Made by a program: the position numbers and the translations under genes. 41,183 bases of DNA from Opitutales bacterium (GTDB lineage Bacteria; Verrucomicrobiota; Verrucomicrobiia; Opitutales; UBA953), in assembly GCA_007280935.1 (NCBI GenBank), contig QYQK01000007.1:1-41183 (forward strand), in the 5' to 3' direction. Numbering within the stretch: position 1 is the first letter of the stretch; every line of letters starts with the position of its first letter. This document shows positions 1-41,183 of the stretch, one piece after another. The notes below the pieces were generated by a model. The model saw only the letters and a program-made list of their open reading frames with translations, ran no database searches and was not told the DNA's origin.

Positions 1-124
1 CCTTCAGAGTGATCCCGGTGAGCGCAACAACGTCGCCCATGATCACCCTGAAATCGTGGCCCGACTCAAAGCCTTACTCGAGGTGCAGCAGGCCAAGGGC
101 GTCGCCCAGCCTTTACCGCTTTAA
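1..124 (+). CDS. Sulfatase, C-terminal end only (partial)
   Basis: This is an open frame entering from the left edge (codons in phase with position 2) and ending at TAA 122-124. The 40 visible residues begin [17 protein letters not shown] and continue with a charged helix. In arylsulfatases (alkaline-phosphatase-like superfamily) the segment L-x-x-D-P-x-E-x-x-N-[LV]-A lies close to the C-terminus, followed by a helix starting with the same kind of HPE sequence. The match is to this tail only. The catalytic Cys/Ser and metal ligands lie outside the window, so substrate and activity cannot be judged. A Gfo/Idh/MocA oxidoreductase follows 74 bases later on the same strand, a common neighbour of sulfatases in Verrucomicrobiota and Planctomycetota. 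Confidence 0.75.
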
Positions 125-153
125 TCGGTCGAATAATTATCAATCCGAAAACT

Positions 154-173
154 CTCCCGGCTTGATGCGGGAG
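154..173. other. Short hairpin between sulfatase and oxidoreductase genes
   Basis: CTCCCG (154-159) and CGGGAG (168-173) form a 6-bp stem with an 8-base loop. No T-run follows on the plus strand; on the minus strand the hairpin is followed by AGTTTTC. It may be a weak terminator-like structure or an intercistronic hairpin. The purine run just after it (GGGGGAAGGG) is about 17 bases from the next ATG, too far for a normal Shine-Dalgarno role. Confidence 0.3.
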
Positions 174-198
174 GGGGAAGGGTGATGCTGGTGCTTCG

Positions 199-1278
199 AT
201 GAGCCTTTCCCCCATCCGTGTCCTTTGCGTCGGTGCCGGCCATATGGGCCGTTCGCATGCCCTCGCTTACCATAAGCTTCCGGGGTTTCAAATTTGCGGC
301 TTGGTTACCCGCTCCGCTGATTCACGGGCTAAACTTAATGCCGAACTGGGTGGAGGGTATGCGGAGTTCGGCGATTTCCATGCCGCCCTCCAGGCGACCA
401 AGCCAGACGCCGTTACCATTTCGAGTTACCCTGATACCCACGCCGAATACGCGGTCGCCGCGCTTGCGGCCGGCTGTCACGTTTTTGTCGAAAAGCCGCT
501 CGCCGTCACGGTCGCTGAGGCCGAACAAATCGTCGCCCAAGCCAAGGAAGTGAAGCGTAAGGTGGTCATCGGTTATATTCTACGGCATCACCCCGCTTGG
601 ACTCAATTCATCAAGACGGTGCAGACGCTCGGCAAGCCCCTCGTCATGCGCATGAACCTCAACCAGCAGAGCTACGGCGACATGTGGAAGACGCATAAGT
701 CGCTCCTTCAGACCTGTAGTCCGGTTGTCGATTGTGGCGTACACTACGTCGACGTCATGTGTCTGATGACGGGTAGTCGCCCCGTGCGCGTTTCCGGTAT
801 CGGTGCGCGTCTCACAGAAGATATGCCCGCTGGTCAGATCAATTACGGTCACCTGCAGGTGACCTTCGCCGATGGCTCCGTGGGCTGGTATGAAGCCGGT
901 TGGGGTCCGATGATGTCGGAAGAGGCTTTTTTCGTCAAAGATGTCATCGGTCCGAAAGGGTGCGTCTCCATCGTCGCCGGTAAGGCCTCGCAGGCGGGCA
1001 ATTCAGCTGATGTTGATTCGCACTCCGCCGCCCAGGCGCTGAAGGTGCACTCTTCGCAGCTCGGTCCGGATGGCAAATTTACCAAGCCCGACGAAATCGT
1101 CCCGACCGAGGCTGATCCGGGTCATGATGGGCTATGCGAACGCGAGCAGGCGTATTTCGAAAAAGCCATCCGCGAAGACCTTGATCTGACCGCGCACATG
1201 GATGATGCCGTTAATTCGATGCGTATCGTCGCGGCCGCGGACCAATCTTTCCGCGAAGGTCGTACGATTAACCTCTGA
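199..1278 (+). CDS. Gfo/Idh/MocA family oxidoreductase
   Basis: Predicted NAD(P)-dependent dehydrogenase of 359 residues, a usual length for the family. The N-terminal Rossmann fold opens with a strand and the nucleotide-binding motif VGAGHMGRSH (residues 11-20). The family hallmark EKP is at 98-100. The C-terminal domain carries DCGVHYVD (178-185), matching the D-x-G-x-H-x-x-D catalytic signature, with His182 the likely catalytic residue. There is no signal peptide or Tat motif, so it is probably cytoplasmic, unlike the family member at the right end of the window. Family members oxidise or isomerise sugars, inositols and uronates; the substrate cannot be told. A gluconokinase begins 6 bases after the stop, which points to sugar-acid metabolism. 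The start is chosen because the Rossmann strand begins a few residues later. Confidence 0.88.
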   Translation: MSLSPIRVLCVGAGHMGRSHALAYHKLPGFQICGLVTRSADSRAKLNAELGGGYAEFGDFHAALQATKPDAVTISSYPDTHAEYAVAALAAGCHVFVEKPLAVTVAEAEQIVAQAKEVKRKVVIGYILRHHPAWTQFIKTVQTLGKPLVMRMNLNQQSYGDMWKTHKSLLQTCSPVVDCGVHYVDVMCLMTGSRPVRVSGIGARLTEDMPAGQINYGHLQVTFADGSVGWYEAGWGPMMSEEAFFVKDVIGPKGCVSIVAGKASQAGNSADVDSHSAAQALKVHSSQLGPDGKFTKPDEIVPTEADPGHDGLCEREQAYFEKAIREDLDLTAHMDDAVNSMRIVAAADQSFREGRTINL

Positions 1279-1284
1279 GCAGCG

Positions 1285-1797
1285 ATGGCGCACCCGAACC
1301 TCGTCTTCATGGGCGTCTGCGGTTGCGGCAAGAGCACCGTTGCGGAGATTTACGCGCAGCGCACTGGCGCCACGCTCATCGAAGCCGACGTCTTTCATCC
1401 GCCGGAGAACGTTGCGAAGATGAGTGCCGGTTCGCCGCTGAGCGATGCCGATCGCGCCGGCTGGCTGGCGGTCATGGCCGATCGCCTCGCCGAGGGTAAG
1501 GCCAAGGGTGAGGCCATGGTGGTCACCTGTTCCGCTTTAAAGAAGGCCTATCGCGATCGCCTGCGCGAAGGCGACCCCGACCTATTCTTCGTCTTCCTTG
1601 ATGGCAGCCAGGAACTCCTGCAGGCGCGCCTCGATGCGCGCAAAGGACACTTCATGCCGCCCGGCCTGCTCGGTAGTCAGCTCGCCACGCTGGAGCGCCC
1701 CAACCTCGCCAGCGAGAAGTGTCTGCACGTCAGCATTAGCCTTTCGCCCGAGCAAATTTGCGCGACCGTCGGCGTGGCGATGCGTCGCTTCGCCTAA
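1285..1797 (+). CDS. gntK: Gluconokinase (gluconate kinase)
   Basis: Small P-loop kinase of 170 residues, typical for the GntK/IdnK family, which phosphorylates D-gluconate to 6-phosphogluconate with ATP and feeds the pentose phosphate or Entner-Doudoroff route. Visible signatures in order: Walker A GVCGCGKST (10-18), the HP-x-x-N-x-x-KM-x-x-G-x-PL-x-D-x-DR block with the following WL, CSALK-x-x-YRD-x-LR, and HFMP-x-x-LL-x-SQ-x-x-x-LE-x-P near the C-terminus. The P-loop has two cysteines where many relatives have serine. The gene is 6 bases behind the oxidoreductase gene, suggesting co-transcription and a joint sugar-acid pathway. The shared downstream terminator closes the unit. Confidence 0.9.
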   Translation: MAHPNLVFMGVCGCGKSTVAEIYAQRTGATLIEADVFHPPENVAKMSAGSPLSDADRAGWLAVMADRLAEGKAKGEAMVVTCSALKKAYRDRLREGDPDLFFVFLDGSQELLQARLDARKGHFMPPGLLGSQLATLERPNLASEKCLHVSISLSPEQICATVGVAMRRFA

Positions 1798-1803
1798 AAA
1801 GCA

Positions 1804-1829
1804 GAAGGCCCGCGCGATGGCGGGCCTTC
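1804..1829. terminator. Bidirectional intrinsic terminator between gluconokinase and ThuA genes
   Basis: GAAGGCCCGC (1804-1813) pairs perfectly with GCGGGCCTTC (1820-1829) around a 6-base loop. On the minus strand the stem is followed within a few bases by TTTTTA, giving a good U-tract for the ThuA gene. On the plus strand it lies 6 bases past the gluconokinase stop. It separates two convergent genes. Confidence 0.8.
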
Positions 1830-1852
1830 GAGTTCCAACGTAAGTGCGAAGC

Positions 1853-2902
1853 TTACTTCTTCCAGACGACCTTCGATGGTTCAATGACGCTCGTCTTGTC
1901 CTTGGTCGGGAAGCCTTCTGGTACGCCCAAGGTGACCTTGCCGGTAGCGGCCCATTCGGTGGAGCGGGCGAGGATGGTCTGGAAGCCGACGCAGTGAAGC
2001 GCGGCAAAGTTGGTGTCACCGACCCAGAGGTGGCCCATCGACGTGGTCACCACGCGACCCTTGTTGAACAGCGCCCACCAGACCATGGGTTCGTGCATCT
2101 CGGTGCCGCCGAACTCCTGCTTAGAGAAAGCGCTTTCGATGACATCCATGTGATCAGGGCTACCGCGCATGCGGCCGTAGAGTTCGTCGGTCGCGTGAAG
2201 CCACTCGGCTGGCAGGTCTTTCATGACGGGGTGAGAGGCATCCCGGGCCTTGAGGACGAAATCGTGTTTGGTGCCGTGTCCGGAACCAAAGCCTTTGGTA
2301 GTGATTTTTTCCTGATCGTTGGGGACGCCGATGGCTTTGCCGGTCGCATCATCGACGGCGACGCGTTGGCCGAAGTCGGCCCCGCGCCAGCCTGCGCAAA
2401 TCATCTCGTTGAAGTTATCCCAGCCCGTGAAAGCGTTGTTCGCCGCGTGGACATTGACGAGGCCGCCGCCGTTGAGTACGAAGTCGGTGAACGCATCTTT
2501 CATGTCGGCGCCCCATTCCGGGCCGTTGTAATTATTCACGATGACTTGGTAGTCCGCGAACTTCGGCACCCACCGGTTCCACTCGGCAGCATGGGCACTA
2601 TTGAAAGATGCCTCTTCGGCGTTCCAGGCTTTCATGTCGGCGTCGAAAGCTTTTTTGGCGGCGGTATCGCCGGCCTTGGGTTTCGTTGGCTTGGCTTTCG
2701 CAAAGGCGGCGGGGGCGGTGGATATCGAGACGGTGAAGAGACCCGTTGCTTCGAGCGTGGCCTTGCACGATTCGGTGGTGCGGAGCCAGTCGTGATTATT
2801 GCGGCCGTCGAGGATGAGGACGCGGATCTTTTCGGCCGCGCCGAGCGGAAGGGCCAGAAGGGCGAGTAGGCAGATGAGCCCGAATTTATGGAGGGATTTC
2901 AT
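1853..2902 (-). CDS. Secreted ThuA-like domain protein
   Basis: A 349-residue protein with a clear Sec signal peptide (MKSLHKF then a Leu/Ala-rich core ending LGAAEK). The mature part starts with RVLILDGRNNHDW, the usual opening of ThuA-like (trehalose-utilisation, GATase-like fold) proteins. It continues with a strand ending IVNNYNGPEW, a G-G-G-L-V-N-V-H-A-A-N-N-AF segment, and late HPVMKDLP and GHLWVGDTNF blocks. ThuA-like proteins are abundant in Planctomycetota and Verrucomicrobiota and are linked to sugar metabolism; the exact reaction is unknown for this subgroup. An Ala/Lys-rich stretch near residues 65-90 looks like an insert between the first strands. It is convergent with gluconokinase and downstream of the YifB gene. 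I see no ribosome binding site before its ATG. Confidence 0.85.
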   Translation of the reverse strand: MKSLHKFGLICLLALLALPLGAAEKIRVLILDGRNNHDWLRTTESCKATLEATGLFTVSISTAPAAFAKAKPTKPKAGDTAAKKAFDADMKAWNAEEASFNSAHAAEWNRWVPKFADYQVIVNNYNGPEWGADMKDAFTDFVLNGGGLVNVHAANNAFTGWDNFNEMICAGWRGADFGQRVAVDDATGKAIGVPNDQEKITTKGFGSGHGTKHDFVLKARDASHPVMKDLPAEWLHATDELYGRMRGSPDHMDVIESAFSKQEFGGTEMHEPMVWWALFNKGRVVTTSMGHLWVGDTNFAALHCVGFQTILARSTEWAATGKVTLGVPEGFPTKDKTSVIEPSKVVWKK

Positions 2903-2947
2903 GGGGATGGGTCATTGGATGATTATTCTAGACGGGGGCGAGCGTTT

Positions 2948-4480
2948 TTAACTCCGATCAAGCGAACGATAATGGATGGCCTCCAGTAAATGCGACGTGG
3001 CGATGCGTTCCGCCCCGGCAAGGTCGGCGATGCTGCGGGAAACTCGAAGAATGCGATCATAGGCACGGGCGGAGAGGCCTAATTTCTCCATCGCTTGTTG
3101 AAGGAGGTCCCCTTGGGCGCGATCGAGGGCGCAGTGATCGCGTAACAGTTGACCGCTTAGTACCGCGTTACAGGCCCCGGACCTTTGGCCAAACCGCTGC
3201 CGTTGGATCGCGCGCGCCATCTCGATCCGAACACGCATCAGTTCGGAAGATTCTCCCGGCTGAGCGGTGCGCAGTTCGTCCAAACTTAAGGCGGGTGCTT
3301 CGATCTGGATGTCGATGCGATCAAGCAAGGGGCCGGAAATTTTGGCCCGATATTTTCTGACCTGTTGCGGCGAGCAACGGCACTCACGTTGCTTGTCGCC
3401 GAGATGGCCGCAGGGGCAGGGATTCATCGCCGCCACCAGCATCAGGCGCGAGGGTAGGGTGATTTTGGCCGCGGCCCGAGAAACCGTGACGTAGCCGTCC
3501 TCCAAGGGTTGACGTAAGACTTCCAGCGCCGAACGGCGAAATTCAGGTAGCTCGTCCAGGAAGAGGACGCCGTGATGGGCCAGCGAGACCTCGCCGGGTC
3601 CGGGAATGCTGCCACCACCGATCAGACCGATATCGCTGATGGTATGATGCGGGGCGCGAAAGGGCCTTTGCCAATGGCGGGTCGGGTCAGAGAGCGAAGC
3701 ACCGGCGGCCGAATGGACGCTGAGGATCTCCAGAAACTCCTCCGGATCAGGTTCGGGCAGAATGGAGGGAATCCGTTTCGCGATGAGCGATTTACCTGAG
3801 CCGGGCGGTCCGATGATAAGTATATTATGTCCGCCGGCCGCCGCCACCTCGACCGCGCGTCGCACGCCAGCTTGGCCTTTCACTTCGGTGAAATCCGGTT
3901 GGCCGGCGGTGGGTGGCCGGCGAAAGGGATTAGTGCCGGCAGGCAGAGGACCGAACTTAGGATCGCCGCTGAGGAAACGAACCGCTCCGTCCAGCGAATC
4001 GACCGCTACGGCTTCGATGCCGTTCACGAGCGCCGCTTCTTCGGCTGATTCGCGCGGCAATAGTACGCCCTGCAGGCCTAATTTCTTGGCGAGGACGGCG
4101 ATGGCCACGCCGCCGCGGACCGTGCGGGTGCGACCGCTGAGGCCGAGTTCGCCGGCAATCAGGTAACGCTGCAGTCGGGTCTTTTCCAGCTGACCGGTCG
4201 AGGCGACGATGCCCAGTGCGATGGGAAGGTCATACATCGCACCTTCTTTGCGCAGATCTCCGGGAGCCAGATTGACCGTCGTCCGGGTTTCCGGAATCCG
4301 CAGGCCACAGTTCTGCATGGCGGACATCACGCGTTCCTCGGATTCTTTGACGGCCGCGTCTGGCAGCCCGACCAGCCAGAGGCCGTATTCGCCGAGTTCT
4401 CCGGTGTTTACCTCGACCTCGACGGGGACGGCCTCGACTCCCAGCAGGGCGGCAGAGCGGATGACGGAAAGCATGCCCAT
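2948..4480 (-). CDS. YifB family Mg-chelatase-like AAA ATPase (ComM-type)
   Basis: A 510-residue protein of the usual YifB/ComM length. The N-terminal Lon-protease-like domain (about 1-170) includes the conserved [14 protein letters not shown] region and NLAPGD-x-RKEG. The ATPase domain has Walker A GPPGSGKS (224-231), Walker B FLDE (307-310) and the PFRAPHHT motif. A Cys-rich stretch (CPCGHLGD then CRCSP) and a C-terminal Mg-chelatase helical domain with [11 protein letters not shown]-x-R-x-IADL follow. ComM in Vibrio and Haemophilus is a hexameric helicase that promotes branch migration during natural transformation; in other bacteria the role is less clear. Met3 is an alternative start. 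The upstream region (4481-4606) is shared with the divergent DUF1592 gene, so the two promoters probably lie there. Confidence 0.92.
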
Positions 4481-4606
4481 GAGGCAGGGTGGCCCAAGGC
4501 GTATCTCAATAACTTTAACTTGATGACTAATCCTTAGGAAAACCGCCTAATTTCTTTGGTTATCGTTCGCAACCATCGGCAAACCTCGCTGTCTTAATTC
4601 TACGAT
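4481..4606. promoter_or_regulatory. Divergent intergenic region between YifB and DUF1592 genes
   Basis: 126 bases, more AT-rich than the flanking genes, between two diverging start codons. By position it should hold promoters for both directions. I could not pick a pair of -35 and -10 boxes with confidence, and found no long inverted repeat. Confidence 0.4.
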
Positions 4607-7171
4607 ATGAAATTTCGGAAAGTCACTTATCTCCTGATGCTTCTGCCGCTTTGCCCGTGGGCAGGTGTGGCCCCGTTTCTCGATAAGAACTGCGTCGAGT
4701 GCCATGACGCCGACGCCAAGAAGGGCGGACTCGATCTGACCACGCTGGGCGCCGACCTCACTAAACTTAAGACCTTTGAAACTTGGGTGAAGATTTACGA
4801 CCGGACGGCTAACGGTGAGATGCCGCCTAAGAAGAAGGCCCGTCCTGATGCCGGTCAGCTCGTCGGGTATCTTGGGACGCTTTCCCGTACGTTGAGCGAA
4901 TTTGAAATCGCCCGAGTAGCCGCCCAAGGCCGTTCGGTGGAACGACGCATGAATCGGTTCGAGTATGAGAATGCCCTGCGTGATCTGTTGCAGGCGCCTT
5001 GGCTCGATATTAAGGAAATCCTGCCGGAAGACTCGGAGGCTTATCGTTACAATAAATCCGGTCAGGCGTTGGATGTTTCACACGTCCAACTTGCCCGCTA
5101 TATGACCGCCGCGGAAGAAGCGCTCAAATCCGCATTCATATCTTCCGTCGAGAAGCCGGATGTTTCGCCGCACCGTTATTATGCCCGCCAGCAGGGTAGT
5201 TACACCGGCAAGATGAAATTTTCAGAGTTCAATCAGTCGCCCGAACGAGCGACGTTTCCGACGCTCGGATTCGCTGGTCAGCCAGAGGTCCGACGGGGCG
5301 ATGCACCGGTGACCGCCAGTAAGTCTAATAAAAAAGTACGGGATGAAGAAGGCGTGGGGGTCGTGCATGGTGCTTATGAGCCGGTGGAGCCGAACTTTAG
5401 TTCCTTCCGGGCACCGGTGTCCGGCCGCTACCGGGTCAAACTTTGCGGACAAACCGTCTGGGTTGGCCCCAGTATGCCTTCGACTAAGGGAACGGTTCGC
5501 TGGTGGGTGCCTGACCTGGACAATATTTCCAAAGGGCATCGTCCGGAACCCGTCACGGTCTACGCTCTGACTTCGCCGCGCATTCTAAGACGGATCGGCA
5601 ATGTGGATTTCAATCCGGACCCCACCGTCAATGAATTGGACGTTTCGCTTAAGGCCGGCGAAAGCATCCAAATCGACACCACTCGGTTTTTCCGTTCCCG
5701 TCCGGGTGCGAGTCGGGCGCAAAATCCATTAGCTACGCCGGAGGGGCAGCCTGGGATGGTCATGCGCTGGATCGAAGTCGAAGGGCCTTTGGCATCAGCC
5801 TGGCCGTCCGCTCCTTACGTCGCCCTCTTTGATGATCTCCCCGTCGTACGTGCGCCAGGGACTGCGCTGACTTTTGACGTCAAGACTTCGGACGCTCCGA
5901 AGGATGCCGAACGTCTGCTCCGTCGTTTCGTGAAGCAAGCCTGTCGCCGTCCGTTAAGTTCGGAAGAAGAGGTGCGTTTTCTTCCAGTCATCTTGGAAGC
6001 GATGAAGACCGGCAGTAGTTTTACGGAGGCGATGTTCGCAGGTTACACCGCTGTTCTTTGCTCTCCCACTTTCCTTTATCTCGAAGAGAAACCAGGTCGG
6101 CTGGATGATTTCGCGTTAGCTTCGCGCCTCGCCTTCTTCCTTTGGAATTCTCCGCCCGACGAAGAACTGCGCAAGCTGGCCGCGGCCAAGAAGTTGCATC
6201 AACCGGACGTTTTGCTAGCCCAGACGGAGCGTTTGTTGGCGGACGAGCGCAGTCGTCGTTTCGTCGATACATTTACGGATTACTGGTTGGATCTGCGTAA
6301 GGCGGGATCCAATGACCCTGATTCCAATCTTTATCCGGATTATTACTTGGATGACCATCTCTTGGAATCGGCCCGGGATGAAAGTCACGAGACTTTCGCT
6401 GAACTTCTGCGCGGCAATCTTCCCATCAAGAACGTCGTCGACGCCGATTTCGTTTTCGTCAATGAGCGCTTGGCGAATCTTTATCAACTCCCCCCCGTCA
6501 TGGGCGCTAAGTTGCGTAAGGTTACCTTGCCAAAGGATAGTGTGCGTGGTGGTTTCATGACCCAGGCGGCCGTTCTTAAGGTCACCGCCAACGGTACCAC
6601 GACTTCGCCGGTCATCCGCGGAGCCTGGATCATGGAGCGCATCCTCGGTCGTAAGCCAGCACCGCCGCCCGCGAGCGTCCCGGCGGTCGAGCCTGATACG
6701 CGCGGAGCTGTCACTATCCGCCAGCAGCTTGATAAGCATCGGAAATTGGAATCCTGCTCGGCTTGTCATGCCACAATCGATCCGCCGGGTTTCGCGTTAG
6801 AGAATTTTGATGTGATGGGAGGTTTCCGGACGACCTATCGGGCGCTGGATGGGAAGACGCCTGAGGTCGGGATCGGGAAGAACGGCCAAAAATTCGCCTT
6901 TCATAATGCCTTGGCGGTTGAGTCATACGGTCAGCTTGATGGGAAGAAATTCACGGACATCCGTGATTTCAAGAAACTCGTCGCGAAGGACGACCGTCAA
7001 CTTGCCCGAAATATGATCGGTCAATTCACGGTCTATGCGACCGGTGCCGCCGTTTCTTTTGGCGACCGAGCCAAGGTCGAAGCCGTGCTGGATGCCGCCG
7101 CTCCGACGCGTTATGGCGTCCGTTCGTTGGTGCGCGGGCTTGTGACCAGCGACCTTTTCCTTAATAAATAA
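4607..7171 (+). CDS. Secreted haem-binding DUF1592-family protein
   Basis: An 854-residue protein with an N-terminal signal peptide ([10 protein letters not shown] and a Leu-rich core). Two CxxCH haem c sites are present: CVECH at 29-33, followed by the KKGGLDL typical of planctomycete-type cytochrome c domains, and CSACH at 717-721. Recognisable family blocks in order are DUF1587 (about 112-180, [15 protein letters not shown]), DUF1595 (about 430-490), DUF1592 (about 495-625, YLEEKP then [18 protein letters not shown]), DUF1588 (about 640-740, TSPVIRG then [12 protein letters not shown]) and DUF1585 (about 770-850). This architecture is characteristic of Planctomycetota and Verrucomicrobiota; biochemical function is not established. 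A DUF1552 gene starts 10 bases later and the two are normally found as a pair. It probably acts in the periplasm as a haem-containing oxidoreductase or dehydratase of complex substrates, but that is inference. Confidence 0.9.
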
Positions 7172-7181
7172 TTCTATCTTC

Positions 7182-8525
7182 ATGACCACCCCGTCGTCCT
7201 TTAATTCTACTCAAGCGCCCTTTGTGGCTTTTAAACGTGCCATCTCCCGGCGGCGTTTCTTGGCCGGTACTGGCGTCTTGCTGGCGCTGCCGCTCTTAGA
7301 GTCGATGACCCCCGCCTTTGCGGCTGCTGCTCCGTCGGCGGTCAAGCCTCGGCGCATGCTTGGTATTTGTAATAATCTCGGCTTGGTTCCGGAGTTCTTT
7401 TTCCCGCAAGGGAAGGGGGCGGATTACAAAGCCTCGCCGTACCTCGAACTGCTGAAACAGCACCGTAAGGACTTCACGGTATTTTCCGGAGTTTCGCACC
7501 CCGACGTCGATGGCGGCCACCCCGCGGATAATTGTTTCCTGACCGCGGCGCCGCACCCCAGTAGCGGGGGCTTCCGCAACACGATTTCGCTCGATCAATT
7601 CATGGCTGAACGGATCGGTCACCTCACGCGTTATCCTTCCATGACCTTGGGTGTGAACTGTTCGCGCGGTTCGCGGAGCCTTTCCTGGACGGCGGGCGGC
7701 GTGATGATCCCGACCGAAGAAAAGGCTTCGGAAGTCTTCCGGAAGATGTTTATGGGTGGTTCGGCAACGGAAATCGCGGCGCAAGAGCGGCGACTCGTGC
7801 TCGGGCAGAGCATCCTGGATGCGGTCGGCGGCCAGGCGGGTGAACTGCGCCGCACGATGGGGGCCCAAGATCGTAGCCGTCTTGACCAATATTTTACCAG
7901 CGTCCGTGAGCTCGAACAAAGGATGCAGATGTCTAAGGAATGGGAAAAGAAACCGCGGCCGGTCGCCACATCCTCCTCGCCGCTCGACCCGAGCAGCCCC
8001 AAGGAATACATGGATAAAGTCCGGGTGATGTATGACATGGCACGCATCTGCTTCGAGACGGATTCATCGCGTGCGGTGACTTTGATGCTCGATAGCGTCA
8101 ATACGCCGGCCCTCGATTTGGATCACGTCCATACCACCACCGACGGGTATCATAGCCTTTCGCACCACGGCAAATCCGACAAGAAGCTGAGTCAGCTCAA
8201 GCAGATCGACAGCATGCACATGCAACTCCTTGCCAAGCTCATGGCCGACCTCAAGGTCGCGAAAGAAGACGGCGCTCCTTTGCTGGATCGCACCATGGTT
8301 CTTTACGGCAGCAATCTGGGTAACGCCAGCACGCACGTGACGACTAATCTGCCGACCCTCCTGATGGGCGGGGGCTTTAATCATGGACAGAACCTCGCCT
8401 TCGACATGGAGCGTAATTATCCGCTCCCGAATCTTTTCGTCTCGATGCTCCAGCGGATGGGCATCGACGCCGATAAGTTCGCCTCCTCGACCGGCACGAT
8501 GCGGGGCTTGAATCTCATCGGTTAA
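7182..8525 (+). CDS. Tat-exported DUF1552 family protein
   Basis: A 447-residue protein with a twin-arginine signal: SRRRFLAG at residues 22-29, then a Leu/Ala-rich core ending AFAAAAP. The mature part matches the DUF1552 family pattern: [39 protein letters not shown], a mid-section ending [17 protein letters not shown], and the C-terminal [20 protein letters not shown] followed by GGGFNHGQ. Histidines and aspartates in HPDVDGGH suggest a metal site resembling alkaline-phosphatase-superfamily (DUF1501-like) proteins; this is inference. It starts 10 bases after the DUF1592 gene and is surely co-transcribed. Export by Tat implies folding, perhaps with a metal, before translocation. The function is unknown. 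Confidence 0.9.
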
Positions 8526-8659
8526 GCTCTGGATTCGCGTCGGAGTTTTCGGCGCGAAATTTCGAACGGAGTTTAAATGCGCAATAACTCTCCAAAAGGA
8601 GACAGTTTGGCGCTTGCTTGAAGTAGCCCTTTTGTCAGGGTAGAGATCGCTCATCCCCC
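8526..8659 (+). promoter_or_regulatory. nagB leader: direct repeats, palindrome and candidate promoter
   Basis: This 134-base gap holds several signals. The 8-base direct repeat CGGAGTTT occurs at 8541-8548 and 8567-8574, flanking the perfect palindrome CGAAATTTCG at 8555-8564. An inverted repeat TCTCC-AAAA-GGAGA lies at 8589-8602. A possible sigma70-type promoter is TTGAAG (8618-8623), 17-base spacer, TAGAGA (8641-8646), only 13 bases before the ATG. The repeats sit upstream of the putative -35 box, where an activator or repressor could bind. All roles are inferred from position and symmetry. Confidence 0.4.
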
Positions 8660-9400
8660 ATGAAGATTCTTCGTTTTAAAGACCCTGTCGCCATGGGTAA
8701 ATCAGCTTCTCGTCACGGAGCTGAAGTGTTGCGTAAGGTTCTCAGTCAAAAAGCTCGGGCCAATATCATTGTGGCCACGGGAGCCAGTCAGTTCGAAACG
8801 TTGAAAGGACTGGTACTGGAGCCGGGTATCGATTGGGCGCGAGTGACGGTTTTCCATTTGGATGAGTATGTCGGCTTGGCCGAGACGCATGGGGCGAGTT
8901 TCCGGAAGTACTTACGCGAACGTTTCATCGCCCATTTGCCGGTCGCCCCGGAATTTATTCCGGTCAACGGCGATGCCGTCGACCTAAAGGCGGAATTAGC
9001 CCGACTAAGTGCCTTGATTTCAGGGCGTCAGATCGATCTTTGTTTTGCCGGCATCGGAGAGAATTCCCACCTGGCTTTCAACGATCCGCCGGCCGATTTC
9101 GAAGTGCGCGACCCGTATATCGTAGTTGACCTGGATGTCGCCTGCCGAGCCCAACAATTCGGCGAAGGCTGGTTCCCAGCCATGTCCGATGTGCCGAAGC
9201 AGGCGATTTCGATGTCGATCCGCGAGATTATGCGCAGCCAGGTCATCATCCTTTCAGTGCCGGACAAGCGTAAGGCCGCGGCCGTCAAGGGCACGGTCGA
9301 AGGTCCGGTGACGCCAGCTTGTCCCGCTTCGATTGTCCAGCAGCATGCTGACTGTACGCTTTATATCGACGAGGCCGCCGCTTCGGAGCTCGCCCGCTAG
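8660..9400 (+). CDS. nagB: Glucosamine-6-phosphate deaminase (NagB family)
   Basis: A 246-residue protein of the NagB/6-phosphogluconolactonase fold. The expected reaction converts glucosamine 6-phosphate to fructose 6-phosphate and ammonia. The phosphate-binding loop ATGAS-x-x-x is near residues 39-46, and the active-site segment HLDEYVG is at 66-72 with Asp68 corresponding to E. coli Asp72. The second active-site segment, [14 protein letters not shown] (131-144), keeps His137 (E. coli His143), but the position of E. coli Asp141 is Asn135 and that of Glu148 is Asp142. This variant may mark a lineage-specific subgroup or an altered mechanism. nagA starts 3 bases after the stop, which strongly supports an amino-sugar role. 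A weaker alternative is a related sugar-phosphate isomerase. Confidence 0.85.
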
Positions 9401-9403
9401 GCT

Positions 9404-10561
9404 ATGTCGTCCGTTTCGTCGCAACGCCTCCTCGGCCGCGATCCTTCGACGGGCAGGGGCATCGTCGTCACGACCGAAGGTGGCCTGATTACGGCCATCG
9501 AATTCCAGGAGCACGGCGAGAAGCAATGGCTGAGCGCGGGCTTTATCGACCTGCAGGTCAACGGTTATGGCGGCCATGACCTGAACGGCCTGACGCTCGA
9601 CATCGCGACCGTGCAGGCCCTTTGCCAGGCGATGCTCAAGGTGGGCGTCACGACTTTCCTGCCGACGCTCGTCACCGCTCCCGAGGCCCGCCTCATCGCG
9701 GCCTTGCGGACGATTGATGACGCCTGCGCACAGCATGCCGACGTGGCCTCCATGGTCGCGGGCATTCATGTCGAAGGACCACATATCGCCTCTGAAGATG
9801 GGCCACGTGGGGCACACTCGGCCGCGGACGTGAGGGCACCTTCGGTCGCCGAGTTTGATCGCTGGCAGTTGGCGGCTGGCGGAAGGGTGAAGCTCGTTAC
9901 GCTTTCGCCGCACTGGCCGGAGGCACCGGCTTATATCAGCCATCTCGTGAAGGCCGGCGTGGTCGTCTCGCTCGGGCATACCTCGGCGGATGCCGCCCAG
10001 ATTGCCGCCGCGGTCGACGCGGGTGCGACCCTTTCGACGCACTTGGGCAATGGTTCGCATGCGACGATGAATCGTCGGCATAATCATCTTTGGCCGCAGT
10101 TGGCGGAGGATCGCCTGACCGCCATGTTCATCGCCGACGGGCATCACCTCACCCCTGCGCAATTAAAAGTGATGCTCCGAGCCAAGGGCCTGGACCGTTC
10201 TTTGGTCGTCTCTGATCTCGTCGCGCTCGGCGGTCTTCCTGCCGGAAAATATGAGAACCCGATCGGCGGCAAGGTGGAGCTGCGGGCCGATGGTTTCCTG
10301 GCGATTGATGACGGTACGGGTAATTACCTCGCCGGCGCCGCCCTTCCTTTGATCGCGGTGATTCCCGAGCTCGTGAATCAGGTCGGCCTGACCTTGGGCG
10401 AGGCCATCGCCCTGATGACGGTCGCCCCGGGGCGAATCATCGGGGACAGGGGAGTGCTGGCCGTCGGCCAGTCGGCGGACCTTATGGCTTTCCATTGGGA
10501 TGGTTCCTCGGCCCGGCCGGAAGTGGGCGGCGTCTGGCTGCGCGGTGAATCTATCCGCTGA
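9404..10561 (+). CDS. nagA: N-acetylglucosamine-6-phosphate deacetylase
   Basis: A 385-residue amidohydrolase-superfamily enzyme that removes acetate from GlcNAc 6-phosphate to give the substrate for NagB. The family segment GFIDLQVNGYGGHDLNG is at about 46-62. Metal and catalytic residues are recognisable: Glu124 in HVEGPH, His192 in SLGHTSA, His213 in STHLGNG, and catalytic Asp271 in VVSDL. Where many NagA proteins have LFNAM after the second His, this one has an LGNG-x-H-x-x-MNRR segment, so it belongs to a divergent subgroup. It lies 3 bases after nagB and is clearly in the same operon. No Shine-Dalgarno sequence precedes the ATG; translation may depend on coupling to nagB. Confidence 0.92.
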   Translation: MSSVSSQRLLGRDPSTGRGIVVTTEGGLITAIEFQEHGEKQWLSAGFIDLQVNGYGGHDLNGLTLDIATVQALCQAMLKVGVTTFLPTLVTAPEARLIAALRTIDDACAQHADVASMVAGIHVEGPHIASEDGPRGAHSAADVRAPSVAEFDRWQLAAGGRVKLVTLSPHWPEAPAYISHLVKAGVVVSLGHTSADAAQIAAAVDAGATLSTHLGNGSHATMNRRHNHLWPQLAEDRLTAMFIADGHHLTPAQLKVMLRAKGLDRSLVVSDLVALGGLPAGKYENPIGGKVELRADGFLAIDDGTGNYLAGAALPLIAVIPELVNQVGLTLGEAIALMTVAPGRIIGDRGVLAVGQSADLMAFHWDGSSARPEVGGVWLRGESIR

Positions 10562-10820
10562 TTTTCAGGTTGTCGCTTCTTCGCTGGCGGGAGCGTAGCC
10601 GTCGTCATCCAATAAATTTATGTTATAAATTAACCATTGGTTTTTCCTGACGCCGTGGCATTGTCTGGCAGATGGATACCCCGCAGTCCTTAAGGAATGG
10701 CGTTTTTGCGGGAGATTCGGCGATTCTGGTCAAAAGTCGGTGGCGGCATCGTTTTAGCCGATGCGCCCAATCAAGATTTTCAATTACCGCAGCAGAGCTT
10801 GCTGTAGTATATTAGACCTT
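10562..10820. other. 259-base intergenic region, AT-rich, with a 10-base palindrome
   Basis: The longest non-coding gap in the window. It contains an AT-rich block (about 10609-10640, including the palindrome ATAAATTTAT) and a perfect palindrome TCCTTAAGGA at 10687-10696. TATATT at 10808-10813, just ahead of the next ATG, could be a -10 box, but its -35 match is poor. A frame open from 10761 runs into the next gene, but I do not think it is translated. No terminator with a T-run is evident after nagA. Confidence 0.4.
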
Positions 10821-13136
10821 ATGCCCAACAACACCCCGCCTCCCTTGCCTACCTCTTCTGGCCCGCCGCAAGCGGAGGGTCCGAGTCCCCTGGCTACAAA
10901 GCTGCAGGAACTCGGTATGCTTCCGCCTCTTAACCTCAAAGGGGAGTATGCGCTCGGAGCTTGGTGGACGGGACGAATCGGCGGGGTGCTGGCCCTCGCC
11001 GCGGTGATTTTCTATGGTGTCTGGCTTAACGTAACCCAAAATTTCCCGGCATGGTTTATGGTCGGTGAGATTGCCGCGATCGGTATCGCCATCTTCTGGT
11101 TCAGCCTGAGGCTCTCGCTCCGGAACCAGGATTTGGGGAGAGTCATCGGCGCCGCCGGCTTAGGAGTCCTGCAGTTTACCGCTTGGTCGACCTATGGACT
11201 GGCGAAATTCAAGCTCTTTGACTCCGTGCTCGGTTCCTCTGTCCTGCAGTTCGTGGCTGCGATCGGCGTCGTCGTCATCGCCCTGTGGCGCCAGGATAAG
11301 TTATTTGCCCAGCTCGCGGTCATCTTTGCTGGCCTAGCCGTGTTCTTCGCTATCCAGAATCCCGATGGTGGGGTTAAGAATGATGTTTACGTCAACGTCT
11401 TGGGCGTAGCCATGGTCGCCCTCATCGGCGTGGTGCTCATGTTGCGTGGTGGTTGGGGTTCGGCCGGCTGGCTCGGCTTGTTCGTCTCGCAGCTTTGCCT
11501 GGGCTTTTGGCAATACCACCTTGGCACCGGTCATTACTCAGTTTCGATTCAACTAACGGCTTTGTTCTGCTTCGCTACCCTTTGGGTCGCCGGCCGATTG
11601 CTCACGGACTCCAAGGTGATCGGGGGTACTCGTTCGCACGAAACCTTCCTCCTGGCTTCATTCTTCGTCCCAGCTTTGATCGCCTTTGTCGCCTGTAATC
11701 CGGCCGATTACGGTCGTTCGAATCTCGGCTTTGTGCTGGCGGTCATCGCGCTGGCGCTCGGTTGGTTGGAGCGTGCCCGCTCCGCGAATATCTCGCAGGT
11801 GATGCTCATTTCGGCGATGGTCTTCGCGGCAGCTGGCATTACCGTGCGCCTCAGTGATAATCTCTGGATTGTCTGGTTGCTTGCCGCCGCCTTGGCGCAA
11901 CTGCTGGCATCCCGCACCAAATCTATCCTTGGTCGTACAGCGACGGAGGCATTAGCCGCCGTTTCCGCTTTCTTCCTGATTTTCAACGTGTCAGGCCCTG
12001 CCTTAGCGTTAGCTGACTTGAAGCCGATTGTTCAAGTTTACCCGTGGGCATCCTTGGTCGCCATCGCTGGCATGGCGTTACTGGTCTCGTTCAGGGAGGA
12101 TTGGCAGCATACCGATGAATGGCAGCATCTCTTGCGGATTTGCGGTCTCGTTGTTCTCGGCGCCTCGTTAGTCTGCGTACAGCGCCAAGCCGCCCCGGAG
12201 ATGACTGGTTGGCCTTGGGTGGTCGTCGGTGTCATCGCTTTTTTCCGTTACCGTAAAGCCCTCATCTGGGCTGCCTTGCCGGCCTACTTGATGAGCTGTA
12301 TCCTCGCCCTCACGTGGATATCAGCGACCTCGCCTAATCCTGCCGAGCAGGGATGGCATGCCTTCTGGCTACTCGTTATCGGCCTGACCCAGGCCGGCAT
12401 CATCTGGAAGACGGCTGAACGAAAGGAAGAGTGGGTCCTGGCCTTGCAACACACCTTCACCTTCACGATGGCCTTCCTGCTGACCTGGTCGGCCTTCTTG
12501 TGCGGAGTCTGGTGTAAATCCAAAGGATGGTCTTCGCTGATTTCTGCTTGGTTCGGGGGCGCCTTGATGATTTCGGCCGTGGCGGCTTGGTTGGCTCTTT
12601 CGGAATCTCAATTCAAGAAGATGGTCTTGGCCCTTCCGGGGTTCTTGGCCGCCTACGTCGTCATCAACAGCGGCCTCTGGAGAAATGTCGCAGGATTCGA
12701 CGCGCCTCAGGGGCTCTTGGGAGCCCTGCTTTGGCTCCTTGGGCTAGGTCTGCTCCTCCGCGCGCTCGCCAGGTACACCGCGCAATATGCCGACGCAGAA
12801 GGAGAATCCATGCAGCGACCGATCATCGGGACATTACTTCTCATCCACACTTTCTGGGTGTGTCTGGCCCTGGGTGGTGTCTTCCCAGTGCTTCCTTCCG
12901 TGTGCTGGGTCTTGGCTTCGATTCTTATTTTCGTGATGGGACACTTTAATCGTTCCAAGTCCTTCCGTATGCTCGGTCTGGCTGGCTTGGCTTGCGTGAC
13001 CTGTCGTATGTTCACCGTCGATATCACCGGGACGTCTTCCCGCGTCATTGCCGTCGGCATCATTGCCTTGGCCTTCTTGGGGGTTGCTTGGCTTTATGGC
13101 CGCATGAATACTGAAAAGCAGGACCCCAGCTCCTAA
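10821..13136 (+). CDS. DUF2339 family polytopic membrane protein
   Basis: A 771-residue protein from the ATG at 10821. An in-frame ATG at 10761 would add 20 residues of poor composition (Cys/Arg/Ser), so the downstream start is preferred. The N-terminus is Pro-rich and hydrophilic (NNTPPPLPTSSGPP), followed by more than twenty hydrophobic segments covering nearly the whole length. The end has the pattern of DUF2339 proteins: a hydrophobic run with FRMLGLAGLACVTCRMFTVD, an SSRVIAVGIIAL segment, then a final helix and the YGRM charged tail. DUF2339 proteins are large inner-membrane proteins of unknown function. The gene is followed after 3 bases by an amidohydrolase gene, suggesting one transcript; a functional link is not established. 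Confidence 0.8.
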   Translation: MPNNTPPPLPTSSGPPQAEGPSPLATKLQELGMLPPLNLKGEYALGAWWTGRIGGVLALAAVIFYGVWLNVTQNFPAWFMVGEIAAIGIAIFWFSLRLSLRNQDLGRVIGAAGLGVLQFTAWSTYGLAKFKLFDSVLGSSVLQFVAAIGVVVIALWRQDKLFAQLAVIFAGLAVFFAIQNPDGGVKNDVYVNVLGVAMVALIGVVLMLRGGWGSAGWLGLFVSQLCLGFWQYHLGTGHYSVSIQLTALFCFATLWVAGRLLTDSKVIGGTRSHETFLLASFFVPALIAFVACNPADYGRSNLGFVLAVIALALGWLERARSANISQVMLISAMVFAAAGITVRLSDNLWIVWLLAAALAQLLASRTKSILGRTATEALAAVSAFFLIFNVSGPALALADLKPIVQVYPWASLVAIAGMALLVSFREDWQHTDEWQHLLRICGLVVLGASLVCVQRQAAPEMTGWPWVVVGVIAFFRYRKALIWAALPAYLMSCILALTWISATSPNPAEQGWHAFWLLVIGLTQAGIIWKTAERKEEWVLALQHTFTFTMAFLLTWSAFLCGVWCKSKGWSSLISAWFGGALMISAVAAWLALSESQFKKMVLALPGFLAAYVVINSGLWRNVAGFDAPQGLLGALLWLLGLGLLLRALARYTAQYADAEGESMQRPIIGTLLLIHTFWVCLALGGVFPVLPSVCWVLASILIFVMGHFNRSKSFRMLGLAGLACVTCRMFTVDITGTSSRVIAVGIIALAFLGVAWLYGRMNTEKQDPSS

Positions 13137-13139
13137 TCC

Positions 13140-14117
13140 ATGCCCACTCCCGCTACGCGTTATGATTGCCACGTCCACCTCGTCGGCAACGGCCAGGACG
13201 GGAGTGGCTGCTGGCTGCGGATCGAAGGCCTCTGGCTGAAGGGTTTGAGCGAACTGATGCGGCGGGCAGTGGGGATGCCGTTGCCTTTGACGCATAAGGA
13301 TTTCGACGTGAAGTATGTCGAGTCCCTGCGCGACCTCGTCCGTGGCTCCTACGTGGATAAGGCCTTGCTGCTGGCGCAGGACGAAGTCTTCGACGAAGAG
13401 GGCAAGAAAATCGACTTCGGCTCGTTCCACGTCCCGAACGACTACCTATTTAAGGTCTGCGCCGAAAATCCGGAATTTATCCCGGCGGTATCGATCCATC
13501 CGGGGAGAAAGGACGCCTTGGAGGAATTGGACCGCTGTCTGGCGGCGGGTGCCCGTGCACTCAAGCTACTGCCCAATTGCCAGAACGTGAATTGCTCGTT
13601 GCCACAGTATGATGAATTTTGGCGACGCATGGCCGCCGCTGGTCTGCCGTTCCTTTGCCACACCGGTGGCGAAATGACCGTGCCGGTGATGAATCGCTCT
13701 TATCAAGACCCGCGCATCCTGCGGCGACCGCTGGAGTTAGGCGTCAAAGTCATCGCCGCCCACTCGTCGGGTAATAGCCACTTCTTTGACCCCAATTATT
13801 TCGGCGAGTTGATCAAACTGATGGATGAATTTCCGAAGATGTATGCGGACACCAGCGCCCTCAATAGCCCGATTCGGAGTGGCGTGCTGAAGCAGGTCAA
13901 GGAATCCGGCCGCTTGGGACGTTTCCTCCACGGCAGTGATTATCCTGTGCCCGTAGGGGCTTTTTGGGTGCGGCTGCGCGGGCTCATCACCACGGCCCAA
14001 TGGCGGGCAGCGGGCAAGATCTCGAACCTCATCGAGCGCGATGCTTTCCTGAAGCGAGCGATGGGCTTCGATGAAGGTCACTTCGCCCGCCTGGGCGAAA
14101 TCCTGCGGACCGTTTAG
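13140..14117 (+). CDS. Amidohydrolase family metal-dependent hydrolase
   Basis: A 325-residue TIM-barrel protein of the amidohydrolase-2 type (PF04909-like). The metal-binding HxH is DCHVHL with His11 and His13. Further ligands fit His174 in FLCHTGGE, His208 in VIAAHSSG, and Asp267 in FLHGSDYP, the last being a strong hallmark. A conserved lysine-bearing strand ALKLLPN precedes the first of these. Family members include decarboxylases and hydrolases on aromatic or lactone substrates; the substrate here is unknown. It starts 3 bases after the DUF2339 stop. It ends only 3 bases from the stop of the convergent DRTGG gene, leaving no room for a terminator outside coding sequence. Confidence 0.82.
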   Translation: MPTPATRYDCHVHLVGNGQDGSGCWLRIEGLWLKGLSELMRRAVGMPLPLTHKDFDVKYVESLRDLVRGSYVDKALLLAQDEVFDEEGKKIDFGSFHVPNDYLFKVCAENPEFIPAVSIHPGRKDALEELDRCLAAGARALKLLPNCQNVNCSLPQYDEFWRRMAAAGLPFLCHTGGEMTVPVMNRSYQDPRILRRPLELGVKVIAAHSSGNSHFFDPNYFGELIKLMDEFPKMYADTSALNSPIRSGVLKQVKESGRLGRFLHGSDYPVPVGAFWVRLRGLITTAQWRAAGKISNLIERDAFLKRAMGFDEGHFARLGEILRTV

Positions 14118-14120
14118 GCG

Positions 14121-15266
14121 TCAGATCGCCTTCAGCAGCGCGGGGATGTCGACCGATTCGGAAATCATCTTTTCGATGATCGGGATCTTGTCGGCGTCTT
14201 CGCGCATGGTCTTAACGGTCATATTATTAATACGCGCCGTGACCGTGAACGATTCGGCTTCCACGGCGGCGAGCGGGATACCGGCCTCGGTGAGGCGCCG
14301 GATCATCTCGTCGTTGGGCAGCAGGCCATTGGAAAGTAATACGCCCGCCAGTGTCTTGGCGCCGCCGCCGTTAATGAAGGCGTCCAGCAGGTCTTCGCGG
14401 TCGCCGGGGACGATGACCAAGGTGCCGGGTAACTTAAGATATTCGGCGGCCCGGCGGGCCGACATCGCGCCGATGAACACCCGACGGACGCGGCGGAGGC
14501 CGGCCGGCTGGTGAATCCAGCGAGCACGGGTCTCCTGGGCGACTTGGTCAAGGTTAGGGTAGGCAAGGGTCTCTTGGAGGGGGATGACGCCTAGGAGAGG
14601 CACGCCTAAGCGTTTAAGGCCACGCCCAGCGAAGTCGCGGATGAACTCCAGCTTATCGGGCATGACTTTGTTTAAGATGACACCCACGACCTCGACGCCC
14701 GCCTTATCAAAGAGCGCCTTATTGAGGGCAATCTCATCGATGGGTTTCCCGATGCCGCCGGCGGCCACGATGATTGCCTTAGAGTTCAGGACTTTGGCAT
14801 TGTCGGCATTGGAGGCACCAAAGACTGAGCCGACGCCGGCGTGGCCGGAGCCTTCGACGACCACGATATCTTTACCGTAGGCGGCGCGGTCGAACGCACG
14901 GCAGATGCGGTCTTGAAGTTGCGGGCCGATTTCTCCGGGGTTTTCCAGGAACTGTTTGGTGAAGTCGGGCCCGATGGCCACGGGGGACATCGCCGAAATC
15001 GGGATATCCAAATTGAATAAGCCATCAATCAGCAGAGTGTCTTCATCGACTTGATCGTCGCCCGATTGCACGACGCGTTGCGCGATCGGTTTGATGTAAC
15101 CCACGTGAAGACCCATGGTTTGAAGCGCGGCGGTCAAGCCGAGGCAGGTCGTGGTCTTGCCATCGTTCATCCGCGTGGCGGCGACAAAGACCCGGCGGGT
15201 GTCTTTGTTCATCGGACGGGCCAGCAGACCCGGTACGTTATCCGCAAAACGCTTCTTGATGGCCAT
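14121..15266 (-). CDS. P-loop/DRTGG-domain protein (stand-alone Pta N-terminal regulatory part)
   Basis: A 381-residue protein matching the N-terminal half of long phosphotransacetylases. The first half is a BioD-like P-loop domain with AATRMNDGKTT (about 29-39) and later VVVEGSGHAGVGSVF. The second half is a DRTGG-like domain ending TVKTMREDADKIPIIEKMI. In enteric Pta this region is fused to the catalytic domain and senses metabolites such as NADH and pyruvate. Here the catalytic domain is the separate gene immediately upstream, ending 2 bases before this ATG, so the two products probably form a complex. The P-loop has DGKT, as in dethiobiotin-synthase-like folds. Whether it binds nucleotide is unproven. 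Confidence 0.85.
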   Translation of the reverse strand: MAIKKRFADNVPGLLARPMNKDTRRVFVAATRMNDGKTTTCLGLTAALQTMGLHVGYIKPIAQRVVQSGDDQVDEDTLLIDGLFNLDIPISAMSPVAIGPDFTKQFLENPGEIGPQLQDRICRAFDRAAYGKDIVVVEGSGHAGVGSVFGASNADNAKVLNSKAIIVAAGGIGKPIDEIALNKALFDKAGVEVVGVILNKVMPDKLEFIRDFAGRGLKRLGVPLLGVIPLQETLAYPNLDQVAQETRARWIHQPAGLRRVRRVFIGAMSARRAAEYLKLPGTLVIVPGDREDLLDAFINGGGAKTLAGVLLSNGLLPNDEMIRRLTEAGIPLAAVEAESFTVTARINNMTVKTMREDADKIPIIEKMISESVDIPALLKAI

Positions 15267-15268
15267 GG

Positions 15269-16324
15269 TCAGGCGACAGGACCGTCTTTACGTGTGGGGT
15301 AGAGGTAGGACTTGTCGACCGCCTGGGCGGCCACGATCACGGCCGTTCCGAAGATATCATGTGCGCTGGCGCCGCGAGAGATTTCGGCGGCGGGGCGTTC
15401 CAGTCCGGTCAGGATCTGGCCGTATGCAGGGATGTCCGCGATGTGTTGGGCCATCTTGGAAGCGATGTTGCCGGAGTTGAGGTCGGGGAAAATTAGCACG
15501 CAGGCTTTGCCGGCGACGGTGCCTGAGACCTCTTTGGATTCGGCGGCGAAAGGGTTAAGGGCGGCGTCGGCCTGCATTTCACCGTCGATGTCGCACGGGA
15601 TGCCTAATTCGCGGGCCTTGCGGCGGGCCAGTTCGGTGGCGGATTGGACTTTCTTCACCGAAGCCTGACGGGGATTGGCAGAATGCGTGGAGTAGGCGAG
15701 CATCGCGACCTTTGGGACGGTGTTGGTGAGGTGTCCGGCGAGCCCCGCGGTGGTGATCGCAATATCCGCCAGCTGTTCGGCGGTGGGATCGGGGATGACG
15801 CCGCAATCCGCGAGGAACAGGACGCCATCGCAACCGAATTTAGCTTCTTCCGATTCCAGAATCTGCATCGAAGAGACGGTCTCGACTCCCGGTTGACGCG
15901 GCAAAGTCTGGAGGATGGTGCGCAGGCCAGAAGCGGCGTGCGTGGTGGCGCCGGAGATGAGCGCATCGGCTCCAGAGGTCGCGACCATGAGGCACGCGAA
16001 GTAGTTAGGATTGAGGACTAATTCACGCGGGTCACCTTGGAGGTTGGTATTGCCGTAGCGCTGGATGGACTCGAGTTTTTCGATGTAACCCTTCAGCTCA
16101 TCACTGCGCTCGGGTTCGATGATGCGAATATCATCGAGTCGGATATTAAGACGGGCGGCGTTGACTTTGATGCGCTGACGATCGCCGATCAAAATCGGAA
16201 CGCCCAGCTTCTTGGTGGCGAATTGACGAGCCGCCTGGATGACACGTGGGTCGGCTCCTTCGGGGAAGACGATGCGCTTAGGGTGATTCTGTAAGCGGGC
16301 CGAAAGGCGGGAAATAAGGGACAT
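15269..16324 (-). CDS. pta: Phosphate acetyltransferase, catalytic domain only
   Basis: A 351-residue protein of the PTA_PTB family. It interconverts acetyl-CoA and phosphate with acetyl phosphate and CoA. Family segments seen are RIVFPEGADPRV near the N-terminus, GATTHAASGLRTILQ, MLAYSTHSANPRQASVKKVQ, DIDGEMQADAAL, VLIFPDLNSGNIASKM and GLERPAAEISRGAS. All of these are standard for the catalytic domain of bacterial Pta. It lacks the N-terminal regulatory part, which is encoded by the next gene 2 bases downstream. No ackA is in the window. The upstream region to the M60 peptidase gene (16325-16429) has a small hairpin (TACGCC/GGCGTA at 16355-16373) but no clear terminator or promoter. Confidence 0.92.
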   Translation of the reverse strand: MSLISRLSARLQNHPKRIVFPEGADPRVIQAARQFATKKLGVPILIGDRQRIKVNAARLNIRLDDIRIIEPERSDELKGYIEKLESIQRYGNTNLQGDPRELVLNPNYFACLMVATSGADALISGATTHAASGLRTILQTLPRQPGVETVSSMQILESEEAKFGCDGVLFLADCGVIPDPTAEQLADIAITTAGLAGHLTNTVPKVAMLAYSTHSANPRQASVKKVQSATELARRKARELGIPCDIDGEMQADAALNPFAAESKEVSGTVAGKACVLIFPDLNSGNIASKMAQHIADIPAYGQILTGLERPAAEISRGASAHDIFGTAVIVAAQAVDKSYLYPTRKDGPVA

Positions 16325-16429
16325 AGGATAGAGGGGGCGCCGTGGGACGCCTTATACGCCCACATTAGGCGTAAGACTCATTAAAGGGCGAGACGGAAGG
16401 CACCTGCCATCCGACCCCTTGTCAGCCAA

Positions 16430-17863
16430 TCACTTGGCAGGCGAAGGCAGGGTGGGGCTGAATGCAGGATACCCTTTGAGCGCGGCGCGACAGGAATCGG
16501 TCACCGGATAGCCTAGCCGCGTGAAATAATCCGCCACATTGGCTTTGGCGGCATGGCCGTAGCGTAAGACGAAAGAGTTTTTAAGCTCCGGGATGGGTGT
16601 CTCATTCTTCTCGGGCGTCGTGGCGTAGGAGCGAAGGGCCTCGCGCAGAGGTCCCCAGCCATGGGCACGAAGAAGGACGACGAAAGTGGAAAGTTGTTCG
16701 AACGGTCCTAGGTTGGGCGGAGTCGCCAGGCGTTTGCTTAAAGGCTCGTCCAGTTTGGCCATCGCGGGATGGCCCTGGCCGGGTGGCTTCCCCACGAGTT
16801 TTTCCATCACATAGAGAGAAAACAGATTACAGGTCACTTCGGTCTGGCCTTCGAAAGTCCAAGACTTGCGTTGATGGTTGTGGCCCAGTTCATGAAAGAA
16901 GCCCCAGTTGCCTTCTTTGATTAATTTCGGGAGATTAATCGCATCTGCTTCCGAGGGATTGATCCAGCACATGAAGGGGTAGCCGGAGTGCATGAAGCCG
17001 GCGGAAATCTGTCGATCAGGCATGACGCGCTCGGGCGCTAAGCGTTTAAGCGCGATGAGGTCATCTTCTAGCCCCATCGCCTTGTCCCACCATTCCAAGA
17101 GCGGCTTGGGGTCGGTGAGTTTCTTTAATTCCGAAGTACGGATGTGGAGGATGACTTGTTTGCCGACGAGGGTGGCCCATGGAGCGGGCTCGTGTTTGGC
17201 TTTACTCCAAGATTCGGGTGTATCTTTGCCCAGGATATAAGTCGGTGCGGCCACCGCGTTCGTAAATTGCAGAGGCGATCCTGGCACGGCCTTCTCAGGG
17301 GCTTTCGCCCCTTTGTTTTGGACGTGGATGAAGAGCTGGCCGCCGAATGCATTACCGATCTTATTCGTGCCGATTTTTAATTCGAAGGAGCGGCTGATCA
17401 GCGGGAAGCGGTTCCACTTATCGAGTTTGAAGAGACTGTCGCGGTGGCCACCCACGACGATTTTCACGATACGGTTGGAGGGGAGGCTGGTGGCGTTGAC
17501 GACAATGACTTCGCCCGGGGCGGCATACAGACCGGTTTCCTGCCAGACTTCCGGACCCGTGGCGAGGTTGGGGGCATTGCCTGCGGCGGTGTCCCAACGG
17601 GTGAGCAGATTGGCATCGTAGCTTACCGTCCGGTTGACTCTTTCCTTGGCCGTGACTTCTCCAGGGAAATCTTTCGCCGCCGGGTGGGCGGAAAATGTCC
17701 CCGGCTCTTTCGCCATGTAGGACTTGATGGCTTCGTGTAGCGCGGTGCGCTCGGCCTCGGTGGGTTGGACGAACGGCATCTTGGCTCCGGGGGTGATCGT
17801 TTCTGGATTCGTCGCGGCACCGACCAAAATAAAGGATAAGATTAATACGAGGAGGGGACGCAC
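16430..17863 (-). CDS. Secreted M60-family zinc metallopeptidase
   Basis: A 477-residue protein starting at a GTG codon, with a signal peptide (MRPLLVLILSFILVGAA). The catalytic motif HELGH is at 324-328, with a second conserved His330 and the distal Glu342 in the TEVTCNLFSLYVME segment, matching the HExxH(x8-28)E rule of peptidase family M60. The upstream TGLYAAPGEVI segment (110-120) is also typical. M60 enzymes of gut and marine bacteria cleave mucins and other O-glycoproteins. Here it probably acts in the periplasm or outside the cell. No carbohydrate-binding module is visible. NagA/NagB elsewhere in the window could use released amino sugars; this link is inference. Confidence 0.88.
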   Translation of the reverse strand: MRPLLVLILSFILVGAATNPETITPGAKMPFVQPTEAERTALHEAIKSYMAKEPGTFSAHPAAKDFPGEVTAKERVNRTVSYDANLLTRWDTAAGNAPNLATGPEVWQETGLYAAPGEVIVVNATSLPSNRIVKIVVGGHRDSLFKLDKWNRFPLISRSFELKIGTNKIGNAFGGQLFIHVQNKGAKAPEKAVPGSPLQFTNAVAAPTYILGKDTPESWSKAKHEPAPWATLVGKQVILHIRTSELKKLTDPKPLLEWWDKAMGLEDDLIALKRLAPERVMPDRQISAGFMHSGYPFMCWINPSEADAINLPKLIKEGNWGFFHELGHNHQRKSWTFEGQTEVTCNLFSLYVMEKLVGKPPGQGHPAMAKLDEPLSKRLATPPNLGPFEQLSTFVVLLRAHGWGPLREALRSYATTPEKNETPIPELKNSFVLRYGHAAKANVADYFTRLGYPVTDSCRAALKGYPAFSPTLPSPAK

Positions 17864-17916
17864 GAGGTGATGGGGTTCAAGGTAGCCTTAACTTTATCTC
17901 CCTAAATCCAATCTCT

Positions 17917-17940
17917 AAACCTTCGTTTTATCGAAGGTTT
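17917..17940. terminator. Hairpin downstream of purU
   Basis: AAACCTTCG (17917-17925) and CGAAGGTTT (17932-17940) form a perfect 9-bp stem with a 6-base loop, beginning 10 bases past the purU stop codon on the minus strand. The 3-prime flank on that strand is TTTAGAGATT when the stem end is included, so the U-tract is short. Placement fits a transcription terminator or an RNA-end-protecting hairpin between purU and the M60 gene. Confidence 0.55.
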
Positions 17941-17950
17941 CCGAGCGTTA

Positions 17951-18805
17951 TCAGCGGAAGACGACGGTTTTATGACCGGCCAGCAGCACGCGATCCTCGA
18001 CGACCGCGCGCAGGCCGCGGGCGAGGACGACCTTCTCGATATCTTTGCCCAGTTCGACCATGTCTTCGGGCGAGTCGGAATGGTCGACGCGAATCACGTC
18101 TTGTTCGACGATGGGGCCCTCATCGAGGTCCGGCGTTACGAAGTGGCAAGTGGCACCGATTAACTTGACGCCACGCCGATGGGCTTGGTGGTAAGGCTTG
18201 GCGCCGGCGAAGGAAGGCAAGAAAGAGTGATGGATGTTGATGATTTTGCCGGCGAAGTTGCGGCAGAGCTGCGCGTCGAGCACTTGCATGTAGCGAGCGA
18301 GCACGATGAGGTCGGCTTTCTCTTGGCGAAAAATCGTCTCCATCTGACGATAAGCCGCATCTTTATTTTCGGGCGTGACGGGAATGTAATGAAAGGGAAT
18401 CCCGTGGGCTTCGACGATTTTACGATGGTCTTCGTGGTTGGAGATGACGCAGGGGACGATGAAGGCGAAATCTTGGGCGACGTGACGGGCGAGCAGGTCG
18501 TAGAGGCAGTGTTCCTGTTTGGAGCAGAGAAGAATAACGCGACGCGGCTTTTGCGAATCGGAGAGCAACCAATCCATCTTATATTTTTGGGCGATGGGCG
18601 TGAACCGTGTACCGAATTCTTCGGCGGGAAAAGCAAAGGAGCTGGCCCGCATTTCGACGCGCATGAAGAAGCGGGACAGTTCGGTTTCGGAATGTTGGCT
18701 GGCTTCGGTGATCCAGCCTTGGTGTTGGGCGATAAAGGAAGACACCTCGGCGACGATACCGCTGGTATCGGGGCAGGAAAAACTGAGGGTGAGGGTACGG
18801 TCCAT
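17951..18805 (-). CDS. purU: Formyltetrahydrofolate deformylase
   Basis: A 284-residue protein from the ATG at 18805. An in-frame ATG 48 bases upstream would add a tail with no family similarity, so the inner start is chosen. Residues 1-80 form an ACT domain (TLSFSCPDTSGIVAEV). Residues 90-284 form the formyltransferase-like catalytic domain with Asn190, His192 (in NIHHSFLPSF) and Asp228 (in PDLDEGPIVEQD), the expected catalytic triad. PurU hydrolyses 10-formyl-THF to THF and formate, balancing one-carbon pools. It is divergent from leuC, sharing a 170-base control region. The end of the gene is followed by a hairpin. Confidence 0.93.
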   Translation of the reverse strand: MDRTLTLSFSCPDTSGIVAEVSSFIAQHQGWITEASQHSETELSRFFMRVEMRASSFAFPAEEFGTRFTPIAQKYKMDWLLSDSQKPRRVILLCSKQEHCLYDLLARHVAQDFAFIVPCVISNHEDHRKIVEAHGIPFHYIPVTPENKDAAYRQMETIFRQEKADLIVLARYMQVLDAQLCRNFAGKIINIHHSFLPSFAGAKPYHQAHRRGVKLIGATCHFVTPDLDEGPIVEQDVIRVDHSDSPEDMVELGKDIEKVVLARGLRAVVEDRVLLAGHKTVVFR

Positions 18806-18975
18806 AGGGCAGGATGGAAGGGTGGAGGCGAGTGGGTCAAGTCGCAGCCTCAAGCTCGAGGCTCCGCTTACTCATTTTCGGCACTTTTTAAGCCTCAAAT
18901 CATCCGGGGGTGGCTTTCCTGTGGGATTGACCAGCCCCGCTCTCATCCTAAGTTGACCCCTTACCTTTTCCGAAG
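18806..18975. promoter_or_regulatory. purU/leuC divergent region with competing stem-loops
   Basis: 170 bases between two divergent start codons. On the leuC side, GAGGCT (18858-18863) can pair either with AGCCTC upstream (18846-18851, 6-base loop) or with an identical AGCCTC downstream (18891-18896), next to a CACTTTTTA run. Such mutually exclusive pairings resemble attenuators, but the stems are only 6 bp. Two TTGACC hexamers (18927 and 18954) lack a good -10 partner. No T-box consensus was recognised. Confidence 0.35.
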
Positions 18976-20382
18976 ATGGCTAAAACATTGTTCCAAAAAG
19001 TCTGGGAAGCGCACACGGTGCGCAAGTTGCCTAATGGGCAGACCCAGCTGTTTATCGGCACCCACCTCATCCATGAGGTGACGAGTCCGCAGGCCTTCGG
19101 CATGTTGCGCGACCTGGGCTTGAAGGTGAAATACCCTCAGCGGACCTTTGCCACCGTCGACCACATCGTCCCGACAAATGAGCTTAAGGAGCCGTATTCC
19201 GATCCGATCGCCCAAGAGATGATCGAGGCGCTTCGCAAGAATACCAAGGACTACGGCATTCGTTTCTTCGATACCCATACCGGCACGCAAGGTATCGTCC
19301 ACATGGTGGGTCCAGAGCAGGGTATCACCCAGCCTGGCACGACCATCGCCTGTGGCGACTCGCACACGGCCACCCACGGTGCGTTCGGTGCAATCGCTTT
19401 TGGTATCGGTACCACGCAGGTGCGCGACGTGCTTGCCACCCAGACATTGGCGCTGAGCCCGCTTAAAGTCCGCCGCATTGAAGTGAACGGTAAGCTTGCG
19501 CCTGGCGTCTACGCCAAGGACGTGATTCTTCATATCATCCGCGTGCTGGGCGTGAATGGCGGTATCGGTTTTGCTTATGAATATGCCGGTTCGACCTTTG
19601 ATGCCTTCTCGCTCGAGGAGCGCATGACGGTTTGTAACATGTCGATCGAGGGCGGCGCCCGTTGTGGTTACGTGAATCCCGACCAAAAGACTTTTGACTA
19701 CATTAAGGGCAAGCCCTTCGCGCCTAAGGCGGCGGATTGGGATGCGGCGGTCGCCCGCTGGCAGTCTTTTGCTTCCGATCCCGGTTGCGCTTACGATGAA
19801 GTCGTCAAGTTCGAGGCCTCGGAAATCCGTCCGACGGTGACTTGGGGTATCACGCCTGGTCAGGCGATTTTCATCGACGAAAAGATGCCCGCCTTGGAAA
19901 CCTTGAACGCGGCTGACCGCCAGACTGCAGAGGACGCGTACAAGCATATGAAGTTGGCTCCGAACACCCCGATCAAGGGCACCAAGGTCGACGTCTGTTT
20001 CCTGGGTTCGTGCACCAACGGCCGTATCTCCGACCTACGGGAGGTCGCCAAATATCTCAAAGGCCGCAAGGTCAGTGCTTCGGTCAAGGCCATCGTTGTG
20101 CCAGGTTCCCAGCTCACGGCCATCCAGGCCGTCCATGAAGGTCTCGATAAGATTTATATCGAAGCCGGCTTCGAATGGCGTGGCGCGGGTTGCTCGATGT
20201 GCCTCGCAATGAACCCCGACAAGCTCGTGGGCGATCAGCTTTGCGCCAGCTCCTCGAATCGTAACTTCAAAGGCCGCCAAGGCTCGCAAACCGGTCGAAC
20301 AATCTTGATGAGTCCCTTGATGGTCGCCGCCGCGGCGATCACCGGTCAGATTACGGACGCCCGCGAAGTCTTTAAGGTCTAA
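18976..20382 (+). CDS. leuC: 3-isopropylmalate dehydratase large subunit
   Basis: A 468-residue aconitase-family protein, close to the typical LeuC length. It isomerises 2- and 3-isopropylmalate in leucine synthesis together with LeuD. The [4Fe-4S] ligands are Cys346 (FLGSCTNGR), Cys406 and Cys409 ([11 protein letters not shown]). The [20 protein letters not shown] segment and the C-terminal GSQTGRT-like region are also family hallmarks. The TAA stop overlaps the next ATG by one base (TAATG), indicating translational coupling with the following 98-residue gene, and leuD follows that. No Shine-Dalgarno sequence is seen upstream. Confidence 0.96.
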
Positions 20383-20678
20383 TGTCCGTCTCCGCTCCAG
20401 TCGCCCGCGTGCTTGAGCGTATCGCCTCCGGCGAGTCCGTAACGGTCGCCTGTGTCGCGGAAGGCGTCCGGGTCCAGTCAGACGTCATGGTCGATGCCCA
20501 TTACGACGGTAAGCCCGTCTGCGCGGTGACGCTGCCTTGGGTCATCGACGGGTATGCCCTTTTGTTTGCCGACGAGACCGTCGCCGCCGCCATCGCCGAA
20601 GACCGTCTCGCCGCGATGGCTTCGGCCTTGGCGATGCCCGTCTGTATCCTCCGGCATGTCTCGGCGCCTGCTGCCTAA
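20382..20678 (+). CDS. Hypothetical 98-residue protein between leuC and leuD
   Basis: This frame starts inside the leuC stop (TAATG) and ends 14 bases before leuD. The product has no signal peptide or membrane segment. It starts [19 protein letters not shown], has an Ala/Val-rich body, a segment VTLPWVIDGYALLFADE in the middle, and an Ala-rich helix near the end. Codon use (many GCC/GTC) is like that of its neighbours. I do not recognise the family. The tight packing between the two subunit genes of one enzyme argues that it is translated and that its role concerns isopropylmalate isomerase or the leucine pathway, for example as an assembly or regulatory factor. That is inference from position only. 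Confidence 0.7.
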   Translation: MSVSAPVARVLERIASGESVTVACVAEGVRVQSDVMVDAHYDGKPVCAVTLPWVIDGYALLFADETVAAAIAEDRLAAMASALAMPVCILRHVSAPAA

Positions 20679-20692
20679 TCTTTCTTAACGTC

Positions 20693-21313
20693 ATGTCCCT
20701 CGCTCAAATCACCCAAGTCAAAGCCCTTGCGCTCGCCGTTCCGGGCGACGATATCGATACGGACCGCATCATCCCCGCGCGCTTCCTGCGTTGCGTGACT
20801 TTTGATGGTCTCGGCGAGCACGCCTTCCGCGACGAGCGCACCGGTCCCGACGGCAAGGAGCGGGCTCATCCGATGAACTCGGCGCAGGCCGGTAAAATCG
20901 CCGCAGCCAAAAAGGGTGTCATGGTGGTCGGCTTCAACTTCGGTTGTGGTAGCTCGCGGGAACACGCACCGCAATCTCTCTGGCGCTTCGGCTTCACGGC
21001 CTTTGTGGGCGGTAGCTTCGCGGAAATCTTCTTCGGTAATTCCACCACCTTGGGCGTGCCTTGCCTGACTCTTTCCAAGGAAGACCTCGCCGAGTGCGAC
21101 GCTTTCGTCCGCGCTAATCCGGAGGTCGAAGTCACCGTCGACGTCGCGCAGCTCACCGTCTCCGCGGGGGCTAAGACCTGGAAGGCCGACATTACGGCAT
21201 CAGCACGCGATGGACTGACCAAGGGCAAATGGGACCCCATCGCCGATCTACTCGAAGGCGCTGACTCTGTCGCCAAGACTGCCGGCGGCCTTGCTTACGT
21301 CGCCGGTAAGTAA
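20693..21313 (+). CDS. leuD: 3-isopropylmalate dehydratase small subunit
   Basis: A 206-residue swivel-domain protein. The open frame extends upstream to 20537, but that extension is Arg-rich and overlaps the 98-residue gene in another frame. The family start MSLAQITQVKALAL at 20693 is therefore chosen. Hallmarks are VPGDDIDTDRIIPARFL and GFNFGCGSSREHAPQ-x-L, then GGSFAEIFFGNSTTLGVP. It completes isopropylmalate isomerase with LeuC. A strong terminator follows 18 bases after the stop. Confidence 0.95.
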   Translation: MSLAQITQVKALALAVPGDDIDTDRIIPARFLRCVTFDGLGEHAFRDERTGPDGKERAHPMNSAQAGKIAAAKKGVMVVGFNFGCGSSREHAPQSLWRFGFTAFVGGSFAEIFFGNSTTLGVPCLTLSKEDLAECDAFVRANPEVEVTVDVAQLTVSAGAKTWKADITASARDGLTKGKWDPIADLLEGADSVAKTAGGLAYVAGK

Positions 21314-21331
21314 TCCGTCGCTTCAGTTAAT

Positions 21332-21363
21332 AAAAAAGGCCTCCCATGAGGCGGCCTTTTTTT
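21332..21363. terminator. Bidirectional intrinsic terminator between leuD and sucD
   Basis: AAAAAAGGCC (21332-21341) pairs with GGCCTTTTTT (21353-21362), with an 11-base interior that can form an alternative GCCTC/GAGGC stem. Both strands get a T-run of six or seven. It lies between the convergent leuD and sucD genes and should stop both. Confidence 0.9.
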
Positions 21364-21377
21364 GAATCGTGAACGAA

Positions 21378-22283
21378 TCAGCCCTTCCAGATGCGAAGAA
21401 GAGCGTCGGCCATATCTGAAGGGGTAGCGGCCACGGAGATGCCGCACTCTTCGAAGATCTTGATCTTCGCGGCGGCGGTATCTTCGGCTCCGCCGATGAC
21501 GGCACCAGCGTGTCCCATGCGACGACCGGCCGGAGCCGTGGCGCCAGCGATGAAGCCTGCGACGGGCTTCTTGCAGTGAGCCTTGATCCAGCGGGCGGCT
21601 TCGACTTCGGCATTACCGCCGATTTCGCCGATCATGATGATGGCGTCGGTTTCAGGGTCGTCGTTGAAGAGCTTGATGACGTCGAGGTGCGAAGTGCCGT
21701 TGACGGGGTCGCCACCGATGCCGACGCAGGTCGATTGGCCCTTGCCGCGACAAGTGAGTTGCCAGACGGCTTCATAGGTCAAGGTGCCGGAGCGTGAGAC
21801 CACGCCGACATTGCCGCGGCGGTGAATATAACCCGGAGCGATACCGATGCGGCAGCCGCCGTGGGACTTGTCGCCACGACCAGGGGTCACGAGACCAGGG
21901 CAGTTCGGTCCGATGAGGCGCGTGCGCCGTCCGGCCATGGCGCGCTTGGCGCGGACCATGTCACGGACTGGGATGCCTTCCGTGATGGCCACGGCGAGGT
22001 CGAGGTCGGCGTCATAGCACTCTAAGATCGCATCGGCGGCGAAGGGCGGGGGGACGAAGATAGCGGAAACCGTCGCACCGGTCTGTTTGGCGGCTTCGGC
22101 GACGGTGTTGAAGATCGGCACCTTGAAACCATTGTGCTCGAAGACTTGGCCACCCTTGCCAGGTGTGACGCCAGCGACGAGTTGCGTGCCGTAGTCGAGG
22201 GAAAGGCGGGCGTGGCGCGCGCCGAAGTCACCCGTGATGCCTTGTACCATCAGGCGGGTCGTTTCGTGAACGAGAATAGACAT
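21378..22283 (-). CDS. sucD: Succinyl-CoA ligase alpha subunit
   Basis: A 301-residue protein with an N-terminal CoA-binding Rossmann domain ([13 protein letters not shown]) and the C-terminal ligase domain containing the phosphohistidine His257 in [11 protein letters not shown]. The block [16 protein letters not shown] and [20 protein letters not shown] are standard. A short insert relative to E. coli SucD is visible after NCPGLVTPG (residues about 136-143, RGDKSHGG). With SucC it makes succinate and ATP or GTP from succinyl-CoA in the TCA cycle. It lies 20 bases after sucC. No Shine-Dalgarno sequence is visible before its ATG. Confidence 0.96.
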
Positions 22284-22303
22284 GGAAGTGGGAGTTGTTC
22301 GGA

Positions 22304-23515
22304 TTACTTGTTATTGACTAGTTTCACGATTTTCTGGGCGGCATCGGCCATCGAGTCGCCGGAGACGATGGTCAGGCCCGAAGCGGCGAGGGTCGCCTTG
22401 CCGGCTTCGACGTTATTACCTTCGAGGCGGACCACGAGGGGTAGCTTTAGCCCGGTTTCCTTGACCGCTTCGACGATGCCGAGAGCAATCACGTTACAAT
22501 CCATGATGCCTCCGAAGATATTGACCATGATACCTTTCACGTTCGCATCCCCGAGAATGATTTTAAAAGCCGCGGTGACTTGGTCTTTCGTCGCGCCGCC
22601 GCCGACATCGAGGAAGTTGGCCGGACTGCCACCGAAGTGCTGGATGATGTCCATCGTGGACATCGCTAAGCCGGCACCATTGACGAGACAGGCGATATTG
22701 CCGTCGAGGGCGATGTAGGAGAGGCCGAATTTAGAAGCCTCGATTTCCTTGGCATCCTCTTCGTTTAAGTCGCGAAGTGCGACGACGTCAGGGTGACGGA
22801 AGAGCGCGTTGTCGTCGAAGGAGACCTTGGCGTCGAGTGCGAGGAGTTTGCCTTCTTTGGTCACGAGGAGCGGATTCACTTCGACCATCGCGCAATCCTT
22901 ATCCCAATAGAATTGGTAGAGCTTGGTGACGAGCGTCACGCACTGTTTGAAGATCTCGCCAGAGAAGCCGAGGGAGAAGGCGATCTGGCGGGCTTGGAAG
23001 GATTGAAGGCCCACGGCCGGGTCGACCTGCACTTTGAAAATCTTCTCCGGGGTGTGGTGCGCCACGTGTTCGATTTCCATGCCGCCTTCGGTCGAAGCCA
23101 CGATCACAGGGCAAGAAGTCGCACGATCGAGGAGGATGGCGAGGTAGTATTCGTCGTCGCGGCCGTCGGGGCGCTTGCCCAGGTTGGCGGCTTCGGTGAA
23201 GTAGATGGTCTGAACTTTGCGCCCAGCTTCACCCGTCTGCGCGGTCACGAGCGTGTTGCCGAGCATCGCCTGGGCGTTCTCGAGCGCCTTTTCTTTGGTG
23301 GCGGAGAATTTGACGCCGCCCTTGAAACCATTGGTGAAAGTGCCTTTGCCGCGGCCGCCGGCATGGATTTGGGATTTTACCATGTAGCCGTTAGTGCCGT
23401 CGAGTTGCGCGAGCGCGCCCTCGATTTCTTTGGCCGTCTGCACGGCGGCGCCTTTGGGGACGGCCACGCCGAACTTTTCGAACAGCGTCTTGGCTTGGTA
23501 TTCGTGAATATTCAT
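22304..23515 (-). CDS. sucC: Succinyl-CoA ligase (ADP-forming) beta subunit
   Basis: A 403-residue protein with an ATP-grasp N-terminal domain and CoA-ligase C-terminal domain. It begins with the hallmark MNIHEYQAK, followed by HAGGRGKG in the nucleotide-binding part, [10 protein letters not shown], and the C-terminal [15 protein letters not shown] and [17 protein letters not shown]. It is slightly longer than the E. coli enzyme (388). sucD follows 20 bases later. Upstream, frr ends 77 bases away on the same strand with a stem-loop in between. The 21 bases before the ATG are nearly all pyrimidines, so no Shine-Dalgarno pairing is possible. Confidence 0.96.
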
Positions 23516-23546
23516 GGAGAGGTGGGAAGGAGAAGGGGGTAGGGTC

Positions 23547-23569
23547 GGTCGCGCCCTTGGGCTACGACC
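23547..23569. other. Intercistronic stem-loop between frr and sucC
   Basis: GGTCG (23547-23551) pairs with CGACC (23565-23569) and, across a small internal loop, GCCC pairs with GGGC (23553-23562). No T-run follows on either strand, so this is unlikely to be a normal intrinsic terminator. It could mark RNA processing or stability between frr and sucC. Confidence 0.4.
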
Positions 23570-23592
23570 GTGGCGAAAGAGCAGGGTCTTGG

Positions 23593-24156
23593 TTAGCCCT
23601 TGAGTTCGGCTTCCTTCGCCTTGAGGGACTTTTCGATGTCAGCCGTAAACTTATCGGTGTGCGTCTGGATTTCCTTATCCGAGCGCTTCATCTCGTCGTC
23701 GGTGACAAGTTTGTCCTTGTTCGCCTTCTTTAAAGATTCGAGACAGTCGCGACGCGCATTGCGGACGCGGACTTTGCCTTCTTCGGCCATCTGGGTGGCG
23801 CGCTTGGCGAGCTCCAGGCGACGTTCGCCGGAGAGCGAAGGCACGGGGCAGCGGAGGAAGTTGCCTTGGGGGACGGGATTGATGCCGATGTTAGCCGACT
23901 GGATGGCTTTGCGGATGTCTTCCATGGCGCCTTTGTCGAAAGGTTGGACGACGATGGATTGGGCGTCGGGCGTGGTAATCGCGGCCATATCCTTCAAGCG
24001 CTGGGTCATGCCGTAGGCTTCGATGTGCACTTGGATATTCTCGACCATGCCCGGGTTGGCTTTCCCGGTGTGCAGGGTACCGAATTCATTCAAGGTCCAT
24101 TCAAAGGCATTTTTCATATTGTTGGCCCCATCGGCGATAGTTTTTTTGATATCCAT
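23593..24156 (-). CDS. frr: Ribosome recycling factor
   Basis: A 187-residue protein from the ATG at 24156. The frame stays open upstream to 24303 but overlaps pyrH in another frame and has no family similarity. The product begins [20 protein letters not shown]. It carries the RRF pattern: a helix with [13 protein letters not shown], a strand region with [15 protein letters not shown]-x-x-[12 protein letters not shown], and the [22 protein letters not shown] helix. The segment before this helix is CPVPSLSGE, where many RRFs have an IP-LTEE-type sequence. RRF splits post-termination ribosomes with EF-G. It follows pyrH by 25 bases, the common pyrH-frr arrangement. Confidence 0.95.
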
Positions 24157-24181
24157 GGTGGTATGTTTTTTTGGTAAAGAT

Positions 24182-24916
24182 TTAACCGACGATGGTGCCG
24201 ATACGTTGGCCCATGACCGCTTTTTTGACGGCGCCGGCATCGGACATCGAGAAGACGATGATCGGTAGCTTATTGGCTTCGCAGAGCGAGAACGCTTCGG
24301 CATCCATCACGCCCAGGCGCTTGGTTAAGGCTTCGGCGTGGGAGATTTTTTCGTAACGCTTGGCGTCTTTGAATTTCATCGGATCCTTATCATAGACGCC
24401 ATCGACCTTGGTGGCTTTTAGGATCGCGTCAGCGCCGATTTCGTTAGCGCGTAAAGCGGAAGCGTAGTCAGTGGTGCAGTAAGGGTTACCCGTGCCGGCA
24501 ACGAAAATGACGATCCGTCCGCGTTCGAGGTGGCGGGTGGCGCGGCGTTGGATGAAAGGTTCGGCGATCCGGTCCATCGGGATGGCGGTCATCACCCGGA
24601 CTTCGAGGCCGGCTTTTTCCAGGCGATCCATCAAGGCTAGCCCGTTGATCACCGTCGCGAGCATGCCCATGTTGTCCCCCGTCGTACGGTCGGTGCCGTT
24701 GGAGCGGGCGCCGGCCAAGCCCCGGAAAATATTTCCACCCCCAACGACCACGGCGACTTGGGTGCCGATTTTTTGGATCGAGCGGAGTTCTTCCGCAAGT
24801 CGATCGAGGACGGCGCTGTCGATGGCCTCGCCGGTTTTATCGTTACGCAAGGCCTCGCCACTGATTTTAAGTACGATCCGACGGTACTTCGGCTTTTTTG
24901 AGGTGGTGGCGGGCAT
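24182..24916 (-). CDS. pyrH: UMP kinase
   Basis: A 244-residue amino-acid-kinase-family enzyme that phosphorylates UMP to UDP. Segments seen are RRIVLKISGEAL near the N-terminus, VVVGGGNIFRG, the DRTTGDNMGMLATVINGLAL helix, GTGNPYCTTDYASALRA and ATKVDGVYDKDP. All are standard PyrH motifs. The first ten residues (PATTSKKPKY) form a short polar extension. It is the first gene of a minus-strand run with frr, sucC and sucD; rpsB and tsf, often upstream of pyrH, are absent here. A divergent tRNA gene lies just upstream. Confidence 0.96.
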   Translation of the reverse strand: MPATTSKKPKYRRIVLKISGEALRNDKTGEAIDSAVLDRLAEELRSIQKIGTQVAVVVGGGNIFRGLAGARSNGTDRTTGDNMGMLATVINGLALMDRLEKAGLEVRVMTAIPMDRIAEPFIQRRATRHLERGRIVIFVAGTGNPYCTTDYASALRANEIGADAILKATKVDGVYDKDPMKFKDAKRYEKISHAEALTKRLGVMDAEAFSLCEANKLPIIVFSMSDAGAVKKAVMGQRIGTIVG

Positions 24917-24958
24917 ACAGGGGAAATGAGCGACTCCGCCCCCAGCGTCAACCCCGCC

Positions 24959-24986
24959 TTGGTCTCGCTTGACTCCTTGGTATAAA
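24959..24986 (+). promoter_or_regulatory. Candidate extended -10 promoter for tRNA-Gln
   Basis: TATAAA at 24981-24986 is preceded by TGG, giving an extended -10 (TGnTATAAA). A weak -35 (TTGGTC, 24959-24964) stands 16 bases upstream. The tRNA begins 22 bases after the -10 box, a reasonable distance for a short precursor leader. A TTGACT nearby (24969) is too close to serve as -35. Confidence 0.45.
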
Positions 24987-25008
24987 CCGCTCTTCAGTCC
25001 TATTACGC

Positions 25009-25079
25009 AGTCCGATGGTGTAATGGTAGCACAGGAGTTTTTGGTTCTCCTTGTCCAGGTTCAAATCCTGGTCGGACTA
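25009..25079 (+). tRNA. tRNA-Gln (anticodon TTG)
   Basis: A 71-base cloverleaf. The acceptor stem is AGTCCGA (25009-25015) with TCGGACT (25072-25078) and discriminator A at 25079. The D arm is GTG/CAC with loop TAATGGTAG. The anticodon stem is GGAG/CTCC with a T-T apposition at the fifth pair, and the loop TTTTGGT gives anticodon TTG at 25041-25043, reading CAA. The T arm is CCAGG/CCTGG with loop TTCAAAT. CCA is not encoded (CGT follows). The A1-U72 pair differs from the U1-A72 of E. coli tRNA-Gln. It sits alone on the plus strand between pyrH and efp. Confidence 0.92.
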
Positions 25080-25118
25080 CGTACCTTTTCACGAAATCGC
25101 TCGTTGGCTTATTGGGGC

Positions 25119-25143
25119 AAAAAGAACCCCGGAGGGCCGGGGT
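25119..25143 (-). terminator. Intrinsic terminator of efp
   Basis: On the minus strand ACCCCGG (25143-25137), a 4-base loop, and CCGGGGT (25132-25126) form a GC-rich 7-bp stem, followed by TCTTTTT. It lies 26 bases past the efp stop and blocks read-through toward the tRNA gene on the opposite strand. Confidence 0.85.
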
Positions 25144-25169
25144 GCTGGAGGGGTGGGCTGAAGTCGGGC

Positions 25170-25733
25170 TTAAGCGCGTCCGAGGTATTCCTTATTCTCG
25201 GTGCTGACCTTGATCTTCTCGCCCTGCTTGATGAAAAGCGGGACGTTGACCGTGAGGCCGTTTTCGCAGGTCACGGACTTCTGGACGTTGCCAGCCGTGT
25301 CGCCTTTAACGGCGGGCGGGGCTTCGAGGACTTCGACGATGACCGAAGGGGGAAGGTCGACGGTGACGGGTTTATCTTCGACGAAGAGAACCATGTAAGA
25401 GGTGCCAGGGATGAGGAATTCCTTAGAGTCTTCGAGGGAGGACGCGGAGATGTAAAATTCATCATTGGTGTTCACGTCGACGAAGACGTAGCTGCCGTCG
25501 GCTTCGTAGGAGAGCTCGAGGGATTTGATGTTGTTGTCGAAGACTTCAAAGCTGACTCCGATGCCGCATCGGACCGGGATCTTGGCGCCGGTTTTGATGG
25601 AGCGGAGTTCCATCTGGACGTAAGAGGCGTTGTTCGGGGGGGTGCGCACGAGACACTCGAGAACGATGCAGAGCTCACCATTGTAGCTCATGATGTTCTT
25701 CTTCTTGATGCGATTGACGGATATGGTTGCCAT
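25170..25733 (-). CDS. efp: Elongation factor P
   Basis: A 187-residue three-domain translation factor. The N-terminal KOW-like domain holds the loop that reaches the peptidyl-transferase centre, then two OB-fold domains follow, with the EF-P signature region around SVTCENGLTVNVPLFIK and a C-terminal KEYLGRA. EF-P relieves stalling at polyproline. The tip loop here is RTPPNNAS (residues 30-37): the position of the modified Lys34 of E. coli is Asn34 by alignment back from the LRSIKTG strand. No lysine lies in the loop and the only arginine, Arg30, is outside the apex. No EpmA or EarP gene is in the window. The gene has its own terminator; no Shine-Dalgarno sequence precedes it. Confidence 0.93.
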   Translation of the reverse strand: MATISVNRIKKKNIMSYNGELCIVLECLVRTPPNNASYVQMELRSIKTGAKIPVRCGIGVSFEVFDNNIKSLELSYEADGSYVFVDVNTNDEFYISASSLEDSKEFLIPGTSYMVLFVEDKPVTVDLPPSVIVEVLEAPPAVKGDTAGNVQKSVTCENGLTVNVPLFIKQGEKIKVSTENKEYLGRA

Positions 25734-25754
25734 GGGAGTAAAGGCGAAGACAAG

Positions 25755-25848
25755 CCGTCCGCGCAGGGACGGTCAAGCCGGACTTGCCCAAAAGGGCGCT
25801 AAGGGCTGATTTAGCCCGATTTTATTAGGTCAGCACGCTTCCTGACCT
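25755..25848. other. Cluster of four short inverted repeats upstream of efp
   Basis: Four hairpins follow one another: CCGTCC/GGACGG (25755-25772), GCCC/GGGC (25786-25797), GGGCT/AGCCC (25803-25817, followed on the plus strand by GATTTTATT), and AGGTCAG/CTGACCT (25827-25848). The last lies 5 bases past the stop of the minus-strand hypothetical gene and may terminate it. The others fall in the efp leader. Confidence 0.45.
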
Positions 25849-25853
25849 TGGTC

Positions 25854-26540
25854 TCACTCGAGGGTGAAGAGACAGCCGCCGATCTTGCCGATCGTCACGG
25901 TCGTTGAAGTCCCAGCGGTGGTCGTCGTGCCGGCGGGTGCCGAACCATCGGTGACGGTGGCGGGTAGCGAACAGAGCAGTTTTTTGATGGTACCGTAAAA
26001 GCTCATCAATTCTTCCTTTGAACTCACGACCATTTCCACCGTTTTTGAGTGGGTCGTGTTCGGATAGGTCTTGGTCACGAGGCCAGCGGTGGAGCTGTTA
26101 TGCATGTTGGTCAGCTTCGATTCGACGGCGGTCAGTTGGCTGGGGATGGGCAGTTTGCTGGCGCTGGAGGGGTCGAGGCCCTTGTTTTGAGAGTTGGCGG
26201 CCAAGGCACGATTGCCGCGGTCGGCGACGTCAGCCGAACTGGGAGGGCGCGCCGAATAGATGCGGAGCTGTTGGCTTGAGCCCTCCATATCGATGACGAC
26301 TTCGCTGACCATGATCGAACCGCTGGGGTATTCTTTACTATAAATGACGTAGTCTTGAAAGGAGATGGACTCCACTTTGTCCGAGTTGCCGTAGAAGGAT
26401 AGGTCGGTCCCGCTGACTTCGATGCCGAAAATCCGCGGGTTGTTGATGGTCGTGGTGTTTTTGGTGACCTTGAAGGCGTAGGCATCGGAGGTGAATGCCG
26501 TAATCGTGAGGGCAACGTAGGCCAGGGCTTTTGAGCTCAT
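25854..26540 (-). CDS. Secreted hypothetical protein
   Basis: A 228-residue protein I do not recognise. Residues 1-22 form a signal peptide (MSSKALAYVALTITAFTSDA, then YA before FKV). The body starts with short beta-like segments (FGIEVSGTDLSFYG, QDYVIYSKEYP, VSEVVIDMEG), then a Ser/Ala/Asn-rich stretch, a helix with KEELMSFYGTIKKLLCSLP, a Thr/Ala/Gly-rich linker and the end IGKIGGCLFTLE. Two cysteines, both C-terminal, could form a disulfide. It diverges from the ABC transporter gene with only 47 bases between starts, so the two probably share a control region. AAAGGA about 8 bases before the ATG is one of the few possible Shine-Dalgarno sequences in the window. Confidence 0.7.
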   Translation of the reverse strand: MSSKALAYVALTITAFTSDAYAFKVTKNTTTINNPRIFGIEVSGTDLSFYGNSDKVESISFQDYVIYSKEYPSGSIMVSEVVIDMEGSSQQLRIYSARPPSSADVADRGNRALAANSQNKGLDPSSASKLPIPSQLTAVESKLTNMHNSSTAGLVTKTYPNTTHSKTVEMVVSSKEELMSFYGTIKKLLCSLPATVTDGSAPAGTTTTAGTSTTVTIGKIGGCLFTLE

Positions 26541-26587
26541 GGGATTAATCCTTTACGCAAGGGGGTGCCGAAGCAAGATTACAACTA

Positions 26588-28285
26588 ATGCTGAGCTGCC
26601 AAAACCTCTCTGTTCAGGCGGGTCCCGATGGCCCGATAATTCTGGACCGCGCGACCGCTCGATTTTTACCCCGCGGCCTTAATGCCGTCATCGGTCCTTC
26701 GGGTTGCGGCAAGACCACCTTGATGAAGGCTATCCTCGGGATCTTGCCGACGACCGGTGAAGCCTATTTGGCGGGCCAGCCGATCACCTGCTCTGAAGAC
26801 TTGGTGGGGAAGGTCGGATTCGCCCCTCAGTTCACGGCGGCACAGCCCCAACTTTCGGTCGCCGAATCTTTGGATTACGCGCTTCGCTTGGCCGTACCCA
26901 GCGAGGCGGAACGCACCCGGCGTTTGGAGTTCGTTTTAAAAGTGACGGGGATGGCTCCGCACCGGGCTAAGCGCGTGTCTTCCCTTTCGGGCGGGCAGCT
27001 GCGGCGTCTGACATTGGGGCTCGAGTTGACCCTCGATCCTCCCTGCATGGTTTGCGATGAAGTCACCTCGGGCTTGGATCCGCAGTCGGAAGACCAAATC
27101 CTGGCCTTGCTGCGCGAGCTTTCGGAAAAACACGAAAAAAGTTTCGTCTGCATTATTCATAATCTCGGAAAATTAAACCTCTTCGATTGGGTGACGGTCG
27201 TTTATCAAGGCGATGTCGTCTATCAGGGCGCCCCCGCTGACTTGCTGACTTATTTCGGGATTCCGGACGGGTTGCGTCTTTATGATGTGCTCAACGCCCA
27301 AGATTTGGCGACCTGGCGCGGACGCTGGGAAATCCACCAAGCGGAGCATCCCGACAACTATCACACGGCGTTAGTAAAGACCGGCGCACCCTTGGAAATG
27401 GCCCCTTTGGCCGAGCCACAGGTTCCCGATGGTGTCTCGCAGTTCTTTACGCTGCTCGCGCGTCGCCTGAAACTTTTCTTCCGTGATACCGGTTACTTGG
27501 GCCTGACATTGGCCATTACGTTCGGCTTCCCGCTCTTGGTCATTATTTTTAATCTGGAAGGGAAGTGGGAGGTCTTAAAAGTGCCAATGGATCGAAACAT
27601 GGCTTCCTTTGAAGCCGTTAAGCAGGCGGTAGATGTCCAGATCTCCAACGCGCAGGTGGCGGGTCTCGCCGCCGGCTTGGTGATGTTTCAGGTGATTTTG
27701 CTAACGCTCATGGGAGCGAATAACGGCGGCCGCGAAATCTCGGCCGAGCGCGTGCTTTACGAAAAGGAGCGCATGACAGGTCTCCGCCCCTGGGCTTATG
27801 CTTTTTCCAAGATTACCTTCGTTTCCCTGGTGGCGATCTTCCAAGGCGTCTGGATGTGTGTATTCGTGAAGATGGTTTGCCGCTTCCCGGGACCTTGGCT
27901 GGAGCAGTCGGCGATCTTAGCCGCCAGTTGCGTTTCGATGTCGATCATCTGCCTCGGCTTTTCGGCCATGATGACCTCGCCGGAAAAGTCGTCCCTGCTC
28001 TCGATTTACTTGGTCGGCTTCCAGCTCCCACTTTCGGGGGTAGTCCTGGCCTTGCCGGCGGCCCTAACCTGGGTCTGCCGCCCCTTCATCAATTCCTATT
28101 GGGGCTGGTCGGGCTATATGAAGTCGATGATGGGGCAGCCGCTGTATGATGCCTACACGGCAAGCATGCCGAATCAGACGGCATATGTGGCCGACAATGC
28201 TCTTTCCCTGCTCGTCCTGCTGGTCCAAGGCTTGGTGGGCATTTGCCTAATCGTCTTCGGCTGTCAGCAAAAGCGCTGGAATTAA
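26588..28285 (+). CDS. ABCG-like half transporter (ATPase fused to ABC-2 permease)
   Basis: A 565-residue protein. The N-terminal ATPase has Walker A GPSGCGKT (36-43), signature LSGGQLRR (133-140), Walker B ending CDE (156-158) with catalytic Glu158, then TSGLDPQ and the switch His191 in IIHNL. A linker follows. The C-terminal half (about 300-565) has roughly six membrane segments and an NGGREISAERVLYEKER motif before a transmembrane helix, the pattern of ABCG/White-type permeases. It should act as a dimer in the inner membrane. Substrate is unknown. The next genes, 126 bases downstream, encode an anchored protein and a large secreted protein and may be functional partners. A near-copy of its last codons occurs in that gap. 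Confidence 0.88.
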   Translation: MLSCQNLSVQAGPDGPIILDRATARFLPRGLNAVIGPSGCGKTTLMKAILGILPTTGEAYLAGQPITCSEDLVGKVGFAPQFTAAQPQLSVAESLDYALRLAVPSEAERTRRLEFVLKVTGMAPHRAKRVSSLSGGQLRRLTLGLELTLDPPCMVCDEVTSGLDPQSEDQILALLRELSEKHEKSFVCIIHNLGKLNLFDWVTVVYQGDVVYQGAPADLLTYFGIPDGLRLYDVLNAQDLATWRGRWEIHQAEHPDNYHTALVKTGAPLEMAPLAEPQVPDGVSQFFTLLARRLKLFFRDTGYLGLTLAITFGFPLLVIIFNLEGKWEVLKVPMDRNMASFEAVKQAVDVQISNAQVAGLAAGLVMFQVILLTLMGANNGGREISAERVLYEKERMTGLRPWAYAFSKITFVSLVAIFQGVWMCVFVKMVCRFPGPWLEQSAILAASCVSMSIICLGFSAMMTSPEKSSLLSIYLVGFQLPLSGVVLALPAALTWVCRPFINSYWGWSGYMKSMMGQPLYDAYTASMPNQTAYVADNALSLLVLLVQGLVGICLIVFGCQQKRWN

Positions 28286-28314
28286 AGGATTGGAAAGCTC
28301 TCGACCTTAAGGGT

Positions 28315-28343
28315 AGGTGAATGACCCTACAGTTGCTTCACCT
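28315..28343 (+). other. Hairpin after the ABC transporter gene
   Basis: AGGTGAA (28315-28321) pairs with TTCACCT (28337-28343) across a 15-base loop, followed by TTACTTAT. The stem is AT-containing and the T-run is interrupted, so it is at best a weak terminator. It overlaps the candidate remnant described at 28325-28372. Confidence 0.3.
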
Positions 28344-28372
28344 TTACTTATAAGCAAAATCGCTGGAACTAA
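28325..28372 (+). pseudogene. Possible remnant of a second transporter 3-prime end
   Basis: The 20 bases ending in a TAA stop at 28353-28372 match the last 20 bases of the ABC transporter gene (28266-28285) at 18 positions. Read in frame, the short open stretch ends TYKQNRWN then stop, compared with CQQKRWN then stop in the intact gene. The frame is closed by a TGA at 28322-28324, so only about 15 codons remain. This suggests a decayed tandem paralogue or a partial duplication of the gene end. Chance similarity cannot be excluded from so short a match. Confidence 0.35.
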
Positions 28373-28411
28373 TCCCCGACTTACAATAAGATAGCCCTCA
28401 AGCCCCCTTTC

Positions 28412-28801
28412 ATGCCCAAGATCAACCCCCTCTTTTTCGCCCTCGGTATCCCCGTGGTCGTGATTTTTATTTTGATGGCGATCGTGCTGCCGCGGATGGC
28501 GGGGGGCGGGAAGTTCGCGAGCTTATCGGCATTCTCCGTCGACGCTTACCGCAAGGATTGGGCTACGCTCCAGGGTAACACCTACCGCTTGGATTGTCAG
28601 ATCGAAGCCCAGCTCGCCTTCATCGAGGGCAAGGGACGAGTGCTCGCCGTAAAACCGACGGATGCCAAAATGGGGGCGGGACGCATCCCGGTTTTCATCC
28701 CAGCGGGTTCCAATGAATCTTTTGAAGTCGGCCAACGCTACAAATGCAAGGTGCGCGTGAGTCGCGACCTGCTCGTCGTGGAGGGCCTCGAGCGCTTCTA
28801 A
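28412..28801 (+). CDS. Membrane-anchored hypothetical protein, 129 residues
   Basis: I do not recognise the family. The N-terminus has one strong transmembrane helix (about residues 6-28, LFFALGIPVVVIFILMAIVL) and then a Gly-rich turn. The rest (about 40-129) is soluble and looks mainly beta: segments NTYRLDCQIEAQLAF, GKGRVLAVKP, IPVFIPAG, QRYKCKVRVSRDLLVVEGLE. Strand spacing and length would suit a small beta-barrel such as an OB-fold, but this is only a guess. Two cysteines lie at CQ and CK. It is 10 bases upstream of the 640-residue secreted protein gene and surely in the same transcript. Confidence 0.75.
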   Translation: MPKINPLFFALGIPVVVIFILMAIVLPRMAGGGKFASLSAFSVDAYRKDWATLQGNTYRLDCQIEAQLAFIEGKGRVLAVKPTDAKMGAGRIPVFIPAGSNESFEVGQRYKCKVRVSRDLLVVEGLERF

Positions 28802-28811
28802 TCATCTTACC

Positions 28812-30734
28812 ATGCGTCACACTTTCTTAAGCCTCTTGGGTTGGTCGGCGATGGCCGTGCTGGGTTTCGCCCAGGCACCCCCTCCTGATTCTTCCACTTC
28901 GGTCGACCATAAGAGCTCCACTGCCGAAGGTGGGGCGGATCGGGTCTTCAACGTGAACAGCGATTCCATGGATATGGACAACGGTACCATGCAATGGAAG
29001 GGTAAGACTTTTAATCTCGGCAGCTCGCGGGCGATGCGGGCGCGTTTTGAACGCTACTTAGCTTCACCGACTTCCTCGGGCGACGTGAAAAAGTACACCG
29101 AAATCATGACGCAGATCGAGAAGCTTCTGGCGCCGAATGCCATCAGCGAGGCCAATTATTATGCTAATCAGCAGCAGGCCTTTAACCTGCTGTTCCAAGC
29201 AGCTGAATATGAAATCGACGGCAATAACAGCCTCACCATCGCTTCGCAGGTTAAGAAAATCTGGACGATGCGTTCCGAGCTGCGTCAAATCGAAATCACA
29301 AAAAATCAACTGGAAACCCTTCGCAAATCTCAAGAAGGGTTAATCATCAATCGGGCGGATCGCATCGAAGAAGCGAATGACGAACGGTCACAGGCTCCGT
29401 CCGGAAAAGGCAAGAACCCGCTCGCCAAGAGTGCCTCGGGGACGACCGAATTAGGCTATAAGGTAAAAGACGAAGCGCGGACCCAGGCCGAAATCATCGC
29501 CAAGAATGCCGAAATGATGGCGCTGGGCTTGAAGGCGCAGATTGAATTCCAGTCTCAGATGGTCGGTTTCTTGTTAGCCCGTCGTTATCGTCACTGCACC
29601 GTCGCCACCGCCTTTTATCGCGTATTATTCAAGGGCTCGAATCAGAGCATCAAGGTTGGTGCCAAGGAGGTGAAGGAATTCTTCCCCGTCTCCGATTTCG
29701 TCCCGACCTTGGAGTCCATCGATACTTTGGCTCGTGAGGCGATGAATGACGTCACGACCGGCATGCGCACGGTGGATGATATGGTCAAACAGGGTGAAAT
29801 GTACGGCGCTTTCGAGCGTCTGCAGGAAACTTATTTCTTAGGTGAATTTGAGCCTATCGTCATGGCCTACGAGCAAAGTAAAAAGCGCGAAATGCTCGAG
29901 CTTTGGCGCGACTTGCGCGAGCTGCAGCGCTTGGGCGACGAGCATGATCTCGGTAACGTCGAAGGGTATGTTAACAAGGTACGGGGTCGCGCGCGTGACT
30001 TCCCCGGCGCTTCGATTCTTTCCAAGGTGAATAATGCGATCAACGCGTCTAATATGTCGTTGCTCTCCGCGAAGCAGGCGGCCCTCACCGGCGATACGGC
30101 TAAGGCGGAATTCGCCCTCGAACGCGCGACCAAGATCTGGCCACAAAACCCGGCCGTGAAGGAATTCGCTAATCAAGTCGTGAGCCGCCAAGACAAGCTT
30201 TCCCAGATGGTGCCCGAGTTCGATCGCATCGTTTCCGAGAGCAAGTGGCGCGAAATCTTCAACAAGAAACTGGAATTCGCCTTGGCGCTCGCCCAAGACA
30301 AAGAGCGCTCCGAAAAACTTCGGCAGATCATTAACCGCGTCGGGGAATTGGATGCCAATATCCAGAAAGCTTCCGTCCTGGCTTCGCAGAATAACCCTTA
30401 CTTGGCTTGGGATGTGATCGTCGAGGCCAACCGGACCGAGAGCGATGATTTGGTCTTGGCGAAGACGCGTTCGGATATCGCTCCGCTCGTCGCCGACTAC
30501 GCCAAGCTGATCGCTCAGGCGGAGAAATTAGAAAAAGAGGGGAGTGAGGCCGCGGCTTTGACCGCATGGCTTTCCGCTCAGGATCTGAATCCGGCCTCAC
30601 CCGCCTGCGGTACCGCCGTTAAGCGTCTGGCCGTCTTGGTGGCGCAGAATGCCCCGGCCAAGGTCGTGGCCACCACGCCCGCGCCACCGTCTGCGCCCGC
30701 AGCGGATGAGGTTCCGGTGCCGCCACGCCGCTAA
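28812..30734 (+). CDS. Large secreted alpha-helical hypothetical protein
   Basis: A 640-residue protein with a signal peptide (MRHTFLSLLGWSAMAVLGF, likely cleaved after AQA). Residues about 22-75 are low-complexity and polar with a short NGTMQWKGKTFNLGSSRAMRARFERYL segment. The rest is almost all amphipathic helix, including Gln/Glu/Lys-rich stretches that may form coiled coils (about 120-240). A region around 410-460 (SAKQAALTGDTAKAEFALERATKI, then WPQNPAVKEFA) and another near 570-600 look like TPR-type repeats. The C-terminus is Ala/Pro-rich. I do not recognise a catalytic motif. It is 10 bases after the 129-residue anchored protein. A periplasmic scaffold or partner of the upstream transporter is possible but unproven. 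Confidence 0.78.
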   Translation: MRHTFLSLLGWSAMAVLGFAQAPPPDSSTSVDHKSSTAEGGADRVFNVNSDSMDMDNGTMQWKGKTFNLGSSRAMRARFERYLASPTSSGDVKKYTEIMTQIEKLLAPNAISEANYYANQQQAFNLLFQAAEYEIDGNNSLTIASQVKKIWTMRSELRQIEITKNQLETLRKSQEGLIINRADRIEEANDERSQAPSGKGKNPLAKSASGTTELGYKVKDEARTQAEIIAKNAEMMALGLKAQIEFQSQMVGFLLARRYRHCTVATAFYRVLFKGSNQSIKVGAKEVKEFFPVSDFVPTLESIDTLAREAMNDVTTGMRTVDDMVKQGEMYGAFERLQETYFLGEFEPIVMAYEQSKKREMLELWRDLRELQRLGDEHDLGNVEGYVNKVRGRARDFPGASILSKVNNAINASNMSLLSAKQAALTGDTAKAEFALERATKIWPQNPAVKEFANQVVSRQDKLSQMVPEFDRIVSESKWREIFNKKLEFALALAQDKERSEKLRQIINRVGELDANIQKASVLASQNNPYLAWDVIVEANRTESDDLVLAKTRSDIAPLVADYAKLIAQAEKLEKEGSEAAALTAWLSAQDLNPASPACGTAVKRLAVLVAQNAPAKVVATTPAPPSAPAADEVPVPPRR

Positions 30735-30737
30735 GGC

Positions 30738-31532
30738 TTAGCGGAGGCTGACGGGGTTGTCTTCGAGCGGATCGATGACCATGACGCGCAAGTCAGTCTT
30801 GTGCGCACGGACTTCGTTCATGAGCGCATCGACGATGGTCGGGCGGTTGCATTCCTTGCTCAGATGGCCGAGGTAGAGTTCGGTCGCTTGCCATTCGCGC
30901 AGCCCTAAGAGCAGATCGCGGGCCGCGATATTCGAAAGGTGTCCGAAGTTCCCACGGATACGTTGTTTGAGGTGTTGAGGGCGGCCGGAGGCGTCAAGCA
31001 TCTCCTCGTCATAGTTGGCTTCCAGCACCAGGATGTCGGCGAGGGCGACATGATGGCGGATAACCTCGGTGGCATGGCCCAGGTCGGTCAACCAGGTCAC
31101 CCGACGGGCGGGGCAGGCATCGGCGGCGGGGCAATCGACGGCGAAGCCTACGGGATCAGCGGCATCGTGGGGGATGGGAATGGAAGTGATCTGGTGGCCG
31201 CGGAATTCGAACGTCGTGCCCGTTTCGAAGATTTGCCAATCGGGTCGAACTTTGAGCGCACCTTGGATGCGGCGAGCGGTCTCGCGGTTGGCGAAGACTT
31301 TTAACGCGGGGTTCTGTCGGATCAGGGCGGCGAGGCCGATGCAGTGGTCAGAATGCTCGTGGGTGATGAAGACCGCATCGATGGCGCGCGCTTCGAGGCT
31401 TAATTTAGCCAAAGCAGCCTCGAGCCGAGGGCCTTGGAAGCCCGCATCCAGCATCAGCCGCCCGCCATTGGTTTCGATGACCGAACAGTTGCCCGAGCTG
31501 CTCGTTCCAAGGATATGAAAGGCGAAAGACAT
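30738..31532 (-). CDS. YycJ/WalJ-like metallo-beta-lactamase-fold hydrolase
   Basis: A 264-residue protein from the ATG at 31532. The frame continues upstream to 31643 with no family similarity, so the start before FAFHILGTSSSGNCSVIE is used. This opening is typical of the YycJ/VicX subgroup. The metal motif is THEHSDH (57-63), and further ligands are probably in IPIPHDAADPVGFAV, TDLGHA and LGHLSKECN. These proteins resemble exonuclease-type MBL enzymes; YycJ has been tied to cell-wall signalling and DNA repair in Firmicutes, but the role here is unknown. It is convergent with the 640-residue protein gene with 3 bases between stops. Confidence 0.85.
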   Translation of the reverse strand: MSFAFHILGTSSSGNCSVIETNGGRLMLDAGFQGPRLEAALAKLSLEARAIDAVFITHEHSDHCIGLAALIRQNPALKVFANRETARRIQGALKVRPDWQIFETGTTFEFRGHQITSIPIPHDAADPVGFAVDCPAADACPARRVTWLTDLGHATEVIRHHVALADILVLEANYDEEMLDASGRPQHLKQRIRGNFGHLSNIAARDLLLGLREWQATELYLGHLSKECNRPTIVDALMNEVRAHKTDLRVMVIDPLEDNPVSLR

Positions 31533-31641
31533 GCGACGGAGGCCGATGCAACCCGCCCTTGGTCCGCCCTTCAAGCCACCATTCGCCCTTTTCCGCTTGA
31601 GGCAGGTCGGGGTAGGAGGGAAAGTAGGCCTCACTCCCGTC

Positions 31642-32937
31642 ATGCCGTCCCTTCCTCGCGTTATCAGTATTATTATGGGTGGGGGTCGAGGCTCGCGCCT
31701 TTATCCCCTGACGAAGGACCGTTGTAAGCCGGCCGTGCCACTGGCGAGCAACTACCGCTTGGTCGATATCCCGATCAGCAATTGTCTGAATTCCGGCTTC
31801 AATCAGATTTTCGTCCTCACGCAATTCAATACCGCCTCGCTGCACAAGCATATCCAGCAGACCTATAAGTTCGATGGTTTCGGCCGCGGCTTCGTCGACA
31901 TCTTAGCCGCGGAGCAGACCGGTGATAAAGAATCATGGTATCAAGGCACGGCGGACGCGGTACGTCAGAATCTCCACCACTACAATTTGAAGGACGAAGA
32001 TCTGGTGCTGATCCTTTCGGGCGATCAATTGTACCGCCTCGATTTCGATGAACTGGCGCGTCAGCACATGGAGAACGCCGCCGATATCACCATCGCAGCT
32101 AAGGCCATGCCTTCGGACCAAGTCTCGGCGCTAGGAGTCATGCGCGTGAATCCGGATCTGCGTATCGTCGAGTTCGTGGAAAAGCCGAACGATCCAGCCG
32201 TCATTTCTTCGTTGGTGTTAGGCGGCGCTCCTCGTGCCCGTCTTTCGGATAAGTCGGACCGCAACTACTGCCTGGCCTCCATGGGCATTTATATGTTCTC
32301 GGGCAAGGTGATGCGTGAGGCCTTGGCGGACCATTCCCAGACTGATTTCGGTAAGGAAGTGATTCCCGGCCTGCTCGCCTCGAAGCGCATGATAGCCTAT
32401 GTTTTTGACGGTTACTGGGAGGACATCGGTACCGTGGGTTCTTTCTGGGAGTGTAATTTGACGCTGACCGACCCAGTGCCGCCGTTCGATTTCTTTGACG
32501 GACAGAACCCGGTTTATACCCATGCCCGTTACTTGCCGCCGGCGAAGTTGAACGGAGCCCGGGCCCATCGGGTACTGATGGCGGACGGTTCCATCGTCGA
32601 TGACTCAGAACTTGATCGTTGCGTGATCGGCATCCGTTCTGTCGTCCGTGCCGGTTCCCGCCTTGAGAATGTGGTCATGATGGGCGCGGACTTTTTCGAA
32701 CGTCCCTATGATTTGGCAAGGAACCACGGGCTCGGACGTCCGGATGTCGGCGTGGGTAAGAATTGCCTCATCCGTAACGCTATCATTGATAAGAATGCGC
32801 GGATTGGTGATGGCTGTCGCTTGGCTCCTACGGGTTTACCTGAGAAGTGGGAGACCGAGGCGCTCTTCGTGCGCGACGGCGTGATCGTCGTGAAGAAGGG
32901 GGCCGTAGTGCCTCCCGGCACGATCGTCGGCGAATGA
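31642..32937 (+). CDS. glgC: Glucose-1-phosphate adenylyltransferase (ADP-glucose pyrophosphorylase)
   Basis: A 431-residue nucleotidyltransferase from the ATG at 31642; an in-frame ATG at 31531 would add 37 unrelated residues overlapping the divergent gene. The signature GGGRGSRLYPLTKDRCKPA is at residues 13-31, followed by NYRLVDIPISNCLNSG, GTADAVRQN, SGDQLYRLDF with the catalytic Asp, FVEKP and DGYWEDIGTVGSF. The C-terminal part is a left-handed beta-helix ending VVPPGTIVGE. It makes ADP-glucose for glycogen synthesis. Its stop overlaps the start of a membrane protein gene (ATGA). No other glg gene is in the window. Confidence 0.94.
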   Translation: MPSLPRVISIIMGGGRGSRLYPLTKDRCKPAVPLASNYRLVDIPISNCLNSGFNQIFVLTQFNTASLHKHIQQTYKFDGFGRGFVDILAAEQTGDKESWYQGTADAVRQNLHHYNLKDEDLVLILSGDQLYRLDFDELARQHMENAADITIAAKAMPSDQVSALGVMRVNPDLRIVEFVEKPNDPAVISSLVLGGAPRARLSDKSDRNYCLASMGIYMFSGKVMREALADHSQTDFGKEVIPGLLASKRMIAYVFDGYWEDIGTVGSFWECNLTLTDPVPPFDFFDGQNPVYTHARYLPPAKLNGARAHRVLMADGSIVDDSELDRCVIGIRSVVRAGSRLENVVMMGADFFERPYDLARNHGLGRPDVGVGKNCLIRNAIIDKNARIGDGCRLAPTGLPEKWETEALFVRDGVIVVKKGAVVPPGTIVGE

Positions 32938-33989
32938 AGACTTTTGGGCGTACCTACTGGTTTACTTGGGCCTTCTTGGTCTTGGCCGCGGCGCTGACAG
33001 GCGTGGCATCCTTGAAGGACGCCTTCTTCGGCGGTCTTGTGGCGGCGATGTTCTCGACGGCTTTGACGCGGGTTTATGCCCGCTCGGGTGTGAGTTTTGC
33101 GCCGCTGATCGGCGCGGCTGCCGGTGCCCTTTGGGTTTTGCTGATGTTGCTGAAGAGCAAGTGGTGGGGCTATGCCGAGGATTACGAACAAGCCTCATGG
33201 ACGCTGGGCGTTGATATTTCAGTCCACGCCGCCGGTTTCGCTGGCGCTGGCCTCATGACCGCCTTGCTGTTGAGATGGTCATTAGGTCGGTCGGCGTTGG
33301 CCGGTTTTGCGCTCGCGGCCGCCATGACGGCGATCCCTTACGGGTTCATCGCCTGGGTGGATCATCGCGTCGCCGGCCCGGTGGAGGTTGTCTTATTGGT
33401 CTCATCGGAAGTGCCCTCCGAGCAAGGTCCGTATCGTGCGCCGGGTGCCGTGGTGGCTCAATTAAGCCCCGAAGAAATCAAAGAATTGAAACAGAATCTC
33501 TTAGTGGTGTTGGGGCCGGGTGGAGAAGAGGTCATCGATGAACAAGGCCGCCGTTATTGGCCATTGTGGCGTCATCGCCTGATTTACCCAGGTAACCCCG
33601 GAGGTCCGGTGCGCACCACGATTGTCATCTTGCCGCCCGATGTGATGGGTCGTGAGTCCTGGAACTTTCCGTTAAGTTTGGCACCCAGCGGACTACAGAT
33701 CGTGAATTTAGGATCAGGTCAGAAAGTCAGCACCACGAATGCATCCGTCAGTCAGGCGGTTACGCTCAAGGTCGTCGCGGAAACAAAGGGCGAGGCGTCG
33801 ACCGTCACCGTGAGTGCAATCAGCTTCGAAGTTTCCCGTTCATCTCCGGTGGGAAGTTTTTATAGACCCGTCGCGGCGCGAAGTTTTCCCGCCGCTTTTG
33901 CCCGGGCGCCGGTGATAGCGTCGCCCGTCATCAAGAAAGACGTGATGCGTCGTCCGAGCTTCGATACGCCGGCCGAAGCAATCAAGTAG
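32934..33989 (+). CDS. Hypothetical membrane protein coupled to glgC
   Basis: A 351-residue protein from the ATG that overlaps the glgC stop (ATGA); an ATG further upstream lies within glgC and is rejected. Residues 1-150 contain about five transmembrane helices, starting YWFTWAFLVLAAALTGVASL. From about 155 the protein is soluble with beta-type segments (VEVVLLVSSEVP, LLVVLGPGGEEVIDEQG, TTIVILPPDV, QAVTLKVVAETKG), followed by a basic, Pro-containing tail. I do not recognise the family. Translational coupling suggests expression with glgC. The last 8 bases overlap the end of the convergent ABC exporter gene. Confidence 0.75.
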   Translation: MKTFGRTYWFTWAFLVLAAALTGVASLKDAFFGGLVAAMFSTALTRVYARSGVSFAPLIGAAAGALWVLLMLLKSKWWGYAEDYEQASWTLGVDISVHAAGFAGAGLMTALLLRWSLGRSALAGFALAAAMTAIPYGFIAWVDHRVAGPVEVVLLVSSEVPSEQGPYRAPGAVVAQLSPEEIKELKQNLLVVLGPGGEEVIDEQGRRYWPLWRHRLIYPGNPGGPVRTTIVILPPDVMGRESWNFPLSLAPSGLQIVNLGSGQKVSTTNASVSQAVTLKVVAETKGEASTVTVSAISFEVSRSSPVGSFYRPVAARSFPAAFARAPVIASPVIKKDVMRRPSFDTPAEAIK

Positions 33990-35790
33990 TCGAGCTGAGG
34001 AAGTCGCGGTGAAGTCCGGCGTACGCTCCGTTGCTGGTGAGGAGTGAATTATGGGTGCCACGTTCGACGATTTTACCGTGGTCGAGGACGAGCACTTGAT
34101 CGGCTTTACGGATGGTGCTCAAGCGATGGGCGACGACGAAGCTGGTGCGACCTTGCATCAGGCGGGCGAGGGCGAGTTGTAGGCGCGATTCCGTCAGCGT
34201 ATCCACGGCGCTGGTCGCTTCGTCGAGCACGAGGATGCGGGGGTTGGCCAGAAGTGCCCGGGCAAAGGCGACGAGTTGTTGTTGGCCCAGCGAGAGACCT
34301 CGGCCTTTTTCAGAAACCTCGGTATGGATGCCCTTGGGCAGGTCTTCAATCAGATCGAGACAGGCAAGGTCGCGGAAGGTTTGGCATACTTCTTCGTCGG
34401 TGGCATCGGGTCGGGCGGACTTGACGTTGTCGGCGATGGTGCCCGCAAAAAGGAAGTTCTGCTGGAAGACAAAACCGGTTTGCCGCCGTAAAGACGCTTG
34501 GCGGATATCCGCGAGATCGATGCCGTCCACGAGCACTTGACCGCTCAACGGCAACTGGAACTTGGCAAGCAAGCCCACGATGGTGGATTTGCCGGAGCCA
34601 GTGTGTCCGACCAGCGCAATGACCTGGCCGGGCTGGGCGACAAAGGAAATGCCATGCAGCACGGGGCGGTCCTGGATGTAGGCGAAGTGGATGTCGCGGA
34701 ACTCGACATGTCCCTTCAGGGGCGGGCAATCGCCGGCGGTGGGTTTGTCGGTCCAGGCCGGCGGGGTGTCGAGAAGGCGGAAGTAACGTTCGGCTCCGGC
34801 CATGGCCAAGGTGGCTTCGGATAGCTGAGTCCCGATGATGGTGATTGGGGCGAAGAAAAGTTCGGCAAGGAAGAAGAATGTCACCAGATCGCCGACGCCG
34901 GTACCCGTTCCTGAAAGCGCCGCCCAGCCACCTACGCCCACGAGTGCTGCGAGGAAGGCTTGGGCGTTTAGCTCCAATAATGGCAGATAAAGCGCGCTGA
35001 GGCTGGCCGTCTTGACCACGTGCCCGGCAAGGGTTTGCACCAGGCGGGTGAAGATGCCAGCATTGGTGTCTTCGCGGGCAAAGCCTTGCGTGACGCGAAT
35101 GCCTTGCACGGTTTCGGCCAAAGCGGAAGTGACCCGCGAAAAACTCTCTTGTTGCACCCGCGAGGCGTGCAGGATCTTACCGCGGAAAAAGCCGTGGACG
35201 AGCAAGAGGCACGGCACGAGCGCGAGGAGTACCAGGAAAAGCTGGGGGTTCACCCAGAGCATCAGGGCGGCAGCGCAAGTCATCTGGCCCAAAGAGACGA
35301 CAGTGATGAAAAAGTTGTTTTGAATCCCGTTCCGCATCGCTTCGATGTCGGAAATCATCCGGCTGATCAGGCTGCCATGGCGCCGTGCATGGAAAAAGGC
35401 GAGCGGTTGGGTCAGTAGTTGCTGCATCAGTTTATCGCGGAGGTCGCGGAGGACGGCTTCGCCAATCTGGTGCGCGAGACGGATGCGCCAATACAGGGCG
35501 ACTTCACCTAAGAGTACCGCAGCTGCGAAGATGATCAACCAGCGGAAAGTTTCGGCGGTATCGCCCGCCGTTACCGGGCCTTTGATGATATGGGCGACAA
35601 TCCAAGCGAGCGTCGGCAGGGCGATGGCACGGAAGGCGCAAAGCCAAAGCAAGGCATTACGCTGGCGGCGGTGGGGAGCGGTAAACGATAGGAGGCGACC
35701 AATCGTCGACCAGCGCAAGGGAAGCCGGTCGGGTTCTTCCTCGTCGGCGCGGGTGCGTTTGACCGCGATCTCTAGGCGCTCTTTACTCAT
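33982..35790 (-). CDS. ABC exporter subunit with intact catalytic Glu (heterodimer partner)
   Basis: A 602-residue type IV ABC exporter half (six-helix membrane domain then ATPase). The ATPase has Walker A GHTGSGKST, Q-loop region FVFQQNFLF, Walker B ILVLDEATS with catalytic Glu524, and H-loop VAHRLS. Its signature is LSLGQ rather than LSGGQ. The partner gene upstream overlaps by 4 bases (ATGA). In the predicted heterodimer, this subunit supplies the Walker motifs of the active site and the deviant signature of the degenerate site. An N-terminal Arg/Asp/Glu-rich stretch precedes the first helix. The substrate is unknown; lipid, drug or peptide export are all possible. Confidence 0.92.
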   Translation of the reverse strand: MSKERLEIAVKRTRADEEEPDRLPLRWSTIGRLLSFTAPHRRQRNALLWLCAFRAIALPTLAWIVAHIIKGPVTAGDTAETFRWLIIFAAAVLLGEVALYWRIRLAHQIGEAVLRDLRDKLMQQLLTQPLAFFHARRHGSLISRMISDIEAMRNGIQNNFFITVVSLGQMTCAAALMLWVNPQLFLVLLALVPCLLLVHGFFRGKILHASRVQQESFSRVTSALAETVQGIRVTQGFAREDTNAGIFTRLVQTLAGHVVKTASLSALYLPLLELNAQAFLAALVGVGGWAALSGTGTGVGDLVTFFFLAELFFAPITIIGTQLSEATLAMAGAERYFRLLDTPPAWTDKPTAGDCPPLKGHVEFRDIHFAYIQDRPVLHGISFVAQPGQVIALVGHTGSGKSTIVGLLAKFQLPLSGQVLVDGIDLADIRQASLRRQTGFVFQQNFLFAGTIADNVKSARPDATDEEVCQTFRDLACLDLIEDLPKGIHTEVSEKGRGLSLGQQQLVAFARALLANPRILVLDEATSAVDTLTESRLQLALARLMQGRTSFVVAHRLSTIRKADQVLVLDHGKIVERGTHNSLLTSNGAYAGLHRDFLSSTT

Positions 35791-37616
35791 GCGGTTTCGC
35801 CCTCCGATTGGATTAATATCGCCCGGCGATAGTGCCCGTCTTGTTCCATCAGTTCGGCGTGGGTGCCCGTCTGGATGAGGCGGCCGTGGTCGAGGACAAG
35901 GATGAGATCAGCCCGTCGAAGCGTGCTCAGACGATGGGCGACGATGAAGGTGGTGCGGCCTTCCATGGCCGATTCCATAGCCTCCATGATTTCCTTTTCG
36001 GTTTCGGGATCGATGGCCGAGGTCGGATCATCCAAGAGAAGGACCGTGGGTTCGAGCAGTAAGGCGCGGGCGATTGCGAGTCTTTGGCGTTGTCCGCCCG
36101 AGAGATTGACTCCGCCTTCGCCCAGGTGCGTTTCATAACCTTCCGGTAGGGCGATGATGAAGGCATGCGCGCCCGCGATACGTGCTGCGCGTTCGATTCG
36201 TTCCTGACTGGCGTCAGGATGTCCGAAAGCGATATTGGCGGCGATGGTGTTGGAGAAGAGAAAGTTTTCTTGAAAAACCATGCCTACTTGGCGGCGTAAT
36301 TCGGCCAGGGGGAGGGTGCGGACATCATGCCCGTCCAAAGTCACGGAGCCGGTGCGTGGGTCGTAGAATCGAGGGATCAGTGAAAGCAGTGCTGATTTTC
36401 CGGCTCCCGTGGCTCCCGCGATGGCGATTCGTTGTCCAGGCTGGGCGACGAAATTAATATCCCGCAGGACTGTGTTGTTGTCCTTGAATTCAAAGGTCAC
36501 GTTTTCAAAGCAGATCTTACCGAGAAAACGGCCCGGGGAACGAGCTCCCGGTGGCGAGGCGACGCCCGGGTCGGTATCAAGGATTTCAAAAATCCGTTTG
36601 GCACCTGCCAATGAAACTTGAGCGTTGTCGACCACCGCCGCCAGCGTCGTGACTTGTGCGGAAAATAACTGGAGGAGGCCGGCGAAGGCCACCAAGCCGG
36701 TTCCTAACGAGATCTCGCCGCACGAAACCATCCAGCCGCCATAACCGATGAGAATGGCCATCGAGAGGCGATTGAGGCCGTCGATCGTAGGCCAGAAAAG
36801 AGCGACCTCGCCGAATACTTTCCTCTTTTGGGACCGAATGGCCTGAGTCCAGCCTTTGAACCGTTCCATGATACGTGGTTCCAAGGAGAAGCCTTTGACG
36901 ACTTGGATGCCTTGGACGTTTTCAGAAAAGCCCAAGACCATCCGGTCCATCAGGTCACGATTTTCTTCATAAGCCGGCCGGACCTTGTTAGAAAACCTGA
37001 TCGCAAACCAAGCTTGGAAGGGCAGGACCGTGAGGCAGGCTAGGGTCAGGCGCCAATCCGTTCGGAACATGTAAATCGAGCAGGCGATGAGCGTGACCAC
37101 GATGATGGCCAGTTGGAGTAAGACGCCTTCGATGAAAATCCGCACCGCATGCGCATCGGAGGTGACTCGGTTGATGATTGAACCGCTGGCGTTGGAATCA
37201 AAGAACCGGAAACTAAGTTGCTGCAGCTTGGCGAAGACTTGAGCACGGAGATTGAAGACGATGCGACCGTGCAAGAAGCGTACCGAGATGAGCCCAAAAA
37301 TAAAAGCTAGGGTGGCACGGAGCAGGGCGGAGACAAGAATACCGCCGGCCAACCACCAGACGACCGAGGCTGCGGCGGTGTCTTGCGGAATAAAGAAAGG
37401 TAGATGGGGTGCGGCGACGGCTGGGTCGGCGCAATGGCGCAAGTAATCGATGGCGATACCTGCCAAGGCGAAGACTCCGACCGTCAGAAAGACCAAGACT
37501 AGCTGCAGGCCGAGCAGTTGCAGGCAATCGGCACGGTAGGACCAAGCGATACTGAGAAGCCGTCGCAGGGTTTGATCGCGACCTTCAGTTGCTGGGTGAT
37601 CGGCGTTGGCGGACAT
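35787..37616 (-). CDS. ABC exporter subunit with Walker B Asp for Glu (degenerate site)
   Basis: A 609-residue type IV ABC exporter half. The membrane domain starts near residue 30 (LQLLGLQLVLVFLTVGVFAL). The ATPase has Walker A GATGAGKSA, Q-loop FQENFLF, a canonical signature LSGGQRQR and H-loop VAHRLS. Its Walker B reads VLLLDDPTSAID, with Asp530 where the catalytic Glu belongs. This is the known mark of the degenerate subunit in heterodimeric exporters such as TmrAB, BmrCD and TM287/288. It overlaps the next gene by 4 bases, giving coupled 1:1 synthesis. It lies 43 bases after the aminotransferase gene. Confidence 0.92.
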   Translation of the reverse strand: MSANADHPATEGRDQTLRRLLSIAWSYRADCLQLLGLQLVLVFLTVGVFALAGIAIDYLRHCADPAVAAPHLPFFIPQDTAAASVVWWLAGGILVSALLRATLAFIFGLISVRFLHGRIVFNLRAQVFAKLQQLSFRFFDSNASGSIINRVTSDAHAVRIFIEGVLLQLAIIVVTLIACSIYMFRTDWRLTLACLTVLPFQAWFAIRFSNKVRPAYEENRDLMDRMVLGFSENVQGIQVVKGFSLEPRIMERFKGWTQAIRSQKRKVFGEVALFWPTIDGLNRLSMAILIGYGGWMVSCGEISLGTGLVAFAGLLQLFSAQVTTLAAVVDNAQVSLAGAKRIFEILDTDPGVASPPGARSPGRFLGKICFENVTFEFKDNNTVLRDINFVAQPGQRIAIAGATGAGKSALLSLIPRFYDPRTGSVTLDGHDVRTLPLAELRRQVGMVFQENFLFSNTIAANIAFGHPDASQERIERAARIAGAHAFIIALPEGYETHLGEGGVNLSGGQRQRLAIARALLLEPTVLLLDDPTSAIDPETEKEIMEAMESAMEGRTTFIVAHRLSTLRRADLILVLDHGRLIQTGTHAELMEQDGHYRRAILIQSEGETA

Positions 37617-37659
37617 GCGTCGTCATTCGCCTCGCCTTGGGGCGATGGCGAACGGCTCG

Positions 37660-38529
37660 TCAGCGTATCATCGTGCCTTCGTGGGACGATTTCTGGCGGA
37701 ACTCGGCGCGGATGGCGGCGGTGAGCGGGCCGGGTTTGCCCGTACCGATCATGCGTGCGTCGACTTCGACCACTGGAATGACTTCTGCAGCGGTGCCGGT
37801 GAGGAAGACTTCATCCGCGTTCCAGACGTCGTAGCGCGTGACATTCGTTTCAACCACCGGGATTTTGAGCGTCGCGGCGATTTCAAGCGCAACTTGGCGG
37901 GTGATCCCGACCAAGGCACCGGAGTATGGGGCGGGCGTGATCAGCTTGCCCTTGTGGATCAAGAAGACGTTATCGCCGGTGCATTCGGCGACATAACCCT
38001 GCTCGTTGAGCATGAGACATTCGTGGAAGCCGTGCTGCTGGGCTTCGATTTTCGCCAGAATGTTATTCAGGTAGTTAAGGGATTTGATGGCGGGCGGAAG
38101 CGCCGCGGGGCTGATCCGGCGCGTGGCGGCGGTGATGATCCGCATGCCCGTCGTGTAGAATTCTTCTGGGTATAGCTTGATGGTATCCGCGATGCAGATG
38201 ATGGATGGCTTGGGGCAATTCTTAGGGGAAAGTCCCAGGTCGCCGACGCCGCGTGAGACCACGAGGCGGATGTACCCGTCTGTCAGGTTATTACGGCGGC
38301 AAGATTCACAGACGATGTCCGAGATCTCTTGACGCGTCCAAGGCATCTGGAGGCAGATGGCCTTGGCCGACATCTCGAGACGCTCGAGGTGCTCTTCGAG
38401 TCGGAAGACGCAGCCTTGATAAAGCCGGATGCCCTCGAAGATGCCGTCGCCGTAAAGGAAGCCGTGGTCAAAGACCGAGACCTTGGCATCAGCTTTAGGA
38501 TAGAATTTTCCGTCGATGTAGACGTCCAT
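37660..38529 (-). CDS. ilvE: Class IV aminotransferase, probably branched-chain
   Basis: A 289-residue PLP enzyme of fold type IV. Recognisable parts are DHGFLYGDGIFEGIRLYQG (21-39), the PLP lysine Lys149 in AIKSLNYLNN, ECTGDNVFLI and the C-terminal FLTGTAAEVIPVVEVDAR followed by GKPGPLT. These point to IlvE rather than ADC lyase or D-amino-acid transaminase, though the last cannot be ruled out. IlvE makes Leu, Ile and Val from their 2-oxo acids. leuC and leuD are elsewhere in the window. The gene stands between a PaaK-like enzyme gene and two ABC exporter genes on the same strand, so a role outside primary metabolism is possible. A large inverted repeat lies just upstream. Confidence 0.87.
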   Translation of the reverse strand: MDVYIDGKFYPKADAKVSVFDHGFLYGDGIFEGIRLYQGCVFRLEEHLERLEMSAKAICLQMPWTRQEISDIVCESCRRNNLTDGYIRLVVSRGVGDLGLSPKNCPKPSIICIADTIKLYPEEFYTTGMRIITAATRRISPAALPPAIKSLNYLNNILAKIEAQQHGFHECLMLNEQGYVAECTGDNVFLIHKGKLITPAPYSGALVGITRQVALEIAATLKIPVVETNVTRYDVWNADEVFLTGTAAEVIPVVEVDARMIGTGKPGPLTAAIRAEFRQKSSHEGTMIR

Positions 38530-38546
38530 GAGTGTGAAAAAGCCAA

Positions 38547-38592
38547 CCTTGGCGGATTGCCTCAGGTTTTTCCAGCAGAAAGCCCGCCAAGG
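38547..38592 (-). promoter_or_regulatory. Inverted repeat with T-run in the ilvE leader
   Basis: CCTTGGCGG (38547-38555) and CCGCCAAGG (38584-38592) are perfect 9-bp inverted repeats separated by 28 bases. On the minus strand the second arm is followed by TTGGCTTTTTC, then the ilvE ATG 18 bases beyond the repeat. It can be read as a terminator for the upstream gene or as an attenuator of ilvE. The last part can also fold alone (GCCAA/TTGGC before the T-run). The role is inferred. Confidence 0.45.
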
Positions 38593-38608
38593 CCCAATCT
38601 GGCCGATA

Positions 38609-39853
38609 TTAGGCCACCCTAAGGGTTAGGCGGAATTTCCCCGAGTCTTCGGGGGCGATCAAAGGTGCGACTTGTGTCGAGATGGGGCCGCCGAGGATTT
38701 GCCCGAGCGTACGCGACAAGGCGGAGGACTGGGCGAGCAAAGCATCGCCCGGCTTCTCGGGCAAAAGCGTAAGCTCAGCGGAGCCGTCATCGGCCTGCCG
38801 AAGCTGGTAATGCGCGATGCCTGCCATGTCCGAAAAAGCCTGATCGATTTGCCGAGTCGTCACGAAGTTACCGGCAGAATTTTTCAGAGCGTCGCGCACG
38901 CGGCCGTGAATCTGGATGCCGCCGTCAATCTGTTCGGCGTAATCGCCGATTTCATAGCGGATAAGAGGAAGATACGGATTGGAAAGGGTGGTTGCCAGAA
39001 GTTGGCCGACTCTGGCGCGATTGAGGTCGACGATTTCCAGTTGCGCGGTTTCGGTGCTCGCCGTCATGGATCCATCCTTCTGCTCAATGAGTAGATGTCC
39101 GGTTTCGCTGGATCCATAGAGATTAATAATGGGTACGCCGAAGACGCGCTGCATGATGCGGCGGTGGACGAAACTGGTGTGTTCGTAGCTGGTGAGGATG
39201 AATCGCAGGGAAGGGAAGCGCAGGCCGTTTTGTTCGCAGTAAAGGGCGAACCTCGCCCCGTGGACGGGATCCACGTCAAGGAAGGTGGGTGCCCACTGCA
39301 GGGTTTCTTCGGCCATCTGTCGCATCTTATCCTCGGCGAGGGTAAAGGGGATGCGGGACTGATTTACAAAAAGCGTGGAGCCGGAGGTGCGTTGTTCGAC
39401 GTTAAGCCAGCGGGCAAAGCAGCTGACACCGCTGCACCCAGGGGTGGTGAATACGGCCCGCTTGGCGCTGGGGTTATTCTCTAAAATCGAGGCGATGAAG
39501 GGGTTTAACCGAAGCGCGCGGAGTTCTTGTTCGGCCCACCAGGCCCTGCCGAAGATCACCCGAACGCTTGCCCCGGAAGTCCCGGAAGTGCTTTCTTCCT
39601 CAATGCTTCCGGAGGCCAGTAACGTCTTGAGATCAAAGTCCGGGCGCAGGAAGCCATCGGGTGAGTTTTCCCGCAGGTCTTTCTTGGAAAGACGGGGAAG
39701 GTCGACCAGCCGCAGGTCAGGCCGCGCAAGGGCTGCTTGCCAGGCCGATGTCCTATAGAAGGGGGTCGCGTTCGCTTGCGTTCGGACGCACTCGGGTAAT
39801 TTACCTCCTTGTGTGGTAACTTCCTGGGGAGTCAGAACGGAGGGCATTAACAT
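38609..39853 (-). CDS. PaaK-like adenylate-forming enzyme
   Basis: A 414-residue protein of the phenylacetate-CoA ligase (PaaK)/ANL superfamily. The P-loop is TSGTSG (89-94). A5-type motif NLYGSSETGHL (244-254) includes Glu250. IRYEIGDYAE has the ribose-binding Asp304, and IHGRVRDALK is the hinge region. A small C-terminal domain follows. The enzyme should activate a carboxylic acid as acyl-AMP, and may transfer it to CoA or another acceptor. It is not full-length compared with typical acyl-CoA synthetases but is normal for PaaK-like proteins. Met3 is an alternative start. It heads a minus-strand run with the aminotransferase and the two exporter genes. The acid substrate cannot be predicted by eye. 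Confidence 0.8.
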   Translation of the reverse strand: MLMPSVLTPQEVTTQGGKLPECVRTQANATPFYRTSAWQAALARPDLRLVDLPRLSKKDLRENSPDGFLRPDFDLKTLLASGSIEEESTSGTSGASVRVIFGRAWWAEQELRALRLNPFIASILENNPSAKRAVFTTPGCSGVSCFARWLNVEQRTSGSTLFVNQSRIPFTLAEDKMRQMAEETLQWAPTFLDVDPVHGARFALYCEQNGLRFPSLRFILTSYEHTSFVHRRIMQRVFGVPIINLYGSSETGHLLIEQKDGSMTASTETAQLEIVDLNRARVGQLLATTLSNPYLPLIRYEIGDYAEQIDGGIQIHGRVRDALKNSAGNFVTTRQIDQAFSDMAGIAHYQLRQADDGSAELTLLPEKPGDALLAQSSALSRTLGQILGGPISTQVAPLIAPEDSGKFRLTLRVA

Positions 39854-40042
39854 GCGGATGGCTTCACCTTGGCGGGTTTAGGCTCGGAAGCAAAACCGCA
39901 GGGGATTTTGACGAAATTAATTTCTGCCAGTCGGACGGCATCCTTGGCCATTAAACGGAGGCAAATAACCATAAAATAGTTATTATGAGCGGGGTGAAGT
40001 GATGAGGGTTGAAGGCTGTTCTTGGCCTCCCTATTTAACCGC
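39854..40042. promoter_or_regulatory. Divergent intergenic region with an AT-rich inverted repeat
   Basis: 189 bases between divergent genes. AATAAC (39964-39969) and GTTATT (39979-39984) form an inverted repeat around the loop CATAAAATA, in the most AT-rich part. It could be an operator, or include a -10 element (TATTAT, 39981-39986). No convincing -35 partner was found in either direction. Confidence 0.35.
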
Positions 40043-41183
40043 ATGCGATTACCCCGTCGTTCGTTCCTGCAGAAAGCCGCTGTTGCCGCCGTCGGCTTCA
40101 CGATCATTCCCCGCCATGTCCTTGGCCGGGGCTTTATTCCGCCAAGCGAGACCTTGAACCACGTCATCGTCGGTTGTGGCGGTATCTCCAAGATGCATTC
40201 CGAGCCGCGCATGACTGGCGCCAATCGCATCATCGCCGTCTGTGACGTGGATGCGTTGCATATGAAAGACAAATATGACCGCATTCAGAAAGCGGGCGGC
40301 GGTACGCCGATGATGGCGAAAGATTTCCGCGAAGTCATCCATCTGCCCGATGTCGATGTGGTGCACGTCTGCACGCCACCGCATTGGCACGGGGTGATCG
40401 CCGCCGCCGCTGCCCGACGTGGTAAGGCGGTTTGGTCGGAGAAGCCTTTGACCCGTACGATCGGCGAAGGTCTCGCCTTGAGCCGGGTGGTTAAGCAGAC
40501 GGGCGTGCCCTTCCGCGTGAACACCTGGTTCCGCTTAAATCGCACGAATTACTATGGCATTGGTCCGGCTCGTGAGATCAAGCGTGTGGTGGCCAGCGGA
40601 GTGTTAGGCGGACCCTTGACGGTGCGTCTTGCCCCGGTGGGTGGAATCGCCTGGAAGGTGAATCTTTGGGTCGGTAAGCCGAATCTCACGCCCGAAGCTG
40701 TCCCGGCGCATTTGGACTGGGACATGTACTGCGGCCCTTCGCAGCTGATCCCTTATCACCCTCATCGCTGTCATGGTTCCTTCCGGGGTTATTGGAATTT
40801 CGACCAAGGCGGGTTGGGCGACATGGGGCAGCACTTCTTGGACCCCGTCCAATATTTCCTCGGGAAGGACAATGAATTCCCCGTTACCGTGGAAGCGGAT
40901 GCACCGACACAAGATCCGATGGCCTGCGGCGTCTGGAAGACCGTCACCCTGACTTATAAGGATGGTACGCGGATTATTTTGGAATCCGAACTGGCCGAGC
41001 GTAATCCCGAAAACGCCTTCATTGAAGGACCGAACGGTAAGCTTTTCGCCAATTTGCGTTCCGATAAGCCCGAACTGATTCGCAAGGCGGCGGAATTCCC
41101 CCTGCCTGAATATCAAGAAGATGATTTCGACCTTTGCGCCCGCGAGAAGCGACCTTTCGGTTACGGCGTCAACGAGGCTTTCC
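40043..41183 (+). CDS. Tat-exported Gfo/Idh/MocA oxidoreductase (partial, runs off the window)
   Basis: The frame opens at ATG 40043 and is open to the right edge (380 codons visible). A twin-arginine signal is at residues 5-9 (RRSFL), followed by an Ala/Val-rich core. The nucleotide-binding strand VIVGCGGIS is at 41-49, CTPPHWH at 110-116 and SEKP at 132-135. A later segment GGLGDMGQHFLDPVQYFLG belongs to the C-terminal domain and includes the conserved Asp and His. Such Tat-exported oxidoreductases are a feature of Planctomycetota and Verrucomicrobiota and are thought to carry bound NAD(P) into the periplasm; substrate unknown. This copy differs from the cytoplasmic member at the left end of the window. 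Confidence 0.88.
   Translation, partial: MRLPRRSFLQKAAVAAVGFTIIPRHVLGRGFIPPSETLNHVIVGCGGISKMHSEPRMTGANRIIAVCDVDALHMKDKYDRIQKAGGGTPMMAKDFREVIHLPDVDVVHVCTPPHWHGVIAAAAARRGKAVWSEKPLTRTIGEGLALSRVVKQTGVPFRVNTWFRLNRTNYYGIGPAREIKRVVASGVLGGPLTVRLAPVGGIAWKVNLWVGKPNLTPEAVPAHLDWDMYCGPSQLIPYHPHRCHGSFRGYWNFDQGGLGDMGQHFLDPVQYFLGKDNEFPVTVEADAPTQDPMACGVWKTVTLTYKDGTRIILESELAERNPENAFIEGPNGKLFANLRSDKPELIRKAAEFPLPEYQEDDFDLCAREKRPFGYGVNEAF

Follow-up and report, generated by a model that had tools for sequence, protein, structure and literature searches.

The elongation factor P (EF-P) of an Opitutales bacterium carries asparagine at the apex of its tip loop, where E. coli EF-P has the lysine (Lys34) that is modified, and none of the EF-P copies read from its class, the Verrucomicrobiia, has lysine at this position. 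We favour, at a probability of roughly 0.58, the reading that EF-P lysylation was lost in the class, whose EF-P would function with its tip unmodified; in this organism two consecutive prolines, Pro32-Pro33, would stiffen it.

An ordinary single EF-P

The efp gene occupies positions 25170–25733 on the minus strand of the window (the whole 41,183-nucleotide stretch of DNA analysed), starts with ATG and encodes 187 residues; it was assigned from Pfam, NF001810 and the comparison of an AlphaFold model with the PDB. All three EF-P domains score above their Pfam cut-offs (PF08207, PF01132 and PF09285), and the KOW-like, OB and C-terminal domains follow one another in the order of the family. The protein exceeds the cut-off of NCBIfam NF001810 'elongation factor P' (166.2 against 161 bits) and, at 162.4 bits, misses the 185.8 required by the efp equivalog TIGR00038. 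Because TIGR00038 is matched in 14 of 14 control genomes, and above cut-off in just 10 of them, we regard it as a strict test and do not take it to exclude EF-P. The protein is not of the EfpL (YeiP) type, scoring 104.2 of 216 bits against NF003392 and 88.4 of 264 against TIGR02178 and having a seven-residue loop. The best PDB matches of the AlphaFold model (43-sequence alignment, mean pLDDT 86.1, pTM 0.62) are EF-Ps, with the Corynebacterium protein 6s8z giving the top TM-score among the matches listed (0.84).

One efp was found in the host genome, which is 83.5% complete, and the second canonical copy that the earlier note had envisaged as a possible refutation was not found there. An efp search of 57 genomes (our organism and its relatives) gave a match in 47, with two matches in G032 alone, both fragments. 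The window gene is the organism's ordinary single EF-P. The gene lies upstream of what we take from their sequences to be pyrH and frr, on the same (minus) strand, and other genes nearby, recognised by eye, are presumably sucC, sucD and an ABC transporter. A tRNA-Gln gene (anticodon TTG; 25009–25080, plus strand) sits between efp and pyrH. None of these protein-coding neighbours resembles a modifier gene.

Asparagine at the apex of the tip loop

Residues 30–38, RTPPNNASY, are encoded by bases 25620–25646. The window protein aligns with E. coli EF-P (a reference sequence identical to NC_000913.3) without a gap in the tip, setting TPPNNAS against KPGKGQA and pairing Asn34 with Lys34. In the AlphaFold model strands span residues 20–30 and 38–45, and the β3-Ω-β4 loop therefore comprises residues 31–37 (25623–25643, minus strand), the standard seven residues with Asn34 at the centre. 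The AAC codon of Asn34 lies at 25632–25634, those of Pro32-Pro33, immediately ahead of the tip, at 25635–25640, and that of Arg30, a basic residue at the loop base in the alignment of class copies, at 25644–25646, all on the minus strand; Arg30 ends strand 3 in the model and is not at the apex. The earlier note had counted Asn34 into the place of Lys34 and described an apex without lysine or arginine, and alignment and model bear out both points.

Among 79 loci selected by at least 75% identity to the window protein rather than by motif, 78 read RTPPNNASY, and in the remaining one (L078) the tip lies outside the alignment; the number of organisms is below 79, as several public records and genomes are evidently the same contigs. 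Because 78 of 79 loci agree, the Asn tip is not a matter of chance or assembly error. Codon usage was compared in 63 full-length loci chosen by identity, among which the DNA takes 46 distinct forms. Synonymous change is seen at every codon of the stretch 30–38, Pro32-Pro33 included, while the residue stays the same, and Asn34 is encoded by AAC in 44 versions and AAT in 2. Across the 63 loci 113 of 180 residues are invariant, and residues 30–38 (nine) form the second-longest invariant run after residues 137–152 (16). The tip is thus conserved in the genus, yet not exceptionally, and an invariant tip would fit the substrate of an enzyme as well as an unmodified loop.

Two public records (L046 and L052) contain this genus's EF-P at 91% identity under the titles Polynucleobacter meluiroseus and Akkermansia muciniphila; these titles look wrong, or the bins mixed.

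Tip residues in the class and beyond

The alignment of EF-P across the Verrucomicrobiota that the earlier note had proposed separates the class copies from the non-EfpL copies read outside it at position 34. In the class this position is Asn in 93 copies, Arg in 34 and Lys in none (127 copies read, excluding one unreadable L078 piece, in a set where the same genome can be present twice); public loci L032–L090 were placed in the class by the titles of their records and by the tree described below. Lys34 is present in all 51 non-EfpL copies read from outside the class (46 of 46, then another 5 of 5). These come from a set made up of the 30 best-scoring copies plus chosen ones rather than a random draw, which also includes 7 EfpL copies. 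The Asn tip that the earlier note had treated as a trait of this EF-P is therefore real here but not peculiar to it, being part of a class that lacks Lys34 in all 127 copies.

The commonest class tips are RTPPNNASY (65 copies, sister genus included), RTQGRQAGF (25), RTPGNLRAF (25) and K[CT]PPRMASY (6), and RTPGNLRGF, RTPPNMRSF, RTPPNLTSF, RTPGRRLGF, RTPGRRMAF and RTRGRGSGW occur once each. Pro33 and Ser37 are found together in 17 of 17 Pro33 copies of the tree set, against 2 of 76 Gly33 copies, a comparison that draws on few lineages; the pairing is present in both Asn-tipped and Arg-tipped lineages. One record of 5819 bases (L084) holds two EF-P-like open reading frames on opposite strands, with tips RTPGRRLGF and RTQGRQAGF, possibly a duplicated efp in a member of the class.

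In the class copies read, residue 30 is Arg, apart from Lys in the six PPR-tipped ones; in the phylum's Lys34 group it is mostly Ser, Val or Cys. This contrast, seen across the class groups of the tree, is what speaks for a different basic loop residue, Arg30 in particular, being modified or contacting the tRNA in place of Lys34. We consider such a substitution very improbable, as Arg30 is also found in the Arg34 relatives and in the Lys34 copy of genome G059, which reads RTPGKGQAV, and as it ends a strand instead of standing at the apex.

We computed a quick tree with the tip columns removed from 100 of 168 distinct sequences, a set from which we omitted 18 distant sequences, the bulk of the genus copies and the majority of the 30 best-scoring from outside the class; it was drawn from the midpoint, with SH-aLRT as the only support measure. 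The class copies group with that of G059, 69 rows in all (36 Asn, 32 Arg and 1 Lys), at a branch support of 99. Three tip changes are needed on this tree for Asn and two for Arg, and this pattern suits a tip that need not be recognised by an enzyme specific for one residue. G059 combines Lys34 with only a synthetase-like match to EpmA, and would fit, weakly and as one incomplete genome, a loss of EpmA that preceded the loss of Lys34.

Modification enzymes

The searches for epmA, epmB and earP that the earlier note had called for returned none above cut-off in the host genome or in its 56 relatives. For the phylum we sampled 155 genomes, 52 in the class and 103 outside. EpmA (TIGR00462) scores above cut-off in 61 of the 155, none of the 61 in the class. 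With a limit of E 4.3e-71, set above the 500-residue synthetase-like matches and accepting frames mostly near 300 residues, EpmA is found in 88 of the 103 genomes outside the class and in 0 of the 52 inside. A Fisher value for this contrast takes no account of relatedness, and we do not lean on it. Four class genomes have weaker matches, in frames of about 500 residues. Weaker EpmA-like matches, those in the 57 genomes included, were called synthetases by frame length alone, except for the best match in our organism's genome, which is lysyl-tRNA synthetase (TIGR00499 above cut-off). Outside the class EpmA and efp lie within 1 kb of each other in 59 of the 85 genomes listing both, with a median gap of 61 bases. 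Among the 15 outside genomes lacking an EpmA match at this limit, 11 list efp, and all 11 copies have Lys34, so that loss of EpmA is not strictly tied to loss of Lys34; in these 11 the absence of EpmA may be a true loss or the result of an incomplete assembly.

EarP was found in neither the 57 genomes nor the 155, in a search in which no control genome carries EarP. Applied to 12 other genomes, the EarP profile gave one full-length relative (248.7 bits, cut-off 347) and one weak fragment. The full-length relative (G214:C78:95658-96785, L241; E 1.2e-73) is encoded by the spirochaete of L101, whose EF-P has a PGKG-type tip.

EpmB was above cut-off in none of the 57 or the 155 genomes and, being absent by this measure outside the class too, does not separate the two groups. 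EpmB-like matches occur in 44 of the 57, our organism's genome not among them, and no EpmA was found in those 44. One such match, L208 (875–2023), scores best as a KamA-family lysine 2,3-aminomutase (484.9 bits, below the 525.4 cut-off), and inspection of six out of eight such regions showed no recognisable epmA or efp linked to the EpmB-like matches. If lysylation outside the class uses β-lysine, it would draw it from elsewhere, for example from KamA. A deoxyhypusine synthase was found in 1 of the 57 genomes (G049:C21:61176-62102, L209), from the same order and another family; this genome's EF-P has the Asn34 tip RTPGNLRAF. YmfI, which the earlier note had named beside EpmA, is a short-chain dehydrogenase.

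Open reading frames clustered from 64 efp loci (63 of the class plus G059), with flanks that vary and are often under 3 kb, include no gene that stays beside efp across the class. Besides efp and overlapping frames, the widest clusters reach 17 and 16 of the 64 loci; we take the first to resemble lpxC/fabZ and the second thymidine phosphorylase.

These results bear on the idea that Asn34 (or Asn35 or Ser37) carries an undescribed activating modification, made by an enzyme encoded away from efp, which we regard as unlikely. Such a modification would be in keeping with a tip that stays RTPPNNASY throughout the genus despite silent codon changes, and N35-A-S has what we take to be the form of an N-glycosylation sequon. 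That sequon is, however, missing from the Asn-tipped relatives TPGNLRAF, TPPNMRSF and TPPNLTSF, Asn and Arg alternate at the tip among relatives, and the class-wide comparison of efp neighbourhoods gives no linked gene. The inactivity of E. coli EF-P K34N, as given in the part of PMC6544042 drawn on here, weighs on the side of a modification. The earlier note's suggestion of an undescribed modification of Asn nevertheless gains no positive evidence from our analysis, which found no efp-linked gene and a tip that changes between Asn and Arg from one class lineage to another.

Need for polyproline relief

Substrates of EF-P would appear from the predicted proteins to persist in the host. Its own ValS contains PPP, and in 257 kb of its genome (216 kb plus the window) PP occurs in 84 and PPP in 13 of 166 crude open reading frames (at least 200 residues, some maybe false), with motif totals of 167 PP and 16 PPP. 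Within the phylum, efp is present in 144 of 148 good genomes.

Both observations count against the view that this EF-P has weakened or drifted from polyproline rescue, leaving most of that work to other factors such as ABC-F ATPases, as does the invariance of the tip in the genus. What commends that view is the score below the TIGR00038 equivalog cut-off, together with the inactive K34N variant of E. coli (in the part of PMC6544042 used here) and the ability of ABC-F ATPases to resolve such stalls reported in the cited portion of PMC11381351. On balance we think it quite unlikely.

An EF-P that may work unmodified

The explanation that we prefer is that the class lost EF-P lysylation and that the window's EF-P works with an unmodified tip. 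Of the two options raised in the earlier note, this is the better-supported half, with EpmA in 0 of 52 class genomes and EarP in 0 of 155. From the observed distribution of tips and EpmA we infer both that the tip is unmodified and what the prolines do. In the ancestor of the class EpmA would have been lost and Lys34 replaced by Asn or Arg, in that presumed order, and the association of the class with the absence of EpmA may reflect a single event. The loop would then have become functional without modification through its own sequence. E. coli EF-P K34N is inactive (PMC6544042, in the part drawn on here), and Asn alone is therefore insufficient, so that the rest of the loop must supply the function. 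In this genus that could fall to the Pro32-Pro33 pair and to NNAS as a compact arm around Asn34, with Arg30 at the loop base providing a nearby positive charge. Asn34 might contact the tRNA backbone directly, or the long arm might simply not be needed.

It is an even call whether the whole class lost lysylation and rebuilt its loop in several ways (PGN-LRA, PPN-xxS, PPR-MAS and QGR-QAG), yielding modification-free EF-Ps whose apex can be Asn. Its families presumably include Akkermansia-like and Methylacidiphilum-like bacteria. Most studied EF-Ps need a costly tip modification, and a class with neither the lysine nor the ligase offers a natural test of what is required of the tip. Its loops are candidates that might free EF-P from its partner enzyme in whichever host it is placed, and Asn-tipped EF-Ps, listed but uncharacterised in the portions of PMC6544042 and PMC11611912 considered here, become a testable category.

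Relation to known EF-P systems

With the lysine-type EF-P of E. coli (EpmA/EpmB/EpmC) the window protein shares the fold, the seven-residue loop and Pro32; it differs in having Asn34 in place of Lys34 and in a host genome in which EpmA was not found. The arginine-type EF-P of Pseudomonas, which is rhamnosylated by EarP, is approached by the class relatives with TQGRQAG, which share Arg34 without Pro32, whereas the window protein has Asn34 together with Pro32 and none of the 155 genomes gave an EarP. An actinobacterial subgroup of EF-P, reportedly the subject of work by Pinheiro in 2020, is said to be unmodified and stiffened; it resembles the window protein in working unmodified, as we propose here, and differs in having no Asn tip. 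The actinobacterial unmodified EF-P keeps its lysine. Function without modification has been argued for EfpL and for stiffer loops (PMC11611912, in the part cited), and the EfpL loop, functional unmodified as we propose for the window protein, is longer and carries Arg rather than Asn.

Closest to the window protein are the Asn-tipped EF-Ps already in print. They were reported in 2019 with Pro32 in 100% of Asn cases (PMC6544042), and Asn appears beside Gln, Met, Ser and Gly in a 2024 list of tips (PMC11611912). Like the window protein they have Asn34, and all cases in PMC6544042 have its Pro32; the portions of both papers cited here give no host group, function or enzyme pattern for Asn. Here, by contrast, Asn is tied to one class without a found EpmA, and its PP-N form, with Pro33, is described. 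The Asn tip itself is thus already known in print, and what is possibly new is the class-wide pattern.
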